From Variovorax sp. CAN15 (GTDB lineage: Bacteria > Pseudomonadota > Gammaproteobacteria > Burkholderiales > Burkholderiaceae_C), in NCBI RefSeq assembly GCF_030462475.1, contig NZ_JASMRZ010000022.1:1-64000 (forward strand): DNA of 64,000 nucleotides. Direction: 5' to 3'. Shown one piece after another: positions 1 to 64,000 of this stretch (position 1 is the first letter of the stretch; each line of letters starts with the position of its first letter). The position numbers and the translations under genes are program-made. Under the pieces are notes generated by a model. The model was not told where the DNA came from. It was given only the letters and a program-made list of their open reading frames with translations, and made no database searches.

Positions 1-71
1 ACCTTCTCGGCATAGGCCAGCATCGCGTCGAGCGTGGCGTGCACTTCGCGCAGCCTTGAGTTCTCGCGCAT
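1..71 (-). CDS. 5' end of an unidentified gene, cut by window edge
   Basis: Reading the minus strand from an ATG at 71 gives about 23 open codons (MRENSRLREVHATLDAML...) that run off the left edge. An AAGG lies a few bases upstream, and an in-frame GTG further back is an alternative start. The stretch looks like an amphipathic helix and is too short to assign to a family. It diverges from the CBS-domain gene, so 72-205 would be a shared promoter region. Confidence 0.35.
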   Translation of the reverse strand, partial: MRENSRLREVHATLDAMLAYAEK

Positions 72-205
72 TGCGCGTGCCTTGCACACACGCGCAATCC
101 CCTAGAGGTTTTTGCGCCGCGCGGTCTTGCATCACCCCTATGATTTGACCGAATGCGGCGCCTGAGCGTCGGTCGAATCGAAAACCCTTCATGGAGTTGC
201 ACGCG

Positions 206-634
206 ATGAAACCCGTCTCCGAACTGCTCAAGCGCCATGATTCCGCGGCATGGCGAACTTCCCCCGACACCAGCGTGTTCGACGCGCTCTCCATCCTGGC
301 GCGCTTCGAGGTGGGCGCGCTGATGGTGATGGACGGCGACAGGCTGGTGGGTTTTCTCTCCGAGCGCGACTACACCCGCAAGGTCGCGCTGCAGGGCAAG
401 AACTCCAAGGAAATGAAGGTGCGCGAGATCATGACGCCCGACGTGATGACCGTCACCCCGCAGACCCGCACCCGCGCCTGCATGGCGCTCATGAGCCAGC
501 GCAAGTTCCGCCACCTGCCGGTGGTCGACGGCGACAAGGTGGTCGGCATGATCTCCATCCAGGACCTGATGGACGACATCATCTCGGACCAGGAAGCCAC
601 CATCGAGCAGCTGACCACCTACATCCAGAGCTGA
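206..634 (+). CDS. CBS-domain pair protein (inosine dehydrogenase-like CBS module)
   Basis: This 142-residue protein consists almost entirely of two CBS domains (about 8-62 and 78-133), which form an adenosyl-ligand-binding Bateman module. Typical CBS signatures are visible: VGFLSERDYTRK closing the first and HLPVVDGDKVVGMISIQDL in the second. No catalytic domain is attached, so it is probably a stand-alone energy or redox sensor. I chose ATG 206 over the ORF-track start at 191 because GGAG lies 9 nt before 206. The partner it regulates cannot be seen here. Confidence 0.85.
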   Translation: MKPVSELLKRHDSAAWRTSPDTSVFDALSILARFEVGALMVMDGDRLVGFLSERDYTRKVALQGKNSKEMKVREIMTPDVMTVTPQTRTRACMALMSQRKFRHLPVVDGDKVVGMISIQDLMDDIISDQEATIEQLTTYIQS

Positions 635-752
635 CCGCGTCCGCGCCATCGGCGACCCTGCCCGTCGCGCGGGTAGGAACCAGACCTACGGCCCGCCCGG
701 CACCGCACGGTGCACAGTGGGCTTTCGTTCATCCATCCAGCGGGGATATTGC

Positions 753-1112
753 ATGCAGATACAGGTCAACACGAGCAACGGCATCAGCAACAAGGACGCG
801 CTGGAGCGCTGGGCCGACGCGGAGATCAAGCAGAACCTGAGCCGTTTCGTCGACGACGTGACGCGCGTCGAGATACACCTGAGCGACGAGAACCACGACA
901 AGGCCGGCGGCGGCGACAAGTGCTGCGTGATGGAGGCGCGCCTGGCGCACCACCAGCCGCTGGCGGTGACGCAGCACGCGGCCAGCCTCGACGAGGCATT
1001 CCGGGGCGCGTCCGACAAGCTCAAGCGCCTGATCGAGAACACGCTGGGGCGGCTTCACAACCACCGGGACAGGGGTTCGATCCGCACCGACCCGAATTTC
1101 ATCGCCGAGTAG
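753..1112 (+). CDS. HPF/RaiA-family ribosome-associated protein
   Basis: This 119-residue protein has the short HPF/YfiA (sigma-54 modulation) fold: an N-terminal strand MQIQVNTSNGI, the helix KDALERWADAEIKQNLSRF, a strand with VEIHLSDEN, and a second helix AFRGASDKLKRLIENTLGRL. Such proteins bind the 30S decoding region and hibernate ribosomes. It is not the long form, as it lacks the C-terminal dimerisation domain. ATG 753 follows GGGGA; a GTG at 717 is less likely. Its 3' end overlaps the convergent merR-like gene by 14 bp. It could be a divergent HPF paralogue rather than the main rpoN-linked one. Confidence 0.8.
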   Translation: MQIQVNTSNGISNKDALERWADAEIKQNLSRFVDDVTRVEIHLSDENHDKAGGGDKCCVMEARLAHHQPLAVTQHAASLDEAFRGASDKLKRLIENTLGRLHNHRDRGSIRTDPNFIAE

Positions 1113-1554
1113 CGCCTCTCTTGCGCTTCCCGGGCGAGGCCGAAGCCTCCGCGGCGATGAGCGGCGGGCGATGCCCGCTGGCCATCCACTCGTCGTAGAA
1201 GTCGATCTTGCGCTCGACCAGCGACAGCGCCCTCTTCCATTCGGAGATCGTCTCGTTCACGCGCTCGCGGTGCGCGGCGAGCATGTCGCGCCGCTCGCGC
1301 AGCGTGGTCTTGCCCTGCAGCGCCAGCGCGGTGTATTCGCGCATCTCGGCAATCGACATGCCGGTGCGGCGCAGCCGCTCCATCAGGTCGAGCCAGCCGA
1401 CGTGCAACTCGACGTAAAGGCGCCGGCCGCCCTCGTCGCGCACCACACCGGGCACGAGGCCCTGCGTCTCGTACCAGCGGATGGCGTGCACCGTGCGGCC
1501 GGTGCGCGCGGCCAGCTCGCCGATGTGGAAGGGTGTTCCTCTTTCAGCCGGCAT
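1099..1554 (-). CDS. MerR-family transcriptional regulator
   Basis: The 151-residue protein has the MerR winged helix at the N terminus (FHIGELAARTGRTVHAIRWYE, then TQGLVPG and the RRLY wing), followed by a dimerisation coiled coil (about 75-120, rich in Arg and Glu). No cysteine cluster is present, so a metal sensor of the MerR/CueR/ZntR kind is unlikely. It resembles MerR proteins that sense organic ligands or stress. It overlaps the upstream NTF2-like gene by 11 bp, so the two are cotranscribed and the NTF2-like protein may bind the same ligand. The C-terminal tail is Arg/Lys-rich. Confidence 0.85.
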   Translation of the reverse strand: MPAERGTPFHIGELAARTGRTVHAIRWYETQGLVPGVVRDEGGRRLYVELHVGWLDLMERLRRTGMSIAEMREYTALALQGKTTLRERRDMLAAHRERVNETISEWKRALSLVERKIDFYDEWMASGHRPPLIAAEASASPGKRKRGATRR

Positions 1555-1963
1555 GGACGACGGCCGGAGGCTGCAGCGCCTCCTGCACCAGCGCGGTGTC
1601 GAAGTATTCGGTCAGCTCTTTCACCTTGCCTCCTTCGAGTCGGTAGACGTAGCAATAGCGGTTGTTGTAGCGCTTGCCGGCCTTGGTGGGCACGTCGCCG
1701 CTGAAGAGCACCACCACCCGGTCGCCCTCGGCGATGACTCGCTCGGTCTTGCTCCTGTAGGGCGCGGCGAACTGGGCGAAGAGCGGGTCCAGCAGCTCCT
1801 CTCGGATCGCCTTCTTGCCCTGGTAGGTGCGCGACCACGCGGTGCTGCCTTCGAGCTTCCAGCTCGCGTCGTCGGCGAGGCTCTCGACGAAGGGCTGGCC
1901 GTTGCCCTTGTCGAGCTCGTCGTGGATGTGCTGGACGATGGCCTTGTTCTCGATCGTGTTCAT
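1544..1963 (-). CDS. NTF2-like/SnoaL-type protein
   Basis: This is a 139-residue cone-shaped alpha+beta protein of the SnoaL-like NTF2 superfamily. It starts with a helix (NTIENKAIVQHIHDELDKGNG) and follows with DDASWKLEGSTAW, KAIREELLDPLFAQF, and strand pairs RVIAEGDRVVVLFSGDV and NRYCYVYRLEGGKVKELTEYFD. Members are polyketide cyclases, isomerases or pure ligand binders; nothing here fixes the substrate. Start 1963 was chosen because AAAGGAAA lies about 9 nt upstream; the ORF-track start (1990) has no ribosome site. It is the first gene of a two-gene unit with the MerR regulator. Confidence 0.8.
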   Translation of the reverse strand: MNTIENKAIVQHIHDELDKGNGQPFVESLADDASWKLEGSTAWSRTYQGKKAIREELLDPLFAQFAAPYRSKTERVIAEGDRVVVLFSGDVPTKAGKRYNNRYCYVYRLEGGKVKELTEYFDTALVQEALQPPAVVHAG

Positions 1964-2065
1964 GGCTTGGTTTCCTTTGGTTGAATGCACCGGATGCCCG
2001 GTGGATTCATTGGAAATGCTCGAGTGCGCTCCAGGTCAAGCGCGCCATGAACACGTCGGCGGTGA

Positions 2066-3004
2066 TCAGCCCCGCCTGGCGTTCGCCATGCCCTTGGCGA
2101 CTTCGTTGGCGCCCTGGGCCGCACCGCTTTGCGGCACCGCCTCGCCTTCGCGGTCGGTCACTTCCGACAGGCGCGCCGCCAGCTGCTCGGGCGTGTCGGC
2201 CTCGATGCCCAGCCAGGCGCCCTGCGTCAGCGTGATGTGCGCGGCTTCGAAAGTGCCGGCGCCCGCGCAGAGGATGGTGCGGTTGGGCGCATCCTGCGCG
2301 GCCAGCACCAGCATCGCGGGCACCACGGCCTCGGGGCGGAAGGCCTCGAGCATTTCCTTGGGAAACAGGTCCTCGGTCATGCGGGTGGCGGCCGTGGGCG
2401 CCAGGCAGTTCACGCGAATGTCGTTCTTCGCGCCCTCGATGCTCAGCGTCTGCATCAGGCCCACCAGCGCGAGCTTGGCCGCGCCGTAGTTGCTCTGGCC
2501 GAAGTTGCCGTACAGGCCCGACGAAGAAGTGGTCATCACGATGCGGCCGTACTTCTGCTCGTTCATGAGCGCCCAGACGGCCTTGGTGCAGTTCACCGCG
2601 CCCATCAGGTGCACGTCGACCACCAGCCTGAAGTCGGCCAGGTCCATCTTGGCGAAGCTCTTGTCGCGCAGGATGCCGGCGTTGTTCACGAGGATGTCGA
2701 CGCGGCCCCAGGCATCGACCGCCTGCTTGACCATGGCCTGCACTGCCTCGAAGTCGGTGACCGAGGCGCCGTTGGCAATCGCCTCGCCGCCGGCCGCCTT
2801 GATCTCGTCGACCACCGCCTGCGCGGCGCTCACCGAGCCGCCGGAGCCGTCGCGCGCGCCGCCCAGGTCGTTGACCACCACCTTCGCACCGCGCGCGGCC
2901 AGCGCCAGCGCATGCTGGCGGCCCAGGCCGCCGCCCGCGCCGGTCACGATGGCCACGCGGCCCTTGAAGTCGAGGTTGCTGCTGTTGCTGCTGCCGTTGC
3001 TCAT
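2066..3004 (-). CDS. SDR oxidoreductase, 3-hydroxyacyl-CoA dehydrogenase-like
   Basis: This 312-residue classical short-chain dehydrogenase has the cofactor motif TGAGGGLG at 21-28, an NNAG motif, a catalytic serine in TSSSGLYG and YGAAK supplying Tyr and Lys. The stretch VVVNDLGGARDGSGGS after the Rossmann turn is typical of the D-3-hydroxyacyl-CoA dehydrogenase domain of peroxisomal multifunctional enzyme type 2. That suggests NAD-dependent oxidation of a 3-hydroxyacyl-CoA. The C terminus (about 255-312) is an extension beyond the SDR core. It stands alone, between the NTF2-like gene and gshA. The exact substrate is inferred only. Confidence 0.85.
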   Translation of the reverse strand: MSNGSSNSSNLDFKGRVAIVTGAGGGLGRQHALALAARGAKVVVNDLGGARDGSGGSVSAAQAVVDEIKAAGGEAIANGASVTDFEAVQAMVKQAVDAWGRVDILVNNAGILRDKSFAKMDLADFRLVVDVHLMGAVNCTKAVWALMNEQKYGRIVMTTSSSGLYGNFGQSNYGAAKLALVGLMQTLSIEGAKNDIRVNCLAPTAATRMTEDLFPKEMLEAFRPEAVVPAMLVLAAQDAPNRTILCAGAGTFEAAHITLTQGAWLGIEADTPEQLAARLSEVTDREGEAVPQSGAAQGANEVAKGMANARRG

Positions 3005-3158
3005 GTCTCTGTGTCGCCTTCCATGGGAGTTGCCGTTGTTCGGTGCCGCGCCGGGCTTGCCTTGCCTTGCCCGGGCGGCAGCGTGGCGTTTTACCCCAGA
3101 AAGCGGCCGCGGGGCAGCTTCGGCGCGGCGAGCCCAGTCGCCAGCGTGTCAGCGGCGT

Positions 3159-4733
3159 TCAGGCGGCGACTGCCGTACGGCTGCGCGGCACGCCCAGGCG
3201 CGCGGGCGAGACGTACTGCTCGCGGTAGATCTCGAAGGGCATGGTGTCGGCCGCCTCGATGCGCTTCTGTTCCTGGATGGACTCGGCCGTCATCTGCTCG
3301 AACTCGGCCTGCTGCGCCGCCGAGAACGGCAGGCCCAGCAGCGTGGCGCGGGTCTGCTCGGAGCGGGCGCGCACGAAGCCGACGAAGGAGTTGGCATGCT
3401 CCTGCTCGATGGCCGCCAGCACGCGGGCCGAGGGCAGGCTGTCGGGGTTGCGCAGCGCAGCGCCGGCGGCACGCACCGCGTCGGCATGCGCTGTGCCGCT
3501 GCCCTGCGCCGCGTCGAGCGCGGCGGCGATGGGCAGGCACTGCTCGACCAGCTCCAGGCCCCAGTCGGCGAGCGTGACTTCGGCGCCGTTGCGCCGCAGC
3601 TTCAGGCCCGGTTCGCGGCCACGCGCGGCGGTGAGGTGCTGGTTCTGAGCAAGGTCGGCGATTTCCTGCGGTGTGTCGTCGGGGCTGTCGCTCAGCAGGC
3701 AGTGCAGCAGGAACACGTCGATGAAGCGCATGGTCTGCGCGTTGATGCCGATGGTCTCGAAGGGATCGAGGTCCATCAGGCGCACTTCGACGTATTCCAC
3801 GCCGCGCTCGCGCAGCGCATGCAGCGGGCGCTCGCCGGGGTTGATGACGCGCTTGGGGCGGATGGTGCCGTAGAACTCGTTCTCGATCTGCAGCAGGCTG
3901 GTGCCGAGCTGGTTGTAGTCGCCGCCGAGATTGCGGATGCCGATGGCCTCGTAGGCCGGCCACGGGCGGGTGAGCGCGTCCTGCAGCGAGGCGCCGTAGC
4001 CTTCGAGGCTGTTGTAACTCACGGCCAGCGAGGCCTGCGCGTCGCTCTGGTAGCCCAGCCGGCCCATGCGCAGCGAGGTGCCGTGCGGCATGAACATGCT
4101 GCCGTCGCCCAGCGGCTGCAGCTCGTGCGGGCGGCCCGCCACGAAGCTCGAACACAGCGCCGGCGAGGCGCCGAACAGGTACAGCAGCAGGAAAGCCTGG
4201 CGACGGAAGTTGCGGATGAGCGCGAAATACTGTTCGCTCGAAACGTCGGGCAGCGACCAGTTGTAGTGGATGCCCGAGATGGTCTGCATGCGCCGGCCGT
4301 AGCGGTGGCTCAGGCCCATGCGGTAGACGCTCTTGGCGCGGCCCACGTTCGACGAGCCATAGCGGCCGATCGGAATGGTCTCGTCGGTCGGCAGGCCGCA
4401 GGGCATGCTCGACACCCACAGGCGCTCGTCGCCCAGTCCGTCGAGCACGCGGTAGGTGAACTGGTGCACCCGCGTGAGTTCTTCGATGGCCGAATCGACG
4501 TCCGCGTGCACGCCCGTGATGAGTTCGAGCTGCGATTCGCTGAAGTCGGTCGTGATGTGCGGATGCGTGAGCGCGGAGCCCAGTGCGAGCGGATGCGGCG
4601 TCAGCGCAAGCTTGCCGTCCGGCAGCGCACGCAGGCTTTCCTTCTCGATACCGCGTCGCATGCCCTTCAGTCGTGCGGCTGAAAGTGCACCCAACCTCTC
4701 CTGCAATCTGTTGCTCATATTGTTATGACCCAT
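3159..4733 (-). CDS. gshA: Glutamate-cysteine ligase (E. coli-type)
   Basis: This enzyme makes gamma-glutamylcysteine from glutamate, cysteine and ATP, the first step of glutathione synthesis in the cytosol. The 524-residue length and motifs match the gammaproteobacterial GshA class: RGIEKESLR at the N terminus, LGSALTHPHITTDFSESQLE, SMPCGLPTDE, and RYGRRMQTISGIHYNWSLPD in the catalytic core. gshB is not in the window. Start codons ATG 4733, TTG 4736 and ATG 4718 are all possible; AGAAG just upstream slightly favours 4733. It is a single gene, separated by about 120 bp from the next. Confidence 0.93.
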   Translation of the reverse strand: MGHNNMSNRLQERLGALSAARLKGMRRGIEKESLRALPDGKLALTPHPLALGSALTHPHITTDFSESQLELITGVHADVDSAIEELTRVHQFTYRVLDGLGDERLWVSSMPCGLPTDETIPIGRYGSSNVGRAKSVYRMGLSHRYGRRMQTISGIHYNWSLPDVSSEQYFALIRNFRRQAFLLLYLFGASPALCSSFVAGRPHELQPLGDGSMFMPHGTSLRMGRLGYQSDAQASLAVSYNSLEGYGASLQDALTRPWPAYEAIGIRNLGGDYNQLGTSLLQIENEFYGTIRPKRVINPGERPLHALRERGVEYVEVRLMDLDPFETIGINAQTMRFIDVFLLHCLLSDSPDDTPQEIADLAQNQHLTAARGREPGLKLRRNGAEVTLADWGLELVEQCLPIAAALDAAQGSGTAHADAVRAAGAALRNPDSLPSARVLAAIEQEHANSFVGFVRARSEQTRATLLGLPFSAAQQAEFEQMTAESIQEQKRIEAADTMPFEIYREQYVSPARLGVPRSRTAVAA

Positions 4734-4855
4734 CAATCTTCTGAGGGGCTGGAAGGTAGCACGGGCAAGCGGGCACTGCTTGTGCAGGGAATCCCGGGGC
4801 TGGCTACCCTGTTGTGCGCTATGTTTTTGATAGCTGCCAGCGTTCCGGGCGCGAT

Positions 4856-5173
4856 TCAGGCCTTGGAACGGCCCGCCGACAGGTCAATCTCTTCCGACCG
4901 GTAGACATGGATCTCCGGCGTGCCCTCCGCCATGGCCGAGAGCGCCTTGGCGAAGGCGCGCGATGCGTCCACGCGGAAGTGGGCCTGCAGCGCGTCCATG
5001 TCGCTCCAGCGCTCCACGAAGGTCAGGCGCAGCGGCTCCTGCACGTCGGTCGTGACTTCATGCGAGATGCAGCCGGGCTCGGCGCGCGAGCGCAGCACGT
5101 GCTCGGTGCTGATGGCGAGCATGGCCTGCAGGGTGTCGGGCTTGGCCAATGCGTGGCCGATGACGAGGATCAT
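4856..5173 (-). CDS. Antibiotic biosynthesis monooxygenase (ABM) family protein
   Basis: This 105-residue ferredoxin-like alpha+beta protein of the ABM/YgiN family shows the opening strand MILVIGHALAKPDTLQAML, the central EPGCISHEVTTDVQEPLRLTFVERW with the typical F-V-E-x-W strand, and the helix ALQAHFRVDASRAFAKAL. Relatives are cofactor-free quinol monooxygenases or heme-degrading enzymes. The pattern fits YgiN-type quinol oxidation better than heme degradation, but this is inference. It lies 33 bp downstream of the esterase gene on the same strand and may be cotranscribed with it. Confidence 0.85.
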   Translation of the reverse strand: MILVIGHALAKPDTLQAMLAISTEHVLRSRAEPGCISHEVTTDVQEPLRLTFVERWSDMDALQAHFRVDASRAFAKALSAMAEGTPEIHVYRSEEIDLSAGRSKA

Positions 5174-5206
5174 TTTTCGGCTCCTTCGTGCGAGCGTTGA
5201 TCAGAT

Positions 5207-5869
5207 TCAGCCGAGCACCCGCAGCAGGAAGCGGTTCAGGTCGGCGACTTCTTCCATGCACACCGAGTGCGCCATGGCGTATTCGTGCCATTCGACGGCG
5301 TAGCCCAGCGCGGAGAGCGCCTCGCGCGTGCGCACGGCTGCCGCGTAGGGCACCACCGGGTCCTGCCGGCCGTGGGCGAGGAACACCGGCGTCTCGTGGT
5401 TGGCCGCGTGGCGCTCGGCCGCGGTGGTGGCCGCGATCGGCAGGTAGCCCGAGAGGCCGACGATGCCGGCGAGCCGCTCGGTGTGGCGCAGTCCGGTCAT
5501 CAGCGCCATCGCGCAGCCTTGGGAGAAGCCGGCCACCACGATGCGATCCGCAGCGATGCCACGGGCCTTCTCGCTGGCGATGATGGCCTCGATGGTCGCC
5601 TGCGAGCGGCGCAGGCCCGCTTCGTCCTCTCCCGAGGTCAGATCGGGCTGGGCGATGTCGTACCAGGCCGGCATCTGGTAGCCGCCGTTGATGGTCACCG
5701 GCATGACGGGCGCGTTGGGGAACACGAAGCGCACCGGCCCCACGGCCGAGAGGTCGAGTTCGCCGGCAATGGGCACGAAGTCGTTGCCGTCGGCACCGAG
5801 GCCGTGCATCAGGACCACCGTGGCGGTGGGGTTGGGGGCGGTTTCGATCTCGATGGGGGGACGGGACAT
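5207..5869 (-). CDS. Carboxylesterase / phospholipase-type alpha/beta hydrolase
   Basis: This 220-residue protein belongs to the small carboxylesterase family (PF02230; Pseudomonas EstB and acyl-protein thioesterase relatives). The catalytic serine is in GFSQG, the aspartate in HGRQDPVVPY and the histidine in EYAMAHSVCMEE; the oxyanion element is VLMHGLGADGNDF. It hydrolyses short-chain carboxylic esters in the cytosol, with no signal peptide visible. The length matches the family (about 215-225). It precedes the ABM protein on the same strand. Confidence 0.9.
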   Translation of the reverse strand: MSRPPIEIETAPNPTATVVLMHGLGADGNDFVPIAGELDLSAVGPVRFVFPNAPVMPVTINGGYQMPAWYDIAQPDLTSGEDEAGLRRSQATIEAIIASEKARGIAADRIVVAGFSQGCAMALMTGLRHTERLAGIVGLSGYLPIAATTAAERHAANHETPVFLAHGRQDPVVPYAAAVRTREALSALGYAVEWHEYAMAHSVCMEEVADLNRFLLRVLG

Positions 5870-6022
5870 GGTCGGGCGAAGGTATTCAGGAACGCGGATG
5901 CCCGGACCTTAGCGCATCCCGGCGCCGCCCGAGCCGCGGAAACGGCCGGTAGACCGACTTGCACAAGGTTTCGATGTAAAGCCCCGCCGTTACTTCCTTC
6001 GGCGGAACCTGGACAGGTCCGG

Positions 6023-6080
6023 CTATTCGGCCCTGATGCCCACGGCCTTCACGATCTGCGCATAGCGCTCCCGTCGACCG
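6023..6080 (-). pseudogene. 3' remnant of a Bug/TctC-type receptor gene
   Basis: On the minus strand this stretch reads RERYAQIVKAVGIRAE followed by TAG. That is the usual C-terminal helix and tail of Bug-family tripartite tricarboxylate transporter receptors (compare the tail of the intact copy at 40876-41871, TWEKIIQSSGFKPL). Upstream the frame is lost: VAQPVGAAGILAVDG is readable in another frame up to about 6118 and then homology-like sequence stops at the zur promoter. I read it as a deletion remnant. It is short, so chance resemblance is possible. Confidence 0.5.
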
Positions 6081-6160
6081 CCAGGATGCCGGCCGCGCCC
6101 ACCGGTTGCGCAACACAGCCGGGCAGGTCATTTCCGCCGCCCTACCCTCGCCGCCCCGGG

Positions 6161-6177
6161 ATGCAACACAATGGCGT
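6161..6177. promoter_or_regulatory. Candidate Zur operator upstream of zur (degenerate)
   Basis: ATGCAACACAATGGCGT is 16 bp before the zur start codon. It shares the ATGCAA-N5-TTGCAT architecture of the two boxes upstream of zigA, with two mismatches in the right arm. Its position suits autoregulation. Confidence 0.45.
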
Positions 6178-6193
6178 TTCGCAAGAAGACCGC

Positions 6194-6667
6194 ATGAAGA
6201 CCCCGACCTCGCACCCGAAGCCCCCGCGCGCCGCCCCGTTCGACAGCGAAACGCTGCTGCGCGACAGCGGCCTGCGCGTGACGCGCGCCGCCCAGACCGT
6301 GCTCGAACTCCTGGAGCACAGCTCGCAGCCCCTGACGCACGAGGAAGTGGCTGCTGCCTACACCGCCGCCACCGGCGAGGCGCCCGACCGGGTCACGGTC
6401 TACCGCGTGCTCGACCGGCTGGTCGAGGCCGGCCTGTGCGACCGCCGCGTGGGCGCCGACCGGGTCAACCGCTTCTCGCGCCATGTGGAAGCCGAGTCGG
6501 GCAACACCTTCGAATGCGACCAGTGCCACAAGGTGCTGGCCCTGCCCTCCGACCCGGAGCTGCCGAAAGTGATGGGCCGGCTGGGGCGGGCGCTGCGCAA
6601 GCAGGGCATCGATACGCGCCACACGGCATTGACCCTCCACGGCACCTGCGGCGATTGCGCAAGATAA
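6194..6667 (+). CDS. zur: Fur-family metalloregulator, probably Zur
   Basis: This 157-residue protein has a Fur-family winged helix (LLRDSGLRVTRAAQTVLELL, with recognition helix APDRVTVYRVLDRLVEAGL) and a C-terminal metal domain with two CxxC pairs: ECDQC and GTCGDC. The latter pairs hold the structural zinc. I favour Zur over Fur because the closest neighbour (convergent, about 115 bp away) is a COG0523 zinc-type GTPase whose promoter carries the same operator. The histidine-rich HHDH motif of classical Fur is absent. Start 6194 has AAGAAG upstream; an in-frame ATG at 6161 lacks a ribosome site and lies in the operator. Confidence 0.75.
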   Translation: MKTPTSHPKPPRAAPFDSETLLRDSGLRVTRAAQTVLELLEHSSQPLTHEEVAAAYTAATGEAPDRVTVYRVLDRLVEAGLCDRRVGADRVNRFSRHVEAESGNTFECDQCHKVLALPSDPELPKVMGRLGRALRKQGIDTRHTALTLHGTCGDCAR

Positions 6668-6668
6668 A

Positions 6669-6772
6669 GGCAAACCCCCAGGCTGCGCGCACTTCGTGTC
6701 GCTTCGCCAACCCCCTTGCAGGGGGCAATGCCTGCGGCCCGGCAAAGCCGGTTCCGCGGCATTTCCCGCGCA
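6669..6772. repeat. Comamonadaceae-type intergenic repeat with two hairpins
   Basis: The spacer between the convergent zur and zigA genes is filled by a GC-rich element with two perfect stem-loops: CCCCC-TTGCA-GGGGG at 6710-6724 and CCGGC-AAA-GCCGG at 6738-6750, ending in TTCCGCGG. I recognise this wording (lead sequence TGCGCGCACTTCGTGTCGC) as a dispersed extragenic repeat of Comamonadaceae genomes; that is recollection, not a search. It may act as a bidirectional terminator. Confidence 0.6.
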
Positions 6773-6781
6773 GACATCAGT

Positions 6782-7975
<1,194 letters not shown>

Positions 7976-7992
7976 GGGAGTTGGCTCCATAT

Positions 7993-8009
7993 ATGCAACA
8001 GGATTGCAT
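7993..8009. promoter_or_regulatory. Candidate Zur box 1 (overlaps zigA -10)
   Basis: ATGCAA-CAGGA-TTGCAT is a perfect 6-bp-arm inverted repeat, 17 bp upstream of the zigA ATG. Its right edge overlaps a perfect minus-strand TATAAT (8013-8008), so bound repressor would block the promoter. Confidence 0.7.
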
Positions 8010-8013
8010 TATA
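8008..8013 (-). promoter_or_regulatory. zigA -10 element
   Basis: TATAAT on the minus strand, between the two operator boxes. The matching -35 position (about 8031-8036) is a poor hexamer and falls inside box 2. This suits a promoter that is occluded when zinc is plentiful. Confidence 0.6.
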
Positions 8014-8021
8014 TGAATCCA

Positions 8022-8038
8022 ATGCAACTGCGTTGCGT
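8022..8038. promoter_or_regulatory. Candidate Zur box 2 (covers zigA -35 region)
   Basis: ATGCAA-CTGCG-TTGCGT differs from a perfect inverted repeat at one base. Its left edge is 29 bp from that of box 1, and it lies 39 bp before the divergent acetyltransferase ATG, so it could affect that gene too. Confidence 0.6.
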
Positions 8039-8076
8039 TTTATGCCGTGCCGGAGCCTTCGCCTACCATCGGCGCC

Positions 8077-8670
8077 ATGACCGAAGTTTCCGCCCTGCCC
8101 CTGCAACTCGTCTGGCCCTCTCGGGAACATCTCCCCAGCTACATCGCGGCACTGGAGCGCGGCTGGTCGCCCAACAACCTCCGCCCCGAAGCCGGGCAGG
8201 AAGAACTGGCGCAGATCCGCATCGACCCCGCGCGCTTTCTCGCCAGCCTCGTCGACCCGCAAGCCAAGGGCCCGCCCGTCGCGCCGCCCGACGGCGGCAC
8301 CGTGCCGCGCCTGCCGGGCTACCGGCGCTGGATGTGGGACGGCGAGTTCTGCGGCAGCATCCAGCTGCGCTGGCAGCCCGGCACCAACGACCTGCCCGTC
8401 TACTGCCTCGGCCACATCGGCTATGGCGTGGTGCCTTGGAAAGGTGGCCGGGGCTACGCCAAGGCCGCACTGCGCGCCCTGCTGCCCGAGGCGCGCGCCA
8501 GAGGCCTCGACCACGTGGAGATCACTACCGACCCGGGCAACATCGCCTCGCAACAGGTGATCCGCGCCAACGGCGGCGTGCTGGTGGAGGAGTTCGTCAA
8601 GCTGCCCGGGCTCGGCGGCACGCCGGAGCTGCGCTTCCGCATCGACGTGCGGGGTCTCGACGCCCGGTAA
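8077..8670 (+). CDS. GNAT-family N-acetyltransferase
   Basis: This 197-residue protein carries a GNAT fold. The acetyl-CoA loop region reads GYGVVPWKGGRGYAKAALRALL, followed by a helix and the strand DHVEITTDPGNIASQQVIRANGGVLVEEF, which is the usual C-terminal N-x-x-S signature. Substrate unknown. No strong ribosome site is seen; ATG 8077 was preferred over GTG 8047 because conserved sequence begins after it. It is divergent from zigA and shares its operator-containing spacer. Confidence 0.8.
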   Translation: MTEVSALPLQLVWPSREHLPSYIAALERGWSPNNLRPEAGQEELAQIRIDPARFLASLVDPQAKGPPVAPPDGGTVPRLPGYRRWMWDGEFCGSIQLRWQPGTNDLPVYCLGHIGYGVVPWKGGRGYAKAALRALLPEARARGLDHVEITTDPGNIASQQVIRANGGVLVEEFVKLPGLGGTPELRFRIDVRGLDAR

Positions 8671-8673
8671 CGG

Positions 8674-9576
8674 CTACATCTCGAAGGCCGCGACCTGACG
8701 GCCGTCGATGTCGGTGAAGCCGTATTCGCGCGCGAGGTCGGCCACCCGCAGCACCTCGCCGCTCTTGTCCATCACGCGCGCATCGGCAGCGAGCGCCGCT
8801 ATCGCCCGCCCGAGGTAGCGCGGCGACTCGGTACGCGCAAGCTCGGGACGTTCCCGCCAGTGCGCCTCGTCGGTCTTGTGGCCGGCCAGTACGAACTCGG
8901 TGCGCATCCAGCCGGGCGACACCGCCACCGAGGCGACGCCGTGCGGCTTCAGCTCCTGCGCCATGCCGAAGGCCAGCCGCGTCATCGATGCCTTGGCGAG
9001 GTCGTAGAAGAGATTGCCGCGCAGATAGTGGCCTCGGTCCCAGAAGGTGGTGGTGGCGACCAGCCCCTTCTTCTGCCGCACCATCAGCGGCGCGGCGCAG
9101 CGGCTGGCCAGCAGGTGGTTGCGCACGCCGCGGTCGAACATCGAGTCCCAGTTCGACAGCGGATGCTCCCAGAACGGCGCCTCGAACACGCCGGTGAAGG
9201 TCTCGTGGCCGCCCCAGGCGTTGTTCACCAGCAGGTCGATGCGGCCGGCGTCGCGCTCCACGCGGGCGAAGAGCGCGGCCACGTCTTGCTCGCTGGTGTG
9301 GTCGCAGCGCACCGCGATGCCGCGCCCGCCCAGGCGCGTGACCTCGTCGGCGGTATCGTCGATGCTGCCCGGCAACGCGGCCAGGTCCGACAGGGCCATC
9401 AGCTGGCCGTAGGTGGCGGCAGGCTGCGCGCGCGTGCTGCGGCCGGTGACGTACACGGTGGCGCCGGCCGCGCCCAGCTCCACCGCAATGCCGCGCCCCG
9501 CGCCACGGCTCGCGCCGGTCACGACCGCCACGCAACCCTTCAGCGGATGGGCGGTCCTGTTTTCCTCGTTGTTCAT
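8674..9576 (-). CDS. SDR-family oxidoreductase
   Basis: This 300-residue short-chain dehydrogenase has TGASRGAGRG as the nucleotide-binding loop, a GRSTRAQ stretch after beta-2 that favours NADP, NNAWGGHE in place of NNAG, and YDLAKASM carrying the catalytic Tyr and Lys. The protein resembles the DHRS1-like group (NNAWGG). Start 9576 follows AGGAG with 9 nt spacing; the ORF-track start at 9621 is too early. It lies 57 bp downstream of an AraC regulator on the same strand, which may control it. Confidence 0.85.
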   Translation of the reverse strand: MNNEENRTAHPLKGCVAVVTGASRGAGRGIAVELGAAGATVYVTGRSTRAQPAATYGQLMALSDLAALPGSIDDTADEVTRLGGRGIAVRCDHTSEQDVAALFARVERDAGRIDLLVNNAWGGHETFTGVFEAPFWEHPLSNWDSMFDRGVRNHLLASRCAAPLMVRQKKGLVATTTFWDRGHYLRGNLFYDLAKASMTRLAFGMAQELKPHGVASVAVSPGWMRTEFVLAGHKTDEAHWRERPELARTESPRYLGRAIAALAADARVMDKSGEVLRVADLAREYGFTDIDGRQVAAFEM

Positions 9577-9633
9577 CCTGATGGCTCCTTCGATCCGTTC
9601 TTTGCCTGAGAGAGCCGGCAAGATAGCCAGCGT

Positions 9634-10503
9634 TCAGCCCGGCGTCTTGGAAGAAACCGAAACCGCCCGGTCGAGGAATTCGGCGGGCGTGACGCCGCAC
9701 AGCGCGCGGAACTCGTTGACCAGATGCGACTGGTCGTAGAAGCCCCCCTCCAGCGCCACCTCGGCCCAGGCCGGCGAGGGTTGCTGCCGCAGCGCGCGCA
9801 GGCAGCCGTGCATGCGCGCGAGCCGGCTCCAGGCGCGCGGTGAAAGCCCGACATGGACATGGAAGAGCTGCTGCAGCCGCCGTTCGCCGACGCCGACGGC
9901 GGCCGCCACCTCGCGCAGCGGGCGCCGCCCGTCCGATCCGGCGATGAGCCTCGCGGCATGTATCGCGATAGCGTTGCCGGCGTTGTCGCTGTCGCGAAGC
10001 CTGCGCTGCAGCACGGCCTGCAGCATCGCCACCCGCGCCGCGTCGTCCGGCGCTTCGGTCATTCGCTCGAGCAGCTCCATGCCTTCGCCGCGCCACAGCG
10101 CATCGAGGTGCACCGCAGTGCCGCCGATCTCGCCGGCCGGCAGACCCAGCAGCGCGGCTGCGGCACCGGGGCGCAAGGTGACGGACAGCCCCTCCACCTT
10201 GCGCCGCATGCGCACCACGACCGGCGCGGTCGATGCGCCGATGGCTTCCAGCGCCTGCCCTTGCTCGTCGCCGACGCAGGGCGCATCGCCGAAGTTGAAG
10301 ACCAGCCGCACGGCGCCATCGGGCAGCACCCGTTCGCGCATCTCGTGGCCGTCGGCGAAGCTCTCGCGGTACAGCATGATGTGGGAGACATGCCCACGCA
10401 GCGCGGCATCGACCGCGAATGCGCTCAGCGTGCCGGCGGGCACGCCCGATTCCGGCCCGTGCAGCGGGTCGTCGTCGAGCCGGAGGAAGAGGCGTTCGCC
10501 CAT
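9634..10503 (-). CDS. AraC-family transcriptional regulator
   Basis: The 289-residue protein has an N-terminal DUF6597-like ligand domain (YRESFADGHEMRERVLPDGAVRLVFNFGD) and a C-terminal AraC double helix-turn-helix (REVAAAVGVGERRLQQLFHVHVGLSPRAWSRLAR, then AEVALEGGFYDQSHLVNEFRALCGVTPAEFL). DNA binding is clear; the ligand is not. It sits upstream of an SDR gene on the same strand and diverges from a glutathione S-transferase gene, so both are candidate targets. An earlier ATG at 10539 is possible. Confidence 0.85.
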   Translation of the reverse strand: MGERLFLRLDDDPLHGPESGVPAGTLSAFAVDAALRGHVSHIMLYRESFADGHEMRERVLPDGAVRLVFNFGDAPCVGDEQGQALEAIGASTAPVVVRMRRKVEGLSVTLRPGAAAALLGLPAGEIGGTAVHLDALWRGEGMELLERMTEAPDDAARVAMLQAVLQRRLRDSDNAGNAIAIHAARLIAGSDGRRPLREVAAAVGVGERRLQQLFHVHVGLSPRAWSRLARMHGCLRALRQQPSPAWAEVALEGGFYDQSHLVNEFRALCGVTPAEFLDRAVSVSSKTPG

Positions 10504-10574
10504 GGGTCCCGATTGTCTGGAAAAAACCGGCCGTGGCATGTCCGAAAATCGGCCGCTTCGCCTGTCCGAATCGA

Positions 10575-11231
10575 ATGCCTTCCGCCCTGCCTGTTCTCTA
10601 CTCGTTCCGCCGCTGCCCTTACGCGATGCGCGCCCGCCTCGCGCTGGTCGCCAGTGGCCAGCAGTGCGAGCTGCGCGAGGTGGCGCTGAAGAACAAGCCG
10701 GCCGACATGCTCACGGCCTCGCCCAAGGGCACGGTGCCGGTGCTGGTCGCGGAAGACGGTACGGTGCTGGAACAGAGCATCGACGTGATGCTGTGGGCGC
10801 TGCGCCGCAGCGATCCGCAGGGCTGGCTCCAGCCCTCGACGGGCACGCTGCAGGACATGCTCGGGCTGGTCGCTGCCTGCGACGACGGCTTCAAGCCCCT
10901 GCTCGACCGCTACAAGTACCCCGACCGTCATTCGGACGGCGGCGAACCCGCGCGCGAGCGTGGCGCTGCCTTCCTGCGCGATCTGGAGGCCCGGCTGTCG
11001 GCCTCGCCGCAACTGGCCGGCAACCACGCGACGCTGGCCGACGCCGCCCTCATGCCCTTCGTGCGCCAGTTCGCCATGGTCGACACGGCATGGTTCGACG
11101 CACAGCCCTGGCCGCATCTGCAAGCCTGGCTCCGGAACTGGACCGCCTCTGAGCTCTTCGAGCGCGCCATGCACAAGTACGAGCCATGGAAGCCGGGCGA
11201 GGCCGGCGTGGACTTCCCTCCTGCACGCTAG
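10575..11231 (+). CDS. Glutathione S-transferase family protein
   Basis: The 218-residue protein starts with a thioredoxin-fold GST N domain: LPVLYSFRRCPYAMRARLAL with the CPYA site, then KGTVPVLVAEDGTVLEQSIDVM, which is the cis-Pro and glutathione-binding SNAIL-like segment. An all-helical C domain follows (LADAALMPFVRQFAMVD). Cys in the active site suggests an omega- or glutaredoxin-like thiol transferase or dehalogenase-type enzyme rather than a tyrosine GST. It converges with the lysR gene, ending with a 4-bp overlap. Confidence 0.88.
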   Translation: MPSALPVLYSFRRCPYAMRARLALVASGQQCELREVALKNKPADMLTASPKGTVPVLVAEDGTVLEQSIDVMLWALRRSDPQGWLQPSTGTLQDMLGLVAACDDGFKPLLDRYKYPDRHSDGGEPARERGAAFLRDLEARLSASPQLAGNHATLADAALMPFVRQFAMVDTAWFDAQPWPHLQAWLRNWTASELFERAMHKYEPWKPGEAGVDFPPAR

Positions 11232-12130
11232 GCAGCCACTGCCGCCGCCGAGGCCCGCTGGATGCATTCGACGAAGTGCTGCGCGGCCGGCGTCAGCAAC
11301 TGCCCTCGCCGCTTGATGACGCTCACGCTGAGCATCGGCAGCTCTTCCTCGATCTCCACGCGGCGGATGCCGTGGCGCTTGAAGGTCAGCGTGGCCAGCG
11401 GCTCGACGAACAGGCCGACCAGGTCCATCTGCCCCACCAGCGCCAGCGCCACGGTGACCGACTGCCCCTGGATCACCCGGGCCGGCGGCGGCAGCCCCAG
11501 CGGCAGCAGCGGCGAGACGGCCTCGCGGCCGCTGAAGTGGTCGTCGCCCGGCAGGATCCACTCGGCCTTGTAGAGGTCGCGGATCGAGCGGCTCGCGCGC
11601 AGCGGGTGGCGCTCTCGCAGGCCCACCACCAGCTTCACCGGAAAGAGCTCCATCGCCTCGAACTGCGGATCGAGCCGGCCCGGCACCACGTGCGCCACCG
11701 CGAAGTCGAGCGAGCCTTCGCGCAGGCGCGCCAGCATCCAGGGCAGCACGGTTTCGCTGAACTGCACGTCGACGGCAGGCAGCCGCGCATGGAAGTCCTT
11801 GAAGGCCACCGGCAGCACCGTGAGCGCGAAGGAGGTGCTGACGGCCAGCGAAACCTTGCCGGTGAGCCCGTCGCGGATCTGCGCGATCTCGTCGCGGGCG
11901 CGCTGCATGTCGGCCAGCAGCAGCCGGGCGCGCGGCGCGAAGGCCTTGCCGAACTCGGTGAGCTGCACGCCCTTGACGCTGCGCTCCACCAGCGGCGCGC
12001 CGACCTCGCGCTCCAGCTCGCGCACGATCTTGGTGACGGCCGGCTGCGAGATGCCCAGCACCCGCGCGGCGGCCCGGATGCTCAACTGCTCGACCACGGC
12101 CACGAAGGCATGCAGCTGGTTGGGTTTCAT
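11228..12130 (-). CDS. LysR-family regulator of the MFS/M14 unit
   Basis: This 300-residue LysR protein has an N-terminal winged helix (FVAVVEQLSIRAAARVLGISQPAVTKIVRELE) and a periplasmic-binding-like effector domain. The wording resembles the CbbR/GltC/TdcA-like subgroup with MKPNQLHAFVAV. It is divergent from the MFS transporter 131 bp away, and that arrangement usually means it regulates the transporter and the following peptidase gene. ATG 12130 chosen; the TTG at 12139 lacks support. Confidence 0.88.
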   Translation of the reverse strand: MKPNQLHAFVAVVEQLSIRAAARVLGISQPAVTKIVRELEREVGAPLVERSVKGVQLTEFGKAFAPRARLLLADMQRARDEIAQIRDGLTGKVSLAVSTSFALTVLPVAFKDFHARLPAVDVQFSETVLPWMLARLREGSLDFAVAHVVPGRLDPQFEAMELFPVKLVVGLRERHPLRASRSIRDLYKAEWILPGDDHFSGREAVSPLLPLGLPPPARVIQGQSVTVALALVGQMDLVGLFVEPLATLTFKRHGIRRVEIEEELPMLSVSVIKRRGQLLTPAAQHFVECIQRASAAAVAA

Positions 12131-12163
12131 GAAAACCAAAAGTTATCTTCGAAGCCCAATTAT

Positions 12164-12178
12164 TGTCTTTTCATGACA
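12164..12178. promoter_or_regulatory. Candidate LysR box
   Basis: TGTC-N7-GACA lies in the divergent spacer between the lysR gene and the MFS transporter. It has the T-N11-A geometry of LysR operators. The location is right, but the motif is short. Confidence 0.35.
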
Positions 12179-12261
12179 GCGGCGAATCTCTAGCATCCGG
12201 CGCGGCCAGGGCGCAGACCTTCGACCGACATTCCTGAAAGCAAAGCCAACACTGGAGACAC

Positions 12262-13593
12262 ATGAGCACCCCAAGCACCCGGCCCGCGCCGTCCTCCTCT
12301 TCTCCCGGGCGCCGCCGCCAGACCATCGTGGCCACCACCATCGGCAACGGGCTGGAGTTCTTCGACTTCACCGTCTACGGCTTCCTGGCGCTCGTGATCG
12401 GCAAGCTGTTCTTCCCGACCTTCAATTCCTACGGCCAGCTGCTGCTGACGGTGGCCAGCTTCGGCGTGGGCTTCATCATGCGGCCGCTGGGCGGCATCGT
12501 CATCGGCGCGTATGCCGACCGCGCGGGCCGCAAGAAGGCCATGACGCTCACCATCTTCCTGATGGCGCTGGGCTGCGCCATGATCGCCTTCACGCCCACC
12601 TATGCGGCCATCGGCGTGGCGGCCCCCATCGTCATCGTGCTGGCGCGGCTCATCCAGGGCTTCTCGGCCGGCGGCGAGGTCGGCGCATCGACCACGCTGC
12701 TGGTGGAGCACGCCACGCCGGCCAACCGCGGCTACATGGCGAGCTGGCAGTTCGCGAGCCAGGGCCTGGGCGTGATGCTCGGCGCCGTCGTGGTGGGCCT
12801 GCTGACCTTCACGCTGTCGGCCGAATCGATGCAGAGCTGGGGCTGGCGCATTCCCTTCGTCATCGGCATGCTGATCGCGCCGGTGGGCATGTACATCCGC
12901 CGCCATCTGGAGGAGTCGCTGCACATCTCGCCGCAGGAGGCCTCCGCGCCGCGCGAAAGCAGCCTGAAGACCGTCTGCACGCAGCACGGCAAGACGGTGC
13001 TGGCGGCCATTCTTTCGCTGGTCGGCGGCACCACGGCCGCATATGTCGTGACCTTCTACATGCCGACGTACGCCGTGCGCGAGCTGGGCTTCACGCCCTC
13101 GGTGGCGCTCTTCGGCGCGGCGCTCACCGGCCTGATCTCCTTCGCCTTCGCGCCCTTCGTCGGCAAGCTGTCGGACGTGGTGGGCCGCAAGACGCTGATC
13201 GTCTGGAGCCGCGTGGCGCTCGCCCTGCTGATCTACCCCGGCTTTCTGTGGCTCAACGCCTCGCCCACGCCCACGGTGCTGTTCGTGGTGCTCGGCGTGT
13301 TCAGCTTCGGCCTGGTCGTCCAGACGGTGCCCGGCATCACGATGCTGCCCGAGATGTTCCCGAAGGCGGTGCGCGCCAGCGGCATGTCGCTGGTGTACAG
13401 CGTGGGCGTGGCGCTCTTCGGCGGCTTCGCGCCCTTCATCAGCACCTGGCTGCTCAACGCCACGGGCAGCAAGCTCGCGCCGGCCTGGTACCTGGTGGCG
13501 ATGACGGTGGTCTCGCTGCTGGGCCTGCTCTGGCTGCGCGACCATACGGGCCGCGACATCGACGCCGCCGGTGCCCACGCGGCATCGGCCTGA
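12262..13593 (+). CDS. MFS transporter, metabolite:H+ symporter type
   Basis: This 443-residue, 12-helix major facilitator belongs to the MHS (citrate/proline/shikimate) group: GNGLEFFDFTVYGFLA in helix 1, the loop GAYADRAGRKKAMTLTI, and RLIQGFSAGGEVGASTTLLVEHA are diagnostic. The family imports organic acids or amino-acid-like compounds with protons across the inner membrane. With the downstream M14-type hydrolase it looks like uptake plus cleavage of an amide or peptide-like substrate. RBS GGAGACAC lies before the ATG. Confidence 0.9.
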   Translation: MSTPSTRPAPSSSSPGRRRQTIVATTIGNGLEFFDFTVYGFLALVIGKLFFPTFNSYGQLLLTVASFGVGFIMRPLGGIVIGAYADRAGRKKAMTLTIFLMALGCAMIAFTPTYAAIGVAAPIVIVLARLIQGFSAGGEVGASTTLLVEHATPANRGYMASWQFASQGLGVMLGAVVVGLLTFTLSAESMQSWGWRIPFVIGMLIAPVGMYIRRHLEESLHISPQEASAPRESSLKTVCTQHGKTVLAAILSLVGGTTAAYVVTFYMPTYAVRELGFTPSVALFGAALTGLISFAFAPFVGKLSDVVGRKTLIVWSRVALALLIYPGFLWLNASPTPTVLFVVLGVFSFGLVVQTVPGITMLPEMFPKAVRASGMSLVYSVGVALFGGFAPFISTWLLNATGSKLAPAWYLVAMTVVSLLGLLWLRDHTGRDIDAAGAHAASA

Positions 13594-13637
13594 GCGACGG
13601 CCTTCCTCACCATTCCAAGCACAGGAGTCCCCACCCC

Positions 13638-14741
13638 ATGCAAGCACAACCCACCGCCGCCACGCGCTTCTTCTCCGGGACGTATGTCGAGGCCCGCGCC
13701 AAATTCCTGGAGGCCGCCGCGCAGCGCGGTGCCGCCGTCGAATCCTTCGTGATGGAGGCGCACAGGGGCGCGCTCGGCGAAGAGCTGGCCACCGACGTCG
13801 CGCTCGTCGGCGCCATCGACGCGAAGAAAGTGCTGCTCGTGAGCTCGGGCACGCACGGCCCCGAAGGCTTCTGCGGCTCGGGCACGCAGATCGCCACGCT
13901 CAACGACGCGGACCTGCTCTCGCGGCTGGAGCAGGCCGGCGTCTCGCTGCTGCTGGTGCACGCGGTCAACCCGCACGGCTTTTCGCACCTGCACCGCACG
14001 AACGAAGACAACATCGACCTGAACCGCAACCACATCGACTTCAGCGCGCCGCTGCCGGTGAATGCCGAGTACGCCGACGTCGAGCCGCTGGTGCTGCCCG
14101 CCACCTGGCCGCCGACGCCCGCCGACGAGGCGGCCGTGGCCGCCTACGTGGCGAAGCACGGCATGCGCGCCTTCCGCGCCGCCGTGACGCGCGGCCAGTA
14201 CACCTCGCCCGACGGCCTGTTCTACGGCGGCACCGCGCCTTCGTGGAGCAACAAGACCATCCGCAAGATCCTGCGCAAGTACGCCGCCTCGGCCACGCAC
14301 CTGGGCTGGATCGACGTGCACACCGGCCTGGGCCCCTACGGCCACGGCGAGAAGATCTACCCCGGCCGCAACACGCCCGAAGACCTGGCGCGGGCCCACG
14401 AATGGTGGGGCGCCGACGTGTTCGCGCCCTTCGCCGGCGACTCTGCCTCGGCCGACGTGTCGGGCCCGGTGATCTCCACCGCGTACGACGAATGCCCCAA
14501 CGCGAAGATCGCGCCCATGGGCCTCGAATTCGGCACCCTGCCCGACCTGGAAGTGCTCGACCGCCTGCGCGCCGACACCTGGCTGCGCCGCCACCCCGAA
14601 GCGCCGGAAGCGCAGAAGCGCGAGATCCGCACGCGGCTGCGCGACGGCTTCTATTGCGACAACGACGAGTGGAAGGGGATGATCCTCGGGCAGACGCGGG
14701 TGGTGCTGCTGCAGACGCTGCAGGGGTTGAAAGCGAGCTGA
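13638..14741 (+). CDS. DUF2817 M14-like metallopeptidase/amidohydrolase
   Basis: This 367-residue protein belongs to the DUF2817 branch of M14 zinc carboxypeptidases. Zinc ligands fit [12 protein letters not shown] (HxxE), and [16 protein letters not shown] supplies the third histidine; [14 protein letters not shown] resembles the substrate-carboxylate-binding NR motif of M14 enzymes. No signal peptide is seen, so it probably acts in the cytosol. RBS CAGGAG is 12 nt before the ATG. The gene is 44 bp downstream of the MFS transporter and probably cotranscribed, suggesting it hydrolyses the imported compound. Substrate unknown. Confidence 0.82.
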
Positions 14742-14744
14742 CCC

Positions 14745-15545
14745 TCAGCCGAAGTTGGGCGCGCGCTTCTCGCGCAGCGACGCGACGCCCTCGCGCACAT
14801 CGGCTCCCGCGAAGCCCATGAATTCGAGCGCCAAAGAAGCGTCGAAGGTCGGGCCGGCCTGCCGCAGCCAGTTGTTCAGCGCGTACTTGGTGAAGCGGAT
14901 CGCGCTCTGGCTGCCGGCCGCGAGCCGGTCGGCCACCTCGTAGGCGCGCGGCAGCAGCTCGGCCTCTTCCACCGCGAGCGACACGAGGCCGATGCGTTCG
15001 GCCTCCTCGCCGCTCACCGGCTCGCACAGCAGCAGGTGGTACTTGGCCTTGGCCATGCCGCACAGGAGCGGCCAGACGATGGCCGCGTGGTCGCCGGCCG
15101 CCACGCCCAGGCGGGTGTGGCCGTCGACGATCTTCGCGTTCTTCGTGGCGATGGAGATGTCGGCCAGCAGTCCGGCCACCAGGCCCGCGCCCACCGCCGG
15201 ACCGTGCATGGCGCTCACGATGGGCTTGTCGCAGTTGATGATGTTGTAGACGAGGTCGCGCGCCTCGCGCCACACGCGCTGGCGCACCGCGTCGTCGGTG
15301 GTCATGTCCTGCACCATGGCCAGGTCGCCTCCGCCCGAGAAGCCCTGCCCTTCGCCTCGCAGCACCGCGCAGCGCACGCTGTCGTCGGCCGATACGTCGC
15401 GCCAGATCTCCGCGAGCTCGCGATGCCCGTCATGGCCCGCCGTGGGCAGCTTGCCGTTGGCCGCCAGCATCCGGATGTCGAGCACCGCGCCGTTCGCGCC
15501 GCGGCGCTCGATGGCGAGGGTCTTGTAGCGGGCGGCGTAGTCCAT
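14745..15545 (-). CDS. Enoyl-CoA hydratase/isomerase family protein
   Basis: The 266-residue crotonase-fold protein shows the oxyanion-hole segment [19 protein letters not shown] and [23 protein letters not shown]. At the position of the second catalytic glutamate the sequence is [12 protein letters not shown], so the hydratase glutamate pair is not intact, and an isomerase, hydrolase or other crotonase activity is equally possible. It converges on the DUF2817 gene with a 3-bp gap. Confidence 0.82.
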
Positions 15546-15563
15546 CGCGGGTGTCTCCTTCAG

Positions 15564-15986
15564 CTATTTTTTCGCGGCCAGCTCGCGGCAGCGCTGCACG
15601 TTCGCGTCGAAGCGCGAGGCCAGCCCGGGCTCGCACTCGTCGGACGGCGCGAGCCGGCACATGCCGACCACAGCGTAGTCCATCACCGCCGCCGTGCACA
15701 TCGGGTACGCGGCCAGCTCGGGATTGGCCTTGCTCTTGAAGCCCCAGCGCTCCGCGAACTGAACCGTGCGGACCATCGCGCCGTGGAAAAAACTGCGGTC
15801 CTTCGCGGCGATGGCCGCCTCCATGCGAGGCAGCTCCTCGTTCAGGTAGCCGACCGAGTCGAGCGGAAAGCCCGACGGGTCCTGCTGTGCGGTGGCGAAG
15901 GAAGCGGCGAGCACGAGGGGCAAGGCCGCCAAGGCGCGCAGAACGGGGGAAGCTGCGCGGCGTCGGGAGGTGCGGTTGAAGGGCAT
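15564..15986 (-). CDS. Exported small hypothetical protein
   Basis: I do not recognise the family. The 140-residue product begins with an Arg-rich n-region and hydrophobic h-region ending ASFATAQQ, a good Sec signal peptide. The mature part (about 105 residues) contains three cysteines (PMCTAAV, GMCRLAPSDECEPG) and one near the end (VQRCRELAAKK), compatible with disulfides in the periplasm. It is 18 bp downstream of nothing obvious and lies just 5' of the crotonase gene on the same strand. Start 15986 is preferred to 16016 because the signal peptide then begins at once. Confidence 0.65.
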   Translation of the reverse strand: MPFNRTSRRRAASPVLRALAALPLVLAASFATAQQDPSGFPLDSVGYLNEELPRMEAAIAAKDRSFFHGAMVRTVQFAERWGFKSKANPELAAYPMCTAAVMDYAVVGMCRLAPSDECEPGLASRFDANVQRCRELAAKK

Positions 15987-16061
15987 GGGCTCGAATTCTG
16001 CAACGTTTTGAAGCATTTCTGAACCCGCCGCGATGCGTGGGCGCTACGCCGTCCGACTTTG

Positions 16062-16334
16062 CTAGCGGCCCTTCTTCTGCTTGTCGAATTTGCGCCAGTA
16101 CTGGAACTCGTCCTCGTGCACCTCCAGGTCGATTTCGGAGATGCGCGCCTGCAGCCGCTCCTGCACCTCGGCCACCGCCCGGTTGTAGACCAGCGGCCCG
16201 ATCTCCTCGAGGAAGAAGCCCAGCAACGCGCCGGCCGCGATGTTGCCGATGGGCTCCTCCATGTTCTCGCGGAAGTAGCGCTCGATGGAGGTGACGGCCT
16301 GCTGGCGGGCTTCTTTCGGGATCTCGATGGTCAT
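16062..16334 (-). CDS. DUF2164 family protein
   Basis: This 90-residue acidic protein matches the small DUF2164 family: MTIEIPKEARQQAVTSIERYFRENMEEPIGNIAAGALLGFFLEEIGPLVYN, then a coiled VQERLQARISEIDLEVHEDEFQYW and basic tail KFDKQKKGR. No enzymatic residues are apparent; function unknown. It is shorter than the spurious 648-residue ORF-track frame that contains it. It is divergent from the beta-propeller lipoprotein gene. Confidence 0.8.
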   Translation of the reverse strand: MTIEIPKEARQQAVTSIERYFRENMEEPIGNIAAGALLGFFLEEIGPLVYNRAVAEVQERLQARISEIDLEVHEDEFQYWRKFDKQKKGR

Positions 16335-16427
16335 GGGCTGTTCCGGCGGTTGGATCGACCGGCCGATTGTGCCGGCCGCCCCTTCGCTACCATGCGCGCT
16401 CACAACAACACACACCGGAGACACACC

Positions 16428-17624
16428 ATGAAGTTCCGCCTTGCTCCCGTCGCGGCGCTCGCGGCCGCTGCCCTTGCGCTCGTCTCGGGCTGCGCGAACC
16501 TCACCCCCACCGTGCCCCAACGCCAGCTGATGCTGGTCGCCAACGACGAAAAACAGTCGTGGAACGATGCCGGCGCGGTGATCCTCGGGCCGATGGGCCG
16601 CGACACGGTGCAGGTACTGGACATCGGCACCGATCCGCTGGCGCCCAAGGTGCTCGGCACGCTGCAGCTGGACAACACCATCGCCGGCCCGCCGACCAAT
16701 CTCGCGATCACGCCCGGCGAAACGCTGGCGCTGGTCGCCAATTCGCTCAACGTGGTCGAGGAGAACGGCGTACGCAAGCAGGTGCCCGACAACCGGCTCT
16801 TCGTGATCGACCTGACCACCACGCCGCCCAAGCTGCTCGACACGCTGCAGGTGGGCAAGCAGCCCTCGGGCCTGTCGATCAACCGCACTGGCGACCTCGC
16901 GCTGGTGGCCAACCGCGCCGACAACTCGGTGAGCGTGCTGCGCATCTCGGGCAAGAAGGTCACGCTGGTCGACACCGTGGCCATGGGCGACTCGGTGGCG
17001 CACGTGCGCTTCACGCCCGACGGCAAGCGCGCGCTGGCGGCCAAGTTCCCGAGCCACAAGATCGCGCTGCTCGAGGTGAACGGCGAGAAAGTCAGCTACA
17101 GCAAGGTCGACCTCGCAGCGGGCCTGTGGCCCTACAACGTCGACGTGACGCCCGATGGCAAGCTCGCGCTCACGGCCGACAACGGCAACTCGGGCGCCTC
17201 CGACGGCCAGGTCGACACGGTCAGCGTGATCGACATGGAAGCCGCGCCGCCGCGCGTGATCGACAAGGTGGTGGTCGGCGACGGCCCCGAGGGACTGGCC
17301 GTGAGCCCGACCGGCAAGCATGCGGTGGCGGTGATCCTGCGTGGCAGCAACGCGGCGAAGAACGCCTACTTCTACAACCGCAACGGCTCGGTGGTGCTGC
17401 TGAAGATCGACGGCAAGAAGATCACTCGGGCCAACGAGGTGGTGGTGCGCGGGCTGCCGGAGGGGGCGGTGTGGAGTGCCGATGGGAAGTACCTGTACGT
17501 GGGCAACTTCATCGACCGGGACATCACGATCCTGCGGCTCGACGGCGACACGCTGGTGCCAACCGGCAAATCGTTCCAGCTGCAGGGCCATCCGGCCGCG
17601 ATGCGCGGGAAAATGACGCACTGA
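16428..17624 (+). CDS. YncE-like beta-propeller lipoprotein
   Basis: The 398-residue protein has a lipoprotein signal (MKFRLAPVAALAAAALALVSGC) with Cys after VSG, and then repeated blades of the YVTN/YncE seven-bladed propeller type: LAITPGETLALVANS, LSINRTGDLALVANRADNSVSVLRI, VRFTPDGKRALAAKFPSHKIALLEV, VDVTPDGKLALTADNGN, LAVSPTGKHAVAVIL, and AVWSADGKYLYVGNFIDRDITIL. It is probably anchored in a membrane facing the periplasm. Such propellers bind partners or ligands; no enzyme residues are evident. RBS CCGGAG. It may be cotranscribed with the small membrane protein 33 bp downstream. Confidence 0.85.
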   Translation: MKFRLAPVAALAAAALALVSGCANLTPTVPQRQLMLVANDEKQSWNDAGAVILGPMGRDTVQVLDIGTDPLAPKVLGTLQLDNTIAGPPTNLAITPGETLALVANSLNVVEENGVRKQVPDNRLFVIDLTTTPPKLLDTLQVGKQPSGLSINRTGDLALVANRADNSVSVLRISGKKVTLVDTVAMGDSVAHVRFTPDGKRALAAKFPSHKIALLEVNGEKVSYSKVDLAAGLWPYNVDVTPDGKLALTADNGNSGASDGQVDTVSVIDMEAAPPRVIDKVVVGDGPEGLAVSPTGKHAVAVILRGSNAAKNAYFYNRNGSVVLLKIDGKKITRANEVVVRGLPEGAVWSADGKYLYVGNFIDRDITILRLDGDTLVPTGKSFQLQGHPAAMRGKMTH

Positions 17625-17657
17625 CAGATCAGCATTTCCCCGAAAGAACGAAGACCC

Positions 17658-17870
17658 ATGGCTCAGCCCAAACGACAACTCCGCACGCTCGAGCGCGGCA
17701 TCCTCTGCCTCGTGATCGGCGCCGCCGTCCTGCTGGGGCCGCGCTTCCTGCAGGGCACGCGCTGGTTCGAGATGGTGGCGGGGGCCTATCTGGTGGGCTG
17801 GTTCGCATTGGTTCTGGGCGTCGTACTGATCGTGGTCGAGCTGGTGAAGCTCGGCAGGAACCGCCAGTAA
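17658..17870 (+). CDS. Small two-helix inner-membrane protein
   Basis: This 70-residue protein has a basic N terminus (AQPKRQLRTLER) and two hydrophobic segments, GILCLVIGAAVLLGPRFL and YLVGWFALVLGVVLIVVELV, with a basic end (KLGRNRQ). No family is recognised. It follows the propeller lipoprotein and is followed by a terminator. Confidence 0.7.
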   Translation: MAQPKRQLRTLERGILCLVIGAAVLLGPRFLQGTRWFEMVAGAYLVGWFALVLGVVLIVVELVKLGRNRQ

Positions 17871-17882
17871 GTAAGAAACAAA

Positions 17883-17904
17883 AAACCCGCCTCGCGGCGG
17901 GTTT
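17883..17904. terminator. Rho-independent terminator between convergent genes
   Basis: AAACCCGCC-TCGC-GGCGGGTTT is a perfect hairpin. The A-run on its left becomes a U-run for the minus-strand transcript ending at 17926, so it likely works in both directions. Confidence 0.85.
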
Positions 17905-17925
17905 CGTCTGAAGGAGCGGGCCCGG

Positions 17926-18834
17926 TCAGGCCTTCTTCCCGCGCATCTTGCCGACCAGTTCCACAACGGCCAGCACGATGGCGCCGGCCACGACGCCCAC
18001 GCCGGCATTCACGCCCATCGAACCCAGCGTGCCGAACACGCCGCCCGTGGCCTTGGCCCAGTCCTCGACCGCATGGCCCAGCGCCGGCACGCCGTGCACC
18101 AGGATGCCGCCGCCCACGAGGAACATCGCGGCCGTGCCGGCCACCGACAGTGCCTTCATGAGCCACGGCGCCGCGGCCAGGATGCCCCCGCCCAGGGCCC
18201 GTGCGCCAGAGCTTGCGCGCTGGCTCAGGTAGAGACCCGCGTCGTCGAGCTTCACGATGCCGGCCACGAGGCCGTAGACACCGGCGGTCATGATGAGCGC
18301 GATGCCCACCAGCACGGTCAATTGCGTGGTGAAGGGCTGGCCCTGCACGGTGCCCAGCGTGATGGCGATGATTTCCGCCGAGAGGATGAAGTCGGTGCGC
18401 ACCGCGCCCTTGATCTTGTCCTTCTCCATCGCGACCACGTCGACGGAGGCGTCGGCCATGGCCTTCTCGTGGCGTTGCGTGTCGGTGTCGTGTTCGTTCT
18501 TGTGCAGGAACTTGTGCGCCAGCTTCTCGGCGCCCTCGAAGCAGAGGAATGCGCCGCCGATCATCAGCAGCGGCGTCACCAGCCAGGGCAGCCAGGTGCC
18601 GATGGCCAGCGCCGCCGGCACGAGGATGGCCTTGTTGACGAAGGAGCCCTTGCACACGGCCCACACCACCGGGATCTCGCGGTCGGCCTTCACGCCGGTG
18701 ACCTGCTGCGCGTTGAGCGCGAGGTCGTCGCCCAGGACGCCGGCCGTCTTCTTGGCGGCTACTTTGGTGAGGACCGAGACGTCGTCGAGAACGGTCGCGA
18801 TGTCGTCGAGCAGCAGGAGCAGGCTGGAGGCCAT
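17926..18834 (-). CDS. yedI: YedI-like DUF808 inner-membrane protein
   Basis: This 302-residue protein matches DUF808/Yed[43 protein letters not shown] is the hallmark N terminus, with [22 protein letters not shown] next. It has several membrane helices ([62 protein letters not shown]). The molecular role is unknown; the family has been linked only loosely to stress or transport. Confidence 0.9.
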
Positions 18835-18941
18835 GGGCAGGATTCAGGCTGAAAGAAAAAGAAGCGGCGAGCTTATCCGCAGCCGCTATGCGCCCCTGCA
18901 ATACCCGTACGCAGACGCCCTGAAGAACAAGGAAGGCGTGC

Positions 18942-19631
18942 TCAGAGCGCGCTCAGCGCAATGGCCAGCACGGCCGCAAGCGAGGCGCCGAACAGCGCCA
19001 GGCCCACGCGGCGGCGCCGGTGCGTGAGCATCCACAGCACCACGCCCGAGATCGACAGGAAGATCAGGCTGCCGGCCAGCGTGTCGACCAGCAGGATCCA
19101 CGGCAGCGGCATGCCGCCGCCCTTGTGCATGCTGGTGAGCGTGGCGACGAAACCGTTGTGCGTGGTGGTCACGCCCACCGAGCGGTTGCCCTGCCAGTAC
19201 TCGGCCTGCACGATCTCGTCGGGCCCGCCGAAATTGAAGATCCAGTGCGCCGGCTGGGTGAGCGCGGGGGCGCTCTTGTCGCTCTTGTCGGCCCATGCGA
19301 CGGGCTTGGCGGGCTCGATGCGGCTGGAGTTGGGCGGGCCGCTCATGCGCAGCGACTCCTGCAGCCAGCGGCCCATGGCCTCGGGCGTTTCCGGCACGGG
19401 TTCGGGCAGCGCCAGCTGGGCGCGGGTGCGCTCCTGGGCCTGCGGCAGCTTCAGCACGTTGCGGTGGTTGAGCCAGATGCCGCTGAAGCCGAACAGCAGC
19501 CCCAGCACCGCGCCCCAGAGGCCGAACCAGCCGTGGGTGCGGCGGATCCACTGCACGGCGGCCGTGCGGCGCTGGTGCGAACGCACGCGCGCGGCGTGGC
19601 CGAGGGAAGACGAACTGCCGGTGGCGTCCAT
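18942..19631 (-). CDS. PepSY-associated transmembrane-helix protein
   Basis: This 229-residue protein has the PepSY-TM layout: an N-terminal WIRRTHGWFGLWGAVLGLLFGFSGIWLNHRNVLKLP (helix plus the H in NHRN), a periplasmic PepSY-like region (about 60-180, with HWIFNFGGPDEIVQAEYWQGNRSVGV), and the pair of helices PLPWILLVDTLAGSLIFLSISGVVLWMLTHRRRR. Related proteins reduce iron-siderophores or bind metal ions at the inner membrane. No strict iron-uptake neighbour is in view. The gene is 15 bp downstream of a GNAT gene on the same strand. Confidence 0.82.
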   Translation of the reverse strand: MDATGSSSSLGHAARVRSHQRRTAAVQWIRRTHGWFGLWGAVLGLLFGFSGIWLNHRNVLKLPQAQERTRAQLALPEPVPETPEAMGRWLQESLRMSGPPNSSRIEPAKPVAWADKSDKSAPALTQPAHWIFNFGGPDEIVQAEYWQGNRSVGVTTTHNGFVATLTSMHKGGGMPLPWILLVDTLAGSLIFLSISGVVLWMLTHRRRRVGLALFGASLAAVLAIALSAL

Positions 19632-19646
19632 GGATGCGCCGTCGGC

Positions 19647-20165
19647 TCAGGCCACGTTGCGCTTGAGGCGGATCTCCTCGATGCGCACGGTGCCGATGGC
19701 GGTGGTCTTGGCGGTCTTCATCTCGCGCTTGAAGCCCGCGAGTTCGTGGAAGCGCATGGCGCGGTCGTTGCGGATCGGCACCCAGATGGTGACCGTGGTG
19801 CAGCCCTCTTCCTCGAGACCTTCGCGGGCGGCGTCCCAGAGCGCCACGCCGGCGCCCTTGCCCCAGTGCTCGGGCTTGACGTAGATGGCCCAGATCTCGC
19901 CGGTGGTCGGCGGGGTCTTGGGGTCGCGCGAGCGGTCGAAGCCCACGAAGCCGACAACCTCGCTGCCTTGCACCACCACGTGGACCTGGGGTTCGCTGTA
20001 TTCGATGGCCTCGCGCCACTTGGCTTCGCGCGAGGCCGGGGCCAGGGCGCGCAGTTCTTCCTCGGGAAGGATGCCTTCGTAGGCGGCCTTGACGGAGAGT
20101 GCGTGGATTTCTGCGACGGCCTTGGCGTCGCGCAGGGTCGCGGGGCGAACTTCGTAATCTGACAT
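19647..20165 (-). CDS. GNAT-family N-acetyltransferase
   Basis: A 172-residue GNAT protein: VRPATLRDAKAVAEIHALSV is the start of the fold, EIWAIYVKPEHWGKGAGVALWDAA carries the acetyl-CoA pyrophosphate loop (Q/R-x-x-G-x-G/A variant), and VTIWVPIRNDRAMRFHELAGFKRE is the C-terminal beta-bulge and N-x-x-A motif. Substrate unknown, but the pattern is of the small-molecule acetylating class. It leads the PepSY-helix protein on the same strand. Confidence 0.85.
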   Translation of the reverse strand: MSDYEVRPATLRDAKAVAEIHALSVKAAYEGILPEEELRALAPASREAKWREAIEYSEPQVHVVVQGSEVVGFVGFDRSRDPKTPPTTGEIWAIYVKPEHWGKGAGVALWDAAREGLEEEGCTTVTIWVPIRNDRAMRFHELAGFKREMKTAKTTAIGTVRIEEIRLKRNVA

Positions 20166-20252
20166 GGATGCGGGAAATCGGATGGAACCGCGTATTGTCG
20201 CCGCACCGCTAAACTGCTGGCCGCATCCGCCTCAACTACAGGAGAAACCGAC

Positions 20253-20402
20253 ATGGCCAAGGGTCAGCAACGCAGCACCAAGGAAGCGAAGAAACCGAAG
20301 AAGGACACCTCGCCGCCCAAGCCTGTGGGCACTGGCAGCATCGAGCCGGTCCGCACGATCACGACGGCAGTCATTCCCCGCGGCAAGCTCAAGAACAAGT
20401 GA
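20253..20402 (+). CDS. Small basic Lys/Pro-rich protein (49 aa)
   Basis: ATG at 20253 (GGAG 8 nt upstream) to TGA at 20402, below the ORF-track threshold. The product [20 protein letters not shown]... is basic, disordered, and ends PRGKLKNK. It resembles nucleic-acid-associated small proteins found in betaproteobacteria, but no function is known. It overlaps the start of the VF530 gene by 4 bp (GTGA), so the two are coupled. Confidence 0.8.
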
Positions 20403-20704
20403 CGAACGAAGCGCCAGCGCCCGCCCCCGGGGCCCCGGATGCCCCAAGGGCCCAGCCGCGCAATCCGCTGCACGGGGTCACGCTGGAAGCGATCGTCACG
20501 GCGCTGGCGGACTACTACGGATGGGAACACCTCAGCGAACTCGTGCCCATCCGCTGCTTCACACTCGACCCGAGCGTGAAATCGAGCCTCAAGTTCCTGC
20601 GCAAGACGCCGTGGGCACGCGAGAAGGTCGAGAGCCTCTACCTCTTCATGCTGCGCGAGCAACGCCGCGAGCAGCAGCAGCAGCAACAGCAACAGCAGCC
20701 ATGA
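20399..20704 (+). CDS. VF530 (DUF2132) DNA-binding-like protein
   Basis: This 101-residue protein has a central VF530-type helical domain: [33 protein letters not shown] and [25 protein letters not shown], characteristic of the DUF2132/VF530 fold whose structure was proposed to bind DNA. The N terminus (about 20 residues) is Ala/Pro-rich, and the C terminus is [15 protein letters not shown], a glutamine run encoded by CAG/CAA repeats. GTG start at 20399 overlaps the previous stop (GTGA); its stop overlaps the ferredoxin start (ATGA). The three genes thus form one coupled transcription unit. Confidence 0.85.
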
Positions 20705-20988
20705 AGGTCAGGATCGAGCCTTCGGGCCTCGACTTCGAGACCGACGCCGAAACCACCCTGCTGAAAGCCGCCGAGGCCGCCGGCATCGAGCTGCCGAGTT
20801 CGTGCCGCAACGGCACCTGCCGCACCTGCATCTGCCTGCGGCTCGCGGGCGAAACCCGCCACATCATCGAATGGCCCGGCCTGAGCGCCGAGGAAAAGGC
20901 CGAGGGCTGGATCCTGCCCTGTGTGGCGCAGGCGCTGGGCGACCTCACGCTCGAAGTGCCCGGCGCACGCCCCCTGTTCGCCGATTGA
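20701..20988 (+). CDS. 2Fe-2S ferredoxin-type protein
   Basis: A 95-residue plant-type ferredoxin domain. The cluster ligands are seen in [18 protein letters not shown] (C-x4-C-x2-C) and the last Cys in [13 protein letters not shown]. It carries electrons at low potential in the cytosol; its partner is not in the window. The ATG overlaps the VF530 stop (ATGA), and no Shine-Dalgarno sequence exists because the upstream bases are the glutamine-codon run. It is therefore probably translated by re-initiation. Confidence 0.88.
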
Positions 20989-20991
20989 CCG

Positions 20992-22305
20992 TCAGCCGGG
21001 CGGCCTGACCGAAGGCGCCGCCACCACCAGCCGGTCGCGCTGCGCCAGCGACGGGAACAGCTTGAACCAGGTCAGCGCGACCAGCATCGTGCCCACGCCG
21101 CCCACCACCACCGAGCCGACCGGCCCCAGCAGCGCCGCCGTGGCGCCCGACTCGAACTCGCCGAGCTGGTTGCTCGCGCCGATGAAGATCGAGTTGACCG
21201 CGCTCACCCGCCCGCGCATGGCGTCGGGCGTTTCGAGCTGCACCAGCGTCTGGCGGATCACCACGTTGACCATGTCTGCGCCGCCCGAGACCGCGAGCGC
21301 GATCAGCGAGACGACGAAGCTCTTCGATATGCCGAACACCACCATGCACAGCCCGAAAAGCCCGATGGCCAGCAGCAGCGTGCGGCCCACGTGGCGCTCC
21401 ACCGGCCGCCGCGTGAGCGCGATGGACATCACCAGCGCGCCCACCGCCGGTGCGCTGCGCAGCAGGCCCAGGCCCCAGGGGCCGGTGTGCAGGATGTCCT
21501 TGGCATAGATCGGCAGCAGCGCCACCGCGCCGCCCAGCAGCACCGCGAACAGGTCGAGCGAGACGGCGCCGAGCACCGGCTTGCGCTTCCAGATGAAATC
21601 GACGCCCGCGAACACCGTGGACAGTGTCACCGGCTCGCGCGCGGCCGGCTTGTAGGCATAGCGAAGCCGCAGCACCAGGGCGCAGGCCAGCGCGAAGAAA
21701 GCCACGCTGGCGCCGTAGACCACCGCCATGCCCGCCACGAACAGCAGCCCGCCAAGGGCCGGTCCGCCGATGATCGCGCCCTGCATGCCCGCCGAACTGA
21801 AGGCCATCGCGCGCGACAGCATGGTGGGCGGCACCAGCAGCGGCGTCAGCGCCTGCTGCGCCGGCATCTGGAAGGCCCGCACCGCGCCCAGCACCAGGGA
21901 CAGGCCCAGCAGCAGGCCGCGCGTGTCGTGCTTTTCGACCACCGCCAGCAGCAGTACCAGCGCCACCAGCCCCTGCACCGCGAAGCAGGCCGCCACGATG
22001 CGCCCGCGATGGTGGCGGTCGACCACGTGGCCGGCCAGCAGCGCCAGCAGCAGCGCGGGCACGAACTGGTAGAGGCCGACCAGGCCCAGGTCCCAGGCGC
22101 TGCCGGTGAGCTCGTACATGTGCCAGCCGATGGCCACCAGCAGCATCTGCGAGGCGGCCGTACCGAAGAGGCGCGCCGTCCACATCTGCATGAAGGGGCG
22201 CTCGCGCGTCAGGTCGGAAAAACTGGGAGGAGAAAGCGCCGCGGCCGGCGAAGCAGCCTGGGCGTCGGGGGAAGAGGAAGCGGAGGCTGGGGCGGGGCCG
22301 GACAT
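20992..22305 (-). CDS. MFS exporter (EntS-like, MFS_3)
   Basis: This 437-residue major facilitator belongs to the MFS_3 class: FSDLTRERPFMQMWTARLFGTAASQM, then the loop GHVVDRHHRGRIVA, the gatekeeper GAVRAFQMPAQQALTPLLV, and VNVVIRQTLVQLETPDAMRGRVSAVN. EntS-type members export siderophores or drugs through the inner membrane. The first 25 residues are Ala/Ser/Pro-rich. Start 22305 chosen over 22389. It converges with the ferredoxin gene with a 3-bp gap. Confidence 0.87.
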   Translation of the reverse strand: MSGPAPASASSSPDAQAASPAAALSPPSFSDLTRERPFMQMWTARLFGTAASQMLLVAIGWHMYELTGSAWDLGLVGLYQFVPALLLALLAGHVVDRHHRGRIVAACFAVQGLVALVLLLAVVEKHDTRGLLLGLSLVLGAVRAFQMPAQQALTPLLVPPTMLSRAMAFSSAGMQGAIIGGPALGGLLFVAGMAVVYGASVAFFALACALVLRLRYAYKPAAREPVTLSTVFAGVDFIWKRKPVLGAVSLDLFAVLLGGAVALLPIYAKDILHTGPWGLGLLRSAPAVGALVMSIALTRRPVERHVGRTLLLAIGLFGLCMVVFGISKSFVVSLIALAVSGGADMVNVVIRQTLVQLETPDAMRGRVSAVNSIFIGASNQLGEFESGATAALLGPVGSVVVGGVGTMLVALTWFKLFPSLAQRDRLVVAAPSVRPPG

Positions 22306-22391
22306 TCGTCCGAGGATAGCCGAGGCCGGATGAGCGGGGCGTGAGGGCCGCCAACGGGCTGCCGAGGCCCTGTCTACACTCGACGGCACCC

Positions 22392-23048
22392 ATGACCGCC
22401 CCGCCGCCGCTGCAACCCGTTCACGAAGACCCGTACCTGCTGGTGCTCGACAAGCCCGCCGGACTGCTCTGCGTACCGGGCCGCGGCGAGGACAAGCAGG
22501 ACTGCCTGAGCGCGCGCGCCATGCGTCAGTGGCCCGACGCGCTGATCGTGCACCGGCTCGACATGGCCACCAGCGGACTGGTGGTGATGGCGCGGGGCAT
22601 CGAGATGCAGCGCGCGCTGAGCGCGGCCTTTGCCGACCGCGCGGTGCACAAGCGCTACGAAGCCATCGTCGATGGCGCGATGCCGCTGCGGGAGGATTGG
22701 TCGCTGATCGACGCGCCCCTGATCGCCGACTGGCCGCGCCGCCCGCTGCAGAAGATCGATCCGCAGGGCAAGCCCAGCCTCACCCGGTGGAAAGCCGTCT
22801 CGGTGCTGGCCGGAGAGCCCGCCTCCACGCACGTGCTGCTGGAGCCCCTGACGGGCCGCTCGCATCAGCTGCGGGTGCACCTGATGTCGATCGGCCATCC
22901 GATATTGGGCGATGCGCTGTACGGCGATGCCGCGCTGCAGGCACGTGCGCCGCGCCTGATGCTGCATGCCAGCGAGCTGGGGTTCGCGCATCCGGGGACG
23001 GGAAAAGAGCTTCGCTTCGAGCGGCCTTCCGGCTTCGCCGCCGCCTGA
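22392..23048 (+). CDS. RluA-family pseudouridine synthase
   Basis: This 218-residue enzyme isomerises uridine to pseudouridine in rRNA and/or tRNA. The catalytic motif is VHRLDMATSGLVVMAR (Asp in HRLD), with LLEPLTGRSHQLRVHL and PILGDALYGD at the C-terminal half. The length equals that of E. coli RluA (219 residues, dual 23S U746/tRNA U32 target), and it lacks an S4 domain, so RluA-type is the best guess. Divergent from the MFS gene with an 86-bp spacer. Confidence 0.88.
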   Translation: MTAPPPLQPVHEDPYLLVLDKPAGLLCVPGRGEDKQDCLSARAMRQWPDALIVHRLDMATSGLVVMARGIEMQRALSAAFADRAVHKRYEAIVDGAMPLREDWSLIDAPLIADWPRRPLQKIDPQGKPSLTRWKAVSVLAGEPASTHVLLEPLTGRSHQLRVHLMSIGHPILGDALYGDAALQARAPRLMLHASELGFAHPGTGKELRFERPSGFAAA

Positions 23049-23124
23049 CTTCCCGACCGCCCTTTCGATCGATGCTCGATCGCGCTACGGACGCCGCGAT
23101 TTGCGTTGTTGCCGCCGCTGCCGC

Positions 23125-23565
23125 TCAGCCGCCCTTGACGACCAGCACGGGCATGTTCGCGTCCTGCAGCACGCGCTGCGTCACGCTGCCCAGCAGCAGT
23201 TTTTCGATGCCGCTGCGGCCGTGCGAACCCATGACGATCAGGTCGGCCGCGATGGCGATGGCCGTGTCGACGATGCCCTCGTGCACCACGTGGCCGTCGA
23301 TCACGCGCTGGTCGCTGTGCAGGCCTTCCGCAGCGAGCGCCGCCACGCCGCGCGCCAGTGCGGCATTGGCACTGGCGGTGGCCGCCGCGAGGTATTCGTT
23401 CTGGCCGAGCGCGTAGTCCGCGCCCACGCCGATGAAGGGATAGTTGTCGATCACGTGAATCAGCGTGATGCGGCTACCGAAGGCCAGCGCGAGGCCGCTG
23501 GCCTTGCTGACGGCGAGCATGGAAGTTTCGGAGCCGTCGATCGGAACCAGGATGTGATTGAACAT
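23125..23565 (-). CDS. Universal stress protein (UspA family)
   Basis: The 146-residue protein is a single Usp domain: MFNHILVPIDGSETSMLAVSKA at the N terminus, and VMGSHGRSGIEKLLLGSVTQRVLQDANMPVLVVKGG carrying the ATP-binding G-2x-G-9x-G(S/T) signature. It is likely an ATP-binding stress or signalling protein in the cytosol. No operon partner. Typical promoter elements are not clear. Confidence 0.9.
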   Translation of the reverse strand: MFNHILVPIDGSETSMLAVSKASGLALAFGSRITLIHVIDNYPFIGVGADYALGQNEYLAAATASANAALARGVAALAAEGLHSDQRVIDGHVVHEGIVDTAIAIAADLIVMGSHGRSGIEKLLLGSVTQRVLQDANMPVLVVKGG

Positions 23566-23678
23566 GGCGGGACCTCGCTTTCGTTCGCAGACAGACTCGA
23601 TCCATATCGGACCGGGGCCCCGAATTTAACCGCTGTTGCGCGCCGCGGGCTGTAGGACTGCCCCGCCGACGCGCCGGT

Positions 23679-24434
23679 TCAGGCTCCCTGGAAACCCTCG
23701 GCCCGGCAGGTGATCACCAGCGTGTCGCGCCAGCCTTCGCCACCCTCTTCGAGCGGCTGGATCGGCGTCGACTCGTGGATCACGCGCGCGTCGTCGAGCA
23801 GCAGCAGCGTCCACGGCTCGGTCATCGTGAAGCGCTCGCCGCGCCTGCCGTCGGCCTCGAACACGCGCGTCTCACCGCCCTTGATGCCGTGCCGCCCCAC
23901 GAGCGCCACCGCCACCAGATCCACACCATCCCGGTGCGCGCCCTCGGGCGTTGGCCGGCCGATTCCGCCGGCGGTGTCGATGCGGAACTGATGCGCCTCC
24001 ACGTACCAGCGCTGCTGCGCGCCGCGCATCTCGCTGCTGGCCTTGCCGAGCTGCCGCAGCAGCCGATGCCACACCGGCTGCGCAATGGTGGCGTCGAGCA
24101 TCGGCGCGAACCAGCGCTGCATGCCGCCGTGCAGCGCGTTGTATTCCACCGGCTGCCAGTGCGCGCGATGCGGCACCTGCGCGAGCGTGGCCTGCTCGTC
24201 GCCCTCGACCGTGAAACAGGCATGGCGGCGGGTGCGGTAGCGCCCGCCGTCCTTCAGGTAGTCGTCGGGAGGAAGATCGTTCCAGTCGGCATGCAACGCC
24301 TCCAGTTGCGAGATCGGAGCGCCCAGCCATTCGCTGACGCCCTGGGGGCTCAGCACCGCATATCCCTGCTCGCGCAGCGCGGCGGGCAGTTCGGCCGGCG
24401 AAATGAACGGGGGAGCGAATGCAGCCGTGGTCAC
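23679..24434 (-). CDS. 2OG-Fe(II) dioxygenase (PF10014-type)
   Basis: This 251-residue protein looks like the 2OG-Fe_Oxy_2 family. The iron ligands fit GAHRDGVDLVAVAL (H-x-D) and RVIHESTPIQP (distal His), and GWRDTLVITCRA ends the jelly roll. The N terminus contains RYRTRRHACFTV and AHWQPVEYNALHGGMQRWF, typical of the family. Some members hydroxylate amino acids. It follows the DUF427 gene with a 4-bp overlap, so they form a coupled pair. Confidence 0.82.
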   Translation of the reverse strand: MTTAAFAPPFISPAELPAALREQGYAVLSPQGVSEWLGAPISQLEALHADWNDLPPDDYLKDGGRYRTRRHACFTVEGDEQATLAQVPHRAHWQPVEYNALHGGMQRWFAPMLDATIAQPVWHRLLRQLGKASSEMRGAQQRWYVEAHQFRIDTAGGIGRPTPEGAHRDGVDLVAVALVGRHGIKGGETRVFEADGRRGERFTMTEPWTLLLLDDARVIHESTPIQPLEEGGEGWRDTLVITCRAEGFQGA

Positions 24435-24715
24435 TGCGCGCTGACCTTCACGTCCTTCCAGAACGCGACGCGGTCGCGGATCTCTTCGGCTTCGGGCTTC
24501 GGATCGGCGTAATACCAGGCGGCGTCGGTGTTGAGTTCGCCGTTGACCAGGAGCGAGTAGTAGCTCGCGGTGCCCTTCCAGGGGCAGGTGGTCTTGTGAT
24601 TGCTGAAGGTGACGAAGTCTCGGTTGAGCGAACCCATCGGGAAGTAGTGGTTGCCTTCGACGAGGACCGTGTCGTCGCTTTCGGCGATGGTTACGCCGTT
24701 CCAGGTTGCTTTCAT
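24431..24715 (-). CDS. DUF427 domain protein
   Basis: A 94-residue single DUF427 domain: MKATWNGVTIAESDDTVLVEGNHYFP, then TTCPWKGTASYYSLLVNGELNTDAAWYYADPKPEAEEIRDRVAFWKDVKV. The family is a small beta-tent fold of unknown function with the conserved PWKG/A-W-Y-Y pattern. It precedes the 2OG dioxygenase with an ATGA overlap, so the two are translationally coupled. Confidence 0.88.
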   Translation of the reverse strand: MKATWNGVTIAESDDTVLVEGNHYFPMGSLNRDFVTFSNHKTTCPWKGTASYYSLLVNGELNTDAAWYYADPKPEAEEIRDRVAFWKDVKVSAQ

Positions 24716-25062
24716 GGTATTCGGGGCTCCAGGGGCGGCTGGGTGCCGCTTTAGGGGGTTATTGTGCCGCTGCCGCGGGATCGGCTTTTGGGCGCCTGTT
24801 ATCTACCCTGGTCGAGGGTTTGCTTTTCGAAGCCAGGGTCCTGCCGTGTCCCGCGAGGCAAGAACCCCTCGGCCACTCGCCAGCAAGGCAGAACCGGCGG
24901 AATTCTGGAGCACGGCCCGCTGTGCATCCCGCTGGAATCCGCGCAACGTCAACGTGAATCACAGCGTGGGAATGGTCTTGGAGAACCCGCCGGTATCACA
25001 TGGACATACAGGGCTGCATGCGGCCGGTGATATGGGCCGGCGTTCCTGGACGACCGGGGCCG
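24716..25062. other. 347-base region with no recognisable gene
   Basis: I see no convincing gene. Short ORFs (for example 24764-25030 plus, 24759-24962 minus) have no ribosome site or codon bias. The stretch reads less GC-rich and less coding-like than its neighbours, with scattered AT-rich bits (GAATTCTGG, ATCACATGG), and no repeat or hairpin stands out. It may be decayed DNA. Confidence 0.5.
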
Positions 25063-26328
25063 TCAGGCAGGCACGAGCGCCGTGCGCCGCACGCGGCGCA
25101 CATTGAACGCACTGGCGATGAGCACGCCCTGCACCAGCGCCAGGCCCACGATCACGCTGGTGTATTGGCCGTGGTCCATCAGCCGGCCGAACACCAGCGG
25201 CGCCACGGCCTGTCCGATGTCGAGGCCGGCGTAGACCACGCCGTAGACGCGCCCGGTGGCATTGGGCGGCGTCGACTTCTTCACCAGCAGGTCGCGTGAC
25301 GGCCCGGCCACGCCGGAGACGAACCCCATCGCCCCGAAGAGCGCCGGCACGACGATCGGCGGAAAGTCGGCAAAGGCCAGCAGCAGGGCCAATGCGGCCG
25401 CCAGGCCGAAGCCCACACCCACGATGCGCTCGCAGCGCGACGGATCGGAAGCAAGGAAACCGCCCACCACCATGCCCGCCGCGCTCGCCACCATGTAGAC
25501 CGTGAGGCACACGGCCACCAGCGCCACCGGCACCGCGTGCAGGTGCCCTGCGGCCACGGGCGCGAAGGTCTGCACCACGCTGATGACGGCGGCATAGAAG
25601 AAGAAGAAACCGAAGCACATCCACACGGCCGGAATGCGCAGGAAGTCGAACTCGCCGCCGGAGTGCGAGGCCTCGCCCTGCCCGGTGGCCTTGTGCACGG
25701 CCGCCGCGTCGAGCGACAGCGCGCTGCGGTAGATCCACAGCACCAGCAGCACCACGAGGGCCACGACCCCGGCCGACGCCAGCGCCACGCGCCACGAGAA
25801 GGCAATGGCGATAGGCACCACGAAGGCCGGTGCCAGCGCCCAGCCCAGGCTGCCGGTGATGCCGTGCACGCTGTAGGCGTGGCCCAGGCGCGTCGGCGCG
25901 ACCTTGCGGTTGAAGAGCGTGTAGTCCACCGGGTGGAACACGCCGTTGCCGATGCCGCCTACCACCGCGCACAGCAGCAGCATCCAGTAGCTCTGCGCCA
26001 GCGCATAGCCGAAAGCCGCCAGCCCCAGCGCCCCGAGTCCCACGAACAGCACCGGCCGGGGGCCGAGCTTGTCGACGATGAAGCCGGAGGCCGCCTGCAC
26101 GATGCACGAGACCACGAAGAACACCGTGAGCACCGCGCCCAGCTCGACATAGCTCACGTTGAACGCGTCCTTCAGCCACGGAAACAGCGGCGCCAGGATG
26201 AGCTGGCTGAAGTGGCTGACCGCGTGGGCCAGGCCGACCAGCCCGATCAGCTTGGCGTCGGTGCGCAGGGTGTTGGAGGAAGGAGGGGAAGCGGAAGAAG
26301 TGGCGCTCGTGGGCGAATTGGACGACAT
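25063..26328 (-). CDS. MFS transporter (FSR/cyanate-like group)
   Basis: A 421-residue, 12-helix MFS transporter. GLAHAVSHFSQLILAPLFPWLKDAFNVSYVELG is the first helix pair typical of the fosmidomycin-resistance/oxalate-like group, GFIVDKLGPRPVLFVGL is the conserved loop 2-3, and VGGIGNGVFHPVDYTLFNRKV helix 4. The N terminus is Ser/Thr-rich. It diverges from an AraC regulator (90-bp spacer), an arrangement seen in exporters controlled by NimR-like AraC proteins. Substrate unknown. Confidence 0.85.
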   Translation of the reverse strand: MSSNSPTSATSSASPPSSNTLRTDAKLIGLVGLAHAVSHFSQLILAPLFPWLKDAFNVSYVELGAVLTVFFVVSCIVQAASGFIVDKLGPRPVLFVGLGALGLAAFGYALAQSYWMLLLCAVVGGIGNGVFHPVDYTLFNRKVAPTRLGHAYSVHGITGSLGWALAPAFVVPIAIAFSWRVALASAGVVALVVLLVLWIYRSALSLDAAAVHKATGQGEASHSGGEFDFLRIPAVWMCFGFFFFYAAVISVVQTFAPVAAGHLHAVPVALVAVCLTVYMVASAAGMVVGGFLASDPSRCERIVGVGFGLAAALALLLAFADFPPIVVPALFGAMGFVSGVAGPSRDLLVKKSTPPNATGRVYGVVYAGLDIGQAVAPLVFGRLMDHGQYTSVIVGLALVQGVLIASAFNVRRVRRTALVPA

Positions 26329-26397
26329 GGATTGCTACAAAAAAACGGGGCAGGCACCGATGCTATGCCTCGGGGACGCGGCAGAATGGCGATACAG

Positions 26398-26412
26398 CGA
26401 CAACATTTGTCG
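26398..26412. promoter_or_regulatory. Perfect inverted repeat, candidate AraC operator
   Basis: CGACAA-CAT-TTGTCG lies 5 bp before the AraC ATG, in the divergent spacer to the MFS gene. Its symmetry and place suggest a regulator site. It could equally be part of the leader. Confidence 0.4.
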
Positions 26413-26417
26413 AAACC

Positions 26418-27296
26418 ATGCCAAGCGCCGCCTCACCCACTTCCAGGAGCGCCGCGTCCGCCGCCAGGCTGCGCGGGCCTACCCCGATCAATAGCGTTGC
26501 CTCCCTCACGCCGCACCTCTACGCGCCCGACGCGGTGCGGCCGCTGCGCGCCAAGGAGCACTTCCTGAGCGCCGACACGCTCGTCGAACTGCACGAGCAC
26601 CCGTGGCCGCAGCTCACTTTCTCCACCCGGGGCGTGATCCGCCTGAGCACGCAGGACGGCAGCTACATCGTGCCGCCCTCGCGCGCGCTCTGGGTGCCGG
26701 CCAACATGCCGCACAGCATCACGCTGATCGAAGACGCCGAGCTGCGCACCGTCTACCTGCACGCCTGGATCGCGCCCACATGGGAGAAATGCGAGGTGCT
26801 CGAAATCAGCCCCCTGCTGCGCGCGCTGATGCTCGCGCTCGACACCACGCCCGACGGCCTGCCGACGGCCGATGCGCACGCGCCGCAGCGCGAGCGGATG
26901 ATCGCGCCGCTGCTGGTCGACGAGCTGGAGCGCGCCACGCAGATCCGCATCGACGTGCCGCTGCCCACCGACAAGCGCCTGCGCCAGCTCTGCGAGACGC
27001 TGCTGCGCAACCCGGCCGACCGCGCCACGCTGGCCGAGCGCGCCGCAGCCATCGGCGCCAGCGAGCGCACGGTGGCACGCCTTTTCCGCGACCAGCTCGG
27101 CATGAGCTGGCAGCAGTGGCGCCAGCAGGCCGTGATGGCGCATGCGCTGCCGCTCTTGGCGCGCGGCATGGCGGTGAGCCAGGTGGCGGCCGCCAGCGGC
27201 TACGCCACCGACAGCGCCTTCTGCGCGATGTTCAAGGCCGCCACCGGCCGCTCGCCCACCTCGTTCCAGCACCGCAAGCGGCCCGCGCCCGCCTGA
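26418..27296 (+). CDS. AraC-family regulator, NimR-like
   Basis: The 292-residue protein has an N-terminal cupin (FLSADTLVELHEHPWPQLTFSTRGVIRLSTQDGSYIVPPSRALWVPANMPH) with His residues typical of the RmlC-like sensor of this group, then two helix-turn-helices (RATLAERAAAIGASERTVARLFRDQLGMSWQQWRQQAVM and SQVAAASGYATDSAFCAMFKAATGRSPTSF). Divergent from the MFS gene, which it probably controls. The first 30 residues are low complexity, so the true start may be later; no ribosome site is seen. Confidence 0.85.
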   Translation: MPSAASPTSRSAASAARLRGPTPINSVASLTPHLYAPDAVRPLRAKEHFLSADTLVELHEHPWPQLTFSTRGVIRLSTQDGSYIVPPSRALWVPANMPHSITLIEDAELRTVYLHAWIAPTWEKCEVLEISPLLRALMLALDTTPDGLPTADAHAPQRERMIAPLLVDELERATQIRIDVPLPTDKRLRQLCETLLRNPADRATLAERAAAIGASERTVARLFRDQLGMSWQQWRQQAVMAHALPLLARGMAVSQVAAASGYATDSAFCAMFKAATGRSPTSFQHRKRPAPA

Positions 27297-27361
27297 TGCG
27301 CGAGAGCCGGGTGGGGGGCTTCACGGCGCTCTGGCAAGATCGGCGCCCGACAAGCAACACC

Positions 27362-28096
27362 ATGCACTCACCGATCTCCCTGAACATGGCGCCCGGCGCC
27401 CGGCCACCCAGGTGGACCGCCGACATCTGGCTGCGCGTGCGCCGGCACTTCCTGCTGAAGGCGGTCGGCACCACGGTCTTCACATGGCTGTTCTTCATTG
27501 GCTACTTCCACCTGCTGCGCAACCCGTCCTTTCCGGTCGAGGTAATGCCGCTGACGCCGCTGGACCGCCTGCTGCCCTTCCAGCCCTACCTGCTGGGGCC
27601 GTACCTCTCGCTGTGGGTGTACGTGGGCATCGCGCCGGGGCTGCAGCTCACCTTCCGCGAGCTGGTGGTCTACGGGCTGTGGATCGGCGGGCTGTGCATC
27701 ACCGGCCTGGGCATCTTCTACTTCTGGCCGACCCAGATCCCCCCCCTGGCCATCGACGTATCCGGCTACCCAGGCTTCGCGATGCTGCAGGGCGTGGACG
27801 CGGCGGGCAACGCCTGCCCCTCGATGCATGTGGCGGTGGCGATCTTCACGGCCATCCGCATCGAGGACGTGCTGCGCGAAACGCGCACGCCCGCCGGGTG
27901 GCGGGCACTCAACTGGGCCTGGTTCGCCGCCATTGCCTATTCGACACTGGCGGTCAAGCAGCATGTGGCGCTGGACGTGGCAGCCGGGGCGCTGCTGGGC
28001 ATGGCTTTCGCCCTGCCTTCGATGCGCTGGCGGCCCGGCGCCCGCCAGCGAGAGGATGCCCCTCGGGTGGGAGCGGATATCATCCGTAAACATTGA
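27362..28096 (+). CDS. PAP2-like membrane phosphatase/transferase
   Basis: A 244-residue membrane protein with about six helices and PAP2 motifs: CPSMHVAVAIF (the PSMH motif) and YSTLAVKQHVALDVAAGALLG (the S-x5-K-H-x4-D motif). The first PAP2 motif (K-x6-R-P) is missing, as in AUR1/inositol-phosphotransferase-like proteins. It may transfer or remove a lipid phosphate in the inner membrane. It is 100 bp upstream of the ACP and ketosynthase genes, suggesting lipid-related work. Confidence 0.82.
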   Translation: MHSPISLNMAPGARPPRWTADIWLRVRRHFLLKAVGTTVFTWLFFIGYFHLLRNPSFPVEVMPLTPLDRLLPFQPYLLGPYLSLWVYVGIAPGLQLTFRELVVYGLWIGGLCITGLGIFYFWPTQIPPLAIDVSGYPGFAMLQGVDAAGNACPSMHVAVAIFTAIRIEDVLRETRTPAGWRALNWAWFAAIAYSTLAVKQHVALDVAAGALLGMAFALPSMRWRPGARQREDAPRVGADIIRKH

Positions 28097-28196
28097 CCAC
28101 ACTCACCATTGGCCGACGAGGAAGGGATCGATTGATTCAAAGGACCGCAGCGGGCGGCGATCGATCGGCGGCACACGAGACGACAGGCATTGCACG

Positions 28197-28448
28197 ATGA
28201 GTTCGCTGAAGGAATTGCAGGACCTGATCCACGAGAAGTACGGCATCGAACCGTCGAAGCTCGACCCCCACGCGTCGATGCGTGAAACCGGCGGGCTCGA
28301 TTCGCTGGCCCTGGCCGAATTTCTGTTCGCCATCGAAGACCACTTCGGCATCGTCATGCCCGACGAGGACGCGAACATCGACACCCTGGCCGAGCTCTCC
28401 GTGCTGGTCGACAAGGTCAGGGCCGAGAAGGCCGCGTCGGCGTCGTGA
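28197..28448 (+). CDS. Acyl carrier protein
   Basis: This 83-residue acidic ACP has the phosphopantetheine serine in GGLDSLALAEFLFAIEDHF (DSL motif). It is distinct from the primary AcpP, whose typical DSLDTVELVMALEEEF signature is absent. It holds acyl chains as thioesters for the partner ketosynthase gene, which begins 4 bp before the ACP stop. No strong ribosome site is visible. Confidence 0.92.
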   Translation: MSSLKELQDLIHEKYGIEPSKLDPHASMRETGGLDSLALAEFLFAIEDHFGIVMPDEDANIDTLAELSVLVDKVRAEKAASAS

Positions 28449-29653
28449 ACCACGAAGTCGCCGTCACCGGGCTGGGCGTCGTGGCGCCGCACGGCGACGA
28501 GCCCGGCGCGCTGTTCCAGTCCCTGCTGCAGGGCCGGTCGGCCATACAGCCCGTCTTTCCCGAATTGCCCAAGCCGGCAGCGGCCGCCACCGTAGCCTTC
28601 GACGAGACCCGCTGGTTCACCAAGCTGCAGCTCGCCGGTGTCGACCGCGTGAGCCAGCTGGCCGTGGCTGCCGCCGACATGGCGATGCGCAATGCCGGCC
28701 TTTCCACATCGGACGCCGATCCCGAGCGCGTCGGCGTCTTCTCGGGCTGCGGCATGGGCGGTGCGGCGGCGCTCGAAGCGGCCTATCGCGGCAACGGCCG
28801 CGTTTCCCCACTCACCATTCCCGCCTTCATGCCGAACGCACCGGCCGCTCACGTGGCCATGCGCCAGGGCGTGAAGGGCCCGGTGCTCACCTACTCGGTC
28901 GCCTGCGCTTCCTCTTCTGCCGCGATCGCCGAGGCGGCCAAGGCCGTGCAGCGCGGCGAGGTCGACATCGCCATCGCCGGCGGCAGCGAAGCGCTGATCG
29001 TGCCCGGCGTGGTGGTGGCCTGGCAGGCCATGGCAACGCTGGCCGGCTTCCAGCCCGGCGAGGCGGCCGGCGCGGTGCGGCCTTTCGCCACCGACCGCAG
29101 CGGCTTCGCGCTGGGCGAAGGCGCGGCCTTCCTCGTTCTCGAATCCGCCGAACGCGCCCGTGCACGCAGCGCCCGCAGCTACGCCACGCTGGCCGGCTGG
29201 GGGCTGAGCAGCGACGCCACCCACCTCACCAAGCCCGATGCACCGGGGCAGGCCCGCGCGCTGCGCGCCGCACTGCGCGAGGCCGGCCTGCAGCCCCGCG
29301 ACGTGGGCTACTGCAACGCGCACGGCACGGCCACGCGCATCGGCGACGTGGTCGAGCGCAACGCGCTGGCCGAGGTGTGGGGCGATGACCTCGACACGCT
29401 GCGCGTGAGTTCGACCAAGGCGCTGCATGGCCACATGCTGGGCGCGGCCGGCGCCATCGAGGCGCTCATCACCGTGATGGCGCTGCAGCAGCGGCAACTG
29501 CCGCCCAACGCCAACTGCCGCGAGATCGATCCGGAATGCCGGATGAACCTCGTCATGCAGGACGACACCGCGGCGCCCGCGCTCGAAGCCGCCATCAGCA
29601 ACTCCTTCGCCTTCGGCGGCACGAACTCGGTGCTGCTCTTCCGCCGGGCCTAG
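28445..29653 (+). CDS. Beta-ketoacyl-ACP synthase (KAS II-like)
   Basis: A 402-residue condensing enzyme of the FabF/KAS family. Catalytic Cys in VACASSSAAIAEA, histidines in YCNAHGTATRIGD and STKALHGHMLGAAGAIE; the glycine loop FAFGGTNSVL is at the C terminus. It elongates or transfers acyl groups on the adjacent ACP. GTG start overlaps the ACP stop (GTGA). No reductase or dehydratase genes follow, so it relies on housekeeping enzymes or makes a partial product. It converges with the lysR gene, overlapping 4 bp. Confidence 0.92.
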   Translation: MNHEVAVTGLGVVAPHGDEPGALFQSLLQGRSAIQPVFPELPKPAAAATVAFDETRWFTKLQLAGVDRVSQLAVAAADMAMRNAGLSTSDADPERVGVFSGCGMGGAAALEAAYRGNGRVSPLTIPAFMPNAPAAHVAMRQGVKGPVLTYSVACASSSAAIAEAAKAVQRGEVDIAIAGGSEALIVPGVVVAWQAMATLAGFQPGEAAGAVRPFATDRSGFALGEGAAFLVLESAERARARSARSYATLAGWGLSSDATHLTKPDAPGQARALRAALREAGLQPRDVGYCNAHGTATRIGDVVERNALAEVWGDDLDTLRVSSTKALHGHMLGAAGAIEALITVMALQQRQLPPNANCREIDPECRMNLVMQDDTAAPALEAAISNSFAFGGTNSVLLFRRA

Positions 29654-30567
29654 GCGGCCTTCAGTTCCTGCGGCGCGGCCTGCGCGGCTGCCGCGCGCAG
29701 CCACTCCACGAAGGCGCCGACCAGAGCATCGTCTGTGCGGCTGGGCGCCACGAACACGCTGTAGCCCCGGCTCGACGGTGCCCGGTGCGGGCAGGCCAGC
29801 ACCAGCTCGCCCGAACGCAGCTCGCGCTCGACGAAGTAGTCGGGCACCAGCCCCACGCCCAGATCGGCGCGCACGGCCGCGACCAGCGACGAGAACAGGT
29901 CGAAGCGGTGCCCCGCCACCAGGTTCTCCGGCGCGCGCAGATGCGGGGCCTGGCCGAACCACTCTTCCCACGCGCCCATCCGCGTGCGCAATTGCAGCAG
30001 CGGCGCCGCGCGGAAGTCGCCGCGCGCCATGGCCGGCCGGCCCTTCGCGCCGGGCGAGCAAACGGCAACGCAGGATTCGCCCATCAGCGGCAGCGCGTTC
30101 GCGCCGGGCCACACGGCGTCGTCGTACTGCACGCCCACATCGAACGGCTGGTCTTCCATGTAGAGATGCGTAGGAAACACCTGCAGATGCAGGCTGCAGC
30201 CCGGGTTCAGCCCGATGAACTCCGGCAGGCGCGGCGTGAGCCAGCCCTCGGCCAGCACCGGCACCGCGCCGACCAGCAGGCGCAGGCCGTCGGTGCGCTG
30301 CGCCATGGCTTCCAGCGTGTGGTTCTGCAGGCGCAGCAAGTCGCCTGAAATCTGGCCGTGGTAGCGCTGGCCTGCCTCGGTGAGCCCGGTGCCGCGCGCG
30401 GTGCGCTGCACCAGCCGCACGCCGATCTGCGTCTCCAGCTGGCGCAACTGCTGGCTCACCGCGCTGTGCGTGAGGCACAGCTCCTCCGCGGCCTTGCCGA
30501 CGCCGTGATGGCGGGCCACCGCGTCGAAGATCAGCAGCGCGCGGGTGCTCGGAATATGGCGGCGCAT
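29650..30567 (-). CDS. LysR-family regulator (GcvA-like)
   Basis: A 305-residue LysR protein of the GcvA-like group: RALLIFDAVARHHGVGKAAEELCLTHSAVSQQLRQLE, then IGVRLVQRTARGTGLTEAG and a periplasmic-binding-like domain (LRLLVGAVPVLAEGWLTPRLPEF). ATG 30567 (MRRHIPSTR) is the natural start; the ORF-track frame runs on upstream spuriously. Divergent from the M20 peptidase gene by 145 bp, its likely target. Confidence 0.88.
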   Translation of the reverse strand: MRRHIPSTRALLIFDAVARHHGVGKAAEELCLTHSAVSQQLRQLETQIGVRLVQRTARGTGLTEAGQRYHGQISGDLLRLQNHTLEAMAQRTDGLRLLVGAVPVLAEGWLTPRLPEFIGLNPGCSLHLQVFPTHLYMEDQPFDVGVQYDDAVWPGANALPLMGESCVAVCSPGAKGRPAMARGDFRAAPLLQLRTRMGAWEEWFGQAPHLRAPENLVAGHRFDLFSSLVAAVRADLGVGLVPDYFVERELRSGELVLACPHRAPSSRGYSVFVAPSRTDDALVGAFVEWLRAAAAQAAPQELKAA

Positions 30568-30712
30568 GAGGGCTTCGTTAGAAAAACTGACAACGCGGAA
30601 GATTAAACCAGAGCGCGCTCCTAACACAGCCATAAGAATCACTGACGACGGCGTCGCACCGGCGCCGCTCGCCCCGACCTGGTCAGCCTCAACTACAAGG
30701 ACATCCCGCACC

Positions 30713-32080
30713 ATGCCCCGCCCCGTGTCGCCTCGCCTCGCCCCGATCGCCCTTGCCCTCGCTTTGGCCTTGGCCTCCGCCGCCACAGGCCTCGCGCACG
30801 CCCAGAGCGGCAGCGTCGCGGCCACGCCCACGCAGGTGCGCCCGGAAGTGGACAAGGCCTACACCCAGCTGATGGCCTCGCCCGCCATCCAGAAACTGCT
30901 GGATTCGGTCAAGGCCGACCACGACCGCTCGGTGGAAGACCTGAAGATGCTCACCGAGATCGAGGCGCCGCCCTTCAAGGAACAGAAGCGCGCCGAAGCC
31001 TTTCTCGCCCGCATGAAGGCCCTCGGCCTGACGGACGCGAAGATCGACGCCGAAGGCAACGTGGTCGGCCTGCGCAAGGGCACGGGCAACGGGCCGAAGC
31101 TGCTGATCTCTGCCCACCTCGACACGGTGTTTCCGGCCGGCACCGACGTGAAGGTCAAGGAGCGCGACGGCAAGCTCTACGCACCCGGCATCTCAGACGA
31201 CACGCGCGGCCTGTCGGTGCTGCTGTCGTGGCTCAAGGTGCTCAACGACAACAAGATCCAGACGGTGGGCGACCTGCTCATCGTTGGCAACGTGGGCGAG
31301 GAAGAGCTCGGCAACCTGCGCGGCATCAAGGCGATCTTTCGCGACAACCTCGACATCGACGGGATGGTCGGCCTGGAGCCCGCGCCCGATGGCTCGGTGC
31401 TGATGCTGGGCACCGGCAGCCACCGCTACGAAGTGACTTTCAAGGGCCCGGGCGGCCACAGCTACGGCGCATTCGGCCAGGTGCCGAGCGCGATCCACGG
31501 CATGGGCCGCGCCATCGCGAAGATCGCCGACATCCGCACGCCGAGCTTCCCGAAGACGACGTTCACCGTCGGCACGGTCGGCGGCGGCACTTCTGTCAAC
31601 ACCATCGCGCCGGACGCGCGCATGGCGGTGGACATCCGCTCCGACGAAATGGCGCCGCTGCTCGAGACCGAGAAGAAGATCCTCGCCGCCATCGACGAAG
31701 CCGTGGCCGAGGAAAACAAGCGCTGGAACGTCAACACGCTGAGCGTGAGCACCAAGCTCATCGGCGACCGTCCGGGCGGCCGCACGCAGTCGGACACGGT
31801 GATCGTCGAGGCCGCCACGCGCTCGAACGCCGCCTTCGGCCACAAGACGCTGCTCACGGGCGCGAGCACCGACGCCAACGTGCCGATGTCGCTGGGCATC
31901 CCGGCCATCATCATCGGCGGCGGCGGCAAGACCGGCGGCTTCCACGCGCTCAGCGAGTGGATCGACGTGACCGACGGCTGGAAGGGTGCGCAGAACTCGC
32001 TGGTGACGGTGCTCGGCCTCGTCGGCGTGCAGGGCACCAGCGCGCCACTGCTCGAAAAGCGCACTCCCCGTTCGAAGTAA
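30713..32080 (+). CDS. Exported M20-family zinc peptidase
   Basis: The 455-residue protein has a Sec signal (PIALALALALASAATGLAHAQS) and an M20/peptidase T-like body. Zinc ligands fit LLISAHLDTVFP (H, D), PGISDDTRGL (bridging D), VGNVGEEELGNLRG (catalytic E and ligand E), and GKTGGFHALSEW (last H). A lid domain (about 230-340, GTGSHRYEVTFKGPGGHSYG) dimerises these enzymes. It trims peptides in the periplasm. AAGGA lies 13 nt before the ATG. Confidence 0.87.
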   Translation: MPRPVSPRLAPIALALALALASAATGLAHAQSGSVAATPTQVRPEVDKAYTQLMASPAIQKLLDSVKADHDRSVEDLKMLTEIEAPPFKEQKRAEAFLARMKALGLTDAKIDAEGNVVGLRKGTGNGPKLLISAHLDTVFPAGTDVKVKERDGKLYAPGISDDTRGLSVLLSWLKVLNDNKIQTVGDLLIVGNVGEEELGNLRGIKAIFRDNLDIDGMVGLEPAPDGSVLMLGTGSHRYEVTFKGPGGHSYGAFGQVPSAIHGMGRAIAKIADIRTPSFPKTTFTVGTVGGGTSVNTIAPDARMAVDIRSDEMAPLLETEKKILAAIDEAVAEENKRWNVNTLSVSTKLIGDRPGGRTQSDTVIVEAATRSNAAFGHKTLLTGASTDANVPMSLGIPAIIIGGGGKTGGFHALSEWIDVTDGWKGAQNSLVTVLGLVGVQGTSAPLLEKRTPRSK

Positions 32081-32105
32081 GCACAGGCGCGAGGGCGACT
32101 GCAGC

Positions 32106-32118
32106 GGGGCTTCGCCCC
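32106..32118 (+). terminator. Possible weak terminator after the M20 gene
   Basis: GGGGC-TTC-GCCCC hairpin 25 bp past the M20 stop; no U-run follows, so termination would be inefficient or Rho-assisted. Confidence 0.35.
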
Positions 32119-32175
32119 CGGCGTCTCCGTTATGCTGGTGGCCGCTTTCCACCACGCTACCGACAGGAGGACAAC

Positions 32176-32637
32176 ATGCACGCCCGCTCCACCCTCATCG
32201 CCCTCGCGCTGCTCGCAGCAGGCGCCTCGGCGCAGGCCAACAACCTGCTCGACCAGCTCAAGGAAAAGGCCGGCGAAGCCGCCAGCGCCAACTCGCAAGG
32301 CAGCGGCGGCAGCACGGGCGGATCGGCGCTCGGCAACCTGGGCAGCAGCCTCGGCTTCAAGATGCCCGCCATCGGCTCCAGCACCATGGGCAACGCGGCC
32401 GGTGTGCTTCAGTACTGCGTGAAGAACAACTACCTGGGCGGCGACGCGGCCTCGGTGAAAGACAAGCTCCTCGCCAAGATCACCGGCCAGAAGAAGCAGG
32501 AAACCGGCTTCGCCAGCGGCGCCAAGGGCCTGCTGCAGGGCGGCGACGGCAAGTCGCTGAACTTCAAGGGGCTGTCGTCGAAGGTCAAGGAAAAGGCCTG
32601 CGACTACGTGCTCAAGAACGCAGCGTCGCTGATCTGA
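32176..32637 (+). CDS. DUF2501 exported protein (YjjA-like)
   Basis: The 153-residue protein begins with a Sec signal peptide (TLIALALLAAGASAQA) and matches DUF2501: NLLDQLKEKAGEAASANSQGSGG, a Gly/Ser-rich linker, and AAGVLQYCVKNNYLGGDAASVKDKLLAKITGQ, GLLQGGDGKSLNFKGLSSKVKEKACDYVLKNAASLI. Two conserved cysteines (QYC, KAC) may form a disulfide in the periplasm. A perfect AGGAGG stands 5 nt before the ATG, suggesting strong translation. Function unknown. Confidence 0.88.
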   Translation: MHARSTLIALALLAAGASAQANNLLDQLKEKAGEAASANSQGSGGSTGGSALGNLGSSLGFKMPAIGSSTMGNAAGVLQYCVKNNYLGGDAASVKDKLLAKITGQKKQETGFASGAKGLLQGGDGKSLNFKGLSSKVKEKACDYVLKNAASLI

Positions 32638-32719
32638 CCCCGCCCCATATTCCGCATCGCTCCCGCGCGGCGCACCGCGCATGTGCCCTGCAGTTTTCCC
32701 CGTGCGCCCGCCATCATCC

Positions 32720-34441
32720 ATGACCCCGGCTACCCCCTCCTCCCCCCTGCGCCAGCGGCTTTCGCGCTGGATTCCGTGCCTTGCCTGGCACCGTCCCTCA
32801 GCCGCGCTGCTGCGCAACGAGGCGACGGCCGGCATCACCGTGGCGCTGATGGTCATTCCGCAAGGCGTGGCCTATGCGGCGCTGGCGGGCATGCCGCTCG
32901 TGACGGGCGTGTACGCGGCACTCTTCCCGGCGCTGATCGCGGTGATGTTCAGCTCGTCGCAGCGGCTGTCGGTCGGTCCGACGGCGCTCACGAGCCTGCT
33001 GGTGGGCGCTTCGCTCGCGCCGCTGGCGGTGGCGGGCAGCGACGAGTGGGTGGCGATGGCGGTGTGGCTCACGCTGATGTCGGGCGCCATCCAGATCGTG
33101 CTGGGTGCGGGCCGCTTCGGCTGGCTGCTGCGGCTGGTGAATGCGCCGGTGCTCATCGGCTTCACGCAGGGCGCGGCGGTGCTGATCGCCATCTCGCAGC
33201 TGCCGGCGCTGCTGGGCTTCACCGGGCGGACCATTCCGCAGGTGCTGCGTGGCGGCGGCCCGCTGCCCGACCTTGTGGCCATCGCCTTCGGCCTGGGCAG
33301 CATCGCGGTGCTGTGGCTGGGCAAGCGGCTGCTGCCGCGTTTTCCGACCACGATGGCACTGGTGGCCGGCGCGGCCGCCATCAGCTGGCTGGCCGACTAC
33401 GCGCTGCGCGGCGGCGCGGTGGTGGGCACTCTGCCCTCGGGCCTGCCTTCGTTCTACTGGCCCGGCCTGCTGCCGCCGGGCACCTTCAGCGCGCTGGTGC
33501 TGCCGGCGCTGATGATCACGCTGGTGAGCTTTCTCGAAACCGCTTCGAGCGCCAAGGTCGACAACGCGCGCGCCGGCACGCTCTGGAACGAAAACCAGGA
33601 CCTGATCGGCCAGGGCCTGGCCAAGCTGGCCTCGGGCTTCACGGGCGCCTTTCCCACGAGTTCTTCCTTTTCGCGCTCGGCTATCACGCTGTATGCGGGC
33701 GCGCAGACCGGCTGGGCGACGCTCTTCAGCGTGGTCGTGGTGGCCGGTGCGCTGCTGTGGCTGATGCCGCTGCTGTATCACGTGCCGCAGGCGGTGCTGG
33801 CGGCGGTGGTTGTCACGGCCATCCTGGGGCTGGTGAAGCCGGCGAGCTTCACCGCGCTGTGGCGCATCTCGCGCATCGAGGCGGGCATCGCCTTCGGCAC
33901 CTTCGTGCTGACCATCGCGACCGCGCCGAGCATCTACTGGGGCGTGCTCGGCGGCCTGCTGGCCGCGTTGGCGCACTACATGTACCGGCACCTGCACCCG
34001 CGCATCATCGAGGTGGGCCTGCACCCCGACGGCAGCCTGCGCGACCGCAACCTCTGGAAGCTGCCGCCGCTGGCGCCGAACCTCTATGCGCTGCGCATGG
34101 ACGCCGAGCTCGACTTCGCATCGGCCTCCACGCTCGAACGCGCGCTCACGGTGGCGCTGGCCGAGCGGCCCGACCTCACCGACGTCTGCCTGTTCGCGCA
34201 GCCGATCAACCGCATCGACATCACCGGCGCCGAAGTGTTCGGCTCGATCCGCCGGATGATGGAATCCAAGGGCATCCGCCTGCACCTGAGCGGCATGAAG
34301 CTGCCCGCGATGCAGGTGCTGGAAAGCGCCGGCCTGCTGGCGCCGGGGCCGATGCTCTTCAGCTACCGCACCGACGGCGAGGCGCTGGCGGCTCTGATGC
34401 CGCGCGTCGAAGTGCCGGCGGCCGCAGAGGAAGCCGCCTGA
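32720..34441 (+). CDS. SulP-family anion transporter with STAS domain
   Basis: A 573-residue SulP transporter: about 10-12 helices with AGITVALMVIPQGVAYAALAGMPLVTGVYAALFP (sulfate-transporter signature), GFTQGAAVLIAISQLPALLG, and SSSFSRSAITLYAGAQTGWATLF. A STAS domain (about 450-560, DFASASTLERALTVALAERPDL) follows in the cytosol. Imports sulfate or related anions such as bicarbonate. Start 32720 chosen because conserved sequence follows. The LysR gene 22 bp downstream is on the same strand. Confidence 0.9.
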   Translation: MTPATPSSPLRQRLSRWIPCLAWHRPSAALLRNEATAGITVALMVIPQGVAYAALAGMPLVTGVYAALFPALIAVMFSSSQRLSVGPTALTSLLVGASLAPLAVAGSDEWVAMAVWLTLMSGAIQIVLGAGRFGWLLRLVNAPVLIGFTQGAAVLIAISQLPALLGFTGRTIPQVLRGGGPLPDLVAIAFGLGSIAVLWLGKRLLPRFPTTMALVAGAAAISWLADYALRGGAVVGTLPSGLPSFYWPGLLPPGTFSALVLPALMITLVSFLETASSAKVDNARAGTLWNENQDLIGQGLAKLASGFTGAFPTSSSFSRSAITLYAGAQTGWATLFSVVVVAGALLWLMPLLYHVPQAVLAAVVVTAILGLVKPASFTALWRISRIEAGIAFGTFVLTIATAPSIYWGVLGGLLAALAHYMYRHLHPRIIEVGLHPDGSLRDRNLWKLPPLAPNLYALRMDAELDFASASTLERALTVALAERPDLTDVCLFAQPINRIDITGAEVFGSIRRMMESKGIRLHLSGMKLPAMQVLESAGLLAPGPMLFSYRTDGEALAALMPRVEVPAAAEEAA

Positions 34442-34463
34442 AGAAGACCGAGCCGCGGCCCCC

Positions 34464-35351
34464 ATGAAGACCACCATCGAAGAACTCGTCGCGTTCCGCA
34501 CGGTGGTGGACACGGGCTCGATCACGGCCGCGTCGGAGCAGCTGTCGCAGACGGTCTCGGGCATCAGCCGCGCCTTGAGCCGGCTCGAGCAGAAGCTCGA
34601 CACCACCCTGCTTCGCCGCACCACGCGGCGGCTCGAACTCACGGAAGAAGGCGCGGCCTTCCTGCAGCGCACGCGCGCGATCCTCGATGCCATCGACGAC
34701 GCCGAGGAGCACATGGCCGCGCGCCGCCAGCAGCCCGTGGGCCGCCTGCGCGTGAACGCGGCCTCGCCCTTCATGCTGCACGCCATCGTGCCGCTGGTGC
34801 CGGAGTTCCGCAGGCTCTATCCGCAGATCAGCCTGGAGCTGGACACCGACGACCTGCCCATCGACCTGCTGGAGCGCCGCACCGACGTGGCGATCCGCAT
34901 CGGCCCGCTGCGCGACTCCACACTGCATGCGCGGCCGCTGGGCACGCACCGGCTGCGCGTGCTGGCGAGCCCCGCGTACCTCGAAGTGCACGGCAAGCCG
35001 CGCAAGGTGGCCGACCTGGCCGAGCACACGCTGCTGGGCTTCACGCAGCCCGAGTCGCTGAACCGCTGGCCGCTGCGCGGCGTGCATGGCGACGAATGGA
35101 ACATCGCGCCCACGCTGGTGGCATCGAGCGGCGAGACGCTGCGACAGCTCGCGCTGGCGGGCGTGGGCATCGTCTGCCTGTCGGACTTCATGACGGGCAT
35201 CGACCGCGCCAACGGCACGCTGGTGCAGGTGCTGGCGAAGGAAACTGCCGACGTGCGCCAGCCGGTGAATGCCGTGTACTACCGCAACACGCAGCTGTCG
35301 GCGCGCATAACGTCGTTCCTGGATTTTTTGTCTCAGCGCATGGGCGGCTGA
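34464..35351 (+). CDS. LysR-family transcriptional regulator
   Basis: A 295-residue LysR protein: VAFRTVVDTGSITAASEQLSQTVSGISRALSRLE as the helix-turn-helix, LLRRTTRRLELTEEG as the wing, and an effector domain with PVGRLRVNAASPFMLHAIVPLVPEF. It lies 22 bp after the sulP gene on the same strand, so it may be cotranscribed rather than divergent from its target. Ligand unknown. Confidence 0.88.
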   Translation: MKTTIEELVAFRTVVDTGSITAASEQLSQTVSGISRALSRLEQKLDTTLLRRTTRRLELTEEGAAFLQRTRAILDAIDDAEEHMAARRQQPVGRLRVNAASPFMLHAIVPLVPEFRRLYPQISLELDTDDLPIDLLERRTDVAIRIGPLRDSTLHARPLGTHRLRVLASPAYLEVHGKPRKVADLAEHTLLGFTQPESLNRWPLRGVHGDEWNIAPTLVASSGETLRQLALAGVGIVCLSDFMTGIDRANGTLVQVLAKETADVRQPVNAVYYRNTQLSARITSFLDFLSQRMGG

Positions 35352-35361
35352 GCGCGGCCCG

Positions 35362-35943
35362 TCATTGCGGCTGCTTCGGCACGAAGCGCTCGACCGAGGC
35401 CGACTTGATCTCGTAGCCGCTCACGCCCATGTCAGCCGACGAATAGCGCGCCGCCTTCAGCGTGCCGCTGACATACACCGTGTCCATCGCGTGCAGGCCT
35501 TTCACGACCGAGGACGCGACCACGTGCACGATCTGGTTGGCGGGCGGCGGCGGGGTGTGGATGCAGGCGCCGAAGTACGGCACCAGCAGGAATTCGCGGA
35601 TGCCCTCCTGCGTGTTGTCCAGCGGAACGACGAAGCCGGCGAGCTTGCCCGGCTTGCCATCGAGCGCCACGTTGACGGGGGCGTTGTCCCACACGGCGCG
35701 CATCTCGTCGAGCATCTGGATTGCGCGCGGATCGTTGTCGCGCAGGGCTTCGAGGCTGATGTTGCGGTAGCGCTTCGTCGGGTCCCAGCTCTTGGGGATC
35801 AGTTCCTCCCACTTGAGTTCGGGGGCTGCTGCAGCACCTGCGTCCGGTTGCGCTGCGGCTCCCGGGCCGCATCCGCCCAGTAGCGCCGCGGCCGGAGCCA
35901 GCAGGAATGCGGACAGCACGGCGCGCGAAAGGGGCCTTCTCAT
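35362..35943 (-). CDS. DUF3299 lipoprotein
   Basis: A 193-residue predicted lipoprotein: signal SRAVLSAFLLAPAAALLGGC with lipobox LGGC, then a DUF3299 domain (LDGKPGKLAGFVVPLDNTQEGIREFLLVPYFGACIHTPPPPANQIVHV). Members are found in lolC/zinc-related operons, but no function is settled; the CIHTPPPP motif is the family hallmark. ATG 35943 chosen, with AGGA upstream. It converges with the LysR gene. Confidence 0.85.
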   Translation of the reverse strand: MRRPLSRAVLSAFLLAPAAALLGGCGPGAAAQPDAGAAAAPELKWEELIPKSWDPTKRYRNISLEALRDNDPRAIQMLDEMRAVWDNAPVNVALDGKPGKLAGFVVPLDNTQEGIREFLLVPYFGACIHTPPPPANQIVHVVASSVVKGLHAMDTVYVSGTLKAARYSSADMGVSGYEIKSASVERFVPKQPQ

Positions 35944-36057
35944 GAGTGCGATTGTCCTGGGGAGATGTTTCAGACCCGTAAAGCAGGGGCTTTGCACTCG
36001 ATTCGTACCAGATTGCATCGCCCTGCGACAAGGCCCGCGAGCGGCAGGATCGCGGGA

Positions 36058-36465
36058 TCAGTCCCGCACCGGTCCGCGCAAGCTCTTGATCTGCGATCGC
36101 TGGCTCTTGCCTTCGAGCCGGCGCTGCTTCGAGCCATAGGTCGGCTTGGTGGCGCGCCGCAAGCGCGGCGCGATGGCCACGCTGTCGACCACCGCCTGCA
36201 GCCGCACGAGCGCGTCGGCACGGTTCATCTCCTGCGTGCGGTGCTGCTGCGCCTTCAGCACGAACACGCCTTCCTGCGTGATGCGGCTGTCGCGCAGCGC
36301 GAGCAGCCTCTCCTTCACGTCGGCCGGCAGCGAACTGGCGTGGATGTCGTAGCGCAGGTGCACCGCGCTCGACACCTTGTTGACGTTCTGCCCGCCCGCA
36401 CCCTGCGCCCGGATGGCGCTGAAGTCGACCTCGTCGGGGTCGATCAGGATGGGTCGGCGGAGCAT
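36058..36465 (-). CDS. arfB: Alternative ribosome-rescue factor ArfB
   Basis: A 135-residue class I release-factor-like protein with the GGQ motif (AQGAGGQNVNKVSSAVHLRYD) and a basic C-terminal tail (KPTYGSKQRRLEGKSQRSQIKSLRG) that enters the mRNA channel. It hydrolyses peptidyl-tRNA on stalled ribosomes (YaeJ). The gene is 5 bp downstream of the thiolase gene on the same strand and may be cotranscribed. Start 36465 is inside the larger ORF-track frame. Confidence 0.93.
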   Translation of the reverse strand: MLRRPILIDPDEVDFSAIRAQGAGGQNVNKVSSAVHLRYDIHASSLPADVKERLLALRDSRITQEGVFVLKAQQHRTQEMNRADALVRLQAVVDSVAIAPRLRRATKPTYGSKQRRLEGKSQRSQIKSLRGPVRD

Positions 36466-36470
36466 GGCGC

Positions 36471-37655
36471 TCAGACTCTTTCGAAGACGGCCGCAATGCC
36501 TTGCCCGCCGCCGATGCACATCGTCACCAGCGCGTAACGGCCGCCCGTGCGGTGCAGCTCCGCAATCGCCTTCGTCGCGATGATCGCGCCCGTCGCACCC
36601 ACCGGATGCCCCAGCGAGATGCCAGAACCGTTCGGATTCACCTTGGCCGGATCGAAGCCCAGCTCCTTGATGACCGCGCAGGCCTGTGCCGCAAAGGCTT
36701 CGTTCGACTCGATCACGTCGAAGTCGCTCACCTTCAGGCCGGTGCGCTCCAGCACCTTGCGCGTGGCCGGCACCGGGCCGATGCCCATGTACGCGGGCTC
36801 CACGCCAGCGTGTGCATAGCCCACCAGCCGCGCCAGAGGCTTCAGGCCCAGTGCTTTCACGCGGCCGCCCTCGGCCAGCACCACGGCGGCGGCGCCGTCG
36901 TTGATGCCCGAGGCATTGCCTGCGGTGACGAGGCCGTCCTTCTTGAACGCGGGCTTCATCTTCGACAGCGTCTCGACGGTGGTATCGGCGCGCACGTGCT
37001 CGTCGGTGTCGAACAGCACCACGCCCTTGCGCGTCTTCACCTCGACCGGAACGATCTGCTCCTTGAAACGGCCTGCGGCAATGGCGGCCGCCGCGCGCTG
37101 CTGGCTCAGCACCGCCAGCTCGTCCTGCTGCTCGCGCGTGATGCCGTAGCGCGCGGCGACGTTCTCGGCGGTGATGCCCATGTGGATCTTCTCCCACGGG
37201 TCGTGGAGGATGCCGAGCATGTAGTCGACCAGCACCGCATCGCCCATGCGTGCGCCATAGCGGGCCGATGTGTCGAAGTACGGGCCGCGGCTCATCGACT
37301 CCGAACCGCCGCCGATGGCGATGTCGCAGTCGCCCAGCGCGATGGCCTGTGCCGCCGACACGATGGCCTGCAGGCCCGAGCCGCAGAGGCGGTTGACGTT
37401 GAAGGCCGGCGTCTCGATGGGGCAGCCCGCGTCGATGGCCGCGACGCGGCTCAGGTAGGCGTCCTTCACGTCGGTGGGAATCACGTTGCCCATGACCACA
37501 TGGCCGATGGCATCGGCCGCGACGCCGCTGCGTTCGATGGCGGCCTTGACGGCGGTGGTGGCAAGCTGGGTGTTGGGCACGTCCTTCAGCGAGCCGCCGA
37601 AGGTGCCGATGGCGGTGCGGGCGGTGCCGACCACGAAGATGTCGCGCGATGTCAT
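36471..37655 (-). CDS. Acetyl-CoA C-acyltransferase (thiolase)
   Basis: A 394-residue thiolase: acyl-accepting Cys in NVNRLCGSGLQAIV, GGGSESMS, catalytic His in NGSGISLGHPVGATGAI, and the general-base Cys in MCIGGGQGIAAVFERV. The length fits PhaA/BktB/AtoB-type biosynthetic or degradative thiolases of Burkholderiales. It may act in acetoacetyl-CoA formation for polyhydroxybutyrate or in beta-oxidation; no phaB or phaC gene is adjacent. Precedes arfB. Confidence 0.92.
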   Translation of the reverse strand: MTSRDIFVVGTARTAIGTFGGSLKDVPNTQLATTAVKAAIERSGVAADAIGHVVMGNVIPTDVKDAYLSRVAAIDAGCPIETPAFNVNRLCGSGLQAIVSAAQAIALGDCDIAIGGGSESMSRGPYFDTSARYGARMGDAVLVDYMLGILHDPWEKIHMGITAENVAARYGITREQQDELAVLSQQRAAAAIAAGRFKEQIVPVEVKTRKGVVLFDTDEHVRADTTVETLSKMKPAFKKDGLVTAGNASGINDGAAAVVLAEGGRVKALGLKPLARLVGYAHAGVEPAYMGIGPVPATRKVLERTGLKVSDFDVIESNEAFAAQACAVIKELGFDPAKVNPNGSGISLGHPVGATGAIIATKAIAELHRTGGRYALVTMCIGGGQGIAAVFERV

Positions 37656-37763
37656 GGAATGTCTCTCCTGATGAAAGCGAAAGCCGCAAGAAGCGGCGGC
37701 TGCAGGAGGACGATTCTGACGGCGAACCGCGCGACGGGTTGTCGCGCGTGGAATAGCGCAGGC

Positions 37764-38096
37764 TCAGCCGCGCGAAACCGATTTCGGCGACACGTCGGTC
37801 ACGTCGCTGGCGCTGCCGCGAATACGCACCGGGCGCTCCACCGATTCGCCGCGTGCCCGCGCATTGGCCACGTCGGCGGCGGTCGGCTCGGCCGGCTGTG
37901 CCGCATTACGAAATTTATCGAAGCCCGAGCGCGGGTTGAAACGCATGACCCAAGGCGTCACGGGCTTGCCCGTGAGACGCCCCCAGGCGTAGCGAACACC
38001 CCAGACCGCCGCCAGCAGCATGACCGCCACGGCCAGGCTGGCCGCGAAGACCAGCCCCAGGAGCAGAAGAATGACGCGTATTACGAAGTTCATCAT
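37764..38096 (-). CDS. Small membrane protein next to clpB
   Basis: A 110-residue protein with one or two membrane segments (MNFVIRVILLLLGLVFAASLAVAVMLLAAVWGVRYAWG) and a soluble basic/disordered tail (about 40-110). No family recognised. It follows clpB by 6 bp on the same strand and is likely in the clpB transcript. Confidence 0.7.
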   Translation of the reverse strand: MMNFVIRVILLLLGLVFAASLAVAVMLLAAVWGVRYAWGRLTGKPVTPWVMRFNPRSGFDKFRNAAQPAEPTAADVANARARGESVERPVRIRGSASDVTDVSPKSVSRG

Positions 38097-38102
38097 CCGA
38101 CT

Positions 38103-40724
<2,622 letters not shown>

Positions 40725-40743
40725 GGTGGTATTCCTGCATCCA

Positions 40744-40771
40744 AAATAGGGCTGTTCGGGCACGATTCAAG
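40744..40771 (-). promoter_or_regulatory. Sigma-32 heat-shock promoter of clpB
   Basis: On the minus strand CTTGAA-N14-CCCTATTT lies just before clpB. This matches the RpoH consensus (CTTGAAA-N11-16-CCCCATnT) closely. The start of transcription would leave a very short leader that still contains the AGGA ribosome site. Confidence 0.85.
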
Positions 40772-40875
40772 GTTGCCGGTCCTCCCGGCACTTCCCGGTC
40801 CCCTGGGCACGGGTATTGCAGAGGATCCCTCATCTTCCGCCCGTAGGCATTTCTCTCTCTCGAATGGAGTCGATC

Positions 40876-41871
40876 ATGGTTTTTTCAATGCGGCGCGTTC
40901 AACCGGTGCGCCGGGCGATCAGCGTGGGCCTCTTTCTAGCCGCCATGGGCCTGTCCGGCCTTGCGCAGGCGCAAAGCGGCACCCCCATCCGCCTGCTGGT
41001 GGGCTTCCCCGCCGGCGCCGGCAGCGACGCCATTGCACGCACGCTGGGCGAAAAGCTCAAGGACGTGCTGGGCGTGCCGGTGGTGGTCGAGAACCGCGCC
41101 GGCGCGGGCGGGCAGATCGCGGCGACGGTGCTGAAGTCTTCGCCGGCCGACGGCCACACGCTGTTCCTGTCGCACGACCACACCATCTCGATCCTGCCGC
41201 AGGTGGTGAAGAACCCGGGCTTCAACCCGGCCACCGACTTCGTGCCCGTGGCCGGCTTCGCCACGTTCGCCAACGTGCTGGCGGTGTCGGGCGGCACGCC
41301 GGCCAAGAGCATCGACGAGTACGTGAAGTGGGTCCGCACGCAGAAGGGCGGCAAGGAGACCATCGGCATCCCGGCGCCGGCCTCGATCCCCGAGTTCCTC
41401 GTGAAAATGATCTCGGACAAGTACAAGATCGACGTGCAGCCCGCCCCCTACCGCGGCAGCGCGCCCATGACGGCCGACATGCTGGGCAACCAGATCACCG
41501 CGGGCATCGCTTCGGTGCCGGACTTCATCGAGAACCACAAGGCCGGCAAGCTGCGCATCGTGGCCTCCATCGGCGCCAAGCGCCAGGCCGTGATCCCGAA
41601 CGTGCCGACCTTCACCGAACTGGGCTTCGCGAACCTGGACGACCTGCCCTACTACGGCATCTTCGCGCCGGTGGGCACGCCGCAGCCCATCATCGACAAG
41701 TACGGCGACGCGCTGCAGAAGGTGCTGGCCATGCCCGACGTGAAGCAGAAGCTCACGACGATGGGGCTGACGGTGGGCTACGAGCCGCAGGGCCAATTCG
41801 CGGGCCGCGTGCGCACCTATACCCAGACCTGGGAAAAGATCATTCAATCGAGCGGCTTCAAGCCACTCTGA
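40876..41871 (+). CDS. Bug-family tripartite tricarboxylate receptor
   Basis: A 331-residue Bug/TctC periplasmic binding protein: signal peptide (RRAISVGLFLAAMGLSGLAQAQS), the IRLLVGFPAGAGSDAIARTLGEKL start, PVVVENRAGAGGQIAATVLKSSPADGHTL and YRGSAPMTADMLGNQITAG. Such orphan receptors bind carboxylates or amides. No TctAB permease is nearby. GGAG lies 7 nt before ATG 40876. It diverges from clpB, with the heat-shock promoter in between, and is followed by a REP-like doublet. Confidence 0.88.
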   Translation: MVFSMRRVQPVRRAISVGLFLAAMGLSGLAQAQSGTPIRLLVGFPAGAGSDAIARTLGEKLKDVLGVPVVVENRAGAGGQIAATVLKSSPADGHTLFLSHDHTISILPQVVKNPGFNPATDFVPVAGFATFANVLAVSGGTPAKSIDEYVKWVRTQKGGKETIGIPAPASIPEFLVKMISDKYKIDVQPAPYRGSAPMTADMLGNQITAGIASVPDFIENHKAGKLRIVASIGAKRQAVIPNVPTFTELGFANLDDLPYYGIFAPVGTPQPIIDKYGDALQKVLAMPDVKQKLTTMGLTVGYEPQGQFAGRVRTYTQTWEKIIQSSGFKPL

Positions 41872-41880
41872 AGTCTTGCT

Positions 41881-41991
41881 CCCTCTCCCCTCGGGGAGAG
41901 GGCTGGGGTGAGGGCCCGCGGCCTTCACAAGAACGTGCGGTCGAACGAGCGCTGCCGCCCTCGCCCCAACCCTCTGCCCGAGGGGAGAGGG
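41881..41991. repeat. REP-like inverted doublet
   Basis: A 34-base unit CCCTCTCCCCTCGGGGAGAG... (41881-41914) returns in inverted orientation at 41958-41991, with 31 of 34 positions matching. Each unit also folds on itself (CTCTCCCC-TC-GGGGAGAG). It is between the convergent Bug receptor and moaE genes and probably works as a terminator or mRNA stabiliser. This pattern is common as a dispersed repeat in proteobacteria. Confidence 0.8.
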
Positions 41992-42004
41992 AACAAGAGG
42001 CAGA

Positions 42005-42481
42005 TCAGGCGTTCGGGGCGCTTATGCCCCAGCGCGCCAGGGCCGCGTCGTCGGCCACGCGCGCATCGACCCAGCGGGCGCCTTCGGGCGTCTGCTCCTT
42101 CTTCCAGAAGGGCGCCTGGGTCTTGAGGTAGTCCATCAGGAACTCGCAGGCCTCGAAGCTCTGGCCTCGGTGCGCCGACACCACCGCCACCATCATGATC
42201 TGGTCTTCCGGCTGCAGCAGGCCCACGCGGTGGATCACGCGTGCACCGAGGATGTCGAAGCGCCTGTGCGCCTCGTCGATCATGGCCTCGATGGCTTTCT
42301 CGGTCATGCCGGGGTAGTGCTCCAGCTCCATCGACGAAACGCTGCTGCCGTCGTTGCGGTCGCGCACCGTGCCTACGAAGCTGCAGACGGCACCCACGCG
42401 TTTGTCGCCGACACGCAACGCGGCGACTTCCCGCGAGAGGTCGAAATCGTTCGTCTGGATCGAAACACGGGCAAGGCTCAT
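42005..42481 (-). CDS. moaE: Molybdopterin synthase catalytic subunit MoaE
   Basis: A 158-residue MoaE. FVGTVRDRNDGSSVSSMELEHYPGMTEKAIE and HRVGLLQPEDQIMMVAVVSAHRGQSFEACEFLMDYLKTQAPFWKKE contain the conserved active-site Lys residues. It transfers sulfur from MoaD thiocarboxylate onto precursor Z to form molybdopterin. Its partner moaD is separated from it by the dapA-like gene, an unusual break. Confidence 0.95.
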   Translation of the reverse strand: MSLARVSIQTNDFDLSREVAALRVGDKRVGAVCSFVGTVRDRNDGSSVSSMELEHYPGMTEKAIEAMIDEAHRRFDILGARVIHRVGLLQPEDQIMMVAVVSAHRGQSFEACEFLMDYLKTQAPFWKKEQTPEGARWVDARVADDAALARWGISAPNA

Positions 42482-42514
42482 GTCCGAATTGTGTCATCGC
42501 GATAGACTCTGCCG

Positions 42515-42625
42515 ATGCCCTGCCTTGCCACGCCCACGCTCTTCCCGGTGCCTTCGCGCCTCGAAGACCGCCGCGCTGGCCAAAGCAGCAGCAACGACAA
42601 AGCCAAAAAACCAAAGCTCGTCTGA
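42515..42625 (+). CDS. Possible 36-aa leader ORF with lysine-rich end
   Basis: ATG 42515 to TGA 42625 encodes 36 residues ending NDKAKKPKLV, with four Lys codons in the last eight positions. The hairpin at 42636-42664 follows 10 nt later, and the dapA-like gene (lysine pathway enzyme family) begins at 42752. This is the geometry of an attenuator leader peptide. Against it: no clear ribosome site and no U-run after the hairpin. It could also be the degenerate start of a lost small gene. Confidence 0.3.
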   Translation: MPCLATPTLFPVPSRLEDRRAGQSSSNDKAKKPKLV

Positions 42626-42635
42626 CCGGAGCCGA

Positions 42636-42664
42636 GGTTCCGTCGTCGGATGAGCGACGGAACC
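42636..42664 (+). promoter_or_regulatory. Perfect 10-bp inverted repeat upstream of dapA-like gene
   Basis: GGTTCCGTCG-N9-CGACGGAACC forms a perfect 10-bp stem in the dapA-like leader. No T-run follows, so it is not a classical terminator. It could be a leader switch or a protein-binding site. Confidence 0.55.
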
Positions 42665-42751
42665 TGCAGAAGGCTTTTGGCCCCTCACTGGGTTGCGCGC
42701 GCATCGGACGATGGTTCTTTCCATAGGTCGATTCCTGAAAGGAAGCCCCGC

Positions 42752-43645
42752 GTGCCTCAACAACAAGACCCAACCACCCCCGATTTTTCCGGCTTCTGGG
42801 TGGCCCTCGTCACCCCGTTGCGCGATGGCGCCGTGGACCACGCCGCGCTTGCCGCGCTGGTCCGCCGGCTCGCGAACGACGGCGTGACAGGCTTCGTGCC
42901 CTGCGGCTCCACCGGCGAGGCCGCCGCGCTCGACGAGGCCGAGCAACTGGCCGTGCTGGACACCGTGCTGGAAGCCGCAGGCGGCCTGCCGGTCGTGATG
43001 GGCATTTCCGGCTACCACCTCGGCAAGGCCACGGCATGGGCACGCAAGCTCTCCGAACGCCCGCTGGCAGGCCTGCTTGTATCCGCGCCGTACTACGTGC
43101 GCCCCTCGCAGGCCGGCCTGCTCGAATGGTTCCGCGCCATCGCCGACGCCAGCTCGGTGCCCGTGCTGGTGTACGACATTCCCTACCGCACCGGCGTCAC
43201 CATCACCCGCGAGACGCTGCTGGCGCTGGCCGCGCATCCCCGCATACGCGGCATCAAGGACTGCGGCGGCGACATGGCCAAGACGCGCGCGGTGATCGCC
43301 GACGGCCGGCTGCAAGTACTGACGGGCGAAGACCACCAGATCTTCGGCACCATGGCCGAAGGCGGCGCGGGCGCCATCGCGGCCAGCGGCAACGTGCAGA
43401 CGCGCCGCTTCGTGCGCCTGGTACGCCTGCTGTCGGAAAACCGCCTGGCCGAGGCGCGCGCCGAATGGCAGCCGCTGCAACCGTTGGTGGAAATGCTCTT
43501 CGCCGAGCCCAACCCCGGCCCGCTGAAGGCGCTGCTGGCCCACAAGGGCGAGATGGCCGACGAACTGCGCTCGCCGATGACCCGGGCCTGCGACAGCCTG
43601 CGCGAGCGCCTCGTGGCGCTTGACGCCCGCCTCAACCGCCCGTGA
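42752..43645 (+). CDS. Dihydrodipicolinate synthase (DapA) family aldolase
   Basis: A 297-residue class I aldolase of the DapA family: FVPCGSTGEAAALDEAEQ, the Schiff-base Lys in IRGIKDCGGD, and the tyrosine in VSAPYYVRPSQAGLLEWF. It may make 4-hydroxy-tetrahydrodipicolinate for lysine and cell-wall synthesis, or be a related pyruvate aldolase; the family often duplicates. GTG start is supported by AAAGGAAG 7-8 nt upstream. It lies in opposite orientation between moaE and moaD, overlapping moaD by 14 bp at the 3' ends. Confidence 0.85.
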   Translation: MPQQQDPTTPDFSGFWVALVTPLRDGAVDHAALAALVRRLANDGVTGFVPCGSTGEAAALDEAEQLAVLDTVLEAAGGLPVVMGISGYHLGKATAWARKLSERPLAGLLVSAPYYVRPSQAGLLEWFRAIADASSVPVLVYDIPYRTGVTITRETLLALAAHPRIRGIKDCGGDMAKTRAVIADGRLQVLTGEDHQIFGTMAEGGAGAIAASGNVQTRRFVRLVRLLSENRLAEARAEWQPLQPLVEMLFAEPNPGPLKALLAHKGEMADELRSPMTRACDSLRERLVALDARLNRP

Positions 43646-43883
43646 CGGGCGGGAAGAAGGCGACCTCGCAGCCTTCCCGCAGGGCCGCGGCTTCGTCGCT
43701 CATGGCCTGGTCGAGCGCCATGCGCACCGCCTTGCCGCGCGCGAGCGCGGTGGCGTAGGCGCCGCCCCTGGCGATGAGCTCGTCGCGCAGGGCCGACAGC
43801 GTCTCGGCTCGCGTCTCGACGGCTTCGCCGCTGCGGGAAAGCGCCTCGCGCACCGAGGCGAAATAACGGACCTGGACTTTCAT
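43632..43883 (-). CDS. moaD: Molybdopterin synthase sulfur carrier MoaD
   Basis: An 83-residue ubiquitin-like protein ending ...FFPPVTGG: the C-terminal diglycine is adenylated then thiocarboxylated. It carries sulfur to MoaE. Its start overlaps the moeA stop by 4 bp (ATGA), so translation is coupled. Confidence 0.95.
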   Translation of the reverse strand: MKVQVRYFASVREALSRSGEAVETRAETLSALRDELIARGGAYATALARGKAVRMALDQAMSDEAAALREGCEVAFFPPVTGG

Positions 43884-45175
43884 GCGGCCCAGCCCAGCAG
43901 CGATGCGAAGGGAATGAAGTCGACGAGCTCGCCCGACTTGATCGTCTTGCCCGCCGGGTTGTCGACCACGCCGTCGCCCCAGACCATCGAGGTGAGCACA
44001 CCCGAGCTCTGGTTGGCGAACAGGTCGAGGCCGCCGGCCGGGCTGCGCCTCACGCGCAGGAACTCGCGTCGCTTGTCGGCGCGCGGCCAGTCGAAATCGG
44101 CGCGCATCTTCACCGCCTCGGGCGCCACGCGCGCGGCGCCCTGCAGCGTCAGCAGGAAGGGCCGCACCAGCATCAGGAAGGTGAGGAAGCTCGATACCGG
44201 GTTGCCCGGCAGCCCCGTCACATGGCAGGCGCCCTGCCCGCTGCTGCGCGCGATGGAGCCGTAGGCGAAGGGCTTGCCGGGCTTCATGGAAAGCGACCAC
44301 AGCTGCAGCTCGCCCAGCGACTGCAGCGCCGCGCGGATGTGGTCTTCCTCGCCGACGGAAACGCCGCCGGTCGTGATGATCAGGTCGCTCGCCTCGGCCG
44401 CGTCGCGCAGCGCGACGATGGTGGCTTCGCGGTTGTCGGGCACGATGCCCAGGTCGTTCACCTCGCAGCCCAGCCGGTGCAGCAAGGCTCGCATGAAGAA
44501 ACGGTTGGAGTTGTAGATGGCGCCGGGCTTCATCGCGTCGGGTGCGACCTCGCCGGGCATCACCAGTTCGTCGCCGGTGGAGAGCATCGCCACGCGCGGC
44601 TTGCGCGCGACCTGCAGGCGGTCGAAGCCGACGCTGGCGGCAAGGCCCAGCGCGGCGGGCGTCAGGCGTTCGCCCTTGCGGAGCACGACGTCGCCGGAGG
44701 CCACGTCCTCGCCCGCGCGGCGGATCCACTGGCCGGCCACCGGCACGATGGCGATGCGCACCGAGCCGAGGCAGCCTTCCTGCGGCATGGCTGCTGTGTC
44801 TTCCTGCATCACGACGGCGTCGGCGCCCTCGGGAATCTGGGCGCCCGTAAAGATGCGTGCGGCAGTACCTGGCACGAGCGGCGTGCCGACGGTGCCTGCG
44901 GGAATGCGCTGCGCCACCTTCAGTTCGGCGCCCGGCGTGGCGCAGTCGGCCACGCGCACGGCGTAGCCGTCCATCGCGCTGTTGTCGCGCGGCGGCACCG
45001 TGAGGCCGGAGACGAGGTCCTGCGCCAGCACGCGGCCGTCGGCGTCGAACGTGGCGACGCTTTCGGTAGGCAGCACCGGCTGTGCCTTCGCGAGCAGCAC
45101 CGCGATCGCCTCGTCCAGCGGCATCAGCGGCGGTCGCGAGGAAGAGGCGGCGAAGGGAACGGGTGAATCAGCCAT
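43880..45175 (-). CDS. moeA: Molybdopterin molybdotransferase MoeA
   Basis: A 431-residue MoeA: PPRDNSAMDGYAVR, ARIFTGAQIPEGADAVVMQEDT, GEDVASGDVVLRKGERL, LIITTGGVSVGEEDHIR (catalytic), and LPGNPVSSFLTFLMLVRPFLL. It inserts molybdate into adenylated molybdopterin. It overlaps mobB by 8 bp upstream and moaD by 4 bp downstream, forming a tight molybdenum-cofactor operon. Start 45175 lies within the mobB 3' end. Confidence 0.95.
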   Translation of the reverse strand: MADSPVPFAASSSRPPLMPLDEAIAVLLAKAQPVLPTESVATFDADGRVLAQDLVSGLTVPPRDNSAMDGYAVRVADCATPGAELKVAQRIPAGTVGTPLVPGTAARIFTGAQIPEGADAVVMQEDTAAMPQEGCLGSVRIAIVPVAGQWIRRAGEDVASGDVVLRKGERLTPAALGLAASVGFDRLQVARKPRVAMLSTGDELVMPGEVAPDAMKPGAIYNSNRFFMRALLHRLGCEVNDLGIVPDNREATIVALRDAAEASDLIITTGGVSVGEEDHIRAALQSLGELQLWSLSMKPGKPFAYGSIARSSGQGACHVTGLPGNPVSSFLTFLMLVRPFLLTLQGAARVAPEAVKMRADFDWPRADKRREFLRVRRSPAGGLDLFANQSSGVLTSMVWGDGVVDNPAGKTIKSGELVDFIPFASLLGWAA

Positions 45176-45713
45176 GGTGATCGGGGTTGTATTCGAAGCG
45201 CTCACCACTGTCGACCAACCACTTCGCAATGGCCTCGGCGTCGTTGAGGTCGAAGAGCGGCCGCTCGGTGGGCTGCGGCAGGACGGCCGGCGCATCGGTG
45301 GCCACGGCGACGACGAAGGGATCGTCGGGGTACAGCACGGGCCGCACGGGCTCGTCCGCCGCGGGCTCGCGCCAGATCTCGATCTTGAGCACGTCGCTGT
45401 GCCGGAATCCCTCGACCAGCACCCAGTCGGCCACCGGGTGGACCTCGGCCAGCAGCTGGTGCACGCTGAGCTCGACCGGGGTCTCGAATTCGCGCATCAC
45501 GGCCAGGCGCTTGTCGGAGGCGACAACCACCTCGAAGGCGCCTGCCTCGCGGTGGCGGTACGTGTCCTTGCCAGGATGGTCGATGTCGAACTTGTGGTGC
45601 GCGTGCTTGACCACCGACACGCGCTGGCCGAGCCGCTTGAGCGCGGGAATGAGCCGCTCGAGCAGCGTGGTCTTGCCCGCGCCCGAATAGCCGGCGAAAC
45701 CGACGACCTTCAT
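45168..45713 (-). CDS. mobB: Molybdopterin-guanine dinucleotide biosynthesis protein MobB
   Basis: A 181-residue P-loop protein: [24 protein letters not shown] (Walker A), KHAHHKFDIDHPGKDTYRHREAGA. MobB is a GTP-binding accessory that aids MobA in adding GMP to molybdopterin. mobA is not seen here. It lies 18 bp after thrC on the same strand, so it may be in one transcript with the aspartate-family genes. Confidence 0.93.
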   Translation of the reverse strand: MKVVGFAGYSGAGKTTLLERLIPALKRLGQRVSVVKHAHHKFDIDHPGKDTYRHREAGAFEVVVASDKRLAVMREFETPVELSVHQLLAEVHPVADWVLVEGFRHSDVLKIEIWREPAADEPVRPVLYPDDPFVVAVATDAPAVLPQPTERPLFDLNDAEAIAKWLVDSGERFEYNPDHHG

Positions 45714-45731
45714 GCGCAGCCCTCGCCTTGG

Positions 45732-47147
45732 TCAGTCACAGTTTTCTGCGATGTAGGCCTTGACCGCTTCCGCGTCGGCCGGCAGCTTGACGACGCGCTT
45801 GGGCAGCGCCTCGATGCCTTCGAACTTCTTCGGCCGCGCGGGCTCTTCGCCAAGCGCCTCGACCAGCGTGGCGGCGAACTTGATGGGCAGCGCGGTTTCG
45901 AGCACCACCATCGGCACGCCCGGGGTGAGCTGCTCGCGCGCGGCCTTGAGGCCGTCGGCGGTGTGCGGATCGACCAGCGTGGCGAAGCGCTTTTCAGTGT
46001 CGCGAATGGTGGCCAGGCGGTCGGCGTGCGTGCTGCGGCCGCTGCGGAAGCCGAAGCGTCCGGCAGCCTGCGCGAATGCCGGGTCGGCGCTCAGGTCGAA
46101 GCTGCCATTCAGGCCCAGGTCGTCCACGAACAGCTTGCGCAGCCTGGCGGGGTCACGCCCTACCAGATCGAACACGAAGCGCTCGAAGTTGCTGGCCTTG
46201 CTGATGTCCATCGACGGGCTGGAGGTCTCGTGCGTGTCGACGGCTGCGCGCACGCGGTACACGCCGGTGCGGAAGAACTCGTCGAGCACGTCGTTCTCGT
46301 TGGTGGCGACCACCAGCGTGTGGATCGGCAGGCCCATCATGCGCGCCACGTGGCCCGCGCAGACGTTGCCGAAGTTGCCCGAGGGCACGGTGAAGCTCAC
46401 CGGCTTGTCGTCGCCCGCGGTGGCCTGGAAGTAGCCCGCGAAGTAGTAGACGACTTGCGCCAGCAGGCGCGCCCAGTTGATCGAGTTGACCGTGCCGATG
46501 CGGTACTTGCGCTTGAAGCCCAGGTCGTTCGACACCGCCTTGACGATGTCTTGGCAGTCGTCGAACACGCCGGTGATGGCGATGTTGTGGATGTTCTCGT
46601 CCTGCAGGCTGAACATCTGCGCCTGCTGGAACGGACTCATGCGGCCGTCGGGCGAGGTCATGAAGACACGCACGCCCTTCTTGCCGCGCATGGCGTACTC
46701 GGCCGCGCTGCCGGTGTCGCCGCTGGTGGCGCCCAGGATGTTGAGCTCCGAACCGCGGCGGGCCAGCTCGTACTCGAACAGGTTGCCCAGCAGCTGCATC
46801 GCCATGTCCTTGAAGGCCAGCGTGGGGCCGTTGGACAGGGCTTCGAGGTACACGCCGTCTTCCAGCTCGCGCAGCGGCACGATCTCGTCGGTGCCGAATA
46901 CTTCGGCCGTATAGGTCTTCGCGCAGATCGCCTTCAGGTCGGCCGGCGGAATGTCGTCGATGTAGAGCGAGAGGATCTCGAAGGCCAGCTCGGCGTACGG
47001 CAGCTTGCGCCACTTGGCGAGCGTGGCGGCGTCAACCTGCGGGTATTGCTCGGGCAGGTAGAGGCCGCCATCGGGCGCGAGGCCCTCGAGCAGGATTTCG
47101 CAGAAGCGCTTGCGGTCGGGGTGGCCGCGGGTGCTCAGGTAGTTCAC
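45732..47147 (-). CDS. thrC: Threonine synthase
   Basis: A 471-residue PLP enzyme that turns O-phosphohomoserine into threonine. N terminus MNYLSTRGHPDRKRFCEILLEGLAPDGGLYLPEQYP is diagnostic of the fungal/gammaproteobacterial-type ThrC; the PLP lysine is in SNGPTLAFKDMAMQLLGN; ATSGDTGSAAEYAM binds phosphate. 21 bp downstream of hom on the same strand. thrB (homoserine kinase) is not in this operon. Confidence 0.96.
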   Translation of the reverse strand: MNYLSTRGHPDRKRFCEILLEGLAPDGGLYLPEQYPQVDAATLAKWRKLPYAELAFEILSLYIDDIPPADLKAICAKTYTAEVFGTDEIVPLRELEDGVYLEALSNGPTLAFKDMAMQLLGNLFEYELARRGSELNILGATSGDTGSAAEYAMRGKKGVRVFMTSPDGRMSPFQQAQMFSLQDENIHNIAITGVFDDCQDIVKAVSNDLGFKRKYRIGTVNSINWARLLAQVVYYFAGYFQATAGDDKPVSFTVPSGNFGNVCAGHVARMMGLPIHTLVVATNENDVLDEFFRTGVYRVRAAVDTHETSSPSMDISKASNFERFVFDLVGRDPARLRKLFVDDLGLNGSFDLSADPAFAQAAGRFGFRSGRSTHADRLATIRDTEKRFATLVDPHTADGLKAAREQLTPGVPMVVLETALPIKFAATLVEALGEEPARPKKFEGIEALPKRVVKLPADAEAVKAYIAENCD

Positions 47148-47168
47148 GTTATTCCTCTTGCGCCGTCC

Positions 47169-48514
<1,346 letters not shown>

Positions 48515-48518
<4 letters not shown>

Positions 48519-49564
48519 GGTTTGGATGGGATGGCGGACGGCTCGGAAAGCTCCACGCGGGTGACATAGCGCGGCAGGCTCCAGGCACCGCCCGCAAAAC
48601 CGCGGCACATGCCGTCGCCCGCGGCGGCGGTGCGCACGAAGTCCTTGCCGTCGAAGCTCCAGGTCTCGCTCGACCAGCAATCGCCGACGCCGCGGCCCTT
48701 CATGGAGGAAGTGACGCTGGCGTCCTTCTCGTCGAAATCGCCATTCGCTTCGATGGCGATGGGCGCGTAGGGCGGCTTGTCGTTGGCGATCCAGAGCAGG
48801 CTGGAGTAGTTGTAGGCGCCCATGCCACAGCCGAAGGACAGCAGCACCTTGCGATCGCTCAGGCGCGTGACGCTCAGCGACTTGGCGTTGAAGTCGTCGT
48901 GGTTGTTGCACTCGTCCTTGACCTCGTCCTGCTTCAGCGACGGGAAGATGCGCCCGGCCAGCGCGTCGTCGCCTGGCCTGGCCTTCGGCGGCACGACCAC
49001 CTTCACGACCGGTGCCGGCACGGGGGGCGGCACCGAGGACTCGGGCTTGCCGCCGCGGCGCACCAGCGCGCCCGGCGTGCCGACGCGGCCCTGGACCTCG
49101 TCCATCTTCAGCAGCACGGCATTGAGGCCGGAGAGCGAAAGAACCCACTTCTGCCCGCCGCGGTCCGAGAGCGTGGCGTCGTCGTTCCTCAGCAGCTCCG
49201 GGAGCACGACGCGGACCTGCTCCTGGTCGAGGCTGGCGGAGCCGTCCTTGAGGCCGGACAAGGCGGCCTTGCCGACCTTGAAGCGCAGCGGCCCCTTGGC
49301 GGGGGCCTCGCCGCTGGTCTGGAGCTCGATCTCGATGGATGTGCCCGGGCCAGCCTTGCGCGTGATGAGCATCGACACCGGCTCCGTGATGTCCGCACCT
49401 TCGGACTGGTAGCCGGCGGCACGGCAGGTGCGGGTGTTGTCGCAGGCCAGCTCCCAGTCGTTGTGCGAGAACGAGACGCCCTCCCTGCCGGCCGCACCTG
49501 CGGCACCAGCGAAGAACGCGGCGAACGACAGCGCCGCGGCGGCAGCGATGCGGACAGAGTTCAT
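48515..49564 (-). CDS. DUF1176 exported protein
   Basis: A 349-residue protein with signal peptide (SVRIAAAAALSFAAFFAGAAGAA) and a DUF1176 body: SHNDWELACDNTRTCRAAGYQ, then a Pro-rich linker (PESSVPPPVPAPVVKVVVPPKARPG) and DECNNHDDFNAKSLSVTRLSDRKVLLSFGCGMGAYNYSSLLWIAND. Several conserved cysteines (ACDNTRTC, SFGCG, DCWSSET, GMCRG) suggest disulfides in the periplasm. Function unknown. ATG overlaps the alaC stop and its stop overlaps the hom ATG, so it is coupled within an amino-acid operon. Confidence 0.88.
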
Positions 49565-50793
49565 TGGCGCGACTTGCGGCGCAGTCGGTACTGCTCCAGG
49601 AACCTGGCGATGCGGTTGATGGCTTCGCGCAGGTCGTCCTCGTGGGGCAGGAACACGATGCGGAAGTGGTCGGGCGTGGCCCAGTTGAAGCCGGTACCCT
49701 GCACCAGCATCACGCGGGTTTCCTTCAGCAGCTCGAGGAAGAACTGGCGGTCGTCCTCGATCGGATAGACCTCCGGATCGAGCTTGGGGAACATGTAGAG
49801 CGCGGCGCTCGGCTTGACGCAGCTCACGCCCGGGATGGCGGTGATCAGTTCGTAGGCCAGGTCGCGCTGGCGGCGCAGGCGCCCGCCCTCGCACACGAGG
49901 TCGTTGATGCTCTGGTAGCCGCCCAGCGCTGTCTGGATGGCCCACTGGCCCGGCACGTTGGCGCACAGGCGCATGTTCGAGAGCATGTTCAGGCCCTCGA
50001 TGTAGTCCTGCGCGCTGCGCTTGTCGCCCGAAACCACCAGCCAGCCGGCGCGGTAGCCGCACGAGCGGTAGCTCTTGGACAGCGAGTTGAAGGTCAGCGT
50101 GAGCACGTCGGTCGACAGGCTGGCGATGGCGGTGTGCTTCACGCCGTCGTACAGCACCTTGTCGTAGACCTCGTCGGCGAAGATCACGAGGCCGTGCTCA
50201 CGCGCGATGGCCACGATGCTCCTGAGCAGGTCGTCGGAATACAGCGCGCCGGTCGGGTTGTTCGGGTTGATGACCACGATGCCCTTGGTGCGCGGCGTGA
50301 TCTTGGCGCGGATGTCGTCGAGGTTGGGCATCCAGCCGTTGGCCTCGTCGCACAGGTAGTGCACCGGCGTGCCGCCCGACAGGCTCGTGGAAGCGGTCCA
50401 CAGCGGGTAGTCAGGGGCCGGCAGCAGCAGCTCGTCGCCGTCGTTGAGCAGTGCGTTGGTGGACATGGCGATCAGCTCGCTGGCGCCGTTGCCGAGGTAG
50501 ATGTCGTCGAGGGTGACGCCGGCAATGCCCTGCTTCTGCGTCTCGTGCATCACCGCCTTGCGTGCCGCGAAGACGCCCTTGCTGTCCGAATAGCCGGCTG
50601 AGGTGGGCAGGTTGCGGATCATGTCCTGCTGGATTTCCTCGGGAGCATCGAAACCGAACACGGCCAGGTTGCCGATGTTGAGCTTGATGATCTTCTGGCC
50701 GTCCTCTTCCATCTGCTTGGCGGCGTCCATGATGGGACCGCGGATGTCATAGAGGACGTTGGCCAGCTTGGCCGATTTCTTGAGCTGCTTCAA
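49561..50793 (-). CDS. alaC: PLP aminotransferase AlaC-like (pyruvate/glutamate)
   Basis: A 410-residue class I aminotransferase of the AlaA/AlaC group: YDIRGPIMDAAKQMEEDGQKIIKLNIGNLAVFGF, VINPNNPTGALYS, and PLP-lysine segment LTFNSLSKSYRSCGYRAGW, with a C-terminal Arg in FRIVFLP. Makes alanine from pyruvate and glutamate. I chose TTG at 50793 (LKQLKKSAKLANVLYDIRG) because GGGAGGG lies just upstream and no ATG is suitable. The gene is the first of alaC-DUF1176-hom-thrC. Confidence 0.9.
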   Translation of the reverse strand: MKQLKKSAKLANVLYDIRGPIMDAAKQMEEDGQKIIKLNIGNLAVFGFDAPEEIQQDMIRNLPTSAGYSDSKGVFAARKAVMHETQKQGIAGVTLDDIYLGNGASELIAMSTNALLNDGDELLLPAPDYPLWTASTSLSGGTPVHYLCDEANGWMPNLDDIRAKITPRTKGIVVINPNNPTGALYSDDLLRSIVAIAREHGLVIFADEVYDKVLYDGVKHTAIASLSTDVLTLTFNSLSKSYRSCGYRAGWLVVSGDKRSAQDYIEGLNMLSNMRLCANVPGQWAIQTALGGYQSINDLVCEGGRLRRQRDLAYELITAIPGVSCVKPSAALYMFPKLDPEVYPIEDDRQFFLELLKETRVMLVQGTGFNWATPDHFRIVFLPHEDDLREAINRIARFLEQYRLRRKSRQ

Positions 50794-50873
50794 AGGGCCC
50801 TCCCGGGCGCGGGTTAGAGTTTGCTTACGCGGAATCAAAGGCCCTTGCGAGCCCCGTGGCACTAGGGAAAACC

Positions 50874-50879
50874 TATAAT
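50874..50879 (+). promoter_or_regulatory. -10 element of the Mth938-domain gene
   Basis: TATAAT about 25 bp before the ATG at 50904. The -35 region is not well matched at the normal distance. It is in the divergent spacer with alaC. Confidence 0.45.
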
Positions 50880-50903
50880 TTGACCACAGTTCCCAGTGCC
50901 CAG

Positions 50904-51287
50904 ATGAAGCTCCAGCCCGACAAATCAGACGCTCAGTCTCTCACCGCGCACGGTCCCGGCTGGGTGGCGATCAACAACGAAAAAGTCGAGGGCAGCGTAG
51001 TGGTCGGCTCGCGCGGCGAGCGCTTCGAATGGAATTGTTCGAGCTTCGACCAGATCGGCCCCGAACATTTCGCGCAATTGGCCTCGCTGGGCGCCGAATT
51101 GATCATCTTCGGCAGCGGAAACCGAATCCGCTTCCCCCAACCAGCCTGGCTGAAGCCGCTGATGGCCCAGCGCACCGGCGTCGAGACCATGGACACCGCG
51201 GCAGCCTGCCGGACCTACAACATCCTGGCCGGCGAAGGCCGGCACGTGATCGCCGCCCTCCTTGTGGAGAGTCCCGTGGGTGGCTGA
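50904..51287 (+). CDS. Mth938-like domain protein
   Basis: A 127-residue protein of the Mth938/DUF498 fold: MKLQPDKSDAQSLTAHGPGWVAINNEKVEGSVVVGSRGERFEWNC, PEHFAQLASLGAELIIFGSGNRIRFPQPAWLKPLMAQRTGVETMDTAAACRTYNILAGEGRHVIAALLV. The fold appears in NADH-dehydrogenase assembly factors (NDUFAF3-like), but bacterial function is not established. ATG 50904 is preferred over GTG 50856 because the TATAAT lies between them. Confidence 0.88.
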   Translation: MKLQPDKSDAQSLTAHGPGWVAINNEKVEGSVVVGSRGERFEWNCSSFDQIGPEHFAQLASLGAELIIFGSGNRIRFPQPAWLKPLMAQRTGVETMDTAAACRTYNILAGEGRHVIAALLVESPVGG

Positions 51288-51436
51288 TGGGGGTGTTTTC
51301 GGGGTAAAATGCCGGGTTGCGAACAGGCCGGCTACCCCAAAGTTAGCAACGACCAATCCTCCACTCTTTGAGCAAGCCCGGTGCGAAACGGGGCGAGAGG
51401 GCTCAGGAGCGGAATCTAACGGAGAAAACAAGTTTC

Positions 51437-51913
51437 ATGGCGATCGTTGTCAACAAACCCATTCCTGAATTCGACGCCAACGCCACGGGCGGCATCAAGG
51501 TCTCGAACACCTCGCATCTCGGCCACGTGCTGGTCATGTATTTTTACCCGAAAGATAACACTCCGGGCTGCACCACCGAAGCGATGCAGTTCCGCGATCG
51601 TTACAAGGATTTCGAAAAAGCCGGCGCCACGGTCTTCGGCGTATCCCGCGACAACATGAAGTCGCACGACGAATTCAAGGCTAAGCTCGAGCTGCCCTTC
51701 GAACTCATCGCCGACACCGAAGAAAAGATGTGCCACATGTTCGGCGTGGTCAAGAACAAGATCATGTACGGCAAGAAGGTCAAGGGCATCGAGCGCAGCA
51801 CCTTCCTGATCGGCGCCGACGGCATCCTGAAGGCGGAGTGGCGCGGGCTCAAGGTTCCCGGCCATGTCGACGACGTGCTCAAGGCCGTCAAGGCGCTCAA
51901 GAAGGCGGCCTGA
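51437..51913 (+). CDS. bcp: Peroxiredoxin Bcp/PrxQ
   Basis: A 158-residue peroxiredoxin: peroxidatic Cys in YPKDNTPGCTTEAMQF. The usual resolving Cys five residues later is Met-Gln here, but a Cys in TEEKMCHMFGVV sits in the alpha-3 position used by Xanthomonas-type Bcp. It reduces organic and hydrogen peroxides in the cytosol, recycled by thioredoxin. GGAG is 12 nt before the ATG; the GTG/ATG upstream (51368) lacks support. Confidence 0.93.
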   Translation: MAIVVNKPIPEFDANATGGIKVSNTSHLGHVLVMYFYPKDNTPGCTTEAMQFRDRYKDFEKAGATVFGVSRDNMKSHDEFKAKLELPFELIADTEEKMCHMFGVVKNKIMYGKKVKGIERSTFLIGADGILKAEWRGLKVPGHVDDVLKAVKALKKAA

Positions 51914-52055
51914 AAGCCTCCCTGCGAGCCGCCAAGCGCTTTTTCTGCCTGGCGTGGGAAATGCCCAACGTGGTGCGTAAAGAGCTCCTGGCGCATCCTC
52001 CGCGGTGTGCATAATGGCCTCATGCCGTTGAGCTCCACGACCGCATCCTCCGAAC

Positions 52056-52090
52056 AAAGCCGCCTTGGTCTTCAGGCGGCTTTTTCGTTT
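52056..52090 (+). terminator. Rho-independent terminator after bcp
   Basis: AAAGCCGCC-N10-GGCGGCTTT followed by a T-rich run (TTCGTTTTC). It sits 140 bp after bcp, before the phoH-like gene. Confidence 0.85.
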
Positions 52091-52123
52091 TCTGGTTCCC
52101 ACTTCCTGCGAGCGATCTGACAC

Positions 52124-53899
52124 ATGCCTCTGCCCCCCGCCCCCACGAAACGCGCCGCACTGCTCTCACCGGACGCACTCGATGCGCCCGCCCGGTCCTC
52201 GCACCGGGGCTCGCGCCGTTCCGGCGATTCGCGTGCCGACGAAGCTGCAGCGCGCAGCCCGCAACCGCTTGAATTGTTCGACAGCCTCGGCACCGAAGGC
52301 GCTGGCGGTGGTGCCGCCGCGCGTCCGGCACGCCGGACCAAATCCAAAGCCGCGCCTGCCCCCGTGAGCACACCTCAGCCGCAGGCACTCATCCAGGTCG
52401 AAACCAGGGTGCCGGCGGCGGAGCCCGCCGCGGCTCAGGTTGCAGCGCCACAGCCGCCCGCGCGCGCCAAGCGCAGCAAGTCCACAGGCCCGGCCAAGCT
52501 GTTCGTGCTCGACACGAACGTGCTGCTGCACGACCCGATGTGCCTGTTCCGCTTCGAGGAGCACGACATCTTCCTGCCGATGATCGTGCTGGAGGAGCTC
52601 GATGGCCACAAGAAGGGCACGACCGAAGTCGCCCGCAACGGCCGCCAGACCAGCCGCACGCTCGACGCGCTGGCCGCCGCCCAGGATGCCGACATCGACA
52701 AGGGCCTGAAGCTCGACACCACCGGCCACCGCGAGGCCGGCGGCCGGCTGTTCTTCCAGACCGCCCCGCTCGACTACTCGCTGCCGATCAGCCTGCCCCA
52801 GGGCAAGGCCGACAACCAGATCCTCGGCGTGGTGCACGCGCTGCGCGACGAATACGCCAAGGACCGCCCGGGCCGCCCCAGGCAGGAAGTCGTGCTGGTG
52901 TCCAAGGACATCAACATGCGCGTCAAGGCGCGCGCGCTCGGCCTGGCCGCAGACGACTACCAGAACGACAAGACGCTGGAAGACGGCGACCTGCTCTACG
53001 CCGGCTCGCTCGCCCTGCCCGCCGACTTCTGGACGCGTCAAAGCAAGACCGTCGAAAGCTGGCAAAGCGGCAGCAACACCTTCTACCGGATCAGCGGTCC
53101 GCTGGTGCCCAACCTGTACATCAACCAGTTCGTCTTCTTCGAGGCGCCCGGCGAACCTAGCATGTACGCCCGCGTCACCGAGATCCGCGACAAGACCGCG
53201 GTGCTCAAGACGCTCAAGGACTACAGCTCGGGCAAGAACGCGGTCTGGGGCGTCAACACGCGCAACCGCGAGCAGAACTTCGCGATGAACCTGCTGATGG
53301 ACCCGGAGATCGACTTCGTCACGCTGACCGGCACCGCCGGCACCGGCAAGACCCTGATGGCACTGGCCTCCGGCCTCACGCAGGTACTCGACGACCGCCG
53401 CTACACCGAGATCATCATGACCCGCGCCACCGTGAGCGTCGGTGAAGACATCGGCTTCCTGCCCGGCACCGAAGAGGAAAAGATGGGCCCCTGGATGGGC
53501 GCACTCGACGACAACCTCGAGTTCCTGGCCAAGGGCGACGGCGGCGGCGCCGGCGAGTGGGGCCGCGCGGCTACCAACGAGCTGATCCGCAGCCGCATCA
53601 AGGTCAAGAGCATGAATTTCATGCGCGGGCGCACCTTCCTCAACAAGTACGTGATCATCGACGAGGCCCAGAACCTCACACCCAAGCAGATGAAGACGCT
53701 GATCACCCGCGCCGGCCCCGGCACGAAGATCATCTGCATGGGCAACCTCGCTCAGATCGACACGCCGTACCTGACTGAAGGCTCCTCGGGCCTGACCTTC
53801 GCGGTCGACAAGTTCAAGGGCTGGCCGCACGGCGGACACATCACGCTGGCGCGCGGAGAACGCTCGCGCCTGGCCGATTTCGCCAGCGACGTGCTCTGA
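52124..53899 (+). CDS. PIN-PhoH fusion ATPase/RNase
   Basis: A 591-residue protein with an N-terminal disordered Pro/Ala/Arg-rich region (about 1-125), a PIN domain (about 126-260, starting KLFVLDTNVLLHDPMC with acidic catalytic residues and MIVLEELDGHKKG), a linking OB-like region and a C-terminal PhoH ATPase with Walker A LTGTAGTGKTLMALASGLTQ and VIIDEAQNLTPKQMKTLITRAG. PhoH2-like proteins combine RNase and helicase activity. No VapB-type antitoxin gene is adjacent. Confidence 0.9.
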   Translation: MPLPPAPTKRAALLSPDALDAPARSSHRGSRRSGDSRADEAAARSPQPLELFDSLGTEGAGGGAAARPARRTKSKAAPAPVSTPQPQALIQVETRVPAAEPAAAQVAAPQPPARAKRSKSTGPAKLFVLDTNVLLHDPMCLFRFEEHDIFLPMIVLEELDGHKKGTTEVARNGRQTSRTLDALAAAQDADIDKGLKLDTTGHREAGGRLFFQTAPLDYSLPISLPQGKADNQILGVVHALRDEYAKDRPGRPRQEVVLVSKDINMRVKARALGLAADDYQNDKTLEDGDLLYAGSLALPADFWTRQSKTVESWQSGSNTFYRISGPLVPNLYINQFVFFEAPGEPSMYARVTEIRDKTAVLKTLKDYSSGKNAVWGVNTRNREQNFAMNLLMDPEIDFVTLTGTAGTGKTLMALASGLTQVLDDRRYTEIIMTRATVSVGEDIGFLPGTEEEKMGPWMGALDDNLEFLAKGDGGGAGEWGRAATNELIRSRIKVKSMNFMRGRTFLNKYVIIDEAQNLTPKQMKTLITRAGPGTKIICMGNLAQIDTPYLTEGSSGLTFAVDKFKGWPHGGHITLARGERSRLADFASDVL

Positions 53900-53921
53900 A
53901 TCCCCGGGGCGGCGCCCCGAC

Positions 53922-53960
53922 AAGCCCGCGCATGCTCCCAGAGCAGCGCGGGCTTTTTTT
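53922..53960 (+). terminator. Rho-independent terminator after the PIN-PhoH gene
   Basis: AAGCCCGCGC-N14-GCGCGGGCTTTTTTT: perfect 10-bp stem and a T7 tract. Confidence 0.92.
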
Positions 53961-54054
53961 CGTCCGTGGTGACAGGCTCCTGACAAGACGCTGTCAGTAG
54001 GCCGCCAGCACCATCCGGGCTCCTTCCAACGCAACGAAAGAAAGAGAGCCCCGT

Positions 54055-54426
54055 ATGCAAAACGCCATCACATGGTTCGAGATCCCGGTCGCCGACATCG
54101 ATCGCGCTCAAGCCTTCTACGAAACCGTGCTCGCCCGCAAGCTGCGCCGCGAGGACTTCGGCGGCGAGACGCTGGCCATCTTCCCGCACGACAAGCCCGG
54201 CACCGGCGGCGCCCTGCAGGCCGGCGCCAATGGCAGCGCGCGCGCCGGCACGGGCATCCGCATCTACCTCGACTGCGGCCCCGGCATCGACGCCGTGCTC
54301 GCCCGAATCGAAGCCGCCGGCGGGCAGATCGCCTCGCCCAAGGCGGCGCTGCCGCCGGGCATGGGTTTCATCGCCCATCTGCGCGACACCGAGGGCAACG
54401 AAGTCGGCCTGCACTCGCTGGAGTGA
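54055..54426 (+). CDS. VOC (glyoxalase)-family protein
   Basis: A 123-residue single VOC domain: ITWFEIPVADIDRAQAFYETVLARKLRR, then GTGIRIYLDCGPGIDAVLARIEAAGGQIASPKAALPPGMGFIAHLRDTEGNEVGLHSLE. Metal-binding residues are E/H-like at the strand ends. Often such proteins detoxify or bind small molecules. It begins a five-gene same-strand run with gaps of 6 and 11 bp. Confidence 0.88.
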   Translation: MQNAITWFEIPVADIDRAQAFYETVLARKLRREDFGGETLAIFPHDKPGTGGALQAGANGSARAGTGIRIYLDCGPGIDAVLARIEAAGGQIASPKAALPPGMGFIAHLRDTEGNEVGLHSLE

Positions 54427-54432
54427 TTTGTC

Positions 54433-54882
54433 ATGACGCAGCGCAACTGGATCGCCGTGGCCAGCGCCGAACATGCGCGGCGCGGGCGCGACAACCGGCC
54501 CCTTGGCTTCATGCAGGTCGGCCACGACAAGCACGCGCCGCTCAAGCGGCTTTCAGCGGGCGACCGCGTGGCCTACTATTCGCCGGCCACGGTGTTCGGC
54601 GGCACGGACAAGCTGCAGAGCTTCGTGTCGATCGGCGTCGTGCAGCCGGGCGAGCCCTACGAATTCGACATGGGCAACGGTTTCGTGCCATGGCGGCGCG
54701 ACGTGGTCTACGCTGCCGGGCACGAGGCGCCGATCGCCCCGCTGATCGAACGGCTGGCCTTCATCGAGAACCCCAAGCAGTGGGGCTACAAGTTCCGCTT
54801 CGGCATGTTCGACGTCAGCGATGCCGACATGCAACTGATCGCCCTGGCCATGAAGGCCGACCTGAAAACACTATCGTTCTGA
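54433..54882 (+). CDS. EVE-domain protein
   Basis: A 149-residue EVE domain (PUA-like): NWIAVASAEHARRGRDNRPLGFMQVGHDKHAPLKRLSAGDRVAYYSPATVFGG, then SIGVVQPGEPYEFDMGNGFVPWRRDVVY and FIENPKQWGYKFRFGMFDV. EVE/YTH-like folds bind modified bases or nucleotides. It starts 6 bp after the VOC gene. It might bind a modified nucleic acid or a small purine. Confidence 0.87.
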   Translation: MTQRNWIAVASAEHARRGRDNRPLGFMQVGHDKHAPLKRLSAGDRVAYYSPATVFGGTDKLQSFVSIGVVQPGEPYEFDMGNGFVPWRRDVVYAAGHEAPIAPLIERLAFIENPKQWGYKFRFGMFDVSDADMQLIALAMKADLKTLSF

Positions 54883-54893
54883 GGAGAAATCAC

Positions 54894-55343
54894 GTGGAAC
54901 CAGTTCGCCAGCACCAGGATGCATTCCGCGTCTCGGGCCTCACGATCCGTACCACCAACCGCGAGGAGAGCGATCCGGCCACGGCCCGCATCGGCAAGCT
55001 GTGGGACCGCTTCTTCGGCGAGGAAACCTATGCGTCGACGCCGGAACGCACCAGTGATGCCCGCATCTTCAGCCTCTATTCGGCCTACGAGTCGGACGCG
55101 CATGGCGCCTTCGACGTGACGGCGGGCGTCGCCGTCTCGGGCGGCGAAGGCAGCCTTGCGGTGGAGGCCGGCGATTACCTGGTCTTCAACGGCCAGGGCC
55201 AGATGCCGCAGATGGTGATCGCCACCTGGGAACGCATCTGGCAGTATTTCGAAGCGCATCCCGGGATTGCGCGCCGCTATCGCAGCGACTTCGAAGCCTA
55301 CGAAGGACCGGACAAGGTGGCGATCCACATCGGAGTTTCATGA
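54894..55343 (+). CDS. GyrI-like/effector-binding protein
   Basis: A 149-residue protein of the GyrI-like (SHOCT-free) small-molecule-binding fold: HQDAFRVSGLTIRTTNREESDPATARIGKLWDRFF, ARIFSLYSAYESDAHGAFDVTAGVAVSG, and VIATWERIWQYFEAHPGIARRYRSDFEAYEGPDKVAIHIGVS. Such domains are the ligand sensors of AraC/MerR drug regulators or stand-alone hydrolases. GTG start with GAGGAG 8 nt upstream. ATGA overlap with the next gene. Confidence 0.85.
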   Translation: MEPVRQHQDAFRVSGLTIRTTNREESDPATARIGKLWDRFFGEETYASTPERTSDARIFSLYSAYESDAHGAFDVTAGVAVSGGEGSLAVEAGDYLVFNGQGQMPQMVIATWERIWQYFEAHPGIARRYRSDFEAYEGPDKVAIHIGVS

Positions 55344-55810
55344 GCACCACGAAGAAGAGCTGGCGCGATCGCCTGGCCAGCTACCCTCACCTGCCGAGCG
55401 TCAAGGAGATTCCCGCCGCCATGCGCCCCCGGCATGGCGAGGGAACCATCGCCACGCCCTCGCCGCAGGAGGTGGAAGCCGCGATGCGCAGCATTCCCGA
55501 GGGACGCCTGGCAACGGTGATGGGCATTGGCGAGGACATCGCGCTGCGCCATGAGGCCACCATCGGCTGCACGGTGACGACGGCGATCTTCGCGCACATG
55601 GTCGCGCACGCCGCCGAGGAAGGGCCGAAGACGCAGGACGCGGCGCCGTGGTGGCGCACCCTCAAGGTCGACGGCGAACTCAACGCCAAGTACCCCGGCG
55701 GCATCGAGGCCCAGATGTCGAAGCTCGAAGCCGAAGGCCACACGGTCGTGCAGCGCGGCAAGCGCTATTTCGTCGAAGACTTCGCGAAGAAGCTCACCGG
55801 AACCCGCTGA
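55340..55810 (+). CDS. MGMT/ATL-like DNA-binding-fold protein
   Basis: A 156-residue protein. The central part (GEGTIATPSPQEVEAAMRSIPEGRLATVMGIGEDIALRHEATIGCTVTTAIFAHMVAH) resembles the helical DNA-binding half of O6-alkylguanine transferases, but the active-site PCHR motif is replaced by GCTVTT, and the C terminus (DGELNAKYPGGIEAQMSKLEAEGHTVVQRGKRYFV) matches an uncharacterised COG3695-like family. It may bind DNA or a nucleotide without methyl transfer. Moderate confidence in the fold only. Confidence 0.65.
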   Translation: MSTTKKSWRDRLASYPHLPSVKEIPAAMRPRHGEGTIATPSPQEVEAAMRSIPEGRLATVMGIGEDIALRHEATIGCTVTTAIFAHMVAHAAEEGPKTQDAAPWWRTLKVDGELNAKYPGGIEAQMSKLEAEGHTVVQRGKRYFVEDFAKKLTGTR

Positions 55811-56577
55811 TGCGCCGCGCCGACCGCCTCTTCCAACTCGTGCAGCTCATCCGCGGACGCCGGCTGACCACGGCCGCGTTCCTGGCGCAACGCCTCGAGG
55901 TGTCGGAGCGCACGGTGTACCGGGACATCGCCGACCTGCAGCACCAGGGCGTCCCCATCGAGGGCGAAGCCGGCGTGGGCTACCGGCTGGGCGCGGGCTT
56001 CGAACTGCCGCCGCTGATGTTCACGCAGGACGAGGCCGCGGCGCTGGTGGCCGCGGCGCGGCTCGCGCAGAGCTGGGTCGATCCGGCACTGGCGCGCGAC
56101 ATCGAGACCGGGCTGGGCAAGATCCTCTCGGTGCTTCCGCCCGCGGCGCGCGTCTCGGCCGAGGCGCTGGCGCTATATGCGCCCGGCTTGGGCCTGGACG
56201 ACACCCTGCGCGCGCGGCTGCAGACGCTGCGCGAAGCCACGCAGTCGCACAACAAGCTGCGGCTGCACTACCGCGACGTCTCGGGCGACGCCAGCGAGCG
56301 CACGGTGCGGCCGCTGGGCTGCTTCTATTGGGGCAAGGTCTGGACGCTCTCGACATGGTGCGAACTGCGAGACGACTTCCGGGGCTTCCGGCTGGATCGC
56401 ATGGACGCGATCGAGGTGCTGCCCGATCGCTTCCGCGACGAAGCGGGCAAGACGCTGGCCGACCTGCTGCGGCAGGTCAACGCCGAGACGGCGCAAGGCA
56501 AGGTGGTGCCGCACAAGCCGGGTGGCCAGCCGTCGTGGTCCGGCAGAAATGGCAACGACTGCAGCAACGCGGGCTGA
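55810..56577 (+). CDS. WYL-domain transcriptional regulator (YafY-type)
   Basis: A 255-residue regulator with an N-terminal HTH_11 (RADRLFQLVQLIRGRRLTTAAFLAQRLEVSERTVYRDIADLQHQGVPIEGEAGVGY) and a C-terminal WYL domain (about 130-220; LRLHYRDVSGDASERTVRPLGCFYWGKVWTLSTWCELRDDFRGFRLDRM). WYL proteins sense nucleic-acid or nucleotide ligands. TGATG overlap with the preceding gene means it is translated with it, so it probably autoregulates the five-gene unit. Confidence 0.9.
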   Translation: MRRADRLFQLVQLIRGRRLTTAAFLAQRLEVSERTVYRDIADLQHQGVPIEGEAGVGYRLGAGFELPPLMFTQDEAAALVAAARLAQSWVDPALARDIETGLGKILSVLPPAARVSAEALALYAPGLGLDDTLRARLQTLREATQSHNKLRLHYRDVSGDASERTVRPLGCFYWGKVWTLSTWCELRDDFRGFRLDRMDAIEVLPDRFRDEAGKTLADLLRQVNAETAQGKVVPHKPGGQPSWSGRNGNDCSNAG

Positions 56578-56604
56578 CCAACGCCCTTCTTCGGCGCCGC
56601 CGGA

Positions 56605-58011
56605 TCAGTACTCGTCGTTGTTGCTGTAGCCGACCAGGTTCTCGAACTTGGTGAGCGGCTTCAGGAAGGCCAGCTTGACGGTGCCTGTCGGGCCGTTACG
56701 GTGCTTGCTGATGATTACCTCGGCCACGCCCGGCTCCTTCGACTCCTTGTTGTAGTAGTCGTCGCGGTAGATGAACATGATGATGTCCGCGTCCTGCTCG
56801 ATGGCGCCGGATTCGCGCAAGTCGCTCATCATGGGACGCTTGTCGGTACGGCTTTCCACGCCCCGGCTTAGCTGCGAGAGCGCGATCACCGGGCACTTCA
56901 GCTCCTTGGCCAGCATCTTCAGGCCACGCGAGATTTCACCCACGGCCGTGGCGCGGTTCTCGTCGCCCGAGGTGCTGGTCGACATGAGCTGCAGGTAGTC
57001 GACCACGATCAGGCCGAGCCGTCCGTATTGCCGCGCCAAACGGCGGGCATTGGCGCGCAGTTCGCTCGAGGAAAGGCCCGGCGTCTCGTCGATGTGCAGC
57101 GACACCGTGCGCAGCTTCTCGATGGCTTCGGTAAGCCGCGGCCACTCCTCGTCGGTGAGCTTGCCGGTGCGCAGGTGACCCTGGTCGATGCGGCCGATGG
57201 AGCCCACGATACGCACCGCCAACTGGGCGGCGCCCATTTCCATGGAGAACACGGCCACCGGCAGGCCTTCGTCGAGCGCCACGTGCTCGGCGATGTTGAT
57301 CGCGAGCGAGGTCTTGCCCATCGAGGGGCGCGCGGCCAGCACGATCATGTCGCCCGGCTGCAGGCCCGAGGTCATCTTGTCGAAGTCGTTGAAGCCGGTG
57401 CGAACGCCCGTGATGTCGTTCGGGTTCTCGGCCATCTCGGTCACGCGGTCGAGCAGGTCGACCACCAGGGCATCCATGCTCTGGAAGCCCTGCTTCATCC
57501 GCGTGCCTTCTTCGCCGATGTTGAAGATCTTCTGCTCGGCCTCGTCGAGGATCTTGTCGACCGGCTTGCCCTGCGGGTTGAAGGCGTTGGTCGCGATCTC
57601 GTCGCTGGCGGAAACCAGTTTGCGCAGGATGGAGCGCTCGCGCACGATCTCGGCGTAGCGGCGGATGTTGCTCGCACTGGGCACGTACTGCGCCAGCGAG
57701 TTCAGGTACACCAGCCCGCCGATCTCGTCGGCCTTGCCGAGGTGCTGCAACTGCTCATAGACGGTGATCACGTCCGCCGGCTTGCTCGCGTTGATCAGCC
57801 CGCCGATGGCCGCGTAGATCAGTTTGTGTTCGTGGCGATAGAAGTCGCCATCGACCAGCAGGTCACCCATGCGGTCCCAGGCCCCGTTGTCGAGCAGCAG
57901 GCCGCCGAGCACGCTGGATTCGGCCTCGATGGAGTGAGGCGGAATGCGCAGTTGGGCGACTTGGCGGTCGGCCGACGGATCGTTGTCGGCATAGGAGAAA
58001 ACGGCGGACAT
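56605..58011 (-). CDS. dnaB: Replicative DNA helicase DnaB
   Basis: A 468-residue DnaB: N-terminal domain (IPPHSIEAESSVLGGLLLDNGAWDRM), RecA-like core with Walker A AARPSMGKTSLAINIAEH, arginine finger region, and PVIALSQLSRGVESRTDKRPMMSDLRESGAIEQDADIIMFIYRDDYYNKES at the C terminus. Unwinds the fork during chromosome replication. No strong Shine-Dalgarno sequence. Same strand as and downstream of the rpsF operon, but with a terminator in between. Confidence 0.97.
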   Translation of the reverse strand: MSAVFSYADNDPSADRQVAQLRIPPHSIEAESSVLGGLLLDNGAWDRMGDLLVDGDFYRHEHKLIYAAIGGLINASKPADVITVYEQLQHLGKADEIGGLVYLNSLAQYVPSASNIRRYAEIVRERSILRKLVSASDEIATNAFNPQGKPVDKILDEAEQKIFNIGEEGTRMKQGFQSMDALVVDLLDRVTEMAENPNDITGVRTGFNDFDKMTSGLQPGDMIVLAARPSMGKTSLAINIAEHVALDEGLPVAVFSMEMGAAQLAVRIVGSIGRIDQGHLRTGKLTDEEWPRLTEAIEKLRTVSLHIDETPGLSSSELRANARRLARQYGRLGLIVVDYLQLMSTSTSGDENRATAVGEISRGLKMLAKELKCPVIALSQLSRGVESRTDKRPMMSDLRESGAIEQDADIIMFIYRDDYYNKESKEPGVAEVIISKHRNGPTGTVKLAFLKPLTKFENLVGYSNNDEY

Positions 58012-58133
58012 GGGAGCTTAAAAGTTAACGAGGCATGCTACGCGCGCCGCGACCATGGCGCCACGCATAACACTGTGCATGTGCTGTGCAAAACCCTGTG
58101 GACAGTCGCTGAACAAACCTGGGGAACTGGGAA

Positions 58134-58160
58134 ACAAAAAAGCCGCCCGAAGGCGGCTTG
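58134..58160 (-). terminator. Terminator of the rpsF-priB-rpsR-rplI operon
   Basis: AGCCGCC-CGAA-GGCGGCT hairpin (58141-58158); the A-run on the plus strand just left of it gives a U-tract for the minus-strand transcript. It separates rplI from dnaB. Confidence 0.9.
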
Positions 58161-58187
58161 TTTCAACGCACGAGGCGCTGTGAACGA

Positions 58188-58640
58188 TCAGGCGGTTTCG
58201 CCGTAGACCGTCACGGTGATGTCGACCACCACGTCGGTGTGCAGGGCCACGCTCACGGTGCTGTCGCCGACGATCTTGATCGGACCGTTGGGCAGGCGCA
58301 CTTGCGACTTGGCAACCTTGTAGCCTTGCTTGCCCAGTTCTTCAGCGATGTCGCCGTTGGTGACCGAGCCGAACAGACGGCCGTCGACGCCAGCCTTCTG
58401 CGTCAACTTGATGGTCGTGCCACCGAGCTTTTCGCCTTGAGCTTGCGATTCGGCCAGCTTGGCGGCAGCAGCCTTTTCGAGTTCGGCGCGCTTGGCTTCG
58501 AATTCGGCCTTGTTGGCGGCGGTGGCGCGGCGTGCGCGGCCCGTCGGGATCAGGAAGTTGCGTGCGTAGCCGTCCTTGACCTTGACGATGTCGCCCAGGG
58601 CGCCGACGTTGACAACCTTGTCCAGAAGAATGATTTGCAT
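58188..58640 (-). CDS. rplI: 50S ribosomal protein L9
   Basis: A 150-residue L9: [40 protein letters not shown] (L9 N-domain signature), a long central helix ([21 protein letters not shown]), and the C-domain with [17 protein letters not shown]. Binds 23S rRNA domain V at the L1 stalk base. Last gene of the operon, 12 bp after rpsR. Confidence 0.98.
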
Positions 58641-58652
58641 GTTCTCGACTCC

Positions 58653-58934
58653 TTAGACGCGGTGCTGGTCGCTGTACGGCACCATGGCCAGGAAGCGTGC
58701 GCGCTTGATGGCGGTGTTCAGCTGGCGCTGGTAGATCGCGCGGGTGCCGGTCAGGCGGGCGGGGATGATCTTGCCGTTTTCGCTGATGAAGTCACGCAGC
58801 GTGTCGATGTCCTTGTAGTCGATTTCCTCGACGCCAGCGACGGTGAAGCGGCAGAAGCGCTTGCGCTTGAACAGCAGCGACTGGGTGTTGCGCTTCGGGC
58901 GCTTGTCTTTGTTGAATTTCTTGAACGTGGCCAT
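58653..58934 (-). CDS. rpsR: 30S ribosomal protein S18
   Basis: A 93-residue S18: [62 protein letters not shown]. Forms a complex with S6 on the 30S platform. The N terminus [17 protein letters not shown] is longer and basic, as in betaproteobacteria. Confidence 0.98.
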
Positions 58935-58955
58935 TTGAGGACCTCTTGTCGAAAA

Positions 58956-59270
58956 TTAATCTTGCTGAAAATCCTGGATGTGCAGGACCGGATGCTTGCC
59001 GTTGCCCGGTGTCGCGAGGAAGCCCTGAAAACGCCAGAGACTTCCCATCGACTGTCTTGCGAGCCGCTCGGCGATGGCGCCGAAGGCAACGGCCTTGAGG
59101 GCCGTCTTCACCTGCCTGGGCTTTCCTGCCTCCTGGAGCGTCGACTCGTGTTCGAGCTTCAGGTCGATGGCGGGCAAGCCGGCTGGCGTGAATCGCAGGG
59201 TTCCGAGTTCGGCAACGGAGGCGGTCAGCAGAAGCTGGTTGACGCCGGTTGCCGCAGCGGCGGCAGTCAC
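58956..59270 (-). CDS. priB: Primosomal replication protein PriB
   Basis: A 104-residue OB-fold protein: NQLLLTASVAELGTLRFTPAGLPAIDLKLEHESTLQEAGKPRQVKTALKAVAFGAIAERLARQSMGSLWRFQGFLATPGNGKHPVLHIQDFQQ. It bridges PriA and DnaT during replication restart. Its place between rpsF and rpsR is the typical beta/gammaproteobacterial gene order. Confidence 0.95.
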   Translation of the reverse strand: MTAAAAATGVNQLLLTASVAELGTLRFTPAGLPAIDLKLEHESTLQEAGKPRQVKTALKAVAFGAIAERLARQSMGSLWRFQGFLATPGNGKHPVLHIQDFQQD

Positions 59271-59274
59271 GCCA

Positions 59275-59649
59275 TCAGTTGTTGTTGGCGGCGTATTCGG
59301 CCTGCTGGGCCTTGCGAGCTTCTTCGCGCTCGACCGTCTTCATCATCGACGAAGGACCGGTTTCGGCCTTCTTCTTCTGGACGGTCAGGTGACGCAGAAC
59401 GGCGTCGTTGAACTTGAACGCGTGTTCGAGTTCGCCCATCACGGTCTGCTCAGCTTCGATGTTGACGCACAGGTAGTGGGCCTTGTTGAGCTTGTTGATC
59501 TGGTAGGCCAGCTGACGGCGGCCCCAGTCTTCGACGCGGTGGACCTTGCCGCCGCCGGCCGTGATCAGGCCCTTGTAGCGCTCCAGCATGGCCGGAACTT
59601 GTTCGCTCTGATCCGGGTGGATCAGCAAAATGATTTCGTAGTGACGCAT
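59275..59649 (-). CDS. rpsF: 30S ribosomal protein S6
   Basis: A 124-residue S6: [66 protein letters not shown]. The C-terminal extension [33 protein letters not shown] is acidic/basic, as in many proteobacteria. ATG 59649 has AAGGAG 5-6 nt upstream; the ORF-track start is upstream of the true one. Confidence 0.98.
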
Positions 59650-59729
59650 GGCACTCCTTGTGGATTCTTCCGAGGAAGAGGAAAAGCCACCTGCAGCGTC
59701 GGGCGCAGTGTGGCAAGGCAAAGCCGGCG

Positions 59730-59759
59730 ATTATAGCCCTCCCCGCCGCGATCCGGCAA
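59730..59759 (-). promoter_or_regulatory. Promoter of the rpsF operon
   Basis: TTGCCG (59759-59754), 18-bp spacer and perfect TATAAT (59735-59730) on the minus strand. The transcript would have an approximately 75-nt leader before rpsF, where an S6:S18 feedback site would be expected. Confidence 0.8.
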
Positions 59760-59764
59760 GACTC

Positions 59765-60223
59765 TCAGTCGTTGAGCGCCTTGTCGAGCGCGGCGGCCTT
59801 CTCGTCGCCGACGGCGGCGCGGATCTTCGGGGCCAGCGCCAGCAGGTCTTCGTAGCTCGTCGTGCCCTCGACCTGCAAGTTGAGCCGGAAGCCTTTCAGG
59901 CCGAGGCTGCCGGTCAGTTGGGTCGCGATGGGATAGGCGTCCTTGTAGCGCTGCTGCCTGCTGCGCCCGGAAGAGCCCTGGGCAGGCGCGGCGGCAGCCG
60001 GCGCTTCAGCGGGAGGTGCCGCGCTGCCCGCCGCAGGCTCCAGCACGCCCAGCGCGACCATCTGGTCGATGTCTTGGCGCACGATCCCCATGCCGGCGGC
60101 CAGCACGTCATCGACCGAACGCTTGCCGTCGAACAGGATGAAGGCCGAGCGCTGGCGTGGCGACAGCGGGATCGAGCGGTCTTTCAGGGCCTGGTGGCCT
60201 GCTTCTGTCTTGACGAGGATCAT
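59765..60223 (-). CDS. Conserved hypothetical protein, Ala/Pro hinge
   Basis: A 152-residue protein with no family I can name. The N-terminal half resembles a small winged-helix-like fold (SPRQRSAFILFDGKRSVDDVLAAGMGIVRQDIDQMVALGVLEP), followed by an Ala/Pro-rich linker (GSAAPPAEAPAAAAPAQGSS) and a C-terminal helical part (RYKDAYPIATQLTGSLGLKGFRLNLQVEGTTSYEDLLALAPKIRAAVGDEKAAALDKALND). Upstream of, and on the same strand as, the rpsF operon, whose promoter begins just after the stop. Confidence 0.75.
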   Translation of the reverse strand: MILVKTEAGHQALKDRSIPLSPRQRSAFILFDGKRSVDDVLAAGMGIVRQDIDQMVALGVLEPAAGSAAPPAEAPAAAAPAQGSSGRSRQQRYKDAYPIATQLTGSLGLKGFRLNLQVEGTTSYEDLLALAPKIRAAVGDEKAAALDKALND

Positions 60224-60311
60224 GGTGGTCTTCCCTTCCGGGATACGCCCGTGAGTCCCGCGAGTCTGGCATCAAATACGCAATTTGTTTCAATCACACT
60301 CCCGGGTCGCG

Positions 60312-60334
60312 GGAATCCCCCCATGGGGATTTCC
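60312..60334 (-). terminator. Possible hairpin terminator after ppsA
   Basis: ATCCCC-CCAT-GGGGAT stem, extended imperfectly by GGA/TTTCC, about 25 bp past the ppsA stop on the minus strand. No clear U-run. Confidence 0.4.
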
Positions 60335-60358
60335 GCAATTCAGGAGCCTCGCCCGGCC

Positions 60359-62752
<2,394 letters not shown>

Positions 62753-62929
62753 GGGAAAGCTCCAGAAGTTGAAACCGGTGCCGCATGCAGACGGCGCGGC
62801 ACGATCGTTGTCGTTGCTTTGGGTGCGGGCGCGGTGTGCATGGAGAGAATTGGGCTGGGAAGGCAGATTCCCGATAATGGCCCGGATTGTAGGCGGGGCA
62901 AGGTTGCCCGCGCCGCAGGACAAGGCCGC

Positions 62930-63757
62930 ATGACTATTCCTTCACGCACCGTTTTCTTCATTTCCGACGGCACCGGCATCACCGCCGAGACCTTCGGCAA
63001 TGCCGTTCTGGCCCAGTTCGAGATGAAGCCGCGCCACGTGCGGCTGCCCTTCACCGACACGGTCGACAAGGCGCACCAGGCGGTGCGGCAGATAAACCAC
63101 ACCGCCGAGATAGAAGGCGCCCGGCCCATCGTTTTCACCACGCTGGCCAACATGGACGTGCTGGAAGTGATCGAAACCGGCTGCAAGGGCATGCTGCTGG
63201 ACATGTTCGGCACCTTCGTGCGCCCCCTGGAAATCGAACTGGCCGTGAAGTCGAACCACCGCATCGGCCGCTTCAGCGACGTCAGCAAGAGCAAGGAATA
63301 CAACGACCGCATCGCCGCGATCGACTTCAGCCTGCAGCACGACGACGGCCAGAGCAACCGCGACCTCGAGGGCGCCGACGTGATCCTGGTGGGCGTGAGC
63401 CGCAGCGGCAAGACGCCGACTTCGCTCTACCTGGCGATGCAGCACGGCCTGAAGGCAGCCAACTACCCGCTGATTCCGGAAGATTTCGACCGCCGCCAGC
63501 TCCCGCCGGCCCTGATTCCGCATCGCAAGAAGATCTTCGGCCTGACCATCCAGCCCGAGCGGCTCAGCGAGATCCGCAACGAGCGCCGGCCCAATTCGCG
63601 CTATGCCAGCATCGAGAACTGCCGCCACGAGGTGGCCGAGGCCGAGGCGATGATGCGGCGCGCGGGCATCCGATGGCTCTCGACCACCACCAAGTCGATC
63701 GAGGAGATAGCCACCACGATCCTGCAGGAGCTGCGGCCGGAGCGGCTGATCTACTGA
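62930..63757 (+). CDS. ppsR: PEP synthetase regulatory protein PpsR
   Basis: A 275-residue DUF299 kinase/pyrophosphorylase: [26 protein letters not shown] at the start and P-loop [23 protein letters not shown]. It phosphorylates a threonine of PpsA with ADP to switch it off, and reverses this with phosphate. ATG 62930 lies just after an AAGG. Divergent from ppsA across about 180 bp. Confidence 0.95.
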
Positions 63758-63795
63758 GCGCTATCTTTTTTGCGTTTTGCTCGGCCGACGGCGGC

Positions 63796-64000
63796 TTACG
63801 CGGGAGCCGATGTGCGGATCAGGTGATCGAACGCACCCAGCGCAGCCTTCGCGCCATCGCCGGCCGCGATGATGATCTGCTTGAACGGCACGGTGGTCGC
63901 ATCGCCCGCCGCGAACACGCCCGGCACGGAGGTCTGGCCGCGGGCGTCGACGATGATCTCGCCGTGCTTCGACAGCTCGACCGTGCCCTTGAGCCAGTCG
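63796..64000 (-). CDS. ahpF: Alkyl hydroperoxide reductase subunit F (3' end, partial)
   Basis: The minus strand reads ...[67 protein letters not shown] then stop. It is the C-terminal FAD/NAD-binding end of an AhpF/thioredoxin-reductase-like flavoprotein (PGVFAAGD plus AFDHLIRTS, typical of AhpF). AhpF reduces AhpC with NADH. The remainder lies off the right edge, so a TrxB-like relative is not excluded, though the tail length and AFDHLIR favour AhpF. Confidence 0.8.

Follow-up and report, generated by a model that had tools for sequence, protein, structure and literature searches.

Paired operator-like boxes at zigA in Variovorax and a proposed Zur-type regulator that differs from canonical Zur

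Canonical Zur, as found in Escherichia coli (model NF008646), shares with the system described here a Fur fold, a four-cysteine site, and the control of zinc uptake and COG0523 genes. It differs in its operator, which is of the TGTTATA type, and in the start of the recognition helix, which reads PPTVYRALDFL rather than DRVTVYR. A system that resembles ours in operator sequence is ZUR_D of Desulfovibrio vulgaris and D. desulfuricans, with the predicted operator ATGCAACNNNGTTGCAT upstream of znuABC-zur (Rodionov et al. 2004, PMC545781). This published consensus is identical to our motif, but Desulfovibrio belongs to the Deltaproteobacteria and has one box at znuABC, whereas we found paired boxes at zigA, and more targets, in betaproteobacteria.

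Promoters with two Zur boxes, over the -35 and the -10, have been described for yciC of Bacillus subtilis and znuA of Streptomyces coelicolor (reviewed in PMC6103462). Like zigA, yciC is a COG0523 gene with two boxes, but according to the logos in that review, the boxes of these bacteria are of other sequence types than ours. In the betaproteobacterium Cupriavidus metallidurans, the cobW1 operon has two Zur boxes and is not expressed unless zinc starvation is strong (PMC10882993); the likeness to zigA lies in the type of gene (COG0523) and the number of boxes. Haas et al. 2009 (PMC2770081) include an analysis of betaproteobacterial Zur sites, and the logos in that work, or RegPrecise, may already record the use of our operator by betaproteobacteria. 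The operator consensus (PMC545781) and two-box COG0523 promoters are already known. What is apparently new is the swap of regulator and operator in betaproteobacteria, the clustered spacings of the boxes, and the very small regulon of Variovorax.

We studied a window of 64,000 nt (the whole stretch of Variovorax DNA that was analysed). We estimate a probability of about 86% that both boxes upstream of its zigA gene are operators of a zinc-responsive Fur-family repressor, which is most likely the product of the neighbouring gene at 6194-6667.

Paired boxes at the zigA promoter

The features of the locus are:

6194-6667, plus strand: Fur-family regulator, proposed Zur-type repressor (PF01475, Fur superfamily, 32.6 bits with a cut-off of 23.1; clade tree; alignment)
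6782-7975, minus strand: zigA, COG0523 zinc metallochaperone GTPase (ZigA equivalog NF038288, 694 bits with a cut-off of 600; PF02492 and PF07683)
7985-7988, minus strand: GGAG, probable ribosome-binding site of zigA (from the sequence; present in many aligned leaders)
7993-8009, no strand: candidate operator box 1, ATGCAACAGGATTGCAT, no mismatches to ATGCAA-N5-TTGCAT, where the -10 of zigA ends and transcription is expected to start
8008-8013, minus strand: TATAAT, candidate -10 hexamer of zigA (from the sequence; invariant in the Variovorax promoter alignment)
8022-8038, no strand: candidate operator box 2, ATGCAACTGCGTTGCGT, one mismatch, in the expected -35 region of zigA
8077-8670, plus strand: GNAT acetyltransferase, divergent from zigA (PF13302/PF00583)

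The boxes lie between zigA and the divergent acetyltransferase gene. They start 29 bp apart and flank the minus-strand TATAAT, which overlaps box 1 by 2 bp. An earlier note on this DNA had described this arrangement of a perfect box, a one-mismatch box and a TATAAT between and partly inside them, next to a gene for a COG0523 GTPase with a CxCC motif (which reads CICC) and a Fur-family gene with two CxxC pairs (C108/C111 and C152/C155), and we confirmed each of these observations. The motif that the note proposed, ATGCAA-N5-TTGCAT, is real, but its core is actually 7-3-7, or ATGCAAC-N3-GTTGCAT. The note also expected box 1 to block the -10 and box 2 to block the -35. Box 1 touches the -10 just at the latter's end; for the most part, it lies where transcription is expected to begin. 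Given a spacer of 16-18 nt, the expected -35 does fall inside box 2, but we did not find a -35 hexamer of good quality at zigA, or a sigma-70 site in which both hexamers are present. That the -35 consensus is weak or missing fits a promoter that may be kept silent.

The start codon of zigA is probably the ATG at 7975 rather than the one at 7990, because the stretch from 7990 to 7975 has out-of-frame indels in other Variovorax and because GGAG is found at 7988-7985. The upper ATG is missing in some Variovorax species. The closest named match for the locus is in Variovorax sp. OK212, whose ZigA is 95% identical. The regulator gene and zigA are convergent, so they are adjacent yet have separate transcripts.

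To estimate how often such sites arise by chance, we used a first-order Markov simulation (150 windows). Sites with up to one mismatch are expected 0.04 times per window, and a pair of boxes within 15-60 bp is expected about 1e-6 times per window (simulation combined with a product estimate). If two mismatches are allowed, there are three sites in the window versus 1.4 expected, which is not significant; we considered the tally of two-mismatch sites uninformative and dropped it. We also rejected autoregulation through a box-like site at 6161-6177, which has two mismatches and is at the level of chance. In the entire genome (6.92 Mb), there are only two perfect matches to ATGCAA-N5-TTGCAT, and there are eight sites with at most one mismatch versus three for the reversed motif. 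Single-mismatch boxes in this genome include one flanked by a PAP2-like gene and a response regulator (L005, C128:48446-48462) and one located above an aquaporin-like gene, at a distance of about 140 bp (L130, C13:98176-98190). We make no claim for a one-mismatch site on C128 that is about 1 kb above a ZrgA-like gene (DUF2796-like by eye) and lies inside a transporter gene.

Across 61 Variovorax genomes, we found 43 perfect sites in 30 genomes, versus three for the reversed control. These sites are not randomly scattered, an outcome that the earlier note had named as refuting its reading: 20 of the 29 loci that we fetched are directly upstream of an orthologue of zigA (90-98% identity). When the window was aligned with these 20 promoters, both boxes and the TATAAT were retained in 21 of 21, with the boxes 28-29 bp apart and with the GCAAC/GTTGC core of box 2 in every promoter; note that the 20 loci were chosen for having one perfect box, so the conservation of that box is partly due to our selection, while neither the spacing nor the second box played a part in it.

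The Fur-family neighbour and its clade

The cysteines of the regulator's four-cysteine structural zinc site (C108, C111, C152, and C155) are invariant in the alignment of its clade. Against the canonical Zur model (NF008646), the regulator scores 28 bits, as compared to an equivalog cut-off of 167, and every curated model for Zur, Fur, or PerR gives it a weak score. Its relatives with solved structures are Fur, Zur, and PerR, about equally.

We built a tree from all of the Fur-family proteins of 14 genomes (a few rows are incomplete, and the Variovorax branch is long). The regulator did not group with canonical Zur but formed a separate clade with proteins from Herbaspirillum, Methylophilus, Methylotenera, and Chitinibacter (local support of 0.96). 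Within these 14 genomes, the clade was present only in genomes with the ATGCAAC-N3-GTTGCAT box, and canonical Zur was present only in genomes with the TGTTATA box. In the window's own genome, we did not find canonical Zur. The Zur proteins of B. subtilis and S. coelicolor belong to a different branch of the Fur family. We propose that the regulator is a non-canonical, Zur-type protein rather than a canonical Zur.

The recognition helix of the clade begins with an invariant DRVTxYRxLD. The Variovorax regulator is just 31-37% identical to clade members from other genera, and it does not have the HxHAH stretch that other clade members have before the first CxxC. This absence, along with the long branch, implies that the sensor site in Variovorax may differ.

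With a profile for the clade, an order-wide search of 150 genomes identified 45 that encode a member; the members score 109 bits or more, and the next best proteins no more than 81. The 45 genomes contain 43 perfect TGCAACN3GTTGCA sites, and the 105 genomes without the clade contain 18 (reversed control: 3 and 8). Some sites are intragenic, and we treated perfect sites inside genes (such as C150 and L006) as chance. A site was present in 23 of 45 genomes with the clade versus 16 of 105 genomes without it (Fisher P = 1e-5, uncorrected for the kinship of the genomes), and 15 of the 43 perfect sites are 26-439 bp from the clade gene itself. Of 121 genomes from the wider GTDB family, just 5 encode a clade member, and two of these are Variovorax, so the clade's distribution there is patchy.

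The same division is seen at zigA. Among 78 regions upstream of zigA from diverse Proteobacteria, 7 had TGCAACN3GTTGCA (at most one mismatch), 39 had a TGTTATA-type box, none had both, and 32 had neither; the shuffled controls gave 0 and 0.3%. The TGCAACN3GTTGCA sites were in Variovorax, Herbaspirillum, Methylophilus, Methylotenera, Chitinibacter, and one metagenome-assembled genome (MAG). Transfer of zigA between two of the genomes (G085 and G133) was considered and rejected: a partial match is 89.5% identical, but at full length the identity is 72%.

Candidate targets of the operator and competing explanations

The targets with a site upstream are:

ZnuA-family operons (znuACB): L281, L283, L287
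AztAB-like operons: L159, L160
ZIP transporters: L285, L289
ZnuD-like receptor: L162
TonB receptors: L161, L170, and probably L294
zigA and another COG0523 gene: L278, L282, L296

The target of the site at L284, first taken to be a TonB receptor, is actually a prolyl oligopeptidase and was not counted.

In the genomes that carry the clade, operators precede zinc-uptake genes of related betaproteobacteria (znuACB, aztAB, ZIP, and ZnuD-like genes), although the ZIP gene of the window's genome is an exception. The earlier note had anticipated hits before znu, other COG0523 genes, and the genes for zinc-independent ribosomal proteins. We found the first two kinds, and saw none of the third among the targets that we examined. 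The target set elsewhere consists of zinc genes, which points to zinc. Together with the co-occurrence of the box and the clade, it supports the note's view that zigA is controlled by Zur, with the amendment that the regulator is non-canonical; we consider Zur-type control of zigA to be very likely. If so, then an unnamed clade of the Fur family is tied to zinc, and the motif could be used to annotate zinc regulons in betaproteobacteria where searches for canonical Zur find nothing.

From these patterns, we infer binding, repression, and zinc as the effector. If zinc is ample, zinc-loaded dimers of the repressor would occupy the two boxes, mask the -35 region as well as the -10/start region, and silence the zigA promoter. 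If zinc is depleted, the repressor would leave the DNA and ZigA, a GTPase that is thought to pass zinc to client proteins, would be produced. The clade appears to use ATGCAAC-N3-GTTGCAT in place of TGTTATA-type boxes.

The boxes might instead be read by another protein. The same genome encodes a second uncharacterised Fur-family protein that is histidine-rich and has four cysteines (C19:10194-10607, L176), beside an ABC-2-like transporter. If this protein bound the boxes, which would suit a genome without a detected canonical Zur, then the gene at 6194-6667 would have another role. However, the C19 protein is distinct from Fur, from Zur, and from the regulator's clade, and the boxes adjoin the clade gene in many families. 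Furthermore, the sole Fur-family proteins of Methylotenera, Methylophilus, Chitinibacter, and one Herbaspirillum are Fur itself and a member of the clade, and the box is retained in the first three. We consider a role for the C19 protein at the boxes to be improbable. We would give a similarly low chance to a metal other than zinc, such as cobalt, nickel, or manganese. The metal choice of Fur-family proteins is hard to infer from sequence, the sensor residues of the regulator differ from those of E. coli Zur, and COG0523 proteins also handle cobalt; but the targets elsewhere are zinc genes, including the ZnuA and ZIP families and the AztAB-like, ZnuD-like, and ZigA proteins.

It is more doubtful still that the pair of palindromes is an RNA hairpin or some other non-operator element, or that it belongs to the acetyltransferase gene. 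The boxes do lie between two divergent genes, and a weak hairpin resembling a terminator is predicted on the plus strand at box 2. On the other hand, the box recurs in many unrelated promoters with fixed arms and a variable centre. The DNA above the boxes, on the acetyltransferase side, is largely unrelated among the aligned Variovorax promoters, so the acetyltransferase gene is probably not the regulated one. Repression of zigA by a zinc-responsive member of the regulator's clade remains our preferred reading.

Box spacing and the apparent Variovorax regulon

The spacings of box pairs at zigA, at aztAB, and near the clade gene, taken from different genera, are mostly 28, 37-40, or 47-48 bp; one pair is spaced at 33 bp and another at 50 bp. 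A periodicity of 10.5 bp is supported by a Rayleigh test (P ~ 1e-4) and by simulations of uniform spacing (P = 0.00035), but there are just 17 values, some of which are from related genera, neighbouring periods fit about equally well, and a cluster near 38-39 bp drives part of the signal. These data suggest helical phasing of the paired boxes.

In the window's own genome, znuA was not found, and we saw no good box near the single ZIP gene or near any of the five other COG0523 genes, so the regulon of Variovorax looks very small. It may comprise zigA and perhaps a two-partner secretion pair. The genome's other perfect box (C106:252647-252663, in L218, C106:252500-264000) is upstream of this pair, which consists of a ShlB-type transporter and an exoprotein of 2,889 amino acids with filamentous-haemagglutinin repeats, and a second Variovorax (G017, L166) retains a box before its homologue of the transporter. 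This suggests that the two-partner system is under zinc control. This apparent regulon of nearly one gene raises the question of how zinc import is controlled. By analogy, we expect zigA to be one of the last zinc genes that are induced, because the two-box cobW1 of C. metallidurans is expressed only at strong starvation.

A broader scenario, which we hold tentatively and at somewhat less than even odds, is that a second, betaproteobacterial type of Zur replaced canonical Zur in scattered lineages, regulator and operator together; that the phased pairs of operators (28, 38-40, and 47-48 bp) imply defined contacts between dimers; and that the Variovorax regulon is almost only zigA, possibly with the two-partner system. 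The zigA promoter would then be a natural case of coordinated replacement of a regulator and its operator.

Two other groups of genes were seen near boxes. In several families, a MacB-like ABC ATPase and an FtsX-type permease are beside boxed zinc genes (L278, L282, L289, L295, L159, and L160), once along with a histidine-rich ZrgA-like protein; this recurrence was judged by eye, and the ATPase also by family match. The pair is possibly an unrecognised transporter for zinc starvation. In two Variovorax genomes (G059 and G060; L163 and L169), perfect boxes are found upstream of a carboxylesterase-family gene and of a lipoprotein-like gene that has no annotation; these genes may be members of the regulon, or the boxes may be chance matches.
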